NCBI GenBank assembly: GCA_944389975.1
Contig: CALXOH010000050.1
Location: 1 to 57,304, forward strand
DNA length: 57,304 nucleotides
Direction of reading: 5' to 3'
DNA from: an uncultured Spirochaetaceae bacterium
GTDB lineage: Bacteria; Spirochaetota; Spirochaetia; Sphaerochaetales; Sphaerochaetaceae
Shown here: piece by piece, positions 1 to 57,304 of the stretch
Layout: the number at the start of each line of letters is the position of its first letter
How positions within the stretch are numbered: the stretch's first letter is position 1
Program-made: the position numbers and the translations under genes
The notes under the pieces: generated by a model
The model's input: only the letters and a program-made list of their open reading frames with translations
Database searches by the model: none
What the model was told of the DNA's origin: nothing

Positions 1-24
1 GCAATCCGGGCAGGCTGCAGTCAA

Positions 25-522
25 TCAGCCGTATGGATGGGGTGCCACAGGTAAACCGGAGACGGAGCCTATGGGCAAAACGCTCACGTCCAAGCCTTCA
101 GGCTTGTCCTGAAGGTCGTTGACCAACCATTCCTGGTCTTTGTACGGCAACAGGGAGGATCTTAGTGAAAGGGTCGGTGAGTACTTTTCCCTATAGGCTG
201 AAAGACTCTTTGCTTTTGTGTTGATTCCAGATTTTACTTCAAATGGAATGATGTTTTCCCCGAATTCCAGTAAGAAATCTATTCCGGAAAGAGCTGAGAG
301 TAGTCCTGTGTCATGCATGAATAGTTTTAAGACGTTTTCCTCTTCGTATGCCTTCAATGTGATATCGGGTTTGGTTACCCGGTGGACGACATCAACAGCT
401 GGAAGAAATCCACAGGCTGTGTCTGTGGTCTTGATTACTTTTTTACGTGAAATAAAAGAAAAGTCTTCCACTTTTTTCAGCGAATAAATGAAATCAAGAA
501 CCTTTCTGCGGCCAATCTCGGA
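25..522 (-). pseudogene. Remnant of AAA ATPase with DUF4143 domain
   Basis: The minus-strand reading frame resembles the C-terminal half of AAA_14/DUF4143 ATPases. It has the stretch ending in KLFMHDTGLLSAL, and then abruptly the C-terminal nuclease-like core IDFLLEFGENIIPFEVKSG. In intact relatives several dozen residues separate these two motifs, so I infer an internal deletion near residue 60 of the fragment. No Walker A or B region is present. The open frame begins directly after the rlmN stop codon, in the same frame, with no start codon of its own there; the first usable codon is a GTG at 471. It is therefore a 5'-truncated, internally deleted remnant. Family assignment is fairly sure from motifs. 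Confidence 0.7.
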
Positions 523-1560
523 TCAGTTCTCGGTTGCAAGCTGCCCGCATGCTCCGTTTATATCGCGCCCCTTGGAACGGCGGAACGAAGTGTTTATCCC
601 GAACTTCCTGAGTTCTTTGTCAAATTGGACTGCTTCCTTCTCGCTTGGAGTGGAATAGGGCATGTCGTCTATCGGATTCCATGGGATCAGGTTCACAAGC
701 ACATCCAAGCCCCGGGCAAAGTGTGCAACTTCCCTTGCGCTCTCTTTGTCCGTATTGATGTCCTTGAGCATGCAGTATTCGAGCGTTATCCTCTTTCCAC
801 CCTTTCTTTGGAACGATATTAATGCATCCTTCAGTTCTCCAAGAGGATAAGTCCTGTTGATCCTCATTATCTTCGATCTGATCCTGTCGTTCGCGCTCAC
901 GAGGGAGACGGCGAGCTTCACTGGTATCTTCAGTTCGGTCAGTTCCCTTATTCCCGGTACGTACCCCGATGTCGATATCGTGATCCGCCTGTGGGAGATG
1001 TCGAAAGCATTCCTGTCGTGGAATACGCTTATCGCATCAAGGACGTTTGTGAAGTTCACAAGCGCTTCCCCCATTCCCATGAATACTATGTGGCTTATCT
1101 TCTCCCCGAGTTTCTCAAGGTGTACGAACTCCTCGACGATCTCGCCTGCAGAGAGGTTTCGTATGAATCCCATCGTTCCAGTCTTGCAGAAGCTGCAACC
1201 CATGGCACACCCGACCTGGCTTGAGAGGCATGCTGTATACCTCTCTTTCCCGTCGGAGAGGCGGACTGCCTCTATCTTCAAGCCATCCGAGAGCTCTATC
1301 AGAAGTTTGACGCTCGATTCGCTATCCCTTCTTTCAAGCACTTTGCTTGAGAGTGCCGAACCCGTGAGGCGCTCCCTTGTCTTCTTCGGAAGGCTTGTCA
1401 TCTGGGAAAAATCGGTGATGCCTTTCACAAGGTTTTCCTTGATGATCTTTCCCTGGAATGGAGCATCCAGGGAAAGCATTGTCTTTATCTCTTCTGCACT
1501 CTTCAAAAACAGCGGTTCTTTCACAACCTCAATTATTGCGTTTTGCCAACCTTCGGGCAA
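523..1560 (-). CDS. rlmN: 23S rRNA (adenine-C2)-methyltransferase RlmN
   Basis: This radical SAM enzyme methylates C2 of adenosine 2503 in 23S rRNA, and in many bacteria A37 of some tRNAs. The sequence shows the CxxxCxxC cluster motif (Cys118, Cys122, Cys125, in GCAMGCSFC) and the family's C-terminal cysteine in GACGQL near the end, which carries the methylene intermediate. Length, about 345 residues, is normal. The start is uncertain: TTG at 1560 lies four bases after the lactate dehydrogenase stop, while GTG at 1524 or TTG at 1506 would fit the usual family N-terminus better; none has a strong Shine-Dalgarno sequence. It is probably co-transcribed with the upstream ldh. The product is certain; only the start is not. 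Confidence 0.93.
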   Translation of the reverse strand: MPEGWQNAIIEVVKEPLFLKSAEEIKTMLSLDAPFQGKIIKENLVKGITDFSQMTSLPKKTRERLTGSALSSKVLERRDSESSVKLLIELSDGLKIEAVRLSDGKERYTACLSSQVGCAMGCSFCKTGTMGFIRNLSAGEIVEEFVHLEKLGEKISHIVFMGMGEALVNFTNVLDAISVFHDRNAFDISHRRITISTSGYVPGIRELTELKIPVKLAVSLVSANDRIRSKIMRINRTYPLGELKDALISFQRKGGKRITLEYCMLKDINTDKESAREVAHFARGLDVLVNLIPWNPIDDMPYSTPSEKEAVQFDKELRKFGINTSFRRSKGRDINGACGQLATEN

Positions 1561-1563
1561 GAC

Positions 1564-2517
1564 TCAGAGTTTCAGCGATGCGATTGTCTCCTTGAGGATT
1601 GATGCAGACTTCTTCAGCTCCTCGCTCTCTTCGTAATCAAGGGAGATCGGAACGTGGGTCTCTATTCCCTTGATGCCGACTATCGCGGGCATGCTGAGTG
1701 CGATGTCGCTTATCCCGTATTCCCCGTGCATCATACTTGATACGGGAAGTACCGAGTGCTCGTCCCTGACTATCGCTTCGCATATTCTTCTCACGGACAT
1801 TGCAATGCCGTAGTAGGTCGCACCTTTCCTCTTGATGATCTCGTATGCGCTGTTCTTGACTTTGCCTGCTATTCTCCGCATTTCCTCGTCATGGTTGTGG
1901 AACCCTCTCATTGAGCAAAAATCATGAAGGGGTATTCCCGAGACGTTCGCGCTGCTCCATGCGACGATCTCGCTGTCCCCGTGCTCCCCGATGATGAATG
2001 AGTGCACGCTGCGGCTGTCAACGGAGAGATGACGCCCGAGTTCGTACTTCAGCCTGGCGGTATCGAGGACCGTACCCGATCCGATCACGCGTTCCTCGGG
2101 GTATCCGCTGAGGCGGAGTGCAACGTACGTGAGTATGTCCACAGGGTTTGCAACCACCAGTAGGATTGCATCCATGTTCCTCTTCGTGATCTCCGGGATG
2201 ATGCTTTTGAAGATCTCCACGTTCTTTCCCACCAAGTCAAGCCTCGTCTCCCCGGGCTTCTGGTTTGCACCTGCAGTGATTATTATTATCGAAGCATCCG
2301 TCAAATCATCGTAACTACCTGCATATATCTTCTGTGGACTTGAGAAGAGAAGCCCGTGTGAGATGTCTTCAGCTTCCCCTTCAGCCTTTTCCGTGTTGTT
2401 GTCTATGAGGACCATTTCGGAAAAAAGTCTTGTCTGCATAAGCGTATATGCAGTTGCAGCGCCTACGAAACCACATCCGATGATGCCTATTTTCCTTGGG
2501 TTGAGTTCTTTTTCCAT
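1564..2517 (-). CDS. ldh: L-lactate dehydrogenase
   Basis: The enzyme reduces pyruvate to L-lactate with NADH in the cytoplasm, a fermentation end step. The Rossmann glycine motif GCGFVGAATA lies at residues 14-23, the catalytic histidine is His169 in GEHGDS, and the substrate loop reads ANQKPGETRLDL. Gln86 in that loop indicates lactate rather than malate dehydrogenase, which has arginine there; Arg92 is the loop arginine. The length of 317 residues is typical. ATG at 2517 is preceded by GGAGG with good spacing. The gene is followed four bases later by rlmN and preceded by a Fe-S protein gene on the same strand. Confidence 0.95.
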   Translation of the reverse strand: MEKELNPRKIGIIGCGFVGAATAYTLMQTRLFSEMVLIDNNTEKAEGEAEDISHGLLFSSPQKIYAGSYDDLTDASIIIITAGANQKPGETRLDLVGKNVEIFKSIIPEITKRNMDAILLVVANPVDILTYVALRLSGYPEERVIGSGTVLDTARLKYELGRHLSVDSRSVHSFIIGEHGDSEIVAWSSANVSGIPLHDFCSMRGFHNHDEEMRRIAGKVKNSAYEIIKRKGATYYGIAMSVRRICEAIVRDEHSVLPVSSMMHGEYGISDIALSMPAIVGIKGIETHVPISLDYEESEELKKSASILKETIASLKL

Positions 2518-2541
2518 TATCTTTCCTCCTCTATATAAGGA

Positions 2542-2566
2542 TAATCACGAATCGTCCGTTCGTGTG
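2542..2566 (-). terminator. Stem-loop between Fe-S protein gene and ldh
   Basis: CACGAA (2546-2551) pairs with TTCGTG (2559-2564), extended by ATC/GAT with a one-base bulge. It lies just after the stop codon of the Fe-S protein gene on the minus strand. There is no clear T-run after it, so it could be a weak terminator or an operator in the ldh leader. Confidence 0.3.
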
Positions 2567-2567
2567 A

Positions 2568-3239
2568 TTACAAGATCTTGCCGTCAGTGCTGATCGTCAC
2601 GACGTTGAAAGGTATCTCCTTTCCGCTCTCCCTGATTGCTTTCTCCGATGCGTACTCGATTCCTCCGCAGCACGGAACCTCCATCCTGAGTACCGTAACG
2701 CTCTTGATGTCGTTTGCCTTGATGATCTCCCCGAGCTTGATGCTGTAGTCAACCCCGTCGAGTTTCGGACACCCTACGATCGTTGTTCTTCCTTTCATGT
2801 ATTCCTGATGCACATTCGCATATGAAAATGCACTGCACGTTGCAGCTATAAGTAGATCAGCGCCATCGAAGTACGGTGCGTTCACTGGTACGAGCTTGAT
2901 CTGGCAGGGCCACTGGGCAAGGCATGATTCGAGTTTTACATCCACGCTCTCTTCCTTTCTTGAAAAACTCATCGCCTGATGTCCCGGACACGAATGTGCA
3001 TGCGTCTCTTTCCGCGCTTTGACTGCATTTTCATCGTACGGGGATGCTTCGCGTTCTACAAACGAGATTGCACCCTCCGGGCACGATGGAAGACAGTCGC
3101 CGAGGCCGTCGCAGTAGTCGTCCCTCACTAGCTTTGCTTTCCCGTCCACGAGTTCGATCGCACCTTCGTGGCACGCGCTGACGCATAGTCCGCATCCCGA
3201 GCACTTCTTCTCATTGATTTCAATTATTCTTCTTTTCAT
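2568..3239 (-). CDS. 4Fe-4S dicluster ferredoxin-like protein
   Basis: The N-terminal third carries two [4Fe-4S]-type motifs: CSGCGLCVSACHEG (Cys13, 16, 19, 23) and a variant CDGLGDCLPSCPEG. The remaining 150 residues contain further cysteines (ATCSAF, VGCPKLDG, VPCCGG). The architecture matches a family of cytoplasmic Fe-S proteins that in anaerobes often sits beside Crp-type regulators and hybrid cluster proteins; the exact electron partners are unknown. ATG at 3239 is chosen because GAGGTG lies six bases upstream; an upstream start at 3299 would run through the intergenic operator. It is divergent from the Crp-type gene, which probably controls it. About 223 residues. Confidence 0.8.
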   Translation of the reverse strand: MKRRIIEINEKKCSGCGLCVSACHEGAIELVDGKAKLVRDDYCDGLGDCLPSCPEGAISFVEREASPYDENAVKARKETHAHSCPGHQAMSFSRKEESVDVKLESCLAQWPCQIKLVPVNAPYFDGADLLIAATCSAFSYANVHQEYMKGRTTIVGCPKLDGVDYSIKLGEIIKANDIKSVTVLRMEVPCCGGIEYASEKAIRESGKEIPFNVVTISTDGKIL

Positions 3240-3254
3240 TTTCTTCACCTCTGG

Positions 3255-3300
3255 TTTGATGGTACTCCATTTCCTTATATAATTACGTTGCAAATGCAAC
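3255..3300 (+). promoter_or_regulatory. Divergent promoter with palindromic operator
   Basis: TTTGAT (3255-3260), a 17-base spacer and a perfect TATAAT (3278-3283) form a promoter for the Crp-type gene. GTTGCAAATGCAAC (3287-3300) is a perfect inverted repeat, GTTGC-N4-GCAAC, with the same 14-base geometry as Fnr-type boxes. It sits at the expected transcription start, which suggests autorepression plus control of the divergent Fe-S gene. Confidence 0.55.
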
Positions 3301-3312
3301 AGAAGGTGATTT

Positions 3313-3978
3313 ATGACTGTTTATGACAATCCTTTATTTTCCTTACTCGGGCAGGAAGAGAAGGAAGAGGTTTTCCCGGATGCGGAAGAGAGTATCAGAA
3401 GCTACTGGAAAGGGGATGTGGTGTTTCACGTAGGAGATGATGCAAGTGCAATCGGATTTGTAATCTCGGGCTTTGCAAACATCGAGTTCGTCGACTACCT
3501 CGGCTTCAGGCACATACTGGGATCGGTAGGGGCCGGGGATATTTTTGCAGAATCGTACGTGCTGACCGGGAACGAGCTGACTGTAAGCGTCGTATCATCA
3601 ACGGAGTCTAAGATCGCGTTGATCCCTTGGAAAGAGGTGATGGAAAGGGCGGGTGATGAAGTCAAGGGAAAGATCCTTTCCGCCCTCACTCAAATCCTTG
3701 CGCATAAGAACAGGTTGCTTTCCTCCCGGATCTTCATCACTTCCGAGAAGAGCATCAGGGACAAGGTCCTTGCATTCCTGTCCTACCAGTCACTCATCAA
3801 TTCTTCCCTTTCATTCTCCATTCCTTTCGACAGGGAGGAACTTTCCTCATTCCTCGGAGTGGATAGGAGCGCGCTTTCACGCGAGCTCGGGAAGATGAGG
3901 AACGAAGGATTATTGGAGTATAGGAAGAATCATTTCACGCTGAAGGCTGATGGCAATGTTTTTTCCAAAAGCGAATGA
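3313..3978 (+). CDS. Crp/Fnr-family transcription regulator
   Basis: This is a 221-residue protein with an N-terminal cyclic-nucleotide-binding fold (about residues 20-135) and a C-terminal winged helix (about 150-215) containing REELSSFLGVDRSALSREL, the typical Crp helix-turn-helix. I see no cysteine cluster, so it should not be an oxygen-sensing [4Fe-4S] Fnr; heme or small-molecule sensing, as in HcpR or Dnr, is possible but unproven. ATG 3313 has AGAAGGTG upstream. It is divergent from the Fe-S protein gene, with a palindrome between them. The family is certain; the signal is not known. Confidence 0.85.
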   Translation: MTVYDNPLFSLLGQEEKEEVFPDAEESIRSYWKGDVVFHVGDDASAIGFVISGFANIEFVDYLGFRHILGSVGAGDIFAESYVLTGNELTVSVVSSTESKIALIPWKEVMERAGDEVKGKILSALTQILAHKNRLLSSRIFITSEKSIRDKVLAFLSYQSLINSSLSFSIPFDREELSSFLGVDRSALSRELGKMRNEGLLEYRKNHFTLKADGNVFSKSE

Positions 3979-4013
3979 AAGAGTGTAGAATTAGAACCAA
4001 AGGAGTCCAAAAT

Positions 4014-4523
4014 ATGAAGAAGGTTCTGATTCTATCGTTTGTCATCCTTGCTCTTGCATTTCCTGTGTTTGCCTCAGACTTCGACACATCAGGATCCGTA
4101 AAGAACGGGGACGTTGGAATTGGCCTGAACCTTGGAACAAACACCGGTTTGGGATTGAAGTTCGGATTCGGCAAGTTCGACATCAACGCGAATATCGGTC
4201 TTTCGCTGGTCAATTTAGGTCAGTATTCAAGTATCGGCGGAGATGTCTCGGTTGCCTACGAAGTCTACGACTGGCATATAGAAGGGCCGCACCACATTCC
4301 GATCACCGTAGGCCTCAAGACTTCGATGTTCGCACTATTCCCGTACAATCGCGGTAGTGCAGGCTTCTACTGGGACATCCTTGCAGAGGGCGGTTTGGAA
4401 TATCAGGTTCCGGATTATCCGATCCTGGTTTATTTCCGTCTGGGCCTCGGCATCAGGATCTTCCCCGACGTCTGGTTCGCCGGATCAGGTTCGATCGGAT
4501 GCCTTTATCTTTTCGACTATTGA
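4014..4523 (+). CDS. Exported barrel-like protein, function unknown
   Basis: ATG 4014 follows AAGGAG at good distance. The first 20 residues form a signal peptide (MKKVLILSFVILALAFPVFA, cleaved before SDFD). The mature part of about 150 residues alternates glycine/aromatic and hydrophobic residues, as in small outer-membrane beta-barrels of spirochaetes, and ends in tyrosine (CLYLFDY). I recognise no specific family. It follows the Crp-type gene by 35 bases and may be co-transcribed. Its 3' end overlaps the end of hflX on the other strand by 39 bases. Confidence 0.65.
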   Translation: MKKVLILSFVILALAFPVFASDFDTSGSVKNGDVGIGLNLGTNTGLGLKFGFGKFDINANIGLSLVNLGQYSSIGGDVSVAYEVYDWHIEGPHHIPITVGLKTSMFALFPYNRGSAGFYWDILAEGGLEYQVPDYPILVYFRLGLGIRIFPDVWFAGSGSIGCLYLFDY

Positions 4524-5792
4524 CGCGTAGTAGGGGAAATTGCTTTTCCTGCATCTCATGTGGACTATCATGTCAATATCCTGGTAGTCCACGGATTTTA
4601 TCAAATCGCCCTTTCTGACGTACTCCCATAGCCCTTTGCCCAAGGGAAGGGTGAACGAGTAATTCCCGTAGTCCTCCATCGTGATCTCTTCCAGTGCGTT
4701 CAAAAGCTCGTCGATCCCAGACTTCTCCTTCACCGATGTGGTTACGGTCCTTATGGGGAGGGACAGGAGGCGTGAGTACGAGATGTCGTTGTCGATCTGG
4801 TCCGCTTTATTTAGTACTACAAGCGCAACTTTTTCAAACGCACCGAGCTCTTCGAGGGTGCTTTTCGTCACTTCGTAAGTCATTTCGACATCGGGGTGCG
4901 ATAAATCGAGCACGATTATTATCTTCGTCGAGGAGAGCGCTTCCTCCAAAGTCGATGAGAATGCGTTCACAAGGCTATGCGGCAAGTCGCTTACAAAGCC
5001 AACCGTATCCGACAAGAGCACTTCCTGTCCGCCGGGAAGCATCAGGCGCCTTACGGTGGTGTCCAAAGTCGCGAACAGCTTGTCTTCTGCAAGCACGTCG
5101 GATCCGGTGAGGAGATTCAATAGCGAAGATTTCCCGCTGTTCGTGTATCCGGTGAGCGCAAACGAGAATAGTTCGCTTCTCTCCCTCTCCTTTCTCTTTG
5201 CCTCCCTTTGCCTTTTGATCTTCTCTAATTCCCTCTCTATCGAGAATATGTACCTGTCGATGTTCCTTCTCAATAGCTCGGTCTCCCTCTCGCCGCTTCC
5301 TTTTGCTCCCCGTACCCCTCCACGTTGCTGGGAGTAGCTTGCGTTCCTGTTCTGGATACGGGGCTTGAGGTACTCGAGCCTTGCCTTCTCAAGCTCGAGC
5401 TTTGCCTCCTTGCTATGTGCATTCTCTTCGAATATCGAGATTATCAGGCTTTCTCGGTCCATTATCTCATACCCGATCACCTCCTCGAGGTTCTTCTCCT
5501 CCCTCGGAGTGAGGCATGAATCGAATATCACGAGATCAGGATCGTATGAGAGCGCTACATCGCGTACCTCTCCGGCTTGCCCCGGCCCTATGTAAGTGTT
5601 TCTGTTCTCTTCCTTCAGAGTGGGGCTTAGTTGCATCACTATGTGGTAGCCGAGTGTATCCACGAGGCTTCTCGTCTCCCTGTCCTTCAGGTATTCCCTC
5701 CGTCCGCCTTCCTTCGCTCTATGCGGGGTTACAAGTAGAACGCGCTTTTCTTCTTCCATATTCGAGTGAATCGTATCAGATGTTTGTTCCAT
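4485..5792 (-). CDS. hflX: GTPase HflX
   Basis: HflX is a ribosome-associated GTPase that splits stalled or stressed 70S ribosomes. The N-terminal domain (about 1-135) is followed by a basic coiled coil with a glycine-rich segment (about 135-205), then the G domain: P-loop GYTNSGKS at 215-222, the G3 motif DTVGF and the G4 motif NKAD. The length of 435 is normal. ATG 5792 has a purine-rich GGTGGAAG upstream; ATG 5759 is an alternative, and the residues between the two are poorly conserved-looking. The gene is convergent with the exported-protein gene and overlaps its end. Confidence 0.92.
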   Translation of the reverse strand: MEQTSDTIHSNMEEEKRVLLVTPHRAKEGGRREYLKDRETRSLVDTLGYHIVMQLSPTLKEENRNTYIGPGQAGEVRDVALSYDPDLVIFDSCLTPREEKNLEEVIGYEIMDRESLIISIFEENAHSKEAKLELEKARLEYLKPRIQNRNASYSQQRGGVRGAKGSGERETELLRRNIDRYIFSIERELEKIKRQREAKRKERERSELFSFALTGYTNSGKSSLLNLLTGSDVLAEDKLFATLDTTVRRLMLPGGQEVLLSDTVGFVSDLPHSLVNAFSSTLEEALSSTKIIIVLDLSHPDVEMTYEVTKSTLEELGAFEKVALVVLNKADQIDNDISYSRLLSLPIRTVTTSVKEKSGIDELLNALEEITMEDYGNYSFTLPLGKGLWEYVRKGDLIKSVDYQDIDMIVHMRCRKSNFPYYASIVEKIKASDRT

Positions 5793-5836
5793 CTTCCACC
5801 ATATATGGTTGTAGAATGTACCCGGAGGAGACCGGT

Positions 5837-6764
5837 GTGAAGAAAATTCTTCTCATTTCTGTTTTCATTATCATATTGTTTCCACTTGCTGGAAGATACG
5901 TTCGGTCTCGATATTGGAAAGGGTGCGCCGCTTGATCAGGAGGTTTCGGATGAAGGTTTCCATGGCTTTGAGACCTTCAAAGTCGAAAACATCTCATCAG
6001 GTTCCGGTTCGCTTTCTGCTGTAACTTCGCGCTCATCTGATGGCATTCTCTATTTCGGCTTTCCTGGGTTTTCCTTTTCCCGTGGAATGGGATTGATCTA
6101 CTCGGATACAGAATCTGATCTTTGGAAAGAGATGGTTGAGTTCTTCTCAGCTCTCGCTGACGAAGAAACGAAGGGGATAATCATCGACATGAGGGGGAAC
6201 GAAGGTGGCAATGTCGCAGAATTACGCGTTGCATTTAGTGCATTTTTCCCCGCCGGGGTTGAGAAAATCCACTTTGCCGACACGAGGAGAAAAAGCTGGG
6301 AGGGAATGCTTGAGTACGGGCCATGGCTGTCGTTTGAAGTCTCCAAGGACGAAACCATGACACGGGGAAGCTTAAACGAAGATATTCCGATCGCAGTGCT
6401 GGTGAACGGAGAGAGCATGTCGTGTGCCGAGTTTTCCGTCATGTTCTTCTCCACTCTACGCGAAAAGTACGGGTATGACGTCACGTTCGTCGGCTCCCGT
6501 ACGAAAGGTGTCACCGGAGGCTCTGATGAGATATACAACGCAGGGAGTTTCGAGATACAACCTTATATCACCGGAGTCCATACGCCGTTTTGTCAGACAA
6601 GGTACTTTGACGGCACGATCTACGAAGGGGTGGGCATCGGCGTGGACGTTGATGGAGGGTATTCGTACGATGCGTTTTCCCGTGGGGATGACCCTGCGTT
6701 GACCAAGGCGGTTGGAATACTTGAAGAAAAGATCGGCCAAATGGAATCTTCTTTCCATTTGTGA
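5837..6764 (+). pseudogene. S41-family peptidase, frameshifted in signal peptide
   Basis: The S41 (C-terminal processing peptidase-like) domain is clear, with IIIDMRGNEGGN followed by the serine region VNGESMSCAEFS and a GSRTKGVTGG loop. Its frame is open only from 5886 (TTG). An excellent Shine-Dalgarno sequence (GGAGGAG, 5824-5830) precedes GTG 5837, which starts a perfect signal peptide VKKILLISVFIIILFPLAG in a different frame. A one-base shift near 5880-5892 would join the two. The usual N-terminal part before the S41 core also looks short. It is either a real frameshift or a sequencing error. A 12-base palindrome ACCATATATGGT (5798-5809) lies between this gene and hflX. Product class is sure; integrity is not. 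Confidence 0.65.
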
Positions 6765-6788
6765 TAAATTTCCATTTTGGAGGAAAGC

Positions 6789-7895
6789 ATGGCACTCAAC
6801 TGTGGCATAGTAGGACTGCCCAATGTAGGCAAGTCGACAATATTCTCAGCCGTTACGTCAGCCCCTGCAGAGGCTGCAAACTATCCATTTTGCACTATAG
6901 ATCCGAACGTGGGGATGGTTCCCGTTCCCGACAAGCGACTTGATAAGATCGTTGAATTGATCCCTCCCAAGAAGATCGTTCCCGCGACCGTCGAGTTCGT
7001 GGATATCGCAGGGCTCGTGAAGGGCGCGAGCAAGGGCGAAGGGCTTGGAAACAAATTCCTTGCGTCGATCCGCGAAGTAGGGGTTATCGCACATGTAGTA
7101 AGGTGCTTCGACGATCCGGATATCGTGCACGTTGCAAATACTGTGGATCCTGCAAGGGATATCGAGACGATAAATATCGAACTTGCGCTTGCAGATTACG
7201 AGACTGTGGACAAAAGGTACCAGAAGCAATCGAAGATGGGCCGCGTCTCGAAGGAGATGCAGAAGGAGAACGAGAGGCTTCTTCCTCTTTACGAGAAGGT
7301 GATGGCAACCCTCTCCGAGGGTATTCCCGCACGCACCCTTTCCCTTGATGACGATGAACTTGATGCGCTATACGATCTGCACCTGATGACGCTCAAGCCT
7401 GTAATTTACGTATGTAACGTCGATGAGAACTCGATTTTGGAAGACAACGAATACGTAAGGACTGTGCGTGAGATCGCGCTGAAGGAGAACAGCGAGGTAG
7501 TCGTAATCTCGGGCAAGATGGAGAGCGAGATCGCATCGCTTGAGAGCGCTGATGAACGGAAGGAATTTCTTGAATCTGTCGGGCTTGAGGAAAGCGGACT
7601 CAATCCGCTTGTGCGCGCTGCATACAAGGCGCTTGGACTGAGGACGTTCTTCACGGCAGGGGAGGACGAGGACAGGGCATGGACATTCCACGAAGGTTCG
7701 ACAGCCCCTGAGTGTGCAGGCATAATCCATACGGATTTCCAGAAAGGGTTCATCAAGGCAGAGGTATATAGCTTCGACGACCTTGTGAAATACGGCTCGG
7801 AGCTGAAGGTCCGCGAGGCAGGAAGACTTCGCTTGGAGGGAAGGGATTACGTCGTGCAGGACGGGGATATTGTCTTCTTCAAGTTCAATGTTTAA
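6789..7895 (+). CDS. ychF: Redox-regulated ATPase YchF
   Basis: YchF/OLA1 is an Obg-like P-loop protein that prefers ATP to GTP and binds ribosomes. The P-loop GLPNVGKST lies at residues 9-17, a long coiled-coil helical insert follows (about 130-200), and the C-terminal TGS domain covers roughly the last 85 residues (from about 285, including HTDFQKGFIKAEV). The length of 368 residues is typical. ATG 6789 has TTGGAGGAAAGC directly upstream. It follows the S41 gene by 24 bases and is followed by trxA 24 bases later, so the three may form one unit. Confidence 0.96.
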   Translation: MALNCGIVGLPNVGKSTIFSAVTSAPAEAANYPFCTIDPNVGMVPVPDKRLDKIVELIPPKKIVPATVEFVDIAGLVKGASKGEGLGNKFLASIREVGVIAHVVRCFDDPDIVHVANTVDPARDIETINIELALADYETVDKRYQKQSKMGRVSKEMQKENERLLPLYEKVMATLSEGIPARTLSLDDDELDALYDLHLMTLKPVIYVCNVDENSILEDNEYVRTVREIALKENSEVVVISGKMESEIASLESADERKEFLESVGLEESGLNPLVRAAYKALGLRTFFTAGEDEDRAWTFHEGSTAPECAGIIHTDFQKGFIKAEVYSFDDLVKYGSELKVREAGRLRLEGRDYVVQDGDIVFFKFNV

Positions 7896-7919
7896 TTTGA
7901 ATATATAGGAGGAAGTCTT

Positions 7920-8228
7920 ATGGCAGTAGAACATATTGGTGAGAAAGATTTTGAGGAAAAGGTAATCAAGTCCGACAAGCCCGTACTTGTCGATTTCTTT
8001 GCGACCTGGTGTGGCCCGTGCAGGCAGCTTGCACCAGTATTGGATTCATTTCAGGAAGAGCACCCTGAGATAAGCGTGTACAAGGTGGATGTGGATGAGA
8101 ATCCCGCACTTGCATCGCGATACGGAGTGATGAGCATCCCGACGTTGGTATATATCAAGAACGGAGAAACCGTATCCGTAAACGTAGGCGGAAGGGGAAA
8201 AGCCGGCTTGGAAGCTATAATCGGCTGA
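7920..8228 (+). CDS. trxA: Thioredoxin
   Basis: This is a 102-residue cytoplasmic thioredoxin that reduces protein disulfides. The active site is WCGPC at residues 30-34, and the cis-proline motif SIPTLVY and the C-terminal glycine-rich segment are present. AGGAGG lies eight bases before ATG 7920. The position after ychF suggests constitutive housekeeping expression. Confidence 0.96.
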   Translation: MAVEHIGEKDFEEKVIKSDKPVLVDFFATWCGPCRQLAPVLDSFQEEHPEISVYKVDVDENPALASRYGVMSIPTLVYIKNGETVSVNVGGRGKAGLEAIIG

Positions 8229-8268
8229 GCTTTTTCCTTTTGACGCATGATTTTCCCCTTGCCCTGGA

Positions 8269-8298
8269 TTGACAGAATAAGCGGCGAGGGGATATTTT
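8269..8298 (+). promoter_or_regulatory. Promoter of rpsD with upstream hairpin
   Basis: TTGACA (8269-8274) and TATTTT (8293-8298) are 18 bases apart. TCCCCTTGCC (8254-8263) can pair with GGCGAGGGGA (8283-8292), a ten-pair stem with one G-T pair that overlaps the promoter. It may end trxA transcription or shape the rpsD leader. The predicted leader runs from about 8305 to 8346. Confidence 0.6.
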
Positions 8299-8346
8299 AT
8301 TAAAGTTGAAAACTAAAAACCGCACTAACTATGGAGGGTAAGATCT

Positions 8347-8940
8347 ATGGCAAGAAACATGAGTCCTAGATTCAAGCAGTGCAGAAGACTTGGGGTCAAT
8401 TATTGTGGACACCCCAAGGCAATGAACAGAGCTGGAAACGCAGCTTTCCAGAAGAGAAAGAAGCCGACTGATTATTCCAGACAGCTGACGGAGAAGCAGA
8501 AGCTGAAGGCTTACTACGGAGTTCTCGAGAAGCAGCTCCACCACTACTATGAGAAAGCTCTCAAGAGCAGCCTCATGACTGGTGATGCACTCGTCATCTC
8601 CCTTGAGCGCAGGCTTGACAATGCCGTATACCGCATCGGTTTCGGTAATTCGATCCGCCTTGCACGCCAGCTCGTTTCCCACGGCCACATCCTCGTGAAT
8701 GGCAAGAAGGTGAATATCCCTTCTTATCAGCTCAATGTAGGTGATGTAGTCAGCCTCAAGGAATCTTCAAGGAAGAACGAGCAGTTCAAGAGCAACTTCC
8801 TCGGTCATCCTGCTTTCAACGTTCCTTACTTTGAGAAGAACGAAGAAGAGTTCTCCGGCAAGCTTGTAAGGATGCCTGAAAGGAACGAGATCCCAATCCA
8901 GGTAAACGACCAGCTCGTAGTCGAGTTCTACTCGAAATAA
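8347..8940 (+). CDS. rpsD: 30S ribosomal protein S4
   Basis: S4 binds 16S rRNA early in small-subunit assembly and often represses its own operon. The protein has 197 residues, with the N-terminal S4 domain ([16 protein letters not shown]...) and the RNA-binding S4 fold from about residue 90 ([16 protein letters not shown]). GGAGGG precedes ATG 8347. The gene stands alone between its own promoter and a strong terminator, not in an alpha operon. Confidence 0.97.
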
Positions 8941-9085
8941 GCGATCTGAATCCTCAGTCCACAAGGAGAGGAAAGGAGGGGCCATTCCAATCTTCCCTTC
9001 CCGTAATCCCCTGCGTCTCCCTCGGCTGCCCTCAATCGGGAGATGTGGAAAGAAAGATCGAAAGGATGCATGTTGCATCCGTAAG

Positions 9086-9118
9086 CAAAGCAGGATCAAG
9101 CGTCCTGCTTTGTTTTTT
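9086..9118 (+). terminator. Rho-independent terminator of rpsD
   Basis: CAAAGCAGGA (9086-9095) pairs perfectly with TCCTGCTTTG (9103-9112), with a seven-base loop, followed by six T (9113-9118). Confidence 0.92.
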
Positions 9119-9291
9119 CAAACTGAATTGAAGAAAATTGTGAATCCCTTGGCTTTCATGCAATTCTCTTATTTTTGTCTGGCAACGCATTCCATTCCTG
9201 CATTATGACATCGCAGAATGGATGGATTAGCGTTCCTATTGAGATGGTATAGTACTGCGTAAACAAAACATTGGTTCATCGATTAGTAATT
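9119..9291. other. Intergenic, no gene seen
   Basis: Together with 8941-9085 this makes a 351-base stretch without a coding gene. I see only the rpsD terminator and AT-rich sequence between the terminator and the convergent lipoprotein gene. Confidence 0.6.
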
Positions 9292-9978
9292 TTATGAGAT
9301 CGAACCTCCGCTTAAATTCTTATCTACGGATTCTCCGCACTTCACTGTTACTGTTCCTAAGTTTGTATCTCTTTGCTTGAGTGTCACTTCGATACTTTCC
9401 GTATATCCAGTAGTGCTTCCATCTCCGAATCTGATCGGAATATGCCCATCGACTACATTTGATATCACGATCGATTGAGTTGGTTCATTCTCGTATGTTT
9501 TTGTATTCATTGCATAAGATGTACAAGCTTTTCCGTCTGAATCAGTGTAGGTTGCCGTAATGTTTTCAATCGAGGTATTGCTATCTGTCGATACATCTAT
9601 CCACGCAAGATTCGGGTGGATGTATATTTTATCGGTTCCGTCTGTCTTGAGATCTTTGAACGTGCAATCGTAGTCATGGAAATATATTCCATCGGCAAGT
9701 ATTCTGATTTGGTGCGTTGACAGGGGATATTGGAATGCAGGAACAATAATGGATTCGGTTTGCCCTGGAAGAATTTCATTATTCTTTGATACATTGATGT
9801 GGATCCAGTCGTATTCCAAAGCTTCTCCTGTTTCCAAGGAAGCAAAATCAAGGTACACGATTGAGCTAGACTTGTTGGTTGCTGCAATCGTCGTACTATG
9901 TCCAACTTCATCAATGTTGCAAGACGAAGTTAAAAGTACCAATAGGGCAGAAAGGATGACGAGTAGTGTTTTTCTCAT
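9292..9978 (-). CDS. Lipoprotein, function unknown
   Basis: The first 20 residues form a lipoprotein signal with lipobox LTSSC (Cys20), so the mature protein should be attached to a membrane. The remaining 208 residues are rich in threonine, serine and alternating beta-type sequence, and end in a cysteine-containing GGSIS tail; there is no domain I recognise. Base composition is slightly more AT-rich than most neighbours. The gene is isolated, between the rpsD terminator and a decayed ATPase. Confidence 0.65.
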   Translation of the reverse strand: MRKTLLVILSALLVLLTSSCNIDEVGHSTTIAATNKSSSIVYLDFASLETGEALEYDWIHINVSKNNEILPGQTESIIVPAFQYPLSTHQIRILADGIYFHDYDCTFKDLKTDGTDKIYIHPNLAWIDVSTDSNTSIENITATYTDSDGKACTSYAMNTKTYENEPTQSIVISNVVDGHIPIRFGDGSTTGYTESIEVTLKQRDTNLGTVTVKCGESVDKNLSGGSIS

Positions 9979-10098
9979 AGCCCAATCTCCTTTTTCTTCA
10001 GAGTAACATCGTTTTCATAAGTGGTGTGGATTTCTTTTCGTCTGCGCCTTTGCCCTTCGCATGAAGGTATCATATTATTTCTGACAGGAGATGAGCAT

Positions 10099-10678
10099 AT
10101 GGAAAGGCTGATGCTTCCGTAGGACAGACAGATTTCAGGGCTATAAGAGAAAATGGATGCTATTACATTATAAGACGGGTTTGTCAGCCAAATCGTTATG
10201 GATAGCGCCTCCTCAATTCTTTTTACGCGTTCACGTCGATTCGGAAAAACGGCATTCCAGTCCATGCTCAAGTCATTCTTCGACATACGGGAAGAGAGTC
10301 GGGTATTTTCAACGGCCTCGAAATCATGAAGGACGAAGAGACTATCCGCAGTATCTTTTCGACACGATAAGTTACTACGACTACAGGGAGGATTATTACC
10401 ACGCCTTCCTGGCAGGGCTCCTTTCGGGAGCTGGATACATCGTCAAATCAAATAGGGAGACAGGCACTGGAAGGGCCGACATAATGGTTCTCGATAAGAG
10501 AAACCGTAGAGCCGCTGTATTTGAGATCAATCGTTCTCTTTCCAAGGATGCGATGGATGAGGATGTGGGGAAAGCTCTCAAGCAGGTTGGCGACAGGAAA
10601 TATGGGAAAGACCTCGATGGATACAGGACAGTACTGTTCTATGGAACGGCATTTTTCGAGAAGGATGTTTCTGAATAG
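10099..10678 (+). pseudogene. Decayed AAA-ATPase / DUF1703 nuclease gene
   Basis: An AGGAG box (10086-10090) precedes ATG 10099. If indels are allowed, the three frames spell the N-terminus of the AAA-ATPase_like (PF09820) family: MERLMLP, then VGQTDFRAIRENGCYYI, DKTGFVSQIV, ILFTRSRRFGKT and FQSMLKSFFDI, then FNGLEIMKDEETI. Each piece is in a different frame from the last, so several small indels are needed. It then jumps straight to the C-terminal PD-(D/E)XK domain (PF08011): LFDTISYYDYREDYYHAF, KSNRETGTGRADIM and AVFEIN, so roughly the middle 300 residues are missing. It is clearly a pseudogene with an internal deletion and multiple frameshifts. Only the C-terminal part is an uninterrupted frame. 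Confidence 0.8.
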
Positions 10679-10746
10679 GAAAGAACCACATTGCCGCCTC
10701 TACCCATTCCAATAGGGGTGGTTTGTTGGTAAAGATGCATTGGAGT

Positions 10747-10777
10747 AGGGGGCCATCTCACACTTGTACAGCCCCCT
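10747..10777 (-). terminator. Possible terminator hairpin after nitroreductase gene
   Basis: AGGGGGC (10747-10753) pairs perfectly with GCCCCCT (10771-10777) across a 17-base loop. There is no T-run, so this is a weak candidate. Confidence 0.3.
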
Positions 10778-10784
10778 TGCTTCT

Positions 10785-11309
10785 TCAGATCTTGTAGACT
10801 CTGTTCTCTTTTCTCGGTACAGCTTTCAATCCACTTACGTCCGGGTATCCGACAACGAGGTGTCCGATGCCTTCCCATTCGCCTTCTATTCCGAGCTTTT
10901 CAAGAAGTTTCCTGCCTTCTTCCGACTCGAACTCCTCCTTTGCCCTGTGGATCCAGCAGCTTCCCAGTCCGAGTGCGTAGGATGCAAGCATCATGTTTCC
11001 AAGTACCAGTGATCCGTCATAGACGTGTGTAGGTACGCTCTTGTCGGCAAGGACAACAAGCACTACAGGTGCGTTGTAGAACGGATCTGTATCGCGTCCG
11101 AGTATCTTCGCATTCATCTTCGATAGCTGATCGCGTGTCGCTTTGTCCGTCACTTCGATTATGATCGGGGATTGCTTTCCCATTCCCGATGCAGCATAGA
11201 GCCCGGCATTGACGATCTTCTCAATGTCATCCATTGGAACCATTTCACTTTTGAACTTCTTTACGCTCCTTCTTTCCTCAAGTGCTTCAAGAAGTGATTC
11301 GTTTATCAT
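10785..11309 (-). CDS. Nitroreductase-family protein
   Basis: This is a 174-residue FMN-dependent oxidoreductase of the nitroreductase family, probably cytoplasmic with NAD(P)H as donor; the physiological acceptor cannot be told from sequence. The N-terminal ALEERRSVKKF is the usual FMN phosphate-binding arginine motif, SLVLGNMMLASYALGLGSCW is the central helix region, and a VVGYP strand lies near the end. ATG 11309 has AGGAGG eight bases upstream, so a longer TTG start at 11330 is rejected. Monocistronic in appearance. Confidence 0.9.
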   Translation of the reverse strand: MINESLLEALEERRSVKKFKSEMVPMDDIEKIVNAGLYAASGMGKQSPIIIEVTDKATRDQLSKMNAKILGRDTDPFYNAPVVLVVLADKSVPTHVYDGSLVLGNMMLASYALGLGSCWIHRAKEEFESEEGRKLLEKLGIEGEWEGIGHLVVGYPDVSGLKAVPRKENRVYKI

Positions 11310-11354
11310 CCTTGTTTCCTCCTTTTTCAAAAATAAGTCGGGAATTCATTTCCG

Positions 11355-12059
11355 TCACTCCCAGGTGATGGAGAATGTGATCGGTTCGGCGAGCACCAGG
11401 AATGATACGAGCGGGACTGAGAAGAGCGCGCTGTCATCACTTGTCTTTTCCATATTCTCCATGTTCACAATCCTACCCGGAGTCCTGACGTTTATTGCGA
11501 TGTTGCTTCCTCTGATGTCATCGGGTGCGCTTTCGCCGAGGATGTATGACATCATTTCGATGTACTCCTCTTCGCTCATTCCCTGGTTGTACTCAGGTCC
11601 GTAAACTTCGAAGTTCGGGTCTTTCAGAAGCGGGATCAAATCAGTCAGTTCGCTGTAGTTGTCGATGCTCAGTGAGAACGAGAACGTATTGCCATCGAGT
11701 GAGAAGAGAGATGACTCGAGTCCTTCTGTGTATGAAAGAAGTGATTCCACGTCATCAATCGAGAATGAAAGCGATATATGGTTTCCTTCTCCGGTGACTA
11801 CGGTATCACTGATTCCCTCTACGCCGGATAGTGCCTTCCCCGCTTCGTCTATCGCTGTTTCAATATACGAAGGCCCGCTTTCTGAGTCTTGTGAGAATAG
11901 CGCCTGGTAATCGTCTATTACGAGCTTTAGCGTATCAGTGATTTCTACATCCGCTTCGTTCGTGCCATCTTTCAGATCGAGGTTGTTTGTAACGGTGCAA
12001 GATGCCAAGATAACAGACAAAATAAGCAAAAATGTATAATATGTTGACAATCTTTTCAT
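11355..12059 (-). CDS. Lipoprotein, function unknown
   Basis: The signal peptide ends in lipobox ILASC (Cys21). The mature 210 residues are acidic, with many Ser, Asp and Glu, and resemble small periplasmic-facing spirochaetal lipoproteins; no known domain is recognised. The start ATG 12059 lacks a Shine-Dalgarno sequence. Only 22 bases separate it from the divergent exported protein gene at 12082, so both promoters must overlap or lie within the genes. Confidence 0.65.
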   Translation of the reverse strand: MKRLSTYYTFLLILSVILASCTVTNNLDLKDGTNEADVEITDTLKLVIDDYQALFSQDSESGPSYIETAIDEAGKALSGVEGISDTVVTGEGNHISLSFSIDDVESLLSYTEGLESSLFSLDGNTFSFSLSIDNYSELTDLIPLLKDPNFEVYGPEYNQGMSEEEYIEMMSYILGESAPDDIRGSNIAINVRTPGRIVNMENMEKTSDDSALFSVPLVSFLVLAEPITFSITWE

Positions 12060-12081
12060 GCTTTGAGGATACTAGAAGTAA

Positions 12082-12903
12082 ATGAAACGTACAAGTAAAA
12101 GGCTTTTGGGATCAATTCTGGCAGTATTGTTTTTGGCGTTTGCCAGTCCTCTTCTTCCGGCTGTAGACATCGAGGAGAGGCCGAATGGGTGCATTCTTTC
12201 GTGGACGGAGACAGAGGGGGCGTCTTTCTACGACATTTATATCGACAACCAGTTCGTGACTCGTCTTTCTTCCGATGTGTTCTCATATGAGGTGAAGAAC
12301 CTTTCATCCGAGACTTCATACGACCTTGCATTTGCAGCCCGCGATGAGGCGAACAACACGCTCTCAAGCGATTTTGCTACATTCTCCACTACTACTTGGA
12401 ACGGCACGTACAGATGGGAGAACCAGACAGGGAAGACAAACGGCGGGAAGCTTACCGAACTTGTTTTTCGTGCAGAGACTATAAAGGATGACGTCTATGG
12501 GGAGTACGTCGAGTTGTATATGATCGAAGGGGATGTAGAGTACAGGGTTTTCCCGCTCTTCGACCTAGACGCACCTCCTGTGGGCTGGACCGATTACGGC
12601 TCTTCGATTCCCCAGGCGGTTGCCTACAGGCTGAATGCAGAGAAGTTCAACACTTCCCCGTTCACCCCTTCATCGTGGCGCGTAGTGACTATAACGCTCG
12701 GTACTGAGAATCCTTCGGTGACTGTGGAAACCAAGGCACTCGGAATTGCAGTCGACACTACGATAACCTATTCGTTCTTCATCGATGAGAATGGAAAGAG
12801 GAACCTCAGGTTCGTGATGGACGGCTCGGGGATAGTGAAGAAATTCCTGTTGTTCAATCCAAACGAGGGAAGCGACGGATCGTACGTACTTACCGAGGTT
12901 TGA
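12082..12903 (+). CDS. Exported protein with fibronectin III-like domain
   Basis: An N-terminal signal peptide (about 27 residues, ending near LLPAVD) is followed by a fibronectin type III-like domain (about residues 30-108: CILSWTETEGASFYDIYID ... FATFSTT). A C-terminal beta-rich region of about 160 residues is of unknown type. It is probably periplasmic or outer-membrane associated. It is divergent from a lipoprotein gene 22 bases away, and topA follows 64 bases downstream. Confidence 0.65.
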   Translation: MKRTSKRLLGSILAVLFLAFASPLLPAVDIEERPNGCILSWTETEGASFYDIYIDNQFVTRLSSDVFSYEVKNLSSETSYDLAFAARDEANNTLSSDFATFSTTTWNGTYRWENQTGKTNGGKLTELVFRAETIKDDVYGEYVELYMIEGDVEYRVFPLFDLDAPPVGWTDYGSSIPQAVAYRLNAEKFNTSPFTPSSWRVVTITLGTENPSVTVETKALGIAVDTTITYSFFIDENGKRNLRFVMDGSGIVKKFLLFNPNEGSDGSYVLTEV

Positions 12904-12967
12904 CCGTTTTCCTCTCTTTTCTTTTTCCCTTCCTTTATGATAGAAAAAAGAATTTGTTGAGGAAATT

Positions 12968-15469
12968 ATGATTGCTGATCCGCATAAGAAGACACTTATA
13001 ATTGTTGAATCGCCGACAAAGGCAAGGACTATTTCCAAATACCTTCCATCAACTTGTACGGTGATGGCGAGCAAGGGCCATGTACTTGATCTTGCCCGTT
13101 CCCCCAAAGGCGGAATATACGGGGTGGACGACAAGGACCACTGGAAGCTCGAACTGGAGCTTGAAGGGGATAAGAAGAAACTCATCGATGAGATGAAGAA
13201 GGCTTTGAAGGACAAGGAGCAGCTTGTACTCGCAAGCGATGAGGATAGGGAAGGGGAGTCCATATCCTATCAACTATATACTCTTCTGAAGCCGAAGTGT
13301 CCCGTCTACAGGATGGTGTTCCATGAGATCACCCGATCTGCGATCGAAAAAGCGTTCTCCACGTGTCGTGACATCGATATGAACCTTGTGCATGCCCAGG
13401 AAGCAAGAAGGGCGGTCGACCGCCTCCAGGGCTATGGCATCAGCCCGATAATCTCTAACAAGCTCGGATCTACATACTCGGCAGGGCGCGTTCAATCCCC
13501 GGGGTTGAAACTATTGGTGGATAAGGAAAAAGAGAGAAGGAAATTCAAGAGCAGCGACTACGCGAGCGTGACAGCATATTTCCAATCATTCAAAGCAAAC
13601 CTTGAGAGCATCTCTGGAAAAGAGATCGCGACTTCCCGTTCCTTCGACCCCCTCACAGGAAAGGTCAAGAACAACCAGATAGTGCTTTCAGTGAAGGATG
13701 CCGAGTTGATCACTATGGCGGTGAAAGGGCAGGATGCGATTGTTTTGGATATAGAGAGAAGTGAGAAAAGCCAGACCCCTCCTATTCCTTTCACCACATC
13801 GACACTCCAGCAGGATGGATCGAGGTATTTGAGGAAGTCAGTCAAGGAGATAATGTCGCTTGCCCAAGGTTTGTACGAGCGCGGTTTCATCACATACATG
13901 CGTACGGACAGCCCGACCCTTTCATCCGAGTGCATAAACGCATCGCGCGGGCAGATCAAAGAACTTTACGGGGAGGATTACCTTTCTGAGAGAGTAAGGA
14001 ATTTCAAGGCAAAAAGCCAGGGGGCGCAGGAAGCTCACGAAGCAATAAGGCCGGCGGGGGATACGTTCCGCCTTCCGAAGGATACGGGGCTGACAGGGGA
14101 CGAGCTCGGCCTTTACACACTCATTTGGAAAAGAACGCTCTCATCCCAGATGAAGGCTGCAAGGAAAGCGTTCACGAAGGTTCACCTTCAGAAAGATGAA
14201 TATACATTCCTCGCATCGGGAAGCGAAGTTCTATTCGACGGCTATCTGAGGATCATGGGATCCGGAAAGGATGAAGATGAAGAGGATGATGCAAGAAAGC
14301 TTCCACCTTTGGAGAAAGGCAAGGCATACATGATCGAGGATGCCTCGATCGACAGCCATACCACCGAGCCACCTCAGAGGTATAACGAGGCAACTCTCGT
14401 GAAAACCCTCGAGAAGGAGGGGATCGGGCGGCCGAGCACGTACGCAACAATCATCAGCACCATACTCGACAGAGGCTATGCGATAAGGAACAAGGGGCAG
14501 CTTGTGCCTACGTTCCGGGGTTTCTTTGTCTCAGAGCTTTTGGAGAACACGTTCCCTGTATACATCGGCTATGATTTCACGAGCAGGATGGAAGAGGGGC
14601 TGGACGAGATAGCGAGCGGATCCCAAAGCAAGGAGGATTACCTGGATTCGTTCTGGTATGGCAATTCAGATTTCCCCGGGCTGGAGAACGACATCGACAA
14701 GGTGCGTAAGACAGTTCGCATAAAGGATGCGAAGACTCTGGAACTCGATGGATTGAAATACTCGTTCGAGCACGAGGGGAAGGAGTATGGCTATCAGATA
14801 AAGATAGGAAAATACGGCCCGTACATCCTCTCGCCTTCAGAGAACAGCGAAAAGGATATGATGGCCTCGATCGATGAGAAGACATATTTTCCCGGAACGT
14901 TTTCTGATGAGGATGCTTCCGAAATCCTTTTCAAGAAGGAAGAGGACAGGCGCCTTCCTTCAGATGACGATGTACAGGTGCTTTCAGGACGCTATGGTTC
15001 GTTTCTAAAGAGGATAAGCGACGGGAAGGTTGCAAATCTTCCCAAGAGGATCGAGATAGACAAGATCTCGAAGGAGTATGCGTCGTTCTTGTTCTCGCTT
15101 CCGAAAACCCTTGGCGCCGACAGCAAGGGCAATGAAGCGGTCCTTCGCCTCGGCCCGTACGGATTTTATGTCGCTTACAAGGGAAAGAACATAAAAGTCA
15201 GGAACCCTGAGACTGTCACGATGGATGATGTGACAAAAGAGGAGGATGCTCCGAAGAACAAGGTCTTGAAGGAATACCCGGACCTTGATGGGAAGAAGCT
15301 TGAACTTCTGGAAGGCAGGTACGGCGCGTACATCAAATGGGGTGACAAGAACTGTGCAATTCCCAAGGATGAAAAGGCAAATCCAGAGGCATTGGGCGAT
15401 GAGAGGGTGAAGGAGATTGCACTTTCTGCACCAGAGAAGAAGCGGACTTTCAGAAGAAAACGCAGTTGA
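12968..15469 (+). CDS. topA: DNA topoisomerase I
   Basis: This type IA topoisomerase relaxes negative supercoils. The Toprim domain has Glu14 (VESPTKAR) and the acidic triad in SDEDREGE (Asp91, Asp93); the catalytic tyrosine is Tyr310 in ITYMRTDS. Instead of the C4 zinc fingers of E. coli TopA, the C-terminus has three repeats of the topo_C/Toprim_Crpt type, seen as SGRYGSFLKR, LGPYGFYVAY and EGRYGAYIKW, then a basic tail. The length of 833 is in the normal range. GAGGAAATT precedes ATG 12968. Confidence 0.97.
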   Translation: MIADPHKKTLIIVESPTKARTISKYLPSTCTVMASKGHVLDLARSPKGGIYGVDDKDHWKLELELEGDKKKLIDEMKKALKDKEQLVLASDEDREGESISYQLYTLLKPKCPVYRMVFHEITRSAIEKAFSTCRDIDMNLVHAQEARRAVDRLQGYGISPIISNKLGSTYSAGRVQSPGLKLLVDKEKERRKFKSSDYASVTAYFQSFKANLESISGKEIATSRSFDPLTGKVKNNQIVLSVKDAELITMAVKGQDAIVLDIERSEKSQTPPIPFTTSTLQQDGSRYLRKSVKEIMSLAQGLYERGFITYMRTDSPTLSSECINASRGQIKELYGEDYLSERVRNFKAKSQGAQEAHEAIRPAGDTFRLPKDTGLTGDELGLYTLIWKRTLSSQMKAARKAFTKVHLQKDEYTFLASGSEVLFDGYLRIMGSGKDEDEEDDARKLPPLEKGKAYMIEDASIDSHTTEPPQRYNEATLVKTLEKEGIGRPSTYATIISTILDRGYAIRNKGQLVPTFRGFFVSELLENTFPVYIGYDFTSRMEEGLDEIASGSQSKEDYLDSFWYGNSDFPGLENDIDKVRKTVRIKDAKTLELDGLKYSFEHEGKEYGYQIKIGKYGPYILSPSENSEKDMMASIDEKTYFPGTFSDEDASEILFKKEEDRRLPSDDDVQVLSGRYGSFLKRISDGKVANLPKRIEIDKISKEYASFLFSLPKTLGADSKGNEAVLRLGPYGFYVAYKGKNIKVRNPETVTMDDVTKEEDAPKNKVLKEYPDLDGKKLELLEGRYGAYIKWGDKNCAIPKDEKANPEALGDERVKEIALSAPEKKRTFRRKRS

Positions 15470-15627
15470 CTTTGAATTGTCTGGTATCCCAGGCTATTCC
15501 TTTGTCTCTTCTTTTTGGGAAAATACATTTCGTCGTGACATGGTGTGGTATCAGCTAGTGATCTCTTTTTCAAGCTATTGCCATAACTTTTGAAATAGTG
15601 TAACTTACTTTATGCTTTTATGCATTT

Positions 15628-15701
15628 GATCCTGTAGCTCAGCTGGATAGAGCGTCCGCCTCCTAAGCGGAAGGTCAGCAGTTCGAATCTGCTCAGGGTC
15701 A
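15628..15701 (+). tRNA. tRNA-Arg (anticodon CCT)
   Basis: It has a complete cloverleaf. The acceptor GATCCTG pairs with CAGGGTC, the D stem is GCTC/GAGC, the anticodon stem TCCGC/GCGGA encloses loop CTCCTAA with anticodon CCT, and the T arm AGCAG-TTCGAAT-CTGCT follows. Position 15701 (A) is the discriminator; CCA is not encoded. Confidence 0.95.
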
Positions 15702-15706
15702 CTGGG

Positions 15707-15734
15707 GCGACCGGGATTCCGGTTGCTCTTTTTT
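15707..15734 (+). terminator. Terminator of the tRNA-Arg gene
   Basis: GCGACCGG (15707-15714) pairs with CCGGTTGC (15719-15726), with one G-T pair, loop GATT, followed by a T-run (15729-15734). Confidence 0.88.
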
Positions 15735-15777
15735 CTTGCCTTTCCTTCCGTTTGTTTTTTCGTGTACAATTGAAACC

Positions 15778-16323
15778 ATGGCAGGTTCCATTACTAGAAA
15801 AGCGATTATAGATTCCTATATGAAACTGGTTAAGACGGTACCGTTCAATAAGATAACTGTCGGGGATATCGCAGAAGAGGCGGGGATAAACCGACAGACC
15901 TTCTATTATCATTTCAGGGATATAATCGATCTATTGACCGAGTCTACCAAAGAGTATGTGTTGAAAGAGCTTGATGGCGAGGATGACTTCAGCAATTCGA
16001 TGATGAAACTCTATGCGATAATGCTCAGGCACTCGTCGAGCATACTGAACGTCTATCACCATGTGGAAGTCAACGAGTTCAAGCATCGCATGAACGATAT
16101 AATCCTTCCGATCGCTACTTTCCTTGTGGACGCAGCATCCGGGGATATCCCGCTTTCGGACGAGGATTACGATATCGCTGTGAAGTATACTACGTCGATG
16201 ACTGCAACCTTCATAATCGAATGGATCGACAAGGGGATGTACAAGGACCCGGAGAAGTTCTCCCGTTTCGCGGACTTGTTGGAATCGAATATGAAGAACA
16301 CGATAGAGTTTCTTCGCTCTTGA
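15778..16323 (+). CDS. TetR-family transcription regulator
   Basis: This is a 181-residue protein with an N-terminal TetR helix-turn-helix (about residues 5-50): ITVGDIAEEAGINRQTFYYHF is the classic recognition helix region. The C-terminal ligand domain is of the short TetR_C type found in DhaS-like regulators; the ligand is unknown. ATG 15778 lacks a Shine-Dalgarno sequence and lies seven bases after TACAAT (15765-15770), so the mRNA may be nearly leaderless. It could regulate the adjacent P-type ATPase gene, before which a perfect palindrome lies. Confidence 0.87.
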   Translation: MAGSITRKAIIDSYMKLVKTVPFNKITVGDIAEEAGINRQTFYYHFRDIIDLLTESTKEYVLKELDGEDDFSNSMMKLYAIMLRHSSSILNVYHHVEVNEFKHRMNDIILPIATFLVDAASGDIPLSDEDYDIAVKYTTSMTATFIIEWIDKGMYKDPEKFSRFADLLESNMKNTIEFLRS

Positions 16324-16371
16324 TTTCAGACAGCATGCCCGTTTTGTCTGATTTTCATACAAACGACAACC

Positions 16372-16385
16372 GATTTATATAAATC
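16372..16385. promoter_or_regulatory. Palindrome upstream of P-type ATPase gene
   Basis: GATTTATATAAATC is a perfect 14-base palindrome 58 bases before the ATPase start. It could be an operator for the adjacent TetR-type regulator or part of the -10 region. There is no experimental support. Confidence 0.4.
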
Positions 16386-16443
16386 AAATCCCCCTGTTTT
16401 TGTACCTTTTCAGAAGTATTTGTAGAAGTAGAAGGGGGAGAAT

Positions 16444-19089
16444 GTGAAAAAGGAATTCAACCTTTCAGTAGACGAGGCTTTGTCTGAACTTGGCAGTACC
16501 AAAGCCGGACTGGAGGAGTCGGAAGCGAAAGAACGGCTTGGAAAGTTCGGTGCCAACAAACTAGAAGAGAAGAAGAAAGACAGCCTCTTCGTCCAGTTCA
16601 TGGGAAAGCTTGCAGACCCGATGATGATAATCCTTATCATCGCTGCATTCCTTTCAGTGATCGCATCAAAAGCTTCGACGGGAGAAGCTGAGTGGACCGA
16701 TGCTGTCATCATCCTGATCGTTGTACTGATCAACGCGATCCTCGGGGTTGTGCAGGAGTCGAAGGCAGAGAAGGCCATCGAGGCTTTGCAGAACATGTCA
16801 AAGGCGAAGTCGAAGGTGAGGCGTTCAGGAAAGATACTTACAGTCGACAGTGAAGAGATCGTTCCCGGAGACATCGTGCTGTTGGAGGCGGGCGACAACG
16901 TACCTGCCGACGGCAGGTTGATAGAAGCTGTATCGCTTCGTGCAGAAGAGGCGGCGCTCACTGGTGAGTCGGTGCCGAGCGAGAAGGATACCGGAATACT
17001 CGAGGGCGGGGAAGTTCCCCTCGGAGATAGGAAGAACATGGTCTACATGGGATCTTCCATCGTATACGGAAGGGGGGAGGCGGTAATAACCCAAACCGGA
17101 ATGAAAAGCGAGATGGGTAAGATCGCATCCGCACTTTCCGAGGCTACCGAAGGTCTTACACCGCTTCAGAAGAAGCTCAACCAGCTTTCAAGGATGCTTA
17201 CGTTCCTGGTGCTCGGGATCTGTCTATTCATGTTCGTAGTGAACATCGTCAGGATCGGCACGTTCACTTTGGAAGGCGTTCTCAATACATTCATGGTCGC
17301 AATCTCGCTTGCCGTCGCAGCGATTCCGGAAGGTCTTGCAGCGGTAGTCACGATCGTTCTTTCAATCGGCGTGACGAAGATGAGCAAGCGCTCTGCAATC
17401 ATCAGAAAGCTTACGGCGGTAGAGACACTCGGATGTACGGAAGTAATATGCTCTGACAAGACCGGCACCCTTACGCAGAACAAGATGACGGTCGTCGACT
17501 CATACTCGAACGATACCGCACTTCTTGCAAAGGGTATGGCACTCTCATCCGATGCATACCTGAACGATTCAAAGAAGGCCGAGGGCGAACCTACCGAGGC
17601 AGCTCTGGTTGCATGGGCATGGAAAGATTATTCGATCGATAAGAAAGAGTTGTCGTCGAAGGGAATAGAGCGCGTTGCGGAAGCTCCGTTCGATTCCGAC
17701 AGGAAGATGATGAGCACCATCAACAAGGATGGGGATGATCTGACCCAGTTTACAAAGGGTGCACCCGATGTGGTCATCAAGCGTTGCACGAAAATACTTT
17801 CCGGCGATGGCATCAGGGAGATGACTGACGAAGACAGGAGCGCGATAAAAGCGAAGAACAAGGAATTTGCAGACAGGGCCCTGAGGGTTCTTGCACTAGC
17901 AATGAAAAAATACGATGCGCTTCCTGATGATACGTCCCCATCTGCTCTTGAGAATGACCTCGTATTCGTCGGACTGACCGGAATGATCGACCCGGTAAGG
18001 CCGGAAGTGAAGGCTGCAATCGCCGAGTGCGCATCTGCAGGCATCCGCCCGATAATGATCACCGGGGACCATATCGACACTGCAGTTGCGATCGGAAAGG
18101 AACTTGGCATCGTCAAATCCCGCGAAGAGGCTATAACGGGCAAGGAGCTTGACAAGCTTTCGGACGAGGAACTCGACAAGTGCATCACCAGGTATTCGAT
18201 CTATGCTCGAGTACAGCCTGAGCACAAGGTAAGGATCGTCAAGGCATGGCAGGCCAACGGCAAGGTCACTGCAATGACCGGAGACGGAGTGAATGACGCA
18301 CCTTCCATCAAGAATGCTGATATCGGGGTCGGAATGGGCATCACGGGTACAGACGTCACGAAGAACGTAGCCGACATGGTGCTTGCAGACGACAACTTCG
18401 CAACGATCATAGTCGCAGTCGAAGAGGGAAGGAAGATATATGACAACATCAGGAAGGCGATCCAGTTCCTCCTTGCATCCAACATGTCCGAGGTCATCGC
18501 CGTATTCGTTACATCCCTCATGGGCTTCAATTTGATGAAACCCGTACACCTTCTTTGGGTCAATCTGATCACCGATACGTTCCCTGCTGTCGGACTTGGC
18601 CTTGAGGCAGGGGATCCTGATATAATGAAACGCCCGCCGAGGCCATCCGGCGAGAGCCTCTTTGCCCGCGGACTTGGAAAGAACTGTGTAATCCAGGGTG
18701 TTGCCGTTGCAATCATCACGATCATTTCGTACGTAGTAGGCGAGATATTCGAGAACGGCACGTTCAACTTCACTACAAGCGAAGACGGCATGACGATGGC
18801 GTTCCTGACCCTTTCGATGGCAGAGATCTTCCATTCGTTCAACCTGAGGTCTTTGGAGAAGTCGATCTTCACGCTCAAGGGACACAACAAGACTTTGTAC
18901 CTTACGCTCCTCGGATCGTTCCTCCTTACGCTCTTTGCACTCTACACGCCGGGAGTGAGCGATGCATTCGGCTTTGCCCACATCTCATTCCAGGAGTTCG
19001 TGATTGCGATCCTGATTGCTGTAATGATCATACCGATCGTAGAGATCCAGAAGGCGGTGGAAAGGGCTTTTGCAAAGAAAGGGAAATAA
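16444..19089 (+). CDS. P-type calcium-transporting ATPase
   Basis: This 881-residue P2-type ATPase of the SERCA/PMCA class probably exports Ca2+. It has an N-terminal cation-ATPase domain, TGES in the actuator domain, the membrane motif AAIPEGLAAV, the phosphorylated Asp338 in DKTGTLTQNKM and the hinge motif GDGVNDAP near residue 615. The M6 segment LLWVNLITDTFPAVGLG has the N...D ligands typical of Ca2+ pumps. About ten membrane segments are expected. GTG 16444 is preceded by GGGGGAG. Mn2+ or Na+ specificity cannot be excluded. A terminator follows. Confidence 0.93.
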   Translation: MKKEFNLSVDEALSELGSTKAGLEESEAKERLGKFGANKLEEKKKDSLFVQFMGKLADPMMIILIIAAFLSVIASKASTGEAEWTDAVIILIVVLINAILGVVQESKAEKAIEALQNMSKAKSKVRRSGKILTVDSEEIVPGDIVLLEAGDNVPADGRLIEAVSLRAEEAALTGESVPSEKDTGILEGGEVPLGDRKNMVYMGSSIVYGRGEAVITQTGMKSEMGKIASALSEATEGLTPLQKKLNQLSRMLTFLVLGICLFMFVVNIVRIGTFTLEGVLNTFMVAISLAVAAIPEGLAAVVTIVLSIGVTKMSKRSAIIRKLTAVETLGCTEVICSDKTGTLTQNKMTVVDSYSNDTALLAKGMALSSDAYLNDSKKAEGEPTEAALVAWAWKDYSIDKKELSSKGIERVAEAPFDSDRKMMSTINKDGDDLTQFTKGAPDVVIKRCTKILSGDGIREMTDEDRSAIKAKNKEFADRALRVLALAMKKYDALPDDTSPSALENDLVFVGLTGMIDPVRPEVKAAIAECASAGIRPIMITGDHIDTAVAIGKELGIVKSREEAITGKELDKLSDEELDKCITRYSIYARVQPEHKVRIVKAWQANGKVTAMTGDGVNDAPSIKNADIGVGMGITGTDVTKNVADMVLADDNFATIIVAVEEGRKIYDNIRKAIQFLLASNMSEVIAVFVTSLMGFNLMKPVHLLWVNLITDTFPAVGLGLEAGDPDIMKRPPRPSGESLFARGLGKNCVIQGVAVAIITIISYVVGEIFENGTFNFTTSEDGMTMAFLTLSMAEIFHSFNLRSLEKSIFTLKGHNKTLYLTLLGSFLLTLFALYTPGVSDAFGFAHISFQEFVIAILIAVMIIPIVEIQKAVERAFAKKGK

Positions 19090-19109
19090 TCGGATTTGCG
19101 ATCCATTCA

Positions 19110-19139
19110 GGCCGGAGGCACCCCCTCCGGTCTTTTTTT
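19110..19139 (+). terminator. Terminator of the P-type ATPase gene
   Basis: GGCCGGAGG (19110-19118) pairs with CCTCCGGTC (19124-19132), with one G-T pair, loop CACCC, followed by seven T. Confidence 0.92.
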
Positions 19140-19190
19140 AGGCCTGTTTTTCCGTACTTTGTGTTAATATGGTTGGAAAGGGGAGTTTGT

Positions 19191-21098
19191 TTGAAAGGGG
19201 TTGTTTCCAGAATACTGGGTGCGTGGGACAAGTTTCTGTTTGCGCTTGCCCATGCGCTTCCGGTGATCACTTATTTTACGTTTTCTTTTCTCGTCGTCTA
19301 TGCATTCTTCGGTCTCAAGTACACGATAGTGACGTCCATTACCGCAATTTTCTTCTCAAGCGACGTGAAGAAGAATTCGTTCCATCTCTCTCGCTATGTA
19401 TATCTCGCGCTCTACTCCGTGTTGTTCCTCTCAATAGTTACGTTCTTCGCCCCATACCCCGTATGGAGGGTGTTTTTCAGCTTCCTCATCCCCTTTTTGG
19501 TCGTGGCGACGAAAAGCAGTCAATTCTCTCCTCACGGGTATTTCCAATACGTCATGCTATACGTGTTCCTCTCCCTTGCTCCCCCGGAAAATATGGATGA
19601 GTACATGATGGAGCTGGAAGCCATGCTTTTCTCGATAATCCTCCTTGCATCGATTCTCTACCTTGTGATCTCGGTGAGGAACAAAGAAGATGATGACGAG
19701 CTTGACCTCCCGGGGCTTTTCTCATCCCTCTCCGCGCTCATACCGCTACTGGGGGACGCGGACAAAAGGCGTGAACTGGAGGATGGAATCGAAAAGCTTT
19801 TGGATAAAGTCGGAAAGGCTTCCGCCTTGAAAGGCGCTCTTGAGCCGATATACACGATGGCATTTACACTCCTTCAACGTTTTTCATACATCACATCCGA
19901 TTACGAAGGAAAGGAAACATTGGATGTATCCGAGATAAGGGAACTCAGGAAGCTTTCCTCTTTCATGTATATGGCGAGCGTGACGATAACCACAAAAAGG
20001 GAAGGGGAGATCGTACGTACAGGCAATGCGATGCTCTCGTCCATGGATATCCCGGAAGGAAGGGTGAGGATCTTCATCCGAAGCGTTTTACACATGATCG
20101 TGATGATGACCGAATACCTTGAGAACGGCCTTGGGGATGAAGTGAAAAAGGAGGGTTTCCTATCCCGGCTGGTACGCGAAATACCATTCCGCTTCTCCCT
20201 CGATGCTTTTGAGTTGAGATTCGCACTCCGCTTGTCGATGGTGATGGGCATAAGTCAGATGATAAGCGTCTCGCTGCCGATCACCCATTCGTACTGGATC
20301 GACTTGAATGCGTTTCTATTGATGCAACCGACGAGTGAAGAGAGCATATACAGGATGAAGACCCGTCCGATCGGGACTGCACTCGGGTGCGTTCTGATGG
20401 CTGCAATATATCCATATCTGACTACCGTCAGTCTTGAATTGGAGTTTGCGATCCTGATGATCGCGCTTATGTATTGCTCACGCCCGGGCACTTGGAACCA
20501 GCCGATTTTCTCCACCGCGTACGCTTTGACGATGGCATCGATGAGCATCGAGCACGGCACGGCCCTTGCACTCCGCCTCTTTTTCCTGATGATAGCCGTC
20601 ATGACTGTATTTGTCGTCAACAGGTTCTTCTTCCCGATCAGAAAGTGCAACAAGCTCAGCCACAACTTCTGGTCGCTTTTCAGATTGCACAACAGCTATT
20701 GGCAGATAATCCGGGAGGGGATAAACGGGGATACCGAACTATCTGTCTCTTCCGACATACTCTCCCATTTCCACCTTTACCTCTCGGAAGCGGGGAAGAA
20801 TGCAGAGGGGAATGAGAAACTGGAGGAGGTGCTCCTCATCCTCTGGCACATGTTCTCGGAACTTGAACAGATACATTACCTCGTGAGGACGAAAAGCCTC
20901 GACAAGAAGGAGAAAGAGGAGCTGTTGGACCTTATAGATGCGATTCAGAAAGACCTCTATCCGATAATAAGGGATGAGGATTTCCCGCCCCTTCTGGAGA
21001 AACTGCACTTTCAAAGGAAGGATTTCTCATTCGTCCTCAACCAATACCTTGCACATTCGAAAGAGCTTCTGGCATATAAGGCGTACATTCCGTTTTGA
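19191..21098 (+). CDS. FUSC-family membrane protein
   Basis: This is an integral membrane protein of about 635 residues with two groups of membrane helices (about residues 20-150 and 345-480) separated and followed by cytoplasmic helical domains. The second group (ITHSYWIDLNAFLLMQPT ... RLFFLMIAVMTVFVVNRFFF) matches the FUSC_2 domain found in YccS and aromatic-acid exporter-like proteins. The substrate is unknown. TTG 19191 is chosen because AAGGGGAG lies seven bases before it; GTG 19161 is possible but lacks a ribosome-binding site. The CBS-ACT gene follows 61 bases later on the same strand. Confidence 0.75.
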   Translation: MKGVVSRILGAWDKFLFALAHALPVITYFTFSFLVVYAFFGLKYTIVTSITAIFFSSDVKKNSFHLSRYVYLALYSVLFLSIVTFFAPYPVWRVFFSFLIPFLVVATKSSQFSPHGYFQYVMLYVFLSLAPPENMDEYMMELEAMLFSIILLASILYLVISVRNKEDDDELDLPGLFSSLSALIPLLGDADKRRELEDGIEKLLDKVGKASALKGALEPIYTMAFTLLQRFSYITSDYEGKETLDVSEIRELRKLSSFMYMASVTITTKREGEIVRTGNAMLSSMDIPEGRVRIFIRSVLHMIVMMTEYLENGLGDEVKKEGFLSRLVREIPFRFSLDAFELRFALRLSMVMGISQMISVSLPITHSYWIDLNAFLLMQPTSEESIYRMKTRPIGTALGCVLMAAIYPYLTTVSLELEFAILMIALMYCSRPGTWNQPIFSTAYALTMASMSIEHGTALALRLFFLMIAVMTVFVVNRFFFPIRKCNKLSHNFWSLFRLHNSYWQIIREGINGDTELSVSSDILSHFHLYLSEAGKNAEGNEKLEEVLLILWHMFSELEQIHYLVRTKSLDKKEKEELLDLIDAIQKDLYPIIRDEDFPPLLEKLHFQRKDFSFVLNQYLAHSKELLAYKAYIPF

Positions 21099-21159
21099 TG
21101 TTGCAAGCGGCAACATATCGGGCTAACATGATTATCCTGATAAAAAGCGGAGATTACTG

Positions 21160-21810
21160 ATGACCATAGAGAAGAAGATGCGTAAGAACCCTGTAGTTGC
21201 CCGTTCTGACATGAGCGCTGCAACCGTTTTGAAGCTGATGAAGGATGAGAAGGTAGCAAAGGTCCCTGTACTCGATGAAAACGGCAACCTCGTCGGCGTT
21301 ATAACCGAGAAGGATATCCTGAGGGCGAACGTACAAGATAGATCGGGACTGTCGCTGCTAGAGATGGCGTACGAGGTGAGCAACCTCCCCGTGGAGAGGA
21401 TAATGACCACTGACGTCGTCTCAATCGGTCCGAAGACATCGATCGAGGATACTTTGCGTTTGATGGTCACTCAGGAACTTTCGTTTCTGCCGGTGCTCGA
21501 GGGAAGGAAGCTCGTGGGGATAATGTCGAAAAGCGACATGTTCAAAATCATGATAGAGCTGTTCGGGGCGCGCCATTACGGAACGCGTATAACGTTCGAA
21601 GTACAAGACAAGATCGGTACGATCGCAAGGCTTTCAAAGGCGCTTGCAGACAACAATATCTCGATAATCAGCCTATGCACACTCCCGACCGGGGATGACC
21701 CGGATCTGGTGAGCATAACGCTGAAAGTGCAAGGTGCTGACGAAGATACCCTTGTCTCCCTTCTTTCTTCCCTTGGCTTACGCATCATAGATCAGGGGGA
21801 GAACAACTGA
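21160..21810 (+). CDS. CBS-pair and ACT domain protein
   Basis: Two CBS motifs (residues about 5-60 and 78-135) bind adenine nucleotides in related proteins, and they are followed by an ACT domain (about 143-212: TFEVQDKIGTIARLSKALAD), which usually binds amino acids. The combination resembles AcuB-type regulators of unknown output. 216 residues. It lies two bases before the Smr gene, so the two are surely co-transcribed. Confidence 0.82.
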   Translation: MTIEKKMRKNPVVARSDMSAATVLKLMKDEKVAKVPVLDENGNLVGVITEKDILRANVQDRSGLSLLEMAYEVSNLPVERIMTTDVVSIGPKTSIEDTLRLMVTQELSFLPVLEGRKLVGIMSKSDMFKIMIELFGARHYGTRITFEVQDKIGTIARLSKALADNNISIISLCTLPTGDDPDLVSITLKVQGADEDTLVSLLSSLGLRIIDQGENN

Positions 21811-21812
21811 AA

Positions 21813-22955
21813 ATGGGAAAGAAAGCCAGGAAAAACGTAAAAAGACAGGTATTTGAGAAAAGGGACAAGAAGGATGAATCCCTCTCTCCGTTCTCTTCCA
21901 TCATCTTGAAGGAAAAGAAAGAGGAAGAGAATAAGGATGAGAAGAAGAATATGGTTCAACGGGAGAAGAAGCCTTATGAGATAGTGCAAGGCTACGATCC
22001 CGATGCATCGTTTGCAGACATCCTCAGCTCATTCGAGGCGACGGGTAATCCGTACTCTGCTAAAAAAAGCGTAAGGCCGGAAGCGAAGGAGGACTTCGCC
22101 GCCATCTTCTCAAAGTGGGAGAACAGGGGGAAAAAGAGCGTTTCGAAAGGCACGTACGTAAAGAGCACATACAAAGCCACAAAGTCCTTTGACGAGATTC
22201 TTGACGCATATGAGAACCCCAAGGATGAAAAGGGGCGGAAGGCGCCGGAAGTAGTGGTGGAGGAAGAGGATGACGAGGTGATTGAGGAAGTGGAGAAGAG
22301 AGTTGAAGAGCTTCCCCAAGACACTCTTTTCAGAACACCCGATGAGGATGAGGAGAGAAGCCCGGAGGCATCCTGGTCGATCTATGGGGATAATGATTCG
22401 TTTGTTAGGAAAACCCCGGTTGTTGAGGAAGTTGGGAAGAAAGAGGAATTTCCGAAACCTGATGAGGAGGAGAAGAAGTCCAAGTACATCCCTGGGAAGA
22501 ACTTCGGGGAGATCCTTTCTTCATACTATGCTCCGAAAGAGAAGAAGGAAATGAAAGAGAAAAGCGAGAGGAAGGCGAAAAAGGAACGCCCCGTGGTAAA
22601 GACATTCGAGGAGATGATGTTGGAGAAAGGTGACTCGTACGAGAAGAGGGCTGAATATACGATCAGCAAGCTCAGAACGATGCTTCCACAAGCCACGCTC
22701 GACCTCCACGGATTGACTAAAGAGGAGGGAAGGGGTCAAGTTGATGCGTTCATCAACGACTGCATGGAGAACGGGATACGTAAGATCTCGATAATAACCG
22801 GAAAGGGACTTCATTCCGAAGATGGCGTTTCCGTCATCAAGGAGATGGTGGATGAATACCTCTCTTCATCGGATGTAGTGAGCGAGATGGGAAAAGCTCC
22901 GGCGAACTACGGGGGGTCGGGAGCCTACTGGGTAATACTTAAAAAGAAAAGGTAG
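21813..22955 (+). CDS. Smr-domain protein with repeated N-terminal motifs
   Basis: The C-terminal 90 residues are a Smr (small MutS-related) domain with the DLHGLT motif (LDLHGLTKEEGRGQV) and ITGKGLHSEDG, a fold with nucleic-acid nicking or RNA-cleaving activity in relatives. The N-terminal 290 residues are low-complexity, rich in Lys and Glu, and contain a recurring short motif: SFADILSSFE, DFAAIFSKWE, SFDEILDAYE, NFGEILSSYY and TFEEMM. These look like linear interaction motifs. The last codon and stop lie in the arm of a hairpin shared with the convergent infA. Confidence 0.85.
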   Translation: MGKKARKNVKRQVFEKRDKKDESLSPFSSIILKEKKEEENKDEKKNMVQREKKPYEIVQGYDPDASFADILSSFEATGNPYSAKKSVRPEAKEDFAAIFSKWENRGKKSVSKGTYVKSTYKATKSFDEILDAYENPKDEKGRKAPEVVVEEEDDEVIEEVEKRVEELPQDTLFRTPDEDEERSPEASWSIYGDNDSFVRKTPVVEEVGKKEEFPKPDEEEKKSKYIPGKNFGEILSSYYAPKEKKEMKEKSERKAKKERPVVKTFEEMMLEKGDSYEKRAEYTISKLRTMLPQATLDLHGLTKEEGRGQVDAFINDCMENGIRKISIITGKGLHSEDGVSVIKEMVDEYLSSSDVVSEMGKAPANYGGSGAYWVILKKKR

Positions 22956-22971
22956 CGCTTCTGCTACCTTT
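22948..22971. terminator. Bidirectional hairpin holding both stop codons
   Basis: AAAGGTAGC (22948-22956) pairs perfectly with GCTACCTTT (22963-22971), loop GCTTCT. The TAG stop of the Smr gene (22953-22955) and the TAG stop of infA (22964-22966) lie in opposite arms. On the minus strand a T-rich run follows the stem, so it should terminate infA well; in the plus direction the T-run is short. Confidence 0.85.
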
Positions 22972-23182
22972 CCCTGTAGACGATCCTTCCTTTCGTGAGG
23001 TCGTACGGTGAGAGTTCGACGCGAACTGTGTCGCCAGGCACGATCCTGATGTAATGCTTCCTCATCTTTCCACTCAGGTGTGCGAGGATTACGAGCTTGT
23101 TCTGGAGTTCGACTCTGAACATCGTGTTCGGAAGTGCTTCCTTTACGACTCCTTCGACCTCGATTGCTTCTTCTTTTGCCAT
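22964..23182 (-). CDS. infA: Translation initiation factor IF-1
   Basis: This 72-residue OB-fold protein binds the 30S A site during initiation. The sequence is nearly canonical ([13 protein letters not shown]..., [30 protein letters not shown]). GAGGAG lies just before ATG 23182, and a 13-base palindrome GGTTTTTAAAACC (23194-23206) is in its leader. It stands alone, not in a ribosomal operon, and is divergent from glyA. Confidence 0.97.
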
Positions 23183-23213
23183 TATTTCTCCTCGGTTTTT
23201 AAAACCACCAAAT

Positions 23214-23243
23214 AGTTTAGTGGGGAGGCCTGTCAGATGTCAA
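23214..23243 (-). promoter_or_regulatory. Promoter of infA
   Basis: On the minus strand TTGACA (23238-23243) and TAAACT (23214-23219) are 18 bases apart, about 30 bases upstream of the infA start. Confidence 0.6.
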
Positions 23244-23281
23244 CGCCGCATGTTCTTCCTGTTTCTTGAATGGATGGAAAA

Positions 23282-23290
23282 TGCTACAAT
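23282..23290 (+). promoter_or_regulatory. Extended -10 promoter of glyA operon
   Basis: TGCTACAAT is an extended -10 element (TGn plus TACAAT), 30 bases before the glyA start; TTCTTG 16 bases upstream may be a weak -35. I see no glycine-riboswitch fold in the short leader. Confidence 0.5.
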
Positions 23291-23320
23291 CCTTGGTAGG
23301 TTTTTCTTCAGGAGGTTCAT

Positions 23321-24847
23321 GTGGAAGCACTCGGACGTTGGATAAGTGGGAACGGAGACGGAAACGTCGAGATGATAAACTACGTTTCGTCCCTTACGTT
23401 GATAAAAAGGGAATCGGCATTCGTCGCCGACCGGATCGTCAGGGAATTGAGGGATCAGAGAAGCTATCTGAAGCTGATTGCGAGCGAGAACTACTCATCG
23501 ATTGCGCTCCAGTCTGCGATGGGCAATCTCTTCACTGACAAATATGCCGAAGGCTATCCATACCACCGCTTCTATGCAGGGTGCGACAACGTCGATGACG
23601 TCGAGGCTTATGCAGTGGAGAAGGCGAAGAAGCTTTTCAATGCAGAGCATGCGTACGTACAACCCCACTCGGGAGCGGATGCAAACCTATGCGCATACTG
23701 GGCGATATTGAATGCGAAGGTCGAAGTGCCTCAATTGGAGGAGATGGGAGTTTCCAATCCATCTGCCATGGAAAGGGAGGACTGGGAGAAGATCCGTGCA
23801 GCGTGCCATAACCAGCGCCTCCTGGGCCTCGATTACTATTCGGGCGGACACCTCACGCACGGCTACAGGCAGAACGTATCTGCACAGATGTTCGACGCAT
23901 ATTCATACCAGGTCGACAAAGACAGCGACCTCCTTGACTACGATGAGATCGAGCGCCTTGCAAAAGAGATCAGGCCTCTCATTCTCCTTGCAGGGTACTC
24001 TGCATACCCCAGGAAGATAGATTTCAAGAGGATGAGTGAGATCGCGCACTCGGTCGGGGCCGTGTTGATGGTCGACATGGCGCACTTTGCAGGACTTGTC
24101 GCAGGCGGTGTGTTCCAAGGGGAATACAACCCTGTTCTATGGGCGGATGTTGTCACGAGCACGACTCATAAAACCCTGCGAGGTCCACGAGGTGGATTGA
24201 TCCTTTGCAAGAAAGAGTTTGCAGAGTACGTTGACAAAGGCTGCCCGATGGTCATCGGCGGTCCTCTTCCGCACGTGTTGGCTGCAAAAGCGATATGCTT
24301 CGAGGAAGCTCTATCCCCGTCTTTCAAGGAGTATGCGTCGAAGATCGTCGAAAACGCATCAGCACTCGCATCTTTCCTGATCCAGCGCGGGGTGCCTGTG
24401 CTCACCGGGGGAACCGACAACCACTTGATGCTCATCGACGTTACGCCTTTCGGCCTCAATGGAAGGCAGGCTGAGTTCATCATGCGTAAGTGCGGCATAA
24501 CGCTCAACAGGAACGCTCTCCCATTCGATCCGAACGGGCCTTGGTACACATCCGGCCTCAGGATCGGAACCCCTGCCGTGACCACCCTTGGAATGGGCAA
24601 GGAGGACATGGAGGAGATTGCTGATGTGATTGCATTCATACTCAAGCACTCAAGAAGTGCGGTCATCTCCAAGGGAGAGAACAAAGGAAGCCTTTCCAAA
24701 AACAGGGCGACGATGGACAATTGTGATATCAAGGCAACGACGGAGAGGGTTCACGCACTGTTGAAAAAACATCTGCTGTACCCGGAGCTTGATCTAGATT
24801 TCCTCGAAAGGGAATTCTTGATCGAAGAAGAGGCCAAGGAGGATTGA
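23321..24847 (+). CDS. glyA: Serine hydroxymethyltransferase, long form
   Basis: This PLP enzyme interconverts serine and glycine and charges tetrahydrofolate with a one-carbon unit. The PLP lysine is Lys284 in TSTTHKTLRGPRGG; LKLIASENY is the conserved N-terminal motif. At 508 residues it is about 90 longer than most bacterial GlyA; long forms of this size are known from treponemes, which supports a spirochaete origin. GTG 23321 has AGGAGG five bases upstream. It is the first gene of an operon with the hydantoinase (one base gap) and the HAD-deaminase fusion. Confidence 0.95.
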   Translation: MEALGRWISGNGDGNVEMINYVSSLTLIKRESAFVADRIVRELRDQRSYLKLIASENYSSIALQSAMGNLFTDKYAEGYPYHRFYAGCDNVDDVEAYAVEKAKKLFNAEHAYVQPHSGADANLCAYWAILNAKVEVPQLEEMGVSNPSAMEREDWEKIRAACHNQRLLGLDYYSGGHLTHGYRQNVSAQMFDAYSYQVDKDSDLLDYDEIERLAKEIRPLILLAGYSAYPRKIDFKRMSEIAHSVGAVLMVDMAHFAGLVAGGVFQGEYNPVLWADVVTSTTHKTLRGPRGGLILCKKEFAEYVDKGCPMVIGGPLPHVLAAKAICFEEALSPSFKEYASKIVENASALASFLIQRGVPVLTGGTDNHLMLIDVTPFGLNGRQAEFIMRKCGITLNRNALPFDPNGPWYTSGLRIGTPAVTTLGMGKEDMEEIADVIAFILKHSRSAVISKGENKGSLSKNRATMDNCDIKATTERVHALLKKHLLYPELDLDFLEREFLIEEEAKED

Positions 24848-24848
24848 C

Positions 24849-26219
24849 ATGGCGGGAAGCATACTCATCAAGGATGGACTACTTGTTGATACAGAGTGGG
24901 TCAGGCATGAAGACATACTCATAGAAGGGGAGAAGATCAAGCGCATTGCACCTTCGATCGACGAGAATGACGTGCCCGAGGGAACTTCGATAATCAGCGC
25001 AGATGGAAAGTGCGTACTGCCCGGGCTTATAGATGCGCACACTCACTACCACCTCGTGTCGCGTGGGACGGTGACTGCGGATTCGTTCCTGGAAGGCTCG
25101 AAGCTGGCATCCTACGGCGGGGTCACGACTGTGATAGATTTTGCCGACGATGATAAGAAAAGCCTTTCCTCGTCCCTTTCAAAACGCCTTGACGAGATGA
25201 AGGACATGGCGATCGACTACGCCTTGCACCAAGGTGTTTACAAATGGCGTCCGGATATCCTTTCTGAACTTGAGGAAGTGAAGAAAATGGGCGTCGGAAC
25301 GATAAAGATCTTCACGACTTACAAGGATGTAGGGTACTTGATCGAAGATAAATCACAACTTGAAGAAGTCTTCAAAGACTCTTCTGATCTCAACTTGATG
25401 GTATCCGTACACGCGGAGGACGACGATGTGATAAGAAGAGCAGGGGAGGAGTACTCTGGAAACTACGGCCCTGAGAGCCATCCCGTGCTCCGTCCGAGCG
25501 AAGCCGAAGCCGTTGCCATCAGAAAAGTCGGGGATATTGCAAAGAAGTACTCGATGCCTTTGTACATCGTACACCTTTCATCGCGGAAAGGGTTGATGGA
25601 GGTAAGGAAACTCAGGAGCGAAGGGGTTCGCGTGATCGTCGAGACAACCCCGCATTACCTCTTTCTGGACAAGAGTTACCTTTCCGGAGAGAACGGGCCT
25701 TTGTACGTCATGACGCCACCTTTGAGGAGCAAGGATGATTCCGAGGCTCTGAGGGAAGCGCTCTCAAACGGAGAGATACAAGTGGTGGCTACAGACCACT
25801 GTGCATTCACACGAGCTCAGAAGCTTGAAAGCAACGACGTGAGAAAGATCTATCCGGGAATCCCTGGAACGGAGGAGATGCTCCCGCTTCTACATACGTT
25901 TGCACTCTCGAACGGGCACTTGTCCCTCTCGCAGATAGTAAATCTCCTTTCGACCGGGCCTGCAAAAGCGTTCGGGCTTTATCCGAGAAAGGGCGTTTTG
26001 AGGGAAGGTTCGGATGCAGACGTGGTCATATTCGATCCAGACGAGAGCTGGACGCTCTCTTCCGAGACCGTGCATTCGGCATCAGGATATACACCTTACG
26101 AAGGTTTCAACGTCACTGGCAAAGTCCAGATGACAATACTCCGCGGAAGGATAGTGATGGGGGATGACATCTACCTCGGAATAAAGGGAGATGGAAAGTT
26201 CATCGAGGCAACAAGATGA
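24849..26219 (+). CDS. Dihydropyrimidinase / D-hydantoinase
   Basis: This cyclic amidohydrolase opens dihydropyrimidine or hydantoin rings. Metal-binding residues are visible: HTHYH near residue 64, Lys159 in IFTTYK (the carbamylated lysine), His in VSVHAED, His in IVHLSS and Asp in VATDHCAF. The length of 456 is normal. Its start lies inside the spacing after the glyA stop with AAGGAGG upstream, and its end overlaps the next gene by ATGA, so the two are translationally coupled. With the cytidine deaminase fusion next to it, pyrimidine breakdown is a likely role, but hydantoin substrates cannot be excluded. Confidence 0.85.
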   Translation: MAGSILIKDGLLVDTEWVRHEDILIEGEKIKRIAPSIDENDVPEGTSIISADGKCVLPGLIDAHTHYHLVSRGTVTADSFLEGSKLASYGGVTTVIDFADDDKKSLSSSLSKRLDEMKDMAIDYALHQGVYKWRPDILSELEEVKKMGVGTIKIFTTYKDVGYLIEDKSQLEEVFKDSSDLNLMVSVHAEDDDVIRRAGEEYSGNYGPESHPVLRPSEAEAVAIRKVGDIAKKYSMPLYIVHLSSRKGLMEVRKLRSEGVRVIVETTPHYLFLDKSYLSGENGPLYVMTPPLRSKDDSEALREALSNGEIQVVATDHCAFTRAQKLESNDVRKIYPGIPGTEEMLPLLHTFALSNGHLSLSQIVNLLSTGPAKAFGLYPRKGVLREGSDADVVIFDPDESWTLSSETVHSASGYTPYEGFNVTGKVQMTILRGRIVMGDDIYLGIKGDGKFIEATR

Positions 26220-27304
26220 TAAAAGCTCTTGTTTTCGACGTCGACGGGGTGCTCGTCGACAGCGAAGATATTTCGATCTCGGTCGGGATAAAGTTTTTCA
26301 GGAAGCTCGGTCATTCCCTTTCGAGAAAGGATTTCGAACCACACCTCGGAACCGGGGAGCGTACGTTTTTATCCGGTCCTGCAGACGACAACGGGATAGT
26401 ATTCGACTACGACGAAGCTTCCCGCTTTTTCAAGGAAGAATACCTTGATGAGATAAACGGCCGTGATCTTGCGCTTCCGGGTGCAAAGAGGCTTATAGCG
26501 TTGGCAAAGGAGTGCGGTTTGATGGTTGCAATCGCATCCTCGGCCCCTTCCTGGAAGGTTGAAGCGAACGTGATGGCGATCGGGTTCGCCCCTTCTGATT
26601 TCGATGCGTTCATAACCGGAGCGGATATAAAGAGGAACAAACCTGAACCTGATATCTATCAAATGGCATTGATAAAGCTCGGATGTTCCCCGGAGGAAGC
26701 CATTGTGTTTGAAGATAGCGCCGGTGGAATCACATCATCATCAAAGGCCGGGATACGCACGGTGGCACTTGAAACTACGATCGATCGGAGCGCTGGGCTT
26801 GCTGCGGGTGCTATACTGACGCTGCCCGATCTTTCTGCTGTCCCTTCATTCTCATCCGGAGGGGAATTGGAGAGCGCGCTCTTTACAAGGGAAGAGGTCG
26901 TTGCATCATCCCGCGAGAGGTTGTTCCAAGCTGCAAGGAAAGCTATTTCGAATTCATATTCGCCATACTCGTCGTTTCCGACATCCGCTGCAATTCTAAG
27001 CTTTCATTCGCTCAGAGTGTACACAGGGGTGAATGTAGAGAACGCATCATATCCTGTGACGATATGCGCAGAGCGAAATGCGCTTTTCTCCGCAGTCGCA
27101 TCCGAAGGAAGCGCGTTCTCCCTTGGCGCAATCCTTCTTATGACGAAAACAAGCGATGTGGGCGTGCCCTGCGGAATGTGCCTGCAGGCACTATCCGAGT
27201 TCGCCACCCCGGATAGTCCCGTATACCTTGCAACTTTCGATGGGAAGATTGAGGAAGTTCCGTTCTCCTCCCTCTTTCCAAACCCGTTCAGGTTGGATAA
27301 ATGA
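26216..27304 (+). CDS. HAD phosphatase - cytidine deaminase fusion
   Basis: The N-terminal domain (about 1-205) is a HAD hydrolase of the beta-phosphoglucomutase type: the nucleophile motif FDVDGVLVDSE has Asp8 and Asp10, with KRNKPEPDIY and VFEDSAGG later. The C-terminal domain (about 228-362) is a complete cytidine deaminase: the YSPYSSFPTSAA substrate motif, zinc ligands Cys284, Cys319 and Cys322 (ICAERNAL, PCGMCLQ) and catalytic Glu286. One reading frame covers both. A plausible role is nucleotide dephosphorylation followed by deamination for salvage or breakdown. It overlaps the hydantoinase and phospholipase D genes by four bases each (ATGA). Confidence 0.88.
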   Translation: MIKALVFDVDGVLVDSEDISISVGIKFFRKLGHSLSRKDFEPHLGTGERTFLSGPADDNGIVFDYDEASRFFKEEYLDEINGRDLALPGAKRLIALAKECGLMVAIASSAPSWKVEANVMAIGFAPSDFDAFITGADIKRNKPEPDIYQMALIKLGCSPEEAIVFEDSAGGITSSSKAGIRTVALETTIDRSAGLAAGAILTLPDLSAVPSFSSGGELESALFTREEVVASSRERLFQAARKAISNSYSPYSSFPTSAAILSFHSLRVYTGVNVENASYPVTICAERNALFSAVASEGSAFSLGAILLMTKTSDVGVPCGMCLQALSEFATPDSPVYLATFDGKIEEVPFSSLFPNPFRLDK

Positions 27305-28572
27305 GAGCACTTTGGATAATTCTCATACTCTCACTCCTATTTTTCCCCTCATGCGCATCCCTTGATGTATTTGAGGATGGATACACCCTCTCTGAAGAGC
27401 TGACGGTTGAAGAGAAACTTGTACTTTCCGGAGGAAAGGAAGTCATGGTCGACCATCCCGAGTGCTACTATGACGGGGGTGCGTTCTTGGACAGGCTTGA
27501 AGAGCTTGTGGAGGACGCTGACGAGTACATACTCATATCGACATTCCTCGGCTCGTCATCCCCGCGCCTCGAGAGGTTCTATTCGCTTCTTCAGGAGAAG
27601 GCCGAGAGCGGAGTTGCAGTCTACTTCATGATGGATGCAGTCTCAAGCTATGACATGACTGCATCGAAAGACTACATGACCCCGTTATATTTCCTTCGGG
27701 AAAGCGGAGTGCACCTCCATGAGTTCTCGCCTCTGACTTCGATGCATTTGATAGCGCCACAGGTGATGTTCCTACGCGACCACAGGAAGCTGATGGTCTT
27801 TGACGGAGAGTATGCAGTACTGGGTGGGATGAACCTCAACTACATAAGCCTCGGCGCATCAGATGACGAGGTCCAACGCGACAGCATGTATGTCTTCTCA
27901 TCCCGCGCACTCTCATCAGCGCTCACCGATGCGTTCGTATCCGTATGGAACGCAGCTTCGGTCGATTACATCCCACGTTCCCTCTTCCACTCCTACCCGT
28001 ACGATTACGACGGCTCGTTGGATGCGTACCTGTTCAACCAAGGTGGAGATGAGAAGGGGAGAATTGCAGGAATGTATGCGTCCTTGATAAACAGCGCAGA
28101 GAAAGAGATATTGATGTTCCCTTACCTTCCTGTGATGGACAAGAAGATGGAGGCTTCCATCAGGCGTGCAATAGACAGGGGAGTGAAAGTGAAGATGCTC
28201 ATCCCCCTTGATACCCGCGGGTACGCAAAAGGCGGAGTGAGCTATCTGATTCCAAAGCTTGTTGACATGGGGATGGAACTGTACGTCACGGAAGTCGGCT
28301 CCGACGGACTTGCGATGCTTCATGAGAAATTGATGGTCGTCGACGGACGCTATACAGTCATAGGAAGTTCGAACTTCAATTACCGCACGATGAGCCTCGC
28401 ATATGAGATAGCGCTCGTCTTGGACAGCACTGGGTTTGCCGCAGAGTCCGAAGAGCATTTCTATTCGAGGATCGATGAAGGATCGTTTTATGTCTCACCG
28501 GAGAAAGCAGAAGAGATAAAGAAGGAAAGCGGGTCTTGGCTCGGGTACATGCTCATCTATTACGGAGGTTGA
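27301..28572 (+). CDS. Phospholipase D-like lipoprotein
   Basis: This is a cardiolipin synthase/phospholipase D superfamily protein with two HKD motifs: His161, Lys163 and Asp168 in HRKLMVFDG, and His341, Lys343 and Asp348 in HEKLMVVDG, each followed by the usual glycine and asparagine. It begins with a lipoprotein signal (lipobox FFPSC, Cys18), so it works at the membrane surface outside the cytoplasm, unlike normal cardiolipin synthases with two N-terminal helices. The role could be phospholipid transfer or nuclease activity. It overlaps the preceding gene by ATGA and is followed by two exported proteins. Confidence 0.85.
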   Translation: MRALWIILILSLLFFPSCASLDVFEDGYTLSEELTVEEKLVLSGGKEVMVDHPECYYDGGAFLDRLEELVEDADEYILISTFLGSSSPRLERFYSLLQEKAESGVAVYFMMDAVSSYDMTASKDYMTPLYFLRESGVHLHEFSPLTSMHLIAPQVMFLRDHRKLMVFDGEYAVLGGMNLNYISLGASDDEVQRDSMYVFSSRALSSALTDAFVSVWNAASVDYIPRSLFHSYPYDYDGSLDAYLFNQGGDEKGRIAGMYASLINSAEKEILMFPYLPVMDKKMEASIRRAIDRGVKVKMLIPLDTRGYAKGGVSYLIPKLVDMGMELYVTEVGSDGLAMLHEKLMVVDGRYTVIGSSNFNYRTMSLAYEIALVLDSTGFAAESEEHFYSRIDEGSFYVSPEKAEEIKKESGSWLGYMLIYYGG

Positions 28573-28573
28573 T

Positions 28574-29062
28574 GTGAAGAAGAGGATAGCAGTTTTGATC
28601 GTTGTTTTTTCCCTTTTGACCACACCTCTGATGGCGAAGGTCCATGCATCGTTATCACTGGGCGTGATGGGAGAGAAGGCGCTTTCGAGTTTCTACGGAG
28701 GAGGGGAGGTGAGCATCGGATTGCAGTTCACCGATGAGCCGTGGTTTCGTCTCGAAGCTTCTGTAGTGCTATCTCCGTTCTTTGAAAGCGTAACGATGAA
28801 TATGATAACGGAACCTTTCAGCCTTTATGCCCCAGCATTCGATTTTCTTTTCCAAAACCCTGCGCTCTGGTCTCCGAAGCTCTTGATAGGAGGGGAGTAC
28901 GTATACAAGAAGGGATGGGGATTGCGCGCGCTTTTCGGCATCCTGAATTTCAGGGACAAGGATTTCGAATACACGTTCCTTTCCCCTATGATGACGCTTT
29001 CGCTTGACGACTACTCGGTCTCATACGGGTTTGAAGTGATGAGGTTCACATATGTTTTCTAA
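28574..29062 (+). CDS. Exported barrel-like protein, function unknown
   Basis: GTG 28574 follows GAGGTTGAT. It has a signal peptide of about 22 residues (cleaved after PLMA) and a mature part of 140 residues of alternating pattern rich in Gly, Phe and Tyr, ending FTYVF, an aromatic C-terminus as in outer-membrane barrels. The family is not recognised. It follows the phospholipase D gene after one base and overlaps the next exported protein gene by 11 bases. Confidence 0.6.
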   Translation: MKKRIAVLIVVFSLLTTPLMAKVHASLSLGVMGEKALSSFYGGGEVSIGLQFTDEPWFRLEASVVLSPFFESVTMNMITEPFSLYAPAFDFLFQNPALWSPKLLIGGEYVYKKGWGLRALFGILNFRDKDFEYTFLSPMMTLSLDDYSVSYGFEVMRFTYVF

Positions 29063-29582
29063 AGTTGGAAAGTTTTTCTTGGTCTTGCTTCTCGCATCCA
29101 TCTCCCTCTCCACACTTCATGCGGAAGATAACTTCGATATCTCGTTCTTCGTAGGCACGGGCACGAAGGAATGGCCCGAGGACGGGGTGAGTTTTACATA
29201 CGGAATGAACTTCGGACTCACACGTCATATGGAGCTCTCCATAGGCGGATTGAGTTCGCTGGTGCCGTTTTTCGACAAGAACATGATCTACAGCGAGTTC
29301 TCTTTTTCACTCATGGGGCCCAGGAGCAGGGGATCGAAGGTCGCCGGAAACGGAATAAACATGCTCCTTTCAGTCGGTGGGTTTTATGACTTTTACGACA
29401 AGGGTGCAGGTGCATACCTTGGCTTTACACCGCTTACCGTGGGCAACCCTGTCACCGGCAAGAGGGACAGGATGTTCAAGATCAACGCCGGATATGACTT
29501 TGTAAACAACAAGGCCTTCGTATTCTTCTCACTCTTCGTGTTCGACATCTATGTCAGGGGAACCTGGAGGGATTACTACTGA
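29052..29582 (+). CDS. Exported barrel-like protein, function unknown
   Basis: ATG 29052 starts a signal peptide ending near LSTLHA. The mature 150 residues again show alternating beta-type sequence with many Gly, Phe and Tyr, and end in YY. It is the last gene of the glyA-to-29.6 kb operon. It shares its style with the preceding gene (28574) and the protein at 4014, but I see no clear paralogy. Confidence 0.6.
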   Translation: MFSKVGKFFLVLLLASISLSTLHAEDNFDISFFVGTGTKEWPEDGVSFTYGMNFGLTRHMELSIGGLSSLVPFFDKNMIYSEFSFSLMGPRSRGSKVAGNGINMLLSVGGFYDFYDKGAGAYLGFTPLTVGNPVTGKRDRMFKINAGYDFVNNKAFVFFSLFVFDIYVRGTWRDYY

Positions 29583-29589
29583 ATCGGCA

Positions 29590-30540
29590 TCATAGCGCAT
29601 AGATGTCTTTTCCGCTTATCCTCCGATCACCTTCTTTTTCAAATCCAGAGGAGGATACGAATCCTATCTCTTTGACGTTGAGGCCGCTCAAGTGCAGGAT
29701 CTTCTCTTTTTCCTTCTCGACAAGGGTTTCCGGCATGGGGGCTTCCAGGAATTTGACTTCGTATATTTCATAGCCGTCCAAAGTTTCGATTGCGACATCG
29801 AATTCCCCGTTCTTCTTGTTTTCCCGATCGTTGTACCAGTATGTTCCGACGGTGACTATTTCGCTATTCTCTGAACGTTCCGACAGGATCGAGAAATAAT
29901 CACGTACCATCGCTTCAAAGCGATAAGAGATGAATGTATTCAGTGAAGGCCTTACATATTTCAGGAAGAATGCCTTGCTCGATGTATCTACCGAGAATCG
30001 TTCCAGGTAAGTCAGATAGAACCTGAGTAGGTTGATTTTGATCTCGTAGAAAGTCTTCTTCCTGTTTCCCTGTTCATTTATTGGTTGACGTTTGATCAGA
30101 ACCCCGGAGGAGATCAGATTCTTCAGAGCTTTTGCCAGTCCGTCACGTGCGGTTTTGCTATCAATCATAGATTCGATCTCTCCGAAAGTCCTACTCCCGT
30201 TCCCGATGCGTATTACAGCTGCATACGTTGCCGATTGTGCAGCCGTCTCATCCCTCAGGACATCCTCGATATATAGGCGTGCAAGACCATCTCCTGCCAT
30301 TACAAGATTTCGTATGTTCTCTTCTATGGACAGGGTTGCATCGATTGCCGAGAGGATCATGGGGATGCCTCCGAAGACTGCGTAGAGACTGATTTTTTCC
30401 CTTATGTTTCTCTCCGGGTAGAACAAGGCAGCCTCAAGATAATCCAATTTCCCGATATACATTTCCATCGAAAATCGTTTGTATAGGGGATTGGATATGT
30501 CCATCAGAGATTTCATCACCCTTATTGCTGATCCGCAGAT
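29590..30540 (-). pseudogene. 5'-truncated ATPase_2/DUF234 gene
   Basis: The frame resembles the C-terminal two-thirds of archaeal-type ATPases (ATPase_2 plus DUF234): PLYKRFSMEMYIGKL, the GGIPMIL region and the nuclease-like C-terminus GEFDVAIET...YEVKFLE. Homology extends upstream of the first start codon (30519) as ICGSAIRVMKSLMD to base 30540, and then stops exactly where a repeat cluster begins. The Walker A and B part is absent. In the same frame the repeat reads HEKAN immediately before ICGS, and a stop lies a few codons further. It is therefore broken by the event that brought in the repeats. Confidence 0.75.
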
Positions 30541-30542
30541 AT

Positions 30543-30622
30543 TTGCTTTTTCGTGCAGATTAGGAACTTTTTAACTTGCTTTTTCGTGCATTTTTGGGAG
30601 TTCTGAACTTGCTTTTTCGTGA
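30543..30622. repeat. Left repeat cluster, three 33-base-spaced units
   Basis: TTGCTTTTTCGTG occurs at 30543, 30576 and 30609, exactly 33 bases apart. The last 46 bases (30577-30622) are identical to 32040-32085 on the other side of the complete ATPase gene. Confidence 0.9.
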
Positions 30623-30630
30623 TCAAGGCT

Positions 30631-30647
30631 ACACAATCAGATTGTGT
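30631..30647. promoter_or_regulatory. Inverted repeat before ATPase gene
   Basis: ACACAAT-CAG-ATTGTGT is a perfect seven-base inverted repeat 37 bases before the ATPase start. It may be an operator or a small hairpin. Confidence 0.35.
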
Positions 30648-30683
30648 TGTGCTTGTCGCATCGAAGAATTGAAGGATGAATGA

Positions 30684-32024
30684 ATGTTACGAAGAAAGAT
30701 TTACGATGAACTTCTTGCTTGGAAGAAATACAGTAACGGTTCATCTGCCATGATGATTGATGGGGCTCGAAGGGTAGGCAAGAGTTTCATCGCAGAGGAA
30801 TTTGCAAAAGCCGAGTATAGAAGCCACATATTGATTGATTTCGGTCGTGTCTCGAAAGAGGTGCTTGACCTCTTTGTCAATGATGGTGTTGATCTTGATC
30901 TGTTTTTCGCAAAGCTGTCAGCTTTCTTTTCGACGGTTTTGTATCGGCGTGAATCTTTGATCATTTTCGATGAAGTCCAACAATTTCCGCTGGCTCGGCA
31001 AATGATAAAATACCTTGTTGCGGATGGCCGGTACGATTATCTGGAGACAGGATCCTTGATCCGTCTGAAAAAGAACGTTCAAGACATCATTATTCCATCC
31101 GAAGAGGAACATATCGATATGTTCCCCATGGACTTTGAGGAGTTCCTATGGGCAATGGGGGATGAGGCAACTTACCCTTTGATCAAAAATTGTTTTGAAG
31201 CAAAGAAACCTCTTGGCGCTGCCTTGCATAGGAAGATCATGAATGATTTCCGTCAGTATATTCTCGTAGGAGGCATGCCCCAGGCAGTCATTGCATATTT
31301 GGATGGGAAGAATTTCGAGGCTGCTGATTTTGCAAAACGAAGGATTTTGCGACTGTATCACGAAGATGTCGCCAAATTTGCCGAAGGGTATGAAGACAAG
31401 GTGTTCTCCGTATTTGACGGTATCCCCAGTCAGCTCTCGAGAAAAGAGAAGAAGTATAAGCTCTCTTCCCTTGGCAAGCAGGCACGATTCAGGAATTACG
31501 AAGATTCATTCGTTTGGTTGAATGAAGCGATGATAGTGAATACGTGTTTCAATGCTACGGATCCTCATGTAGGGCTTGCAGCAAGTGCCGACAATGCTAC
31601 AGCGAAGTATTACATGGCAGATACCGGGTTGCTTGTAACCCAGACATTCCAAGATAAGAAATTCACGGATAACGAGCTTTATCGGGCGATCCTTTTCGAT
31701 AAGTTGAACATCAACGAAGGAATGTTGATGGAAAACATCGTCGCACAAATGCTTCGTCTCAAAAGCCCTCGACTGTATTTCTATTCCCGCTCTGACAACC
31801 TTCATAGGGAAAACAACATGGAGATAGATTTTCTGATTCTGGATGGAAAGAAAATAGCTCCGGTGGAGGTGAAATCAGGAAACTACCGTCAACATTCCTC
31901 TTTGGATAAGTTTCGAAGACATTTTTCATCTGTCATTGGAAGTTCGTATATCCTCTACTCAAAAGATGTAATGATCAAGGATGACATCATTCATCTGCCA
32001 TTGTATATGGCGGAACTATTATGA
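30684..32024 (+). CDS. AAA ATPase with DUF4143 nuclease-like domain
   Basis: This is a complete 446-residue protein: Walker A GARRVGKS near residue 27, Walker B LIIFDEVQ near 92, the sensor region, and a DUF4143 C-terminus with the PD-(D/E)XK core MEIDFLILDG...PVEVKSG. The family is widespread in gut bacteria, often as isolated genes, and its function is unknown; a link to mobile elements or defence has been suggested by distribution only. Here the gene sits alone between an identical 46-base direct repeat (30577-30622 and 32040-32085). It is of the same general family as the remnant at 25-522. Confidence 0.85.
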   Translation: MLRRKIYDELLAWKKYSNGSSAMMIDGARRVGKSFIAEEFAKAEYRSHILIDFGRVSKEVLDLFVNDGVDLDLFFAKLSAFFSTVLYRRESLIIFDEVQQFPLARQMIKYLVADGRYDYLETGSLIRLKKNVQDIIIPSEEEHIDMFPMDFEEFLWAMGDEATYPLIKNCFEAKKPLGAALHRKIMNDFRQYILVGGMPQAVIAYLDGKNFEAADFAKRRILRLYHEDVAKFAEGYEDKVFSVFDGIPSQLSRKEKKYKLSSLGKQARFRNYEDSFVWLNEAMIVNTCFNATDPHVGLAASADNATAKYYMADTGLLVTQTFQDKKFTDNELYRAILFDKLNINEGMLMENIVAQMLRLKSPRLYFYSRSDNLHRENNMEIDFLILDGKKIAPVEVKSGNYRQHSSLDKFRRHFSSVIGSSYILYSKDVMIKDDIIHLPLYMAELL

Positions 32025-32039
32025 TTTTGTGTCACTACC

Positions 32040-32085
32040 TGCTTTTTCGTGCATTTTTGGGAGTTCTGAACTTGCTTTTTCGTGA
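32040..32085. repeat. Right copy of 46-base direct repeat
   Basis: It is identical to 30577-30622 and contains two of the 33-base-spaced units. Recombination between the copies would remove exactly 1463 bases including the ATPase gene. Confidence 0.9.
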
Positions 32086-32105
32086 AAGTAGGTATTTTGA
32101 GAGAG

Positions 32106-32130
32106 AAAAACAGGGTTCGGCAGAACCCTG
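32106..32130 (-). terminator. Terminator of rpiB
   Basis: On the minus strand the perfect stem CAGGGTTC/GAACCCTG (32111-32118 with 32123-32130) is followed by five T and then CTCTC. Confidence 0.9.
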
Positions 32131-32153
32131 CTTCGTTTTGAAATAGATCTTTT

Positions 32154-32600
32154 TTATTTATTTTCCAAAGCCATTATCTTGTCGACTCTCCGCTGGTGTC
32201 TTCCACCTTCGAAGGATGCATCTATGAACGCATCGAGTATCTCCATCGGGTCTTCCTTGTACTCGACTCTTCCTCCGAAGCTGAGGATGTTTGCGTTGTT
32301 GTGCTGTTTTGCTTTCTCCGATGAGTACTTGTCCTGTACCAGTGCGCACCTTATGCCCTTGATCTTGTTTGCAGCCATCGATATTCCGATGCCCGTTCCG
32401 CAAAGTACCACTCCGAATTCATATCCGCCCTTGAGGTACTCGTTGCAGCACTTCTCCGCCTGATCCGGGTAGTCGATGCTCTCTTCGTGGTCGATTCCGA
32501 GGTAATTCACCTCATAACCTCTATCTTCAAGGTGCTTCTTCATCTTTGCTGCAAGTTCTACAGCACCCTGATCGTTTGCCATTACTACTTTTGCACTCAT
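32154..32600 (-). CDS. rpiB: Ribose-5-phosphate isomerase B
   Basis: RpiB interconverts ribose 5-phosphate and ribulose 5-phosphate in the pentose phosphate pathway. It has 148 residues with the family signature VVLCGTGIGISMAANK (catalytic Cys) and the NNANILSFGGR motif near the end. Allose- or galactose-6-phosphate isomerases are close relatives, but there are no such sugar genes nearby. It has its own terminator, and is divergent from the pyrophosphatase gene. Confidence 0.93.
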   Translation of the reverse strand: MSAKVVMANDQGAVELAAKMKKHLEDRGYEVNYLGIDHEESIDYPDQAEKCCNEYLKGGYEFGVVLCGTGIGISMAANKIKGIRCALVQDKYSSEKAKQHNNANILSFGGRVEYKEDPMEILDAFIDASFEGGRHQRRVDKIMALENK

Positions 32601-32661
32601 TTCTTTTCTTTCCTCCTGATGCCTTGTAGTTTACCATAAGATGACATAAGGAAGGAATAAT

Positions 32662-34299
32662 TTGGAACTCTGTTACATTACCGGTCATAGAAATCCCGAT
32701 ATGGATTCCGTATGCGCAGCTTATTCATATTCTGTATTGCTCAACAACGTATTCAAAAACGGAGAGATGAAATACACGCCGGTGCGGCTGGGGCCCGTGT
32801 CTGATGCAGTCAAGGCAGTCTTCGACAACCTCTCCCTGCCACTTCCGGAGGTCTTGAGGGATGTGCGTACGAAAGCTTCCGATGTGATGCGGTATGGGAA
32901 GGCATCGCTCAATGTCGATGACCCGATATACAAACTCGTGTTGCTCTACAACGACAGCTATCCCTCTGTCGTGCCTATCAAGAAAGACGGCGTTGTAGTG
33001 GGGCTGGTCTCGGTTGATGACATAAACAGGTTCTTTTTGAAGGAAAACCACAAGGTACGCCCGAACTACATCCTTCTGGAAGAGAACATCGGCAAGGTTG
33101 TGGGTGGAATGTTTTACAAGAGGGGAAGGAAGAAAGCGTTCGAAAACTCGATAATCGTCGGTGCCATGGAGTACGATGTGTTCATCAAGCGGGCTGAAAT
33201 GTGTCCAACCAAACCTTTCCTGGTTGTAGGAAACAGAAAGAGGCATATAGAATATGCAATCTCTCACGACTTTCCCGGCATAATACTCACTGGCGTTGAC
33301 GACATAGCATCCCTCGGAATTGATTTCTCCACGTACGAAGGGCTTGTGTACCTTTCAAGCGAAGATACTGCGGAGACTATAAGGCTTTTGCGTCTTGCAA
33401 CCCCGATAGAGAACGTGATGTCGGAGGAGCAAGGCCCGAAACTGTCGGTTTCAACGTCGTATGAGGAAGCGAAGAACACTCTCCGCGACAGCCAGTACAG
33501 AGGCCTCTCCGTATATGGGGAGGATGGACTTTGGAAAGGGTATGTCACGAGAAGGTGCTTCCTTGAGCGCCCGATGAAGAAGGTCATCCTCGTGGACCAC
33601 AACGAGATCGAGCAGTCGGTGCCCGGGCTCGAGGAGGCGGATATAATCGGAATCGTTGACCACCACAGGCTCGATGCGCCGAAGCTTCCCCGTCCGATAT
33701 CGATCATCTCCGAGCCGATCGGGTCGACGTGCACGATAATCTACCATCAGTTCATCAAATACGGACAGGAGATCGACAAGACGACGGCAACCGTACTTCT
33801 TTCGGGGGTAATTGCAGACACTGTCATGCTCAAAAGCCCCACGACTACCCGCGACGACATCGAAGCTGCGTTCTCCCTTTCTGCAAAAGCGGAGGTCGAG
33901 AGTATAGAGGAGTTCGGAAGGAAACTATTCTCATCCTCCCTCGATCTCAAGAGCGTGGATCCGGAGAAGATCATATTGCAGGATTTCAAGAAGTACAGCG
34001 AGAAGGGCATAGCATTCGGAATAGGACAGGTCGAGGTTCCTTCGATAAGCGAAGTCGAGGATGTGTTCCAGTCATACAAGGCTGCGCTTGAGAAGGTGAG
34101 GAATGACAACCGCCTCGATTGGGCGATGCTGCTCCTTACAGACGTTTTCAAGGAAGTCTCGCTTCTTCTCACTACGGGATTGGACAGGGAATACAAGTTC
34201 GTATACGAGAAAGAGTGCGATTGCCTCTATTACCTTCCGGGTGTGCTCTCAAGGAAGAAACAGCTTCTTCCCGAGGTGTTGAGGGTCCTGGAGGATTAG
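32662..34299 (+). CDS. ppaC: Manganese-dependent inorganic pyrophosphatase with CBS domains
   Basis: This family II pyrophosphatase has 545 residues. The catalytic DHH domain starts with GHRNPDMDSV (residues 8-17) and is interrupted by a regulatory insert (about 70-300) with a CBS pair and a DRTGG-type domain. The DHH motif VDHHRLD (about 333) and the DHHA2 C-terminus follow. Such enzymes are inhibited or activated by adenine nucleotides through the CBS pair in studied relatives. Start TTG 32662 has AAGGAAGGAAT upstream. Its stop codon overlaps that of the convergent relA/spoT gene by two bases. Confidence 0.93.
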   Translation: MELCYITGHRNPDMDSVCAAYSYSVLLNNVFKNGEMKYTPVRLGPVSDAVKAVFDNLSLPLPEVLRDVRTKASDVMRYGKASLNVDDPIYKLVLLYNDSYPSVVPIKKDGVVVGLVSVDDINRFFLKENHKVRPNYILLEENIGKVVGGMFYKRGRKKAFENSIIVGAMEYDVFIKRAEMCPTKPFLVVGNRKRHIEYAISHDFPGIILTGVDDIASLGIDFSTYEGLVYLSSEDTAETIRLLRLATPIENVMSEEQGPKLSVSTSYEEAKNTLRDSQYRGLSVYGEDGLWKGYVTRRCFLERPMKKVILVDHNEIEQSVPGLEEADIIGIVDHHRLDAPKLPRPISIISEPIGSTCTIIYHQFIKYGQEIDKTTATVLLSGVIADTVMLKSPTTTRDDIEAAFSLSAKAEVESIEEFGRKLFSSSLDLKSVDPEKIILQDFKKYSEKGIAFGIGQVEVPSISEVEDVFQSYKAALEKVRNDNRLDWAMLLLTDVFKEVSLLLTTGLDREYKFVYEKECDCLYYLPGVLSRKKQLLPEVLRVLED

Positions 34300-36320
34300 A
34301 CACCTACGACTTTCTTGATCGATGGGATCTGCCTTATTGCGCTTGTAGTCTTCTTCAGTGCTTCGAGCGTCTCGCAGGAAATTGTGAACACTCCCGAGAG
34401 ATCTCCGTTTGCATCCACGTCAAGGCTTCCTGAAAGGAGGTGCGATCCGTACTTCCTCGTTGCATTGTCTATCTCCCCGAAGAGCTCTGTATTCATCTTC
34501 GCTATCACTTTGAAGCGCCTTACAAGTTCCTTGTTGTCCCATTCGACAGGAACGAGCCTGACGTCCCCTTCAGGGATGTTCTTCAGATTCGGGCACCCCT
34601 TCTTGTGTATTACATAGCCCCTTCCCCGGCTGATGTATGCGACGATGTCATCCCCGTACACCGGGTTGCAGCACTTCGCGAAGTCGAATAGCACGTTTGA
34701 ATTCTCCCCGATGACTATCGAACCCTTCGGCTGGCTTGAAATGAACCTGATTCCTCTGCTCGGGGGGATTATCCTCTTCGGGTCGATCGTCTCCTCTTTC
34801 CTCGTACTCTGCTTCTGTCCCGGAACCGACGGCGCGATCGGAACGTTCGAGTTGAGGTTCTTGTTCAGCCACGCCTTGATCTTCTTCTTTGCGTTCGAAG
34901 TATGCGCATACTCAAGCCACGCCTGGTTCGGATGTGCGTTCGGACTGGTGAGGATTTCGACGATCTGTGTGTTCTCCAGAGGTTTGTTTAGCGGAATTAT
35001 CGAATTGTCAGCACGTGCACCAGAGCAGTGCACCCCGACTTCCGTATGTATCTTGAACGCGAAATCCAGTGCGGTCGAGCCGACTGGGAGTTCTATCACG
35101 TGCCCCTGTGGCGTGAAGATTATGATCGAGTCCTTCAAAAGGTCGTTCTTGATCTCATCCATGAAATCTTCATCGGATTGCTCGATCTCCTTCGACCAGT
35201 TCTTGAGTTTCTGGATTATCTTGTTGTAGTTGATGCTGTCTACGGTCTTCCAAACGCCGCTTTCACTTCCAGTGGATGCTTTGTACGACCAGTGGGCGGC
35301 AACTCCCTCCTCGGCAGTCTTGTGCATCTCCTGGGTACGTATCTGGATTTCAAGCGGTTTCGAGCCCGGTCCGAGGACGGTTGTGTGGAGCGACTGGTAG
35401 TTGTTCGGCTTGGGCATCGCGATGTAGTCCTTGAAACGACCTTCGATCGGGACCCATAGGCTGTGGATTATCCCGAGTATCGTGTAGCATTCGACTTGCG
35501 TCTGGCATATCACGCGCACCCCGAGTATGTCGTATATCTCGTCGATCTCTTTCTTTCTCTTCTTTATCTTCTGGTAGATGGAGTAGGCGTGCTTCACCCG
35601 CCCCGAGATCTCGACGTCCGTTATCCCGACTTTGCAACACGCTTCGTAGAGCGCTTTCGAAACCCCTTTTATGTACGCTGTGTACTCACCCTTCCTTTCA
35701 AGAAGGTATTCGTTTATGTATGCATAGCTTTCGGGCTTGAGCGCTTTGAGCGATAGATCCTCGAGCTCGCACTTGAGGGTGGACATTCCGAGGCTGTCTG
35801 CTATCGGGGCGAATATGTCGAGGCAGTCCTGGGCGAACTCCTGCCTCCTCTTCGGCTGGAGGTACTCGGCGGTCTTCATGTTGTGAAGCTTGTCTGCAAG
35901 CTTTATCAATATGACTCTGACATCCTTGCTCATGGCAAAGAACATCTTCTTTATCGTCTCTGCTTCCTGTATCGATTTGTTGTCGGTTATGTGGCTTATC
36001 TTGGTCACGCCCTCGACCATCGTCGCAACTTCTTTTCCGAAAAGTTTCTCAAGCTCTTCCCTGCTTGTGGACGTATCCTCCAAAAGGTCATGCAAAAGCC
36101 CGGCTGCAACCGTGTCTGCGTCCATTCCGAGGTTCATCAGGGTTTCCGCGACGGCAAGCGGATGGATTATGTAAGGCTCCCCGCTCTTTCTTTTCTGATC
36201 CCCGTGCTTTTTGGCAGCGTAGACTGCAGCGGATGCAATCTTATCCTTCTCTTCCCCCTGAAAGCGGATTATGTTCTTTATGAATTTGTCGACAAGCTCT
36301 TTGTTTGGAAAATCTTCCAT
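34296..36320 (-). CDS. relA: (p)ppGpp synthetase/hydrolase RelA/SpoT
   Basis: This bifunctional stringent-response enzyme has an HD hydrolase domain (HDLLED near residue 72), a synthetase domain (RFKDYIAMPKPN), a TGS domain (residues about 370-430) and a C-terminal ACT domain. About 674 residues from ATG 36320. The frame is open up to a TTG at 36404, but that would overlap prmC and lacks family support. ATG 36320 has no Shine-Dalgarno sequence; it follows TATACT by six bases, with TTGTCA 17 bases further upstream. The mRNA is thus probably leaderless from this promoter. It lies downstream of prfA-prmC. Confidence 0.94.
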   Translation of the reverse strand: MEDFPNKELVDKFIKNIIRFQGEEKDKIASAAVYAAKKHGDQKRKSGEPYIIHPLAVAETLMNLGMDADTVAAGLLHDLLEDTSTSREELEKLFGKEVATMVEGVTKISHITDNKSIQEAETIKKMFFAMSKDVRVILIKLADKLHNMKTAEYLQPKRRQEFAQDCLDIFAPIADSLGMSTLKCELEDLSLKALKPESYAYINEYLLERKGEYTAYIKGVSKALYEACCKVGITDVEISGRVKHAYSIYQKIKKRKKEIDEIYDILGVRVICQTQVECYTILGIIHSLWVPIEGRFKDYIAMPKPNNYQSLHTTVLGPGSKPLEIQIRTQEMHKTAEEGVAAHWSYKASTGSESGVWKTVDSINYNKIIQKLKNWSKEIEQSDEDFMDEIKNDLLKDSIIIFTPQGHVIELPVGSTALDFAFKIHTEVGVHCSGARADNSIIPLNKPLENTQIVEILTSPNAHPNQAWLEYAHTSNAKKKIKAWLNKNLNSNVPIAPSVPGQKQSTRKEETIDPKRIIPPSRGIRFISSQPKGSIVIGENSNVLFDFAKCCNPVYGDDIVAYISRGRGYVIHKKGCPNLKNIPEGDVRLVPVEWDNKELVRRFKVIAKMNTELFGEIDNATRKYGSHLLSGSLDVDANGDLSGVFTISCETLEALKKTTSAIRQIPSIKKVVGV

Positions 36321-36326
36321 AGATTG

Positions 36327-36355
36327 AGTATAAGGCCGGAGAAAGTCTCTGACAA
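36327..36355 (-). promoter_or_regulatory. Promoter directly abutting relA/spoT start
   Basis: On the minus strand TTGTCA (36350-36355), a 17-base spacer and TATACT (36327-36332) are followed after six bases by the ATG. Transcription would start at or next to the A of the start codon. The -35 lies just before the prmC stop codon. Confidence 0.6.
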
Positions 36356-36366
36356 TAAAAGGAAAA

Positions 36367-37194
36367 TCAATAAGTGGCACAAGTATGCCTGTTTTTCCCT
36401 GCAAGGTCCTTCACGACCCACACTTCTGAAAACCCTGCATCGTCAAGCATTCTTCTTATCTCCCCGGTCTGTCTGTAATCCGATTCGATCAGGATCGCGC
36501 CCCCTTTCCCAAGGTGCATCGGCGCTTCTTCGATTATCCTCGATATGATGTCCAATCCGTCATCCCCTGGCGATATGAGTGCTGTGCGGGGTTCGCACTT
36601 CACTTCCCTTGACAATCCTTCGTACCACTTTTTTGCGATATACGGAGGGTTTGTGACTATCATGTCGAATCTCCCGTTTATCTTCCCAAATAGGTCTGAG
36701 AGTACGAAAGCTCCACCTTCCCCGATTATCTTCCCGTAGTTTTTCCTTGCAATTTCAAGTGCGCTTTCACTTATGTCAGAGAGCGTCAGGCTGACTTTCC
36801 TGTTCTTTCCGATCGCTATTCCGATCGCGCCCGAACCTGTGCATAGGTCGAGCACACTGCTGTAGTTGTATTTGTCTATAAGCGAGATTGCTTCATCCAC
36901 GAGAAGTTCGGTTTCAGGGCGGGGGATCAACACGCTTTCATCCACGAAGAAATCGATGCCGTAGAATTCCTTTTCTTTCGTGATGTACGACATCGGCATT
37001 CCCCCGGCGCGCAATAAAGCCGCCTGGAGTATCCTCTCCTCGTCTTCCTTTTCCACTTTTCTCTCGTCGTTGAGTATGTACTCCACGTCGCTTTCGCCAA
37101 GCACGCTTTTTATGATCACCCGTGCTTCAAGCATCGGGTTTTCAAGGTCGCGCACTATGTTGAAGACTTTCCTTTTTATCTCCCGTTCGTTCAA
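36367..37194 (-). CDS. prmC: Release factor glutamine methyltransferase
   Basis: PrmC (HemK) methylates the glutamine of the GGQ motif of release factors using SAM. The 275 residues include the N-terminal helical domain, the SAM motif [15 protein letters not shown] and the catalytic NPPY ([12 protein letters not shown]). The TTG start at 37194 overlaps the prfA stop (TTGA), giving tight coupling to its substrate's gene. Confidence 0.95.
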
Positions 37195-38255
37195 ACTTCC
37201 TCGAGCGCCTCTTCGCCTTTGTGGATCTTCAAGGCATCGATGAGTTCATCAAGTTCCCCGTCCATCACCAGGTCGAGCTTGTAGAGTGTGAGGTTTATCC
37301 TGTGGTCTGTGACCCTGTTTTGAGGGAAGTTGTACGTTCTTATGCGTTCGCTTCTGTCGCCCGATCCGACCTGGCTTTTCCTCTCGTCCGCCCTTTCCTT
37401 GCGCTTTTTCTCCTCTTCCATGTCGTAAAGCCTCGAGCGGAGAACGCGCATTGCCTTGTTCTTGTTCTTCAGCTGAGACTTCTCGTCCTGGCAGATGACT
37501 ACAAGTCCTGTGGGCTTGTGGGTGATCCTGACTGCGCTGTCGGTCGTGTTTACGCACTGCCCGCCCGGGCCGCCAGCCCTCATCACGTCGATCTTCAGAT
37601 CCTCCTGCCTTATTTCTATGTCGGTCTCCTCAGCTTCCGGAAGGACTGCGACCGTGATCGCTGAGGTGTGTATCCTTCCCTGGCTTTCCGTCTGAGGCAC
37701 CCTCTGCACCCTGTGCACCCCCGATTCATACCTGAGGCTTCCGTATACATCCTTGCCTGATATCGAGAGTATGACCTCCTTCAGTCCTCCGACTTCAGAA
37801 TCGCTTTGGCTTATTATCTCGATCTTCCAGCGTTTCTTTTCAGCGTAGTGGGAGTACATCCTGAACACATCGGATGCAAAGAGCGATGCTTCATCACCGC
37901 CCGTGCCTGCGCGTATTTCCATGATGATGTTCTTGCCATCAAGCGGATCCGGGGGGACAAGGAGCATCTTCGCCCGCTTCTCCAGTTCCTCCTTCTCCCT
38001 CTCAAGTCCTGCAATCTCTTCCTTTGCCATCTCTCTGAGTTCCTCGTCGCTTTCGCTTTCGACGAGCATTTTGGCGTCCTCAAGCTCCTTCGAGTTCCTC
38101 TCGAGTTCCTCAAGCGCGTTTACTATCGGTTCCAGATGGCTTCTATCCATCATCAGTTTCTTGTAAAGGTTCATGTCTTGGAAAGTCGATTCTTCCTGCA
38201 GCTTTCCATCCAGCTCTTCAAGCTGTCTTCTGTATTCAGGTAGTTTTTCAAGCAT
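37191..38255 (-). CDS. prfA: Peptide chain release factor 1
   Basis: RF1 ends translation at UAA and UAG. The 354 residues include the GGQ motif in [14 protein letters not shown] and the typical [15 protein letters not shown] region; the domain order is that of RF1 and not of RF2, with no frameshift site. ATG 38255 has no Shine-Dalgarno sequence and lies nine bases after TAGAAT (38265-38270 on the minus strand), so the leader should be very short. It overlaps prmC. Confidence 0.96.
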
Positions 38256-38361
38256 TGCATAGAGATTCTAACAAATCGTCCTGTTTTCATCCATCTCGGA
38301 AAAAATACATCGGACTTTCCGGATTTGTGGTATCATCGATCATGAGTAAGAGGTGTGTTTC

Positions 38362-39474
38362 TTGAAAAAGGAATTTTTAAAATACATTCCGATCGGGATA
38401 TTCCTGATTATACTTTTTGCCATATTTCATTACTGGAGTAATATATCCGGTCTTGTCGGTGTGCTTCTCTCCGCCCTCGTGCCGTTCTTTCTGGGATTGG
38501 GCTTGAGCTTTGTCGTGAACATTCCTCTCTCGTTCTTCGAACGCACGATATACAAAAAGATCGGGCGAAAGGGTATAAGGCGCTTTTTCTCCTTGGTGAC
38601 TGCATACCTTGCCGCCGTCTTGATAATAGTGCTGGTTTCCGTCCTTGTAATCCCACGTGCAGCTGAATCGATAATAGAACTGATCGATCGATTCCCGGGC
38701 TTCATCGAGGATTTGGATGCCTTCTTGACTGAGAAGTTTGATTTTCCACTCGTGGAGACGCTGTTCGAGGGATCCTCGATAGGGGAGAAGGTAAAGGGTT
38801 TCTTGAGCGAGAAGGGTACCGGGCTTGTAGATTACGTGATATCAGTGACGATGAGCACCGTGGGTGTTGTAGTCAAGTTCATACTTGCTGTCGTCTTCTC
38901 GATCTACATCCTCTCTTCAAAGGAGAAGCTCCACGACGGACTTTCCGTGATCTTCTCCACATATCTTGGAAAGGAGAGGAAGGAAAAGATCTTCTCGGTG
39001 TTCAAAGTGTTTTCAGATGTCTTTCACAGCTTCTTCGTCGGGCAGTCGACCGAAGCTGTCATCTTGGGAACGCTTACGTTCTTCGGCATGACTTTGATCA
39101 GGCTTCCATACGCTCCGATGATCGCTCCACTGGTGGGGCTGACTGCGCTTGTACCCCTCGTAGGCGCGTGGATAGGGGCGGCCGGCGGCTTTCTTCTCAT
39201 CCTCACAATATCCCCGATCAAGGCGATCATATTCATTCTCTTTCTTTGCATATTGCAATTCTTCGACAACTACTTCATATACCCGAAGGTCGTGGGCTCC
39301 TCAGTCGGCATCTCCGGGCTCTGGGTACTGCTTGGAATTACGATCGGCGGTGGAGTTTTCGGAGTTGCGGGGATGTTCATATGCGTTCCTCTGATCGCAT
39401 CGATCATCCACTTGGTCAAAGGGGACCTCGTCAGGAGAGGATCTCTTTCTCCAGGAGATGGCCGTAATCCATAA
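38362..39474 (+). CDS. AI-2E family permease
   Basis: This is a membrane protein of the AI-2E transporter family (PF01594, about 370 residues) with about eight membrane segments: two pairs near the N-terminus, a central soluble stretch (about 105-145) and four or five helices in the second half, including the conserved FVGQSTEA and LVPLVGAWIG regions. Members export autoinducer-2 or, in other cases, work as Na+/H+ antiporters; the substrate here is unknown. TTG 38362 is chosen because AGAGGTG lies six bases upstream. The 3' end overlaps sbcB by 44 bases. Confidence 0.85.
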   Translation: MKKEFLKYIPIGIFLIILFAIFHYWSNISGLVGVLLSALVPFFLGLGLSFVVNIPLSFFERTIYKKIGRKGIRRFFSLVTAYLAAVLIIVLVSVLVIPRAAESIIELIDRFPGFIEDLDAFLTEKFDFPLVETLFEGSSIGEKVKGFLSEKGTGLVDYVISVTMSTVGVVVKFILAVVFSIYILSSKEKLHDGLSVIFSTYLGKERKEKIFSVFKVFSDVFHSFFVGQSTEAVILGTLTFFGMTLIRLPYAPMIAPLVGLTALVPLVGAWIGAAGGFLLILTISPIKAIIFILFLCILQFFDNYFIYPKVVGSSVGISGLWVLLGITIGGGVFGVAGMFICVPLIASIIHLVKGDLVRRGSLSPGDGRNP

Positions 39475-40849
39475 GTTTCTTTGCGATCAACTTGTCTTTT
39501 GCGTCCCTCTCGAGGCTGTCGATTATCTCGGAGCATTCCCTCATGTATAGCTCAAGTGTCTTCTGATGCTTTGACGGCGGGTTAATAAGCCTGGATGCGC
39601 AGAAGTTCTTCCACTTCCTTCTCTCCTCTTCGTCGAAAACTTCCGGCCAGTTTCTTCCGACAAGGCGCCATAGGAGCTTGTAGTACTTCGGGTCGTCGAA
39701 GTTGTAATCCCCGTCCTTGAGTTTCCTCTCCGGGGGAAGTGCGCGTATCTTGTCGAGCCTATCCCTGTCGTTCTTCGAAAGGAACTTGCCGTATATCGTA
39801 TAGTCCGGGTCGCTCTCCTCGTCCACGAATTCATTGCTTTGGAAAAGAGGGGAGAGGTCGAAGAGGTACCTGTGGTCTCTCACTATCATCCGCGCCTTCT
39901 CTTCCATCCCAGCTTTCGTAAATCCGATGCGTTCCTCGACTTTCTTGTTCAGTACGTTCATGGGGGCGATGAACGGGCATTTGTTGCTCTGTACCCTGAC
40001 GAACCCCGCATCCCTCAAATTCTCCATCCCTTCCAAGCTTTCAGGTATTTCCTTCGTCAGGTCGAAGCACCAGATGTCGTTGCTCTTCTCCTTGTTCCTC
40101 CAAAGAGGGATCACGGGGTGCGTGTTTCCGTTTTCTGATGCGTATAGCGCGCTTGTGTGGAGCATCGGAGTGTGCCTTTCGACATCCAGAAGCCTCCAGA
40201 CATCCACTTTCGTCCGGTTATTGAATGCCCATGCATAGAGTTTGGGTTGCTTTTCCTTTATCATCCTTGCGACGTTTATCGTGGCAATTACATCAACCAG
40301 CGCATCGTGCGCTCCCTCCTGCTCGATGTTGTTCTCCTCGGTGAGGTCCGTAAGGCGGAAGCTGACAAAGCCCGTATCGGGGTTCTTCTTTTCGAATACC
40401 ATCCCCTCCGGTCTGAGGTCCCTGGTCGCTCTTACGAGGTTTATGATGTCCCAGCGTGATCGCATCTTGAAGTTTTCCCTTTCGTACGGATCGAATAGGT
40501 TCCTGTACAGCGTCGAGCGTATGCATTCGTCGTCGAAACCGATGTTGTTGTATCCGACGCCGATCGTTCCCGGAACCAGAAACTCGTCGTTGACTCTTTT
40601 TATCAGATCGTATTCCGAAAGGCTCTCTTTTTTTTCGTTTATATCGAGCGGGGTGAGCCCTGTTACAAGACAGCTTTCGGGGGATGGCAGGTAATCAGGG
40701 GAAAGTCTTCCGTAAAGAAGTATCGGATCGGATACGATTTCCAGTGACAAGTCGGTGCGGATCATCGCAACCTGTGCTATCCTGTCAACCCTTGGGCTGA
40801 GCCCGTACGTTTCCAGGTCATACCATAAAATAGTTTTTTCCAACGCCAT
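39431..40849 (-). CDS. sbcB: Exodeoxyribonuclease I
   Basis: Exonuclease I degrades single-stranded DNA 3' to 5' in recombination and mismatch repair. The DEDDh nuclease core begins with WYDLETYGL (Asp11, Glu13), with GYNNIGFDD and HDALVDV later, followed by the SH3-like and helical C-terminal domains. About 472 residues. ATG 40849 has no Shine-Dalgarno sequence and sits six bases after an extended -10 (TGCTATATT). It is unusual outside proteobacteria, but complete. Confidence 0.9.
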   Translation of the reverse strand: MALEKTILWYDLETYGLSPRVDRIAQVAMIRTDLSLEIVSDPILLYGRLSPDYLPSPESCLVTGLTPLDINEKKESLSEYDLIKRVNDEFLVPGTIGVGYNNIGFDDECIRSTLYRNLFDPYERENFKMRSRWDIINLVRATRDLRPEGMVFEKKNPDTGFVSFRLTDLTEENNIEQEGAHDALVDVIATINVARMIKEKQPKLYAWAFNNRTKVDVWRLLDVERHTPMLHTSALYASENGNTHPVIPLWRNKEKSNDIWCFDLTKEIPESLEGMENLRDAGFVRVQSNKCPFIAPMNVLNKKVEERIGFTKAGMEEKARMIVRDHRYLFDLSPLFQSNEFVDEESDPDYTIYGKFLSKNDRDRLDKIRALPPERKLKDGDYNFDDPKYYKLLWRLVGRNWPEVFDEEERRKWKNFCASRLINPPSKHQKTLELYMRECSEIIDSLERDAKDKLIAKKLMDYGHLLEKEILS

Positions 40850-40855
40850 ACTGGA

Positions 40856-40864
40856 AATATAGCA
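40856..40864 (-). promoter_or_regulatory. Extended -10 abutting sbcB start
   Basis: On the minus strand TGCTATATT ends six bases before the sbcB ATG, so the transcript would begin at about the start codon. There is no good -35, as expected of extended -10 promoters. Confidence 0.5.
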
Positions 40865-40968
40865 CAAAAGGGCGTTTGTTGTTTGCCATGACCGCTTCGT
40901 TTGTAGCATTCTTTTAACACGAATCTAATCGCCCTCTATCGATTATTTCCATCCAAAACTATATCCTT

Positions 40969-42267
40969 ATGCTTATGAAAACTGAATTGGACAGCAAGAA
41001 GGGAATCTTTGCCTGGGCATTCTACGATTGGGCGAACAGTGCGTTTGCCACTACAGTGATGGCCGCGTTCTTCCCGATCTTCTTCAGGGCATACTGGGGA
41101 GCTGGCAACGACAGTGCCCTCAATACGTTCTACCTCGGGCTTGCAAACTCGATTGCAAGCATATTCGTCGCACTTCTGGCTCCAGTGCTCGGTGCAATTG
41201 CCGACAGGGGTGGCTACAGGAAGAAATTCCTCGTTTTCTTTGCATTCCTCGGCGCGTTGATGTCATCATCCCTCGCGTTCGTGCACATGGGCGCATGGCC
41301 GCTGGCATTTGCGTTCTACGTTCTTGGAAACATTGGTTTTGCAAGTGGAAACACCTTCTATGATTCGATGCTTCCTTCTGTTGCAAGCGAGAAGAAGGTG
41401 GATTTCGCATCCTCCCTGGGCTATTCGCTCGGGTACATCGGAGGTGGGATACTTTTCCTGTTGAACGTCGTCATGTTCCTCATGCCGGGACTTTTCGGAC
41501 TTGAAGACGGGGTTGCTGCCGTAAAGCTTTCGTTCCTCATGGTCGGCATCTGGTGGTTTGTGTTCTCCCTCCCGATAATCATCTTCGTTCCCGGCGGGGA
41601 GAAGAGCGATGGGATCGATCTGGCTGGGGCTGTGAAGAAAGGGTTCGGGGAGGTTGCCCAGACGCTCAGGAGCGTCAAGAGCCTCAAGAACCTCGGGTTT
41701 TTCCTCGTTGCGTACTGGTGTTACATTGATGGCGTCGACACGATCATCAAGATGGCTACAGACTACGGCACGAGCCTCGGCTTTCCCGCTGAGAGCCTTA
41801 TCGTCGCTCTCTTGATAACCCAGTTCGTTGCATTCCCTGCCGCAATCGCATACAGCTTCTTCGGAAAGAGGATAGGGGTCAAAAACGCTATTCTCGTTGC
41901 AGTCGTCGCATACGCAGTGATCGCGCTCCTTGGCTTTTTCATGACTAAAGTCATCCACTTCTACATCCTTGCAATATGCATAGGCCTTTTCCAAGGTGGA
42001 ATACAGGCGCTCTCAAGGTCGTTCTTCTCACGCCTTGTGCCGGAGAGCCACGAAAGCCAGTTCTTCGGCTTTTTCAACATGCTTGGGAAGTTCGCTGCGA
42101 TCATCGGACCGTTCCTCGTTGGAATCGTTTCGCTCTTTACCAGCGAACAGCGCTACGGAATCGTATCCTTGATAATCCTCTTCATCGTCGGCTTCGTGCT
42201 TCTCAGGAAGGTCGATGAGGATGAAGCTAGAAAGGAAAAGGAACTTTACGAAAATAGAACGAAATAG
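40969..42267 (+). CDS. UMF1-type MFS permease
   Basis: This is a 12-helix major facilitator superfamily protein of the UMF1/Atg22-like group: the N-terminal FAWAFYDWANSAFATTVMAA is the family's hallmark, and ADRGGYRKK is the MFS loop 2-3 motif. 432 residues. Eukaryotic Atg22 exports amino acids from vacuoles; the bacterial substrate is unknown. The start may be 40969 or the second ATG at 40975; no Shine-Dalgarno sequence is visible. A hairpin follows the gene. Confidence 0.88.
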   Translation: MLMKTELDSKKGIFAWAFYDWANSAFATTVMAAFFPIFFRAYWGAGNDSALNTFYLGLANSIASIFVALLAPVLGAIADRGGYRKKFLVFFAFLGALMSSSLAFVHMGAWPLAFAFYVLGNIGFASGNTFYDSMLPSVASEKKVDFASSLGYSLGYIGGGILFLLNVVMFLMPGLFGLEDGVAAVKLSFLMVGIWWFVFSLPIIIFVPGGEKSDGIDLAGAVKKGFGEVAQTLRSVKSLKNLGFFLVAYWCYIDGVDTIIKMATDYGTSLGFPAESLIVALLITQFVAFPAAIAYSFFGKRIGVKNAILVAVVAYAVIALLGFFMTKVIHFYILAICIGLFQGGIQALSRSFFSRLVPESHESQFFGFFNMLGKFAAIIGPFLVGIVSLFTSEQRYGIVSLIILFIVGFVLLRKVDEDEARKEKELYENRTK

Positions 42268-42310
42268 AATTTTTCGTTTGAATGCAAGCGTAAGGATTGC
42301 TATAGTTTTC

Positions 42311-42334
42311 TCAGGGAAAGATCTTTTTCCCTGA
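42311..42334. other. Hairpin after permease gene
   Basis: TCAGGGAAA (42311-42319) pairs perfectly with TTTCCCTGA (42326-42334), six-base loop. There is no T-run after it, so it is a structural element or a weak terminator between the permease gene and the next exported protein gene. Confidence 0.45.
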
Positions 42335-42360
42335 TGACAACAACTTGGAGGACGATAAGA

Positions 42361-42987
42361 ATGCTGAGGAGGATGTTCCTTTCTCTCTTTTCATTTGTCT
42401 TCTGTTGCTCTTGTTTGTTTGCCCGGACTGCCACGGCCGATATCGGCGTCGCGATGGAGGGGGTTGTCGATGCAGTTCTGGCAGTTTCCGCTTCCCAGAT
42501 CGGAGGGGTGAAGCTTTCATTGCAAGGGGTGGGTATATACAACAACGATCCTGATGACGGATCGCTGATGGCGGGTTTCACCCGTTCCGACCTCTCAGGC
42601 TATTCTGCAAGCCTCGTCTTCAACAGCCAGGATGAACAGTCCTGGTACCAGTCGCTTCTGGGAATATCTTCCTCATCGATCTCCCCTTTGAGGGAGAAGG
42701 TTGTGAAGAGCCTCGAGAAGGTACGTTTCCTGCCCGGGGATGTGGTGGTGGACGGAACGGTATTGTTTTCCGTATTGGGAGAAGGTTATCATCAAAATGA
42801 ATTGGGGAAAGTGTATTCATTTTCCGTCGATGTTTCGCTCGTCGTAAGCGGAGACAGGCTCTCTTCGATGGTTTTGGTGGAGGGGCGGATCTATATAAAC
42901 GTAGTTGAGAACGGTACTGTCGTATTCATGTTCGAAGGTATCACCGTCAACGGAGAGAGGATGGATTTCCCCGTATTCGAGCTTTAG
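42361..42987 (+). CDS. Exported protein, function unknown
   Basis: ATG 42361 follows GGAGG by nine bases. It has an N-terminal signal sequence (MLRRMFLSLFSFVFCCSCLF...) with cysteines that could be a lipobox-like site. The mature part of about 180 residues is beta-rich (SVDVSLVVSGDRLSSMVLV...). I see no known family. It lies 11 bases before the hexokinase gene and is therefore co-transcribed with it, which does not itself explain its role. Confidence 0.6.
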   Translation: MLRRMFLSLFSFVFCCSCLFARTATADIGVAMEGVVDAVLAVSASQIGGVKLSLQGVGIYNNDPDDGSLMAGFTRSDLSGYSASLVFNSQDEQSWYQSLLGISSSSISPLREKVVKSLEKVRFLPGDVVVDGTVLFSVLGEGYHQNELGKVYSFSVDVSLVVSGDRLSSMVLVEGRIYINVVENGTVVFMFEGITVNGERMDFPVFEL

Positions 42988-42998
42988 GAGGCACTTCT

Positions 42999-44291
42999 TT
43001 GAGAAAGTCATGCATTGATACGTTCCTTGATGAGAACAAGCTTAGTGCGGGAAGCATAGATGAGGACGAGTTCCTCTCGTTCTTTTTATCCGAGATGAAA
43101 GGCGGGCTTGAAGGGGGGAAAAGCAGTCTGATGATGATCCCGACCTATCAAGGGATCGACGGAAAGATCGGGGACGGCGCGCGCGTTATCGTGCTCGATC
43201 TGGGGGGTACCAATTTCCGTTCGTGCCTCGTGACGTTCAAAGATGGCGGGAAGCCGTTGATCTCGAATTTCAAGAAAGTTCCCATGCCGGGAAGCGGAAA
43301 GGAGATCGACAAGAAAGGTTTCTACTCCACTTTGGCAGACAACATCGAGTCGCTTCTCGATTACTCGGATTCGATCGGGCTTTGCTTCTCGTACGCAGCT
43401 ACGATACTAGAGAACCACGACGGTGTTCCGATGGAGTTCTCGAAGGAAGTGAAGGCTCCTGAAGTGGTCGGAACGCACCTTGGCGCATCATTGATCGACG
43501 AGCTTGGAAAGCGTGGTCACCTTACAAAAGACATCACTGTATCCGTAGTGAACGACACAGTGGCAACTCTGCTTGCTGCAAAAGCAGAGTGCCCGGAGAA
43601 TGCATCATCGTACATTGGATTCATACTCGGAACCGGAACGAACACTGCATACCTCGAGGATTCTGGGAACATCAGGAAGATTTCACCTCGCTCGGGAAAG
43701 ATGATCATAAATGTAGAATCCGGGTGCCTCGATGCACCACTTGGTGCTTTGGACAGGGCGTTTTGGAAGACTACGCAGGATGAGAGTGCGCATAGGCTTG
43801 AGAAAGCGATATCGGGAGCATACCTCGGGCCTTTGTCCCACTTCGTCATAAAAAGTGCAATCGACGACGGCTTCTTTTCAAAGAGTTTCAGGGAAAAGTT
43901 CTCATCACTTGATTCCCTTTCGACTACCGAGATGTCGCACTATCTGGAGATGCCACTGAATCAAAACTACATTCTTCCTTCGATAATCGACGATGAGGAC
44001 GATGCCTACATCCTCTATAGGATTCTGGATTCGATCATCGACAGGGCATCGAAGCTGACAGCGGTCAACCTCACAGCTTCCATACTCAAGACTGGGTATG
44101 GGGAAAATCCGCGCTACCCGGTGGTGATCAACGCTGACGGAACGACATTCTACAAGACGAAGAACCTCGACGTTTATACAAAATCTTACCTTTGGAATCT
44201 TCTTGAGAAGAAACACGGAAGGTATTTCAAGATGGTGAACATCGACAACAGCCCCGTGCTCGGAGCTGCGATTGCAGGATGCCTACGTTGA
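42999..44291 (+). CDS. Hexokinase, eukaryote-type
   Basis: It phosphorylates glucose or related hexoses at C6 with ATP. The sequence follows the two-domain hexokinase family of eukaryotes and treponemes, not bacterial glucokinases: VLDLGGTNFRSC at 65-76, CFSYAATILENHDG (sugar-binding loop), VVNDTVATLLA, GFILGTGTNTAY and NVESGCLD. 430 residues, close to the family length. TTG 42999 has TAGGAGG upstream. It overlaps the pyridoxal kinase-like gene by 13 bases. Confidence 0.92.
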   Translation: MRKSCIDTFLDENKLSAGSIDEDEFLSFFLSEMKGGLEGGKSSLMMIPTYQGIDGKIGDGARVIVLDLGGTNFRSCLVTFKDGGKPLISNFKKVPMPGSGKEIDKKGFYSTLADNIESLLDYSDSIGLCFSYAATILENHDGVPMEFSKEVKAPEVVGTHLGASLIDELGKRGHLTKDITVSVVNDTVATLLAAKAECPENASSYIGFILGTGTNTAYLEDSGNIRKISPRSGKMIINVESGCLDAPLGALDRAFWKTTQDESAHRLEKAISGAYLGPLSHFVIKSAIDDGFFSKSFREKFSSLDSLSTTEMSHYLEMPLNQNYILPSIIDDEDDAYILYRILDSIIDRASKLTAVNLTASILKTGYGENPRYPVVINADGTTFYKTKNLDVYTKSYLWNLLEKKHGRYFKMVNIDNSPVLGAAIAGCLR

Positions 44292-45109
44292 AGAAAGCCC
44301 TTCTTTTCCACGATTTTTCAGCCTTCTCGAAGTCCGGGCTGACTGTTGCAATCCCGGTGCTGGAAGCTTTGGGCTTGGAGGCCGGGGCAATCCCGACGTG
44401 CCTTCTTTCAACCCAGACCGATGGATTTGGGAACCTCTTCATCCGCGACCTCTCATCCGATGCGATGGCGATATACGAAAAGATCAAAAGCGAAGGGTAT
44501 TCGTTCGATTACATCTACTCGGGGTTTGTCGAAAACGATTCCATTTACGGACTCTTGGAAAAGGTGATCGACGAAGAGAAGGATGCGTTCGTCCTCGTAG
44601 ACCCGGTGCTGGGGGATGGCGGGAAGCTGTATGAGGGGATGACCGGTTCCCATGTGGAGAAGATGAGGAATTTGATAAGAAAAGCAGACCTCATCACGCC
44701 AAATCTCACTGAAGCGCTTCTGCTTACGGGACTCGAGGGTGAAAGTTCGTATTCAAACGGCGACTTGAAAACGCTGTTTGATGCCTTGTCATCCTATACC
44801 GAAGGGGATGTCGTGATGACAAGCGTTCCCTTGGAAATAGGGGGGTATTCGAACGTTGCGTTCAAAAACGGCGATATGCGTATCTTCCCGTTTCCCGACG
44901 TGCCCGTGGGATACCCCGGATCAGGAGACCTTTTTGCATCCTTGCTTCTCGGCCTTCTTTCCCGTGGAAATTCATTCTTCCCTTCTGTGAAGATCGCAGG
45001 GGAGCTTTCGAGTGAAGTCATAAGGAGAAACTGGGAACTGAAGCGCGAGCGAAGGCTCGGCGTGTCTCTTTCTCCCCTTTATGTTCTTTTGAAGGAAAGG
45101 GTTCCATGA
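44279..45109 (+). CDS. Pyridoxal kinase-like protein
   Basis: This is a ribokinase-fold kinase of the PdxK/PdxY type, 276 residues. It has the VDPVLGDGGKLY motif (residues about 106-117), LITPNLTEALLLTG and the anion-hole motif GYPGSGDLFASLLLG near residue 212. It should phosphorylate pyridoxal or a related vitamin B6 form with ATP. Hydroxymethylpyrimidine kinase is less likely, given DPVLGDGG. The gene lies in the hexokinase operon, overlapping hexokinase by 13 bases and the nucleosidase by ATGA. Confidence 0.87.
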   Translation: MPTLKKALLFHDFSAFSKSGLTVAIPVLEALGLEAGAIPTCLLSTQTDGFGNLFIRDLSSDAMAIYEKIKSEGYSFDYIYSGFVENDSIYGLLEKVIDEEKDAFVLVDPVLGDGGKLYEGMTGSHVEKMRNLIRKADLITPNLTEALLLTGLEGESSYSNGDLKTLFDALSSYTEGDVVMTSVPLEIGGYSNVAFKNGDMRIFPFPDVPVGYPGSGDLFASLLLGLLSRGNSFFPSVKIAGELSSEVIRRNWELKRERRLGVSLSPLYVLLKERVP

Positions 45110-45669
45110 AGATACTTCTCTTCTCATCAGGGGGCTTCGAGGCAAAAGTTTTTGAAGGGAAAAAAGATTTTACCGTCGTACGAACCGGAATAGGCATCGC
45201 ACTCTCTTCTGCAATCTCGATGCGCGCTCTTTTATCAGAACGTCCCGATCTGGTCTTGAACGTAGGCTCTGCAGGAGGTTTTTCCAAAAATGTCGAAGTG
45301 GGGAAGTGCTATGCGTTTTCCTCTGTTTCGTGCCATGACCAGGATATGACATCGTTCAACCTCAACAAGGGTGAGACTTTGGACGGTTATGGAAACAGGG
45401 TTGGAAAGCTTCCTCTTTTGAAAGGGGATCTGTCGCTCTTGTCATCATCCTCGCCATTTGTAGAGAGTGTGGAGGGCTTTGATGCCGGGGATATGGAGTG
45501 CTATGGGATTGCACTCTCGTGCAGCATCCTCTCAATCCCGTGCGCTTCCTTGAAATTGATCACGGACGTGGCCTCAGAGAAGGTAAATCCCAAAGAGTTT
45601 TCAAGAAGGCTCCGGGGGAACATCGAGAACCTGTACCAAGGCACGCTCTCCTTCATCAACGCCCTTTGA
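45106..45669 (+). CDS. MTA/SAH nucleosidase-like protein
   Basis: This is a nucleoside phosphorylase/nucleosidase-fold protein, 187 residues, about 40 shorter than E. coli MTAN. NVGSAGGF, the conserved Glu in DAGDMECYGIAL and Asp in LITDVAS are present, as needed for ribose binding and adenine protonation. The substrate is probably methylthioadenosine or S-adenosylhomocysteine, though futalosine or another nucleoside is possible. The short length makes specificity unsure. The end overlaps the convergent patatin gene by 69 bases. Confidence 0.78.
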   Translation: MKILLFSSGGFEAKVFEGKKDFTVVRTGIGIALSSAISMRALLSERPDLVLNVGSAGGFSKNVEVGKCYAFSSVSCHDQDMTSFNLNKGETLDGYGNRVGKLPLLKGDLSLLSSSSPFVESVEGFDAGDMECYGIALSCSILSIPCASLKLITDVASEKVNPKEFSRRLRGNIENLYQGTLSFINAL

Positions 45670-46776
45670 AAGCTTTATTCCATTCCCTGTCGGTTTATCC
45701 TTCAGAATTGAAATGATTCGCTCGATCTTACCTTCGTTCTCCCTGTATACATCCTTCGCAATCCTTTCAAGTTCCCCAAGGCTCTCTTTCGACGTATCGT
45801 CAAGGTGTATCCTCTTTCCTCCGGTTCCGCTTCCGCTGATCCTGATGTATTCCACATCCCCGGTGTTCTCCATCACGAAATCAGTCATGTTCTCCTGACT
45901 TGACATGTACACTTTGATTATCGGGCTTGCCCACCCGGTGAGCCCTCCGGGGTTGCCGCTCGGGTCGAATGAGAACGAGGGCTTTGCAGTCGACAGCGAA
46001 ATTACTGTGAATGACGTTCCTTCCGGGTATAGTTTCTTCGCCTCGGTATAAGCGATGAACGAAGGGTTGTTTGCGACAAGCCCTCCGTCGAGAAGGACTT
46101 TCCTTTCCCCGTTCCCGTCTACGAAAGCGAACGGATGGAAATACATCGGGGCTGCGCTCGATGCGCGCGCTCCATGACGCATCAATACATCGGGAGTGCC
46201 GTAGCTTGAGAACAGGTATGGCTTTGAGCCGTCTGTGTCGTAACTGATGAGCACTACGGGAACGTTTGCATCCCCAAGCTTCTCATCCTGTAGGCATTTT
46301 TTAAGGAAATCCTCAAGCCCTTTCTCGTCGTATTTGTCTTTCACAAGCTGCAAAAGCATGCTTGACGAGAGTTTCCTGGGGAATATCAGAGGGGCGTTCT
46401 CCAGGTAGATCTTCTCAAGTTCCTTTGCATCAAGCCCCCTTGGAATGTAGCCTTTGAAGACCGTTTCCCTCTTGAATAAGCCTGTTCTCACATCTTCTTC
46501 GACTCTGATGCTCTTCCCTTCGTCCCTTTTGAGTATCGTTTCTTTTCCGTTTGATGCGAGGCCCAATGCCAGGAGTGCGCCTGTGCTTGTTCCTGCGATG
46601 AGGTCGAAGTGGGAATAGAACGGGCGTTCATCCCCCTCCTCTTCGAGTTTCTCTGCAATCTTTTTGATTATGTAGGCTGGAACGATGCCCCTTATGCCCC
46701 CTCCGTCGATCGAGAGTATGACTACGTTCCTCTCCTTTTTCCCATTCTTCTTGAAAAGACCAAGCAGTTTGCCCAT
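45601..46776 (-). CDS. Patatin-like phospholipase
   Basis: This Ser-Asp dyad lipid acyl hydrolase has 391 residues. The oxyanion motif is DGGGIRG (residues 24-30), the nucleophile is Ser64 in GTSTG and the catalytic Asp lies in DGGLVANNP (about 190). There is no signal peptide, so it is cytosolic or membrane-facing. This patatin type is also found as CBASS/defence effectors, but no cyclase gene is adjacent, so a housekeeping role is likelier. ATG 46776 lacks a Shine-Dalgarno sequence; 28 bases separate it from the divergent radical SAM start. Confidence 0.88.
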   Translation of the reverse strand: MGKLLGLFKKNGKKERNVVILSIDGGGIRGIVPAYIIKKIAEKLEEEGDERPFYSHFDLIAGTSTGALLALGLASNGKETILKRDEGKSIRVEEDVRTGLFKRETVFKGYIPRGLDAKELEKIYLENAPLIFPRKLSSSMLLQLVKDKYDEKGLEDFLKKCLQDEKLGDANVPVVLISYDTDGSKPYLFSSYGTPDVLMRHGARASSAAPMYFHPFAFVDGNGERKVLLDGGLVANNPSFIAYTEAKKLYPEGTSFTVISLSTAKPSFSFDPSGNPGGLTGWASPIIKVYMSSQENMTDFVMENTGDVEYIRISGSGTGGKRIHLDDTSKESLGELERIAKDVYRENEGKIERIISILKDKPTGNGIKLSKGVDEGERALVQVLDVPPEPS

Positions 46777-46812
46777 AGCTTTGGATTTTGCTAAAATTGC
46801 AGAAATGGTCAA
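46769..46812. promoter_or_regulatory. Interleaved divergent promoters
   Basis: Plus strand: TTGCCC (46769-46774), 17 bases, TAAAAT (46792-46797), 7 bases to the ATG at 46805. Minus strand: TTGACC (46807-46812), 16 bases, CAAAAT (46785-46790), 8 bases to the ATG at 46776. Each -35 lies within or across the other gene's start codon. Confidence 0.5.
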
Positions 46813-47758
46813 TATGGATAAGTATTATGCGTTCTGTCTTCTTTGCCCGAACTATTGCAAGGTCGATAGGAGAAAGAGCGTAGGGCGATGCGGGATGAAA
46901 GATGAAGTGGTGGTCGCATGGAGTGGACTGCACAAAGGTGAAGAGCCCCCTTTGATAGGGGAGAAAGGCTCCGGGATGATATTCTTCTCAGGCTGTCCCT
47001 TGCACTGCGCATATTGCCAGAACATACAGATATCATCGTGCACGCATGAGAATGCAGTTGGCGTTCCGGTCTCCGTTGATGAGCTGGTTGAGATGATGTT
47101 CGCCCTTGAGAATATGGGGGCGCATACTCTGAACCTCGTCACAGGCACGCATTTCATTCCATCGATTGCATCTGCATTGGAAACGGCACGCAAAAAAGGA
47201 TTGAAGCTGAAGACTGTCTGGAACTCCTCCGGCTATGAGAGCGTGGAGGGACTTGAGATCATCGACAAGTATATAGACCTATACCTTTTGGATTGCAAAA
47301 CGCTTGACGGGGACGTTGCATCCCGCTTTGCCGGTACCAAGCGCTATGCCGATGTGATAACCCCGGTACTGGATTACATAAGGAAGAAGCATAAGAAGAC
47401 CGATCTTGGAAAGATCGAAGGCACGATACTGAGGCATCTTCTTTTTCCCGGGGAATTGGCATCTACGATCAAGTTCCTGAAGTTCTTTGCAAAAAATTAC
47501 AAAGATAATTTCGTTCTTTCCATGATGGTCCAGTTCATCCCACCCAGGGAGAACCCGGGGTTTGAGAAAGTAAGTGAGGAAGAGTATGACGAGATACTCT
47601 TTGCCTTCGATGAGTTCGGAATCGATGACGGCTTTGTCCAAGAGCTCGGGGACGAGTTTCCCTGGATCCCGGATTTCACGCGCGACAATCCGTTCCCTGA
47701 GTCGTTTGCAACTCCATCCCCGTACTTTCTCTCACTCAAAGGGAAGAAGAGATCGTAG
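46805..47758 (+). CDS. PflA-like radical SAM protein
   Basis: The radical SAM motif GCPLHCAYCQN gives Cys64, Cys68 and Cys71. A preceding cysteine cluster (Cys11, Cys14, Cys18, Cys29) suggests an additional metal site. The sequence belongs to the COG1313-type proteins related to pyruvate formate-lyase activating enzyme; the substrate is unknown. 317 residues. ATG 46805 (or 46814) has no Shine-Dalgarno sequence and follows a promoter directly. The 3' end overlaps pyrH by 23 bases. Confidence 0.85.
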   Translation: MVNMDKYYAFCLLCPNYCKVDRRKSVGRCGMKDEVVVAWSGLHKGEEPPLIGEKGSGMIFFSGCPLHCAYCQNIQISSCTHENAVGVPVSVDELVEMMFALENMGAHTLNLVTGTHFIPSIASALETARKKGLKLKTVWNSSGYESVEGLEIIDKYIDLYLLDCKTLDGDVASRFAGTKRYADVITPVLDYIRKKHKKTDLGKIEGTILRHLLFPGELASTIKFLKFFAKNYKDNFVLSMMVQFIPPRENPGFEKVSEEEYDEILFAFDEFGIDDGFVQELGDEFPWIPDFTRDNPFPESFATPSPYFLSLKGKKRS

Positions 47759-48431
47759 TTCCCTCGAAATCTTTTCCTTCAAGCGCAGCGACAGTGTTCC
47801 CGATATCCCTTCCGCCGAGGCAGTAGACTGTCATTCCGCTCTCTTTTGCAAGTTTTGAAGCGATCGGGTCGAAAGGCGTGTTCTTCCCGGGTATCCACTC
47901 GGAACCGACCATCTTCTGGAAATCCTCCCAGCTGATCGAGTCTATCGGGGTGGCGTTCTTGTCTACTTTGGGATCGGCTGTGTAGACTTTCCTGATGTTG
48001 CTGAGGTTCATGATCACTTTTGCTCCGAACCTACGCGCAAGGTACACGCTGTCCGTGTCTGTGGAGAATCCCGGCTTCCATCCTCCTGCGATCAAAATCC
48101 TCCCGGAGAACTCGATTTCCCCATCCATGTCGGTTACTATCGGATCCGGGGCAAGCTCTCCGAATATACCCTTCACCAAAGATGCGTTCAGGTGCGTTGC
48201 CCTGATCCCCATCCAGTCCAGTTCGTCATTCCCGATATCCTTGTTTGCCTTCTTTGCGGCATCCTGGTATTTCCGGGCGGTGGCGCCACCGCCTGTGACG
48301 ATGATGAGCCTTCGCTCTCCGTCCTTTTCTAGGTAACTTTCAATTGCATCCCTGAACTTCCCAAGGAAGACGTAATCCACATCATCGGGGACGATTATAG
48401 AGCCCCCAAGCGAAAGAACTTTCGTATCCAT
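47736..48431 (-). CDS. pyrH: UMP kinase, archaeal-type
   Basis: It phosphorylates UMP to UDP in pyrimidine nucleotide synthesis. This amino-acid-kinase-fold protein has KVLSLGGSIIVPDD at the N-terminus and VTGGGATARKY, as in the archaeal branch of UMP kinases found in some spirochaetes. About 231 residues from ATG 48431, which is chosen because the family begins with MDTKVLSLGG; an upstream start at 48467 would enter the repeat. The ATG follows TAGACT (48439-48444, minus strand) by seven bases with no Shine-Dalgarno sequence. Confidence 0.92.
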   Translation of the reverse strand: MDTKVLSLGGSIIVPDDVDYVFLGKFRDAIESYLEKDGERRLIIVTGGGATARKYQDAAKKANKDIGNDELDWMGIRATHLNASLVKGIFGELAPDPIVTDMDGEIEFSGRILIAGGWKPGFSTDTDSVYLARRFGAKVIMNLSNIRKVYTADPKVDKNATPIDSISWEDFQKMVGSEWIPGKNTPFDPIASKLAKESGMTVYCLGGRDIGNTVAALEGKDFEGTTISSSL

Positions 48432-48458
48432 GCTTTCAAGTCTAGCAGAAATTGAACG

Positions 48459-48483
48459 AAAACGCACTTTGCATCACTTGATT
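48459..48483. repeat. Left direct repeat flanking toxin-antitoxin cassette
   Basis: CACTTTGCATCACTTGATT (48465-48483), with a weaker extension to 48459, matches 49346-49371 (18 of 19 in the core). It lies upstream of pyrH. Confidence 0.8.
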
Positions 48484-48500
48484 AACAACAGCACAAAGTG
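48465..48500. promoter_or_regulatory. Inverted repeat upstream of antitoxin
   Basis: CACTTTG (48465-48471) and CAAAGTG (48494-48500) are perfect inverted repeats 22 bases apart, before the antitoxin gene. They may serve as an autoregulatory operator. Confidence 0.4.
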
Positions 48501-48588
48501 AAAAAGGTGTAAGCGTGGATGCTCTTCTGAGAACGATGATGTCAGAATGGAGGCATTCATGTTACATTTGGAAAAGGGAGGTGTTGCC

Positions 48589-48783
48589 ATGGCAACTGAA
48601 TCATTTTCGAGAACTTTCACTGTCAACCCGGACTGGGGCATCAAGAACCTTGAGAAAGCCATCGACAATGGATCTCCTACCGTCAAGAGGCTGAGTACCC
48701 CGGAGGCCAAAGCAAGATTCAAGGAAGCGACTACCATAACGGCAGAGATGGAGGAAAAGATCAAAGCGAGGTATGGAAAGTGA
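48589..48783 (+). CDS. Putative antitoxin
   Basis: This is a 64-residue protein (MATESFSRTFTVNPDWGIKN...), basic at its C-terminus, ending EEKIKARYGK. Small proteins with such an N-terminus occur before GNAT-type toxins in gut bacteria, so I infer an antitoxin. No ribbon-helix-helix is certain. AGGGAGG lies seven bases before ATG 48589. Its stop overlaps the start of the GNAT gene (GTGA), the usual coupling of toxin-antitoxin pairs. Confidence 0.6.
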   Translation: MATESFSRTFTVNPDWGIKNLEKAIDNGSPTVKRLSTPEAKARFKEATTITAEMEEKIKARYGK

Positions 48784-49316
48784 CGCTGAAATGCATGGAA
48801 CTTCGCGAGTTCATAGCTCGTGTAGGAGAGGATAGGGCTTTGAAGGCTTTGTCCTCTTTTTCTGTTAAGAGGAATCCTGATGTTGAGAGTTTCATTCGCA
48901 ATAATGCGGTTGCCTATGAGAAGAGTGACAATGCCAGAACCTATCTTGTGATGACGGAGAATATTGATATTCTTGGATATTTCTCCTTGGCTCTTTCTGT
49001 GGTCGATATCCCTCCGGGAATCTCGAAAGCAATGATGAAAAAGATGAGGGGATATGGAAGATACTCTGCAGATTCGGTTTCTTGCTATCTTGTAGGGCAG
49101 CTTGCCCGTGACGATAATGCCTCGCATAATGATCTGATGATGCGTGATTTCATCGATTTCGCGATCGAATATGCCATGGCCGCAAAGCAGTATGTAGGCG
49201 GAAGGTTTCTTCTGGTGGATTGTGTCGATGAATTGGTCGATCTGTATGAAAGGCATGATTTTTCGAAGATAGACAAGACCGCTAACTTGAACCAGCTCGT
49301 CATGTTTCTCTCATGA
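48780..49316 (+). CDS. GNAT acetyltransferase-type toxin
   Basis: This is a 178-residue GNAT-fold protein: CYLVGQLARDDNASHNDLM is the acetyl-CoA region, though with a non-standard pyrophosphate loop, and GGRFLLVDCVDELVDLYERH the typical beta5-helix end. Fold and pairing with a small upstream gene match tRNA-acetylating toxins such as TacT/AtaT, but the target is not known here. GTG 48780 overlaps the antitoxin stop. The pair lies between direct repeats (48459-48483 and 49346-49371), in the pyrH-ssb intergenic space. Confidence 0.7.
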   Translation: MTLKCMELREFIARVGEDRALKALSSFSVKRNPDVESFIRNNAVAYEKSDNARTYLVMTENIDILGYFSLALSVVDIPPGISKAMMKKMRGYGRYSADSVSCYLVGQLARDDNASHNDLMMRDFIDFAIEYAMAAKQYVGGRFLLVDCVDELVDLYERHDFSKIDKTANLNQLVMFLS

Positions 49317-49345
49317 GGCTTCCAATCTTTGTATCTGGATTAGGC

Positions 49346-49371
49346 AAAAACACACTTTGCATCACTTAATT
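49346..49371. repeat. Right direct repeat flanking toxin-antitoxin cassette
   Basis: It matches 48459-48483 with three mismatches over 25 bases. It lies 14 bases before the ssb start codon, over the likely ssb promoter. Confidence 0.8.
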
Positions 49372-49384
49372 TTCAGGAGGTCTT

Positions 49385-49831
49385 ATGAATCACTTGAACA
49401 GTGTGGTGTTGGAAGGCGTGATATCCAGCGATCCGCGGCTTGTAACCGTCTCGGAAAGCGGGTACAAGCTTGTGAAGTTCGATGTGGCAAGCCACAGGAG
49501 GTACAAGGACAAGAAAGGGGAGATGCAGGACGATGTCTTGTTTCTTCCGGTGCTCGCTTGGGGAGAACTCTCCGAGAGATGTCTTTCATCCCTTGCAAAG
49601 GGCATGCAATGCAGAGTCCTTGGAAGGCTTAGGCTTGCAAAGTGGAAGAACAAGGAGGGTTCGGAGAGAAGAAGCATCGAACTGGTATGCGATCACGTCG
49701 AGTTTTCGCGTAGAAAGGGCACTTCAAGCGGTGTCAGGAAGGATGAGATCGTAGTGTTCGATCAAGATCCGAATGATGCCGAGAGGGTGGAGGATGCGAT
49801 GAGGGAGAGCCTTGTCGTATATGACTTTTGA
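49385..49831 (+). CDS. ssb: Single-stranded DNA-binding protein
   Basis: The OB-fold domain (residues 1-110) has the SSB pattern NSVVLEGVISSDPRL, KLVKFDVASHRRYKDKKG and CRVLGRLRLAKWKNKEG. The C-terminus (EDAMRESLVVYDF) is only partly like the acidic DDDIPF tail of classical SSB. 148 residues. AGGAGG lies upstream of ATG 49385. It is probably a genuine SSB, though a PriB-like or secondary SSB is possible, since the tail is atypical. Confidence 0.87.
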   Translation: MNHLNSVVLEGVISSDPRLVTVSESGYKLVKFDVASHRRYKDKKGEMQDDVLFLPVLAWGELSERCLSSLAKGMQCRVLGRLRLAKWKNKEGSERRSIELVCDHVEFSRRKGTSSGVRKDEIVVFDQDPNDAERVEDAMRESLVVYDF

Positions 49832-49833
49832 AA

Positions 49834-49860
49834 AGGGGCCTCGCGTGAGGCCTCTTGTTA
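49834..49860. terminator. Bidirectional terminator between ssb and lipoprotein gene
   Basis: AGGGGCCTC (49834-49842) pairs with GAGGCCTCT (49847-49855), one G-T pair, loop GCGT. T-rich sequence flanks both sides. Confidence 0.85.
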
Positions 49861-50811
49861 CTTGTAGTATATCTTGTTCGTGTTCCGTTCCCCGAAAGTC
49901 TCACCTTTCGTATCCGTGATGTGGAAATCATCCATGGTGTTCGTATCTTCATACGGGAATGTACGGGCAAATACCCTTGTCGATGTCACATCATCAGAGT
50001 AGAGTGCATCTCCGGTCCATTCGCCTTTTGAAACGAGGCTTTCGTACGTAAGCTTCGTGTTTTCGCTTCCAAACCCGTTTGAGTTCTCTGCGTCGCTTTT
50101 CCTCCAGACTACAGCATCTTCTATCTTTCCTTCCCCCGTGACGCTTGAATACAGGACTATCGCACCGTTCGTGCTCGTCAGGGTCTTCGGGCTTTCTGCA
50201 TTGTAGTAGAGCGTTTTCTGACTTCCCCTGTCCACGCGCATATCCCCATCCCGGGGTCTGTCCCAGTAGATCACTATTATGTCTCCGCTTCTTACGTCCT
50301 CATCGGGAAGGTAGTATCCGTAGCCTCCGAGTTCCTTGTCCCCCGATGATACGTAAATTCCTCCGAGCGTTCCTTTCCTTGTAACGCTCAATTCGATCCT
50401 GTCCGGGTTCTCTTCGCTTCCCGCGCTTGATACTTCGGTTATGATCAGGTCCGCTTGATTCAAATTCTCACCAGTGATCGTTCTGACGTGGCGCGATGTA
50501 TTCCCGCTTTCATCTTCAACCGTTATGAAAAGGCGTTTCCTTTCATTGTGGTCGAGCCTCTCAGGCATCGTCATCACGACATCTTCCACTTCGTCGGTGA
50601 TTCCCCTTATGTCGGCGCCATCCACAGTGCACTCGACTACCGAGACTTTCTCATCGAAGTGCAGCGTGATCGTTCTGTTCTCCTCCAGTTCCAAGCCCAA
50701 CAGGACGGGAGGATGCCTGTCTTTTCCGATCAGATCGATTAGTTTGAAATTCTCATCCGGGCAGGATGTGAGAATGAATGAAATGAGTAATATCAAAAAT
50801 ATGTGTGCCAT
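49858..50811 (-). CDS. Lipoprotein with lamin-tail-like region
   Basis: The lipobox is ILTSC (Cys17). The mature part starts with a beta-sandwich region with Ig-like features (about 40-130), followed by a segment resembling lamin-tail domains (LIITEVSSAGSEENPDRIELSV), which in bacteria often occurs in surface proteins. 317 residues. The function is unknown. Isolated gene with its own terminator. Confidence 0.65.
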   Translation of the reverse strand: MAHIFLILLISFILTSCPDENFKLIDLIGKDRHPPVLLGLELEENRTITLHFDEKVSVVECTVDGADIRGITDEVEDVVMTMPERLDHNERKRLFITVEDESGNTSRHVRTITGENLNQADLIITEVSSAGSEENPDRIELSVTRKGTLGGIYVSSGDKELGGYGYYLPDEDVRSGDIIVIYWDRPRDGDMRVDRGSQKTLYYNAESPKTLTSTNGAIVLYSSVTGEGKIEDAVVWRKSDAENSNGFGSENTKLTYESLVSKGEWTGDALYSDDVTSTRVFARTFPYEDTNTMDDFHITDTKGETFGERNTNKIYYK

Positions 50812-50931
50812 GTAATGTAAGTTCAGGAAGTGTTTGTTTTGTATATTTTGAGAATTGATATTGATTTCTGATTGTCATGGATATCGAACTAATATATTTT
50901 AATAATCAGGTTATTGATTTTGGAGCGTGCT

Positions 50932-51642
50932 ATGGATATCGAAAAAGATTTGTATGACGAACATGGAATAAGCGAAGATGATCGCCTTCTGAAGGATATG
51001 CTTTCCTATATAAGGGACAGCAAGCTCAAACCTGGAGACAAGATTCCTTCGATAAGGGTACTCTCCGAAACATTCAAAACCACGCAAAGCCAGATGCGAA
51101 GCACTCTTTTGCGTCTTGAGGCGCTGGGCTTCCTGATGATCCAGCCCAGGAGCGGATGTTATGTGAAAGACACGAGCCTTGACTCGATGCTACGCACTTT
51201 CTGCCTCCTTTTTGAGACGGCTATGACCGATGAAATGTCACTTATTGAGCTGTACGACCTCAAAACTGCTCTCGAAACGACGATTGCGCAGCAAGTCTCC
51301 CAGATAAGGACGGACGGGGAGCTTTTGTCGATAAGAAACATATTGCATCAGCAGGAGACTGCAACGGAGAAAGACGATATGATTGCTCTTGATGAGAAAT
51401 TCCATCTGCACCTTGCCCAGATAAGCAGGAACCCGTTTTATTATGCAATTCTATCTGCGATCCAATCGATTCTAAGGAACGCAAGGCGTTCGTACACCGA
51501 TTACGTAGCAACGTACGACCAGACGATTGCTGATCACAATCAGATCTATCAAGCGATAAAAGAGAAGAACGGGGATGATGCGTACTATTACTCGAGCATA
51601 CATTCCAACAGGAGAAAAGATCTCCTTCTTAGCTATTGCTAG
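50932..51642 (+). CDS. GntR/FCD-family transcription regulator
   Basis: The N-terminal winged helix (about 20-75) with KIPSIRVLSETFKTTQSQMR and a C-terminal FCD-type ligand domain place it in the FadR subfamily of GntR, which often controls sugar-acid catabolism. 236 residues. ATG 50932 has TGGAG upstream. It is followed by the aldolase-kinase-enolase-UroD genes, which it should control. Half-sites CTGAT and ATCAG occur in its own, the aldolase and the glucarate dehydratase-remnant promoters. Confidence 0.85.
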   Translation: MDIEKDLYDEHGISEDDRLLKDMLSYIRDSKLKPGDKIPSIRVLSETFKTTQSQMRSTLLRLEALGFLMIQPRSGCYVKDTSLDSMLRTFCLLFETAMTDEMSLIELYDLKTALETTIAQQVSQIRTDGELLSIRNILHQQETATEKDDMIALDEKFHLHLAQISRNPFYYAILSAIQSILRNARRSYTDYVATYDQTIADHNQIYQAIKEKNGDDAYYYSSIHSNRRKDLLLSYC

Positions 51643-51648
51643 AAATCA

Positions 51649-51698
51649 TTGACTTCTGATGAAAGGGGAGTATACTTTTCTCATGATCTGATAATCAG
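51649..51698 (+). promoter_or_regulatory. Aldolase promoter with palindromic operator
   Basis: TTGACT (51649-51654), a 16-base spacer, TATACT (51671-51676), then CTGATAATCAG (51688-51698), a perfect 11-base palindrome just after the expected start. A second CTGAT (51656-51660) is in the spacer. This suits repression by the preceding GntR-type regulator. Confidence 0.6.
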
Positions 51699-51749
51699 TA
51701 AGAAACAAAACTGAATAGTTCTGTTTCTGCTTTCAAGGGAGGTTTTGTC

Positions 51750-52532
51750 ATGATCGAAAGGAATTACAACCCCATAAAGCATGGGATTAAGGAAGGAAAG
51801 AGGTTCATAGCATCATGGTGCCAGGCTGCAAGCAATATCACATCCGAAGTGCTTGCCGACAGCGGGATGGATATCCTGATCATCGACTGTGAACATGCAC
51901 CAAGCAGCTTTGAGACCTTGATCAGGCAGCAGCAGGCGATGAATGGATACAAGGCTGTACCGTTTGCACGTGCGCCGTGGAATGACTTTGTACAGATCAA
52001 GAAGATACTCGATACCGGAATGTATGGCATTCTCGTACCGTACGTGGAGACGAGGGAAGAGGCTGAGAAGGCGGTGGAGGCAGTGAAATATCCTCCGTTC
52101 GGGGTACGCGGGGTTGCCGGATCGACCAGGGCCGCACACTTTGGGAACAACAGCATCGATTACTTCACGAAGGCGAATGACGAGGTGATGGTATTCATCG
52201 CAATCGAGAGTAAAATGGGAATAGACAATCTTGATGGAATTCTCTCTGTCGAGGGGTTGGATGGCGTGTTCGTAGGCCCGGTGGACCTTGCGACCAACCT
52301 GGGCCACCTTGGAAATCCGAACTTTCCGGACGTGCAGGATGCGATAAGCGCTGTGGAGAAGAAGGTCCTTGACTCGGGAAAGGTACTCATGGCTCTCGGC
52401 GGAGACTGGGAAGGAACGAAAAGAAAGCTTGATTCGGGTGCCCAGATAGTGATTGCGATGAGCGACACGACGACGCTCGGGAGCATTGCACGGGAGAACG
52501 TGAAGAAGTTCCGCGAATATGTGAATGGCTGA
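51750..52532 (+). CDS. HpcH/HpaI-family aldolase
   Basis: This class II pyruvate-type aldolase has 260 residues, like 2-dehydro-3-deoxyglucarate aldolase (GarL) and HpaI. IIDCEHAPSSF (metal and substrate side), VPYVETREEAEKAVEA, GVRGVAGSTRAAHFG and the metal-binding IAIES...VFVGPVDLATNLG are present. GarL cleaves 5-keto-4-deoxyglucarate to pyruvate and tartronate semialdehyde; the glucarate dehydratase remnant downstream supports that substrate class. It starts the catabolic operon, with GGGAGG before ATG 51750. Confidence 0.87.
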   Translation: MIERNYNPIKHGIKEGKRFIASWCQAASNITSEVLADSGMDILIIDCEHAPSSFETLIRQQQAMNGYKAVPFARAPWNDFVQIKKILDTGMYGILVPYVETREEAEKAVEAVKYPPFGVRGVAGSTRAAHFGNNSIDYFTKANDEVMVFIAIESKMGIDNLDGILSVEGLDGVFVGPVDLATNLGHLGNPNFPDVQDAISAVEKKVLDSGKVLMALGGDWEGTKRKLDSGAQIVIAMSDTTTLGSIARENVKKFREYVNG

Positions 52533-52603
52533 ATGAAAAAGGGGAGGAGAGGTTGAATATGACTTTTTCTCCCTGGATTTTTCAGCATAATACCCAAATC
52601 TTG

Positions 52604-52635
52604 CATTCAATACGATTTAAAAAAGCGATTGAATG
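52604..52635. promoter_or_regulatory. Inverted repeat before kinase gene
   Basis: CATTCAAT (52604-52611) and ATTGAATG (52628-52635) are perfect inverted repeats in an AT-rich stretch. They may be an operator or a hairpin. Confidence 0.35.
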
Positions 52636-52749
52636 TGCATTATGATGAAGATTAAATACCTTGGTAATGAAAAAACATACATAGGAGACAAAACTTTTCC
52701 ATTGTTGACCCATCATGCTGTAAATAAAGTTGACTTGATTGGAGAAGTT

Positions 52750-53763
52750 ATGATTGACATCAGCGACATGAATGTTCTCGAGACCTATCTGGTGGGCGGG
52801 AAGTTTGTAAGAAAAGGTGACGGACACGAGATCAAATACCTCTCGGGAGGGGTTTCAGGGAGAGTTGCGTTCGTAGACAGGAAGAACTCGGCACCTTTGA
52901 TCGTCAAACAGGCGCTTCGGAAGCTGAAGACGAAGGCCGACTGGGAATGCGATCCGTCGAGGATGGAGACGGAAGCGGAAGCGAACGACGTCTATTACAA
53001 GATAGTTCCGGATTCAGCTCCGAAGGTGCTTTATTACGACAAAGATGAGTATATCTACGTCCGCGAGGCGCTTCCCGAGTCATGGAGGATGTGGAAGGAC
53101 GACTTGATGAAAGGCATCGTCGACTACAACCTTGCAAGAAAATCGATTGAAGCTTTACTCAAGGTCCACGAAGTGAGTGCAGGATCTTTCGAAGTGAAGG
53201 AGAAGTTCTCCTCGAAGGAGGTTTTCGACAACCTCAGGATCGACCCGTACATACGCTATACGGTCGGGAAGTATCCTAATCTGGAGAAGAAGTCAAAGGA
53301 TGTGATCTCCCTCCTGTTGGATTCTTCGATCGCGCTTGTCCACGGGGATTACAGCCCGAAGAACATAATGACCGACGGGAATGCGATATCCGTTCTGGAT
53401 TTCGAAGTGGCGCACTGCGGCCATCCGGCGTTCGATCTTGCGTTCTTCTTCAACCATTTCATTTTGAAGGCTGTGAAGTTCGACGCATTCGGCGGCGGGT
53501 ACCTTGCTGCGATGGCGTATATGAACGACATATACATGGCGGGGTGTACGTATATGGACAGGTACGCGCTGGAACGCGATGTGATGAAGGTGCTTCCATT
53601 CCTGCTCCTTGCAAGGGTGGACGGCAAGTCCCCGGTGGAGTACCTGGTTGGCGATGAGGAGAGAATGAACAGTGTCAGGAGGATTGCTTTCTCACTATTT
53701 TCAAAAGAGATCGTCTCCCTTTCCGACGTAGTGAAGATTTATAACGATGAGGTGAAGGCATGA
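52750..53763 (+). CDS. Phosphotransferase, methylthioribose kinase-like
   Basis: This is a protein-kinase-fold small-molecule kinase (APH/MtnK family): HGDYSPKNIM is the catalytic loop, VLDFEVAHCGHPAFDLAFF the metal-binding motif, and SGGVSGRVAFV the nucleotide-binding loop. The substrate is unknown; in this operon it may phosphorylate a sugar-acid intermediate (compare glycerate kinase GarK, which is of another family). ATG 52750 has GGAG five bases upstream. The frame remains open back to 52633, but that stretch is unusually AT-rich and not needed by the family. It overlaps the enolase gene by ATGA. Confidence 0.75.
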   Translation: MIDISDMNVLETYLVGGKFVRKGDGHEIKYLSGGVSGRVAFVDRKNSAPLIVKQALRKLKTKADWECDPSRMETEAEANDVYYKIVPDSAPKVLYYDKDEYIYVREALPESWRMWKDDLMKGIVDYNLARKSIEALLKVHEVSAGSFEVKEKFSSKEVFDNLRIDPYIRYTVGKYPNLEKKSKDVISLLLDSSIALVHGDYSPKNIMTDGNAISVLDFEVAHCGHPAFDLAFFFNHFILKAVKFDAFGGGYLAAMAYMNDIYMAGCTYMDRYALERDVMKVLPFLLLARVDGKSPVEYLVGDEERMNSVRRIAFSLFSKEIVSLSDVVKIYNDEVKA

Positions 53764-55049
53764 AGATTACAGATGTAAAGGCAAGACAGGTTTTCGACAG
53801 CAGGGCGAATGCCACGGTTGAAGTTGACGTAACGCTTGAAGACGGAACAGTCGGAAGGGGCACTGTCCCGTCCGGAGCGTCCACCGGGATATACGAGGTC
53901 CTGGAACTCAGGGACGGAGGGAAGGAACTCGGAGGAAAGAGCGTAAGGAAGGCGATCGGAAATGTGCTTGATGAGATCAGACCGAGGATAATCGGACTGG
54001 ATGCGGAGGACCAGAGGGGGATCGACAACCTGATGATCGAACTTGACGGTACTGAGAACAAGAGCAGGCTCGGGGCAAATGCGATCCTCGGCGTTTCGAT
54101 GGCTGTTGCGCACGCAGCAAGTGCATCGAGGAAGATGCCTCTCTTCAGGTACCTCGGAGGTGCCAATGCACACGTCGTACCCGTTCCGATGATCCAGATA
54201 ATCGGGGGAGGTGCGCACGCACTTCATTCGATAGACGTGCAGGACTTCCTCGTAATCCCGCTTTCCTTCAAGACCTTCTGGGAGGGCTTTGAAGCTGTTG
54301 TGAACGTATACAATGCAACGAAGAAGCTTTTCATAGAGACTGGAAGGCCCGTTGCAATCGCAGACGAGGGCGGGTTCTGGCCCAGCGCGTTCAAGAAGAA
54401 CGAGGACGGGCTTGAGCTTCTGACAGAGGGAATAAGAAGGGCAGGGTACGAACCTGGCGTTGATTTGGGAATCGCGCTCGACATCGCGTCAAGCGAGTTC
54501 TACGACAAGGATAAGAAGAAGTACATCTTCCACCTTGAGAATGAGGAGTATACGACAGCTGAGTTCGTCGATCTCCTGTCATCGTGGGTCGACAAGTACC
54601 CGATCGTATCGATCGAGGACGGCACGAGCGAACTTGATTGGGACGGCGCGAAACTCATCACCGAAAAACTTGGCGGAAGGATACAGCTCATCGGAGACGA
54701 CCTCTTTACGACGAACATCTCCAGGATCAGGAGCGGAGTGAAGTCCGGGGCGCTTAACGCAGTGTTGATAAAGATGAACCAGATCGGTACGATCACAGAG
54801 ACGATCGATGCGATAGAGTTCACTAAAAACAGCGGCTATCTTCCAGTTATAAGCGCACGAAGCGGGGAGACCGAGGACAGCACGATAGTACACCTTTCGA
54901 TTGCAACGAACGCAGGACAATTGAAAGTCGGTTCGGTTGCACGCACCGAGCGTGCGGTCAAGTGGAACGAGACTATAAGGATGGAAGAGCTTTTGGGAAA
55001 GAACGGATACTATCCCGGAGCTTCGATCTTTGATTCGATAAAGAAGTAA
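53760..55049 (+). CDS. Enolase-like protein with altered active site
   Basis: The protein is 429 residues, full-length, and clearly of the enolase family (ARQVFDSRANATVEVDV, LIKMNQIGT, SGETEDSTI). Compared with the yeast enzyme, His159 (here His153), the glutamate of DEGGF (Glu203) and Lys345 (Lys338) are kept, but Glu168 is aspartate (Asp162, in VQDFLVIP) and catalytic His373 is alanine (Ala366, in ISARSGETED). GGFAP is replaced by GGFWP. These changes argue against normal 2-phosphoglycerate dehydration. Position inside the operon (ATGA overlap with the kinase) suggests a phosphorylated sugar-acid substrate. It is a paralogue, since a normal enolase must lie elsewhere. Confidence 0.85.
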   Translation: MKITDVKARQVFDSRANATVEVDVTLEDGTVGRGTVPSGASTGIYEVLELRDGGKELGGKSVRKAIGNVLDEIRPRIIGLDAEDQRGIDNLMIELDGTENKSRLGANAILGVSMAVAHAASASRKMPLFRYLGGANAHVVPVPMIQIIGGGAHALHSIDVQDFLVIPLSFKTFWEGFEAVVNVYNATKKLFIETGRPVAIADEGGFWPSAFKKNEDGLELLTEGIRRAGYEPGVDLGIALDIASSEFYDKDKKKYIFHLENEEYTTAEFVDLLSSWVDKYPIVSIEDGTSELDWDGAKLITEKLGGRIQLIGDDLFTTNISRIRSGVKSGALNAVLIKMNQIGTITETIDAIEFTKNSGYLPVISARSGETEDSTIVHLSIATNAGQLKVGSVARTERAVKWNETIRMEELLGKNGYYPGASIFDSIKK

Positions 55050-55062
55050 AGGAGGGAAATGG

Positions 55063-56103
55063 GTGCAGAAAGTTCCGTACATGAAGCCCAGGGAGCGGTT
55101 TCTTGCCGCCCTATGCGGAAAGCAATTCGACGTATATCCCGTTGCAAGCATCACAAGCACTGCAAACAGGGAAGGTATGGCGAAAACCAAGTGCTTCTTT
55201 CCTGAAGCACACATCAAGGCATACGACATGGCTGCGCTTTCGTCGTTTGCCCACGATGAGTACGGTTTTGATTCTGTAGCACCCTATTTTTCCTTACACT
55301 TGGAAGCATCCTGTTTCGGAGCGGAAGTGGATTGGGGGAACGAGTATTCGATGCCACGCATCATCTCATCCCCCAAGCCGATGCTGGAAGATCTGAAATG
55401 TAATGACAAGTTCTTCACCCAATGGATCACGAAGGAACTTCTGACTGCCATCAAAAGCATTTCAAAGCGCTATCAAGGGCGTGTTGCGATCGTCGGTAAG
55501 GTAGTGGGGCCTTGGACGCTGATGTACCATCTCTACGGGGTTGAGAACGTACTTCTGGATTCGATCGTAGAGCCTGAATTGGTGAAGGCAAGGCTTGGGA
55601 AACTTACTGATTTCTCGATCCGTTTCGCATCCCTCCAGTTCTCTGAGGGAGCTGACGCAGTGGTGTGGGCGGACCACGTGACATCCGATCTGGTGAGCCG
55701 TGGATTATACGAGCGGCTGCTGTTCCCGTTTCATAAGAGGGCTGTCGAGGAACTTGGGGTTGATAAACCGCTTATACTCCACGTATGCGGCAACGTCGAA
55801 GCGAAGTTCGGCCTTTTCGAGAAGGCAGGGTTTGCTGCATTCCACGCAGACAGCAGGAACGATATCAAGACATTGTCGGCGATGAGGGAGAAGATGGTGC
55901 TCATCGGATCGGTGAACAATCCCAAGACCCTCCTTGGCTCTGTCCCGAACTATGTGAAGGCGGAGGGATTGAAAAACATAAAAGATGGAGTTGATATACT
56001 CTCCCCGGAATGCGCGATCCCTACGAGCGTTCCCGGGGTGAATCTGAAAGCGCTTTCGGAAGCGGGGCACGGAACAAGGCCGAAGGTAACAACAACCACA
56101 TAA
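55063..56103 (+). CDS. Uroporphyrinogen decarboxylase/MtaA-type protein
   Basis: This is a UroD-superfamily protein of the corrinoid/coenzyme M methyltransferase branch. The zinc motif is His240-x-Cys242 in LHVCGN, with Cys317 in SPECAIPT, as in MtaA and CmuA; true UroD lacks it. 346 residues. Methyl transfer or decarboxylation of an unknown metabolite is possible. Similar genes occur in carbohydrate-catabolic loci with unclear roles. GTG 55063 has GGAGGG six bases upstream. It is the last intact gene of the operon. Confidence 0.82.
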   Translation: MQKVPYMKPRERFLAALCGKQFDVYPVASITSTANREGMAKTKCFFPEAHIKAYDMAALSSFAHDEYGFDSVAPYFSLHLEASCFGAEVDWGNEYSMPRIISSPKPMLEDLKCNDKFFTQWITKELLTAIKSISKRYQGRVAIVGKVVGPWTLMYHLYGVENVLLDSIVEPELVKARLGKLTDFSIRFASLQFSEGADAVVWADHVTSDLVSRGLYERLLFPFHKRAVEELGVDKPLILHVCGNVEAKFGLFEKAGFAAFHADSRNDIKTLSAMREKMVLIGSVNNPKTLLGSVPNYVKAEGLKNIKDGVDILSPECAIPTSVPGVNLKALSEAGHGTRPKVTTTT

Positions 56104-56143
56104 AGGAATTGTATTTTAAAGCATTTTGCACAAGTTGTTCTCT

Positions 56144-56194
56144 TTGACAATATCAATCTCTGATTCTAATCTGACTCTTGATAGCAGATCAGAG
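56144..56194 (+). promoter_or_regulatory. Promoter before glucarate dehydratase remnant
   Basis: TTGACA (56144-56149), a 17-base spacer and TAATCT (56167-56172) form a strong promoter. CTCTGAT (56158-56164) and ATCAGAG (56188-56194) are a perfect inverted repeat 23 bases apart around the start site. The half-sites match those at the aldolase promoter. Confidence 0.6.
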
Positions 56195-56217
56195 GGGCTT
56201 TTGAAAAGGAGATTCAG

Positions 56218-56480
56218 ATGTCATTCAATACACCAGTAGTGAAGAGCATGCAAGTTATCCCGGTCGCAGGAAGGGATAGCATGCTTTTGTCGCTTTCAGG
56301 GGCGCATGCACCTCTTTTTACGAGAAACATCGTGATAATCAAGGACAGCGCTGGTAATACCGGATTGGGGAGTGCCATGGGGGAGAGGCCATAACGAGTG
56401 CCCTTGAGTCATACATACCATTTGTAGTCGGCAAGCCGATAGGTGCGTACAGAAGCATAATTTCACAATTGAACAGGATA
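56218..56480 (+). pseudogene. gudD: 5' fragment of glucarate dehydratase gene
   Basis: ATG 56218 has AAGGAG six bases upstream and begins SFNTPVVKSMQVIPVAGRD, nearly identical in pattern to the N-terminus of GudD. MLLSLSGAHAPLFTRN and IVIIKDSAGNTG follow, then a frame change near 56370 continues as GGEAITSALESYIPFVVGK and PIGAYRSIISQLNRIHDE. After about 56480 the similarity stops. The missing remainder (about 360 residues) includes the catalytic domain. The one-base shift and the loss both show it is inactive. Confidence 0.78.
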
Positions 56481-56482
56481 CA

Positions 56483-56920
56483 TGACGAGCGGTCGCGTGG
56501 GAGCGATGGTACCGATGCTTTCGTTCGGGATTCCCGGAGACGGCGTTACTGCAGTCGTACTCGGAGTTCTGATGGTCTATGGAATCGTTCCAGGCCTGGA
56601 CATCCTTACACGCCAGATGAGCCTCGTTGCACCGATGTATGCGGCACTCCTTATATCTGCGTGCGTGCTTCTTCCGGTGTCATTGATGATATTCGGCCCC
56701 TTGTACATCAAGATCGTAAGGATCAACAGGATCGTACTCTATTCTGCAATTGCAATCATAGCCATTTCCGGTGTGTATGCTGCAACCACATCTGTATTCC
56801 AGATGGTCGTCGCAGTCTTTGTCGGAATCGCCGTGTATTTCCTGCGCCAGGACGGCTATCCACCGGTTGCACTGATACTTGGAGCTCTTCTTGGGCCTCT
56901 GTTTGAAGGTTATAAAAATG
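56483..56920 (+). pseudogene. tctA: Internal fragment of TctA-type permease gene
   Basis: The frame encodes the C-terminal third of the large subunit of tripartite tricarboxylate transporters: GAMVPMLSFGIPGDGVTAVV, four hydrophobic segments and the LILGALLGPLFEG motif. The start is joined directly to the gudD fragment, and after GPLFEGY the frame runs into the terminator of the next gene, so both ends of the permease are missing. It is a deletion relic. The transporter would have fed the sugar-acid pathway. Confidence 0.75.
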
Positions 56921-56924
56921 TTGC

Positions 56925-56950
56925 GAAAAACCCATTGGCTTGCCGATGGG
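56925..56950 (-). terminator. Terminator of PPOX-family gene
   Basis: On the minus strand the stem CCCATCGGC/GCCAATGGG (one G-T pair) is followed by TTTTTC (bases 56925-56930 of the plus strand, complement). Confidence 0.8.
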
Positions 56951-56965
56951 ATGAAAGCAACAGCA

Positions 56966-57304
56966 TCAGAATGAGATAGTTGAATGCTTGCCATCAATCC
57001 AGAGTATTGCCTCCTGTGTAGAGAACCTGATGAGGCAGTATTTCTCATCGTACGGACCATCAGGATAATAGTGGAAAAAGAAGTCTTTCCAATATCGTCT
57101 CAGCGTATCCTTGTCTGTAACGACTTCAGCTTTCCCAGTGAGACTTACACTGTCAGCTTCCCTGACGAAAGAGATTCCAGCTTTCTGGTTGCTCAGGAGA
57201 TGCCTTGCCTTTGCCGCGTTGCGGTATGTCGTCATCCATATCTGTCTTATCCTATCATGTGCTATGACATCTATTGCGACGGGACGGGGGAATCCCTCCT
57301 CATT
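56966..57304 (-). CDS. Pyridoxamine 5'-phosphate oxidase-family protein, partial
   Basis: This is a split-barrel flavin-binding protein of the PNPOx-like family, 113 residues visible. The frame is open to the right edge of the window, and the first visible residues NEEGFPRPVAIDV belong to the family (DEEGFPRPRAM-like), so the true start lies outside. The KARHLLSNQKAGISFVRE and GKAEVVTD motifs match general-stress-type members. The terminator at 56925-56950 follows it. Confidence 0.85.
   Translation of the reverse strand, partial: NEEGFPRPVAIDVIAHDRIRQIWMTTYRNAAKARHLLSNQKAGISFVREADSVSLTGKAEVVTDKDTLRRYWKDFFFHYYPDGPYDEKYCLIRFSTQEAILWIDGKHSTISF

Follow-up and report, generated by a model that had tools for sequence, protein, structure and literature searches.

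Within a 57,304-nt stretch of DNA from an uncultured Spirochaetaceae bacterium (the window), a complete ATPase gene stands between two clusters of one short direct repeat, next to a second ATPase gene that has lost its start. Do these repeats mark the ends of a small cassette, as a sequence-only reading of this DNA had first proposed, or do they serve the gene that they surround? We find that the left cluster is the ATPase's own promoter array, not one end of a cassette. The explanation that we favor, with a probability of roughly 0.7, is a promoter-operator array phased to the DNA helix, with the ATPase itself as its most likely binder.

The repeats and the ATPase gene between them

The left array (30543..30621, + strand) consists of three copies of the 13-mer TTGCTTTTTCGTG, at 30543-30555, 30576-30588 and 30609-30621, and the right array (32039..32084, + strand) of two units, CTGCTTTTTCGTG at 32039, which matches at 12 of 13 positions (one mismatch), and TTGCTTTTTCGTG at 32072. 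The spacing is 33 nt throughout, and positions 30577-30622 and 32040-32085, 1463 nt apart, are identical at 46 of 46 positions, so that the earlier description (three units on the left and two on the right, 33-base intervals, 46 identical bases) is accurate apart from the one imperfect right-hand unit. The exact 13-mer does not occur again in the 1.95-Mb assembly. A CRISPR-like array was ruled out by the presence of only two or three units, the promoter position, the lack of a cas gene among the neighbors examined and the lack of an Rfam match.

The gene (30684..32024, + strand) encodes a 446-residue AAA_14/DUF4143 ATPase-nuclease, with Pfam scores of 1.1e-19 for AAA_14 and 1.7e-24 for DUF4143. 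Like the PDC-S01 proteins, which are single-gene candidates for phage defense, it combines an ATPase with a PD-(D/E)XK-type domain, and it matches the PADLOC PDC-S01 profile over its full length (1.1e-103, residues 1-445). Its membership in PDC-S01 is borne out by intact Walker A and B motifs in the AAA_14 domain (residues 22-155, 30747..31148, + strand), where G27, G32, K33, D96 and E97 are invariant in 56 relatives, and by the DUF4143 PD-(D/E)XK-type residues E350, D382, E395 and K397 (31731..31874, + strand), of which E350 and K397 are invariant and D382 and E395 at least 90% conserved.

The AlphaFold2 model of the protein (pLDDT 90.9) matches the archaeal STAND-type ATPases 2qen (Z 16.4) and 2fna (Z 14.9), shows further likeness to CED-4/NLR proteins and to ORC/Cdc6 on DNA, and includes, at the C terminus, a PD-(D/E)XK-type domain with conserved key residues. 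Judging from the order of helices and two strands in the model, and from the 2qen and 2fna matches, which span to about residue 322, residues 237-311 (31392..31616, + strand) probably form a winged helix and are the putative DNA-binding part. Proteins of this structural type plausibly bind phased DNA sites, and the window ATPase would bind its own array. A sliding-window test for co-variation between protein and repeat core did not single out the winged helix as the co-varying part.

The source genome shows a strong local expansion of such genes: 21 DUF4143 genes pass the Pfam cut-off in its 1.95 Mb. PDC-S01 and PDC-S27 are both described as fusions of an ATPase and a PD-(D/E)XK-type domain; PDC-S01 is reported to be the fourth most common predicted defense across prokaryotes, and most PDCs are reported to await validation (PMC12988326). 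In rumen genomes PDC-S01 is reported to be the most frequent single defense locus (PMC13356809). In the open-access literature on DUF4143, PDC-S01 and 33-bp repeats with AAA ATPases, we found no description of phased promoter arrays at PDC-S01/DUF4143 genes.

The left array overlaps the promoter

Among 63 relatives with the window's array type (the A clade, with core TTGCTTTTTCGTG), the consensus upstream of the gene is TTGCTT-17-TATAAT, in which the -35 box is the last array unit, and in 41 of the 63 a TATAAT -10 box stands at the exact offset given by TTGCTT and a 17-nt spacer. This consensus points to a core promoter at 30609..30637 (+ strand) in the window, with the -35 box TTGCTT (30609-30614) inside the last unit, followed by 17 nt and the -10 box CACAAT (30632-30637), a weak one with which the window copy fails a consensus promoter scan. 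Six close orthologs carry a three-unit array at about the same distance from the ATG. Because the last unit is the -35 box across relatives, the left array belongs to the ATPase. Good support for the overlap of array and promoter is limited to the A clade; in the other clades the support is weak.

Arrays across the family

Spaced pairs of the core were found in 11 of 139 genomes of the order, all of them 33 nt apart among the pairs listed, and at 103 places in 85k species genomes, nearly all at 33 nt. A family ATPase lies directly downstream on the same strand at 63 of the 103 places, and inspection added one at 7 more, where starts overlap or contigs end, in agreement with the earlier proposal that the repeat belongs to ATPase genes. 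The answer to whether it always borders them is mixed, as about 29 of the places carry an array only. Three pattern matches (L059, L069 and L084) lie in coding regions and were judged to be false positives.

For a test set of 67 family genes without the A core upstream, chosen by protein homology and with no use of the 33-nt repeat, we looked for upstream periodicity at any spacing from 18 to 60 nt. Arrays with a 32-34 nt spacing, mostly of three or four units, precede 53 of these genes; counted by spacing, 33 nt was found in 32 genes, 34 nt in 19 and 32 nt in 10, with all others at 3 or fewer, and controls inside genes and in shuffled sequence gave near zero. Between distant clades the cores are unrelated (for example CCTTGAAAACGTG, TGCGTATTAT, TCTAGGATTGTG, TCGCGGAT and ATTATTCCCCTAGA), and for arrays in unrelated sequences the core positions hold near 2 bits, with most spacer positions well below 1. 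These arrays thus have the direct repeats, constant helical spacing, conserved core and free spacer of a phased operator or iteron array. An array with no function, arisen by chance or by neutral duplication in tandem, is very improbable given this fixed spacing (33 or 23 nt, see below) and these conserved cores and free spacers in unrelated sequences; for the left array it is already contradicted, and the right copy taken alone may well be such a by-product.

Array and ATPase have diverged together. A common core was found for 78% of gene pairs above 70% protein identity and for at most 1% of pairs below 50%, and the spacing class changes 17 times on the protein tree, against 49 in shuffles, so that spacing class follows the protein tree and core similarity follows protein identity. 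Among plasmid or phage-contig relatives with 24-51% identity, 17 of 20 have 32-34 nt arrays with cores of their own; the plasmids belong to six other phyla (Bacteroidota, Bacillota, Actinomycetota, Fusobacteriota, Pseudomonadota and Chlamydiota). Promoter arrays bound by regulators acting in trans are common, and a separate host regulator or nucleoid protein might bind the array, with the ATPase gene merely its target. We consider this quite unlikely, because each ATPase clade has a different core and a single genome can contain several of them. Across seven phyla, moreover, array and gene remain together, and the close orthologs have no neighboring gene in common.

Binding by the ATPase would fit these patterns, and with each clade having its own core, paralogs within one genome would not cross-talk. 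The DUF234 genes of the relatives scanned have no 33-nt array (the sole match was the window's own A array), and the array is therefore not general to ATPase genes. Nor is it found at all DUF4143 genes: in the window's genome, 5 of the 20 scanned have 33-nt arrays, 4 have 23-nt arrays and the rest neither. A search for phage-borne decoy arrays gave a single match on a viral contig, within a long open frame and with no ATPase gene alongside, which is probably due to chance. The promoters of DUF234/PDC-S27 genes (L297-L324) have a different signature, in which short repeats or palindromes surround the -10 box (for example TTACCAACAAAATTGTTGGCAAC and AATTCATTGAAATTGAGTTCAATGA).

A sister DUF4143 subfamily, first noticed in the window's genome, has a spacing of 23-24 nt in 44 of 46 genes (23 nt in 36, 24 nt in 8). 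Its four loci in the source genome (L275, L276, L279 and L280) carry 23-nt arrays in the promoter region, with the cores AAACATAGCC, AAATTTCTCCC, GAGAATCTAAAGGC and TAAATCTATAGGA. The step from one spacing class to the other is 10 bp, equal to a single helical turn.

A predicted binding site for the ATPase

Arrays of iterons or operators bound by initiators or STAND regulators are well known, among them the archaeal ORC/Cdc6 boxes, DnaA boxes and MalT boxes. The arrays described here resemble them in their short direct repeats, helical phasing and promoter overlap and in the presence of a winged-helix AAA+/STAND-like protein; they differ in that each protein subfamily keeps a constant spacing (33 or 23) but has cores that change by clade, and in that the presumed binder carries a nuclease-type domain. 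In the window, three units 33 bp apart, or about three turns of B-DNA, would place ATPase protomers on nearly one face of the DNA, with the STAND/ORC-like ATPase making contact through its winged helix. Since the last unit covers the -35 box, the protein would control its own transcription. The identity of the binder, the sign of the regulation and a role in defense are points that we infer. The suggestion that the repeats are binding sites, only a second thought in the sequence-only reading, is the better of its two readings, with the units as predicted sites.

With a clade-specific array of fixed geometry before most of the genes examined, a cognate DNA site can be predicted for each protein, through which binding, oligomerization and regulation become testable at once for the PDC-S01 candidates. 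The array could also be used for recognizing or pairing PDC-S01-type genes.

The insertion and the broken neighbor

The flanking genes, for an outer-membrane-like protein and rpiB, are convergent neighbors in 27 of 47 relatives from the genus, with only 2-30 nt between them, and the 2.57 kb that separates them in the window (29583..32153) is therefore an insertion. In the closest relative (G067) the same spot holds 14.5 kb of other genes, with no ATPase recognized there. Within the insertion, a remnant of a DUF234 ATPase (PDC-S27; 29590..30540, - strand) lacks the N-terminal P-loop part: it matches the PDC-S27 profile only from position 144 of 474, and the closest relative of full length extends about 150 residues further at the N terminus, a stretch that includes Walker A and B. 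An N-terminal part has indeed been lost, although nearer to one third than to the half first claimed. As had been noted, the left array adjoins the break, with its first unit beginning 2 nt past the last homologous base of the remnant. The broken gene would have entered this insertion spot earlier and independently.

The six close orthologs (80-86% identity) lie in unrelated neighborhoods and have the three-unit left array only; the 46-nt direct repeat of the window, considered as a possible target-site duplication, is absent from all six. Among the seven, homology drops to chance level beyond the first unit, where identity is 27%, and past the stop codon, where it is 24%, so array plus gene, about 1.5 kb, is the unit that is transferred horizontally, with no transposase and no right-hand repeat. 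The sole gene in this unit is that for the AAA_14/DUF4143 protein, with no transposase or recombinase, and the earlier idea of a mobile unit lacking a transposase thus holds. Like direct-repeat cassettes and MITE/IS-like units, it is short and sharp-edged, occurs in unrelated loci and has no partner genes; unlike these, it has no transposase, is flanked by repeats on either side in exceptional copies alone and has no terminal inverted repeats, as no inverted pair joining the two edges was found.

As a general rule, bracketing finds no support: only 5 of 114 complete family genes have even a single same-type unit within 250 nt downstream. The right array is therefore an orphan duplicate, and a recent one, since the identity with left units 2 and 3 extends into the 20-nt spacer, a normally variable part. 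With no -10 box behind it, it is a promoterless copy of those two units. At one other place (L112, identical with L152), positions 7-54 past the stop codon of an A-type ATPase hold two units of a different array type, GATCGCTATAAAAACGTGC, at 33-nt spacing.

Loci with arrays on both sides or arrays alone

That the arrays act as attachment sites, through which the gene is gained or lost by recombination, either homologous or assisted by a protein, with array-only scars left behind, is in our judgment unlikely. Besides the window, there are two loci with copies of one array on both sides: L026/L081, with B-A-A-A on the left and B-A-A on the right, and L022, with four B units on the left and B-B-A-A on the right. 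At one chromosomal locus, beside a conserved dGTPase-like gene, the state differs among related species: L046 and L048 have an array only, L022 and L081 are bracketed, and L028 and L051 have the left array alone. The array-only places, which imply that arrays can persist without a gene, mostly have two units and no -10 box (27 lack one), as do the right copies. Against such a cassette stand the rarity of downstream units, the lack of any shared sequence past the stop codon among orthologs and a unit that holds no recombinase. Because array-only and bracketed states occur at one locus, recombination through the arrays is possible, as is excision between the two arrays of the window, and it is a live secondary idea rather than the general mechanism; of the cassette first proposed, this much stands, while its left end is the gene's own promoter array.

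A more elaborate scheme, which we hold to be speculative and improbable, would make the array both operator and self-recognition site: the ATPase would oligomerize along it and the nuclease domain would move or restore the 1.5-kb unit in a homing-like, transposase-free manner, leaving array-only scars, and the same protein-DNA filament would come in two sizes, the 33- and 23-bp classes, that differ by one helical turn.

Some array-only loci are found repeatedly in the same settings, beside MazF-like and integrase-like genes (L033, L035, L036 and L077; L031, L053, L054 and L117), and thus seem to travel with larger mobile elements. Composite arrays, in which the cores of two ATPase types (GGCGCAAACGTG and TTGCTTTTTCGTG) share one 33-nt register, are present at L022, L026/L081, L046, L048 and L086, where they stand 3' of a multi-copy lipoprotein-like gene family, near a dGTPase-like gene.
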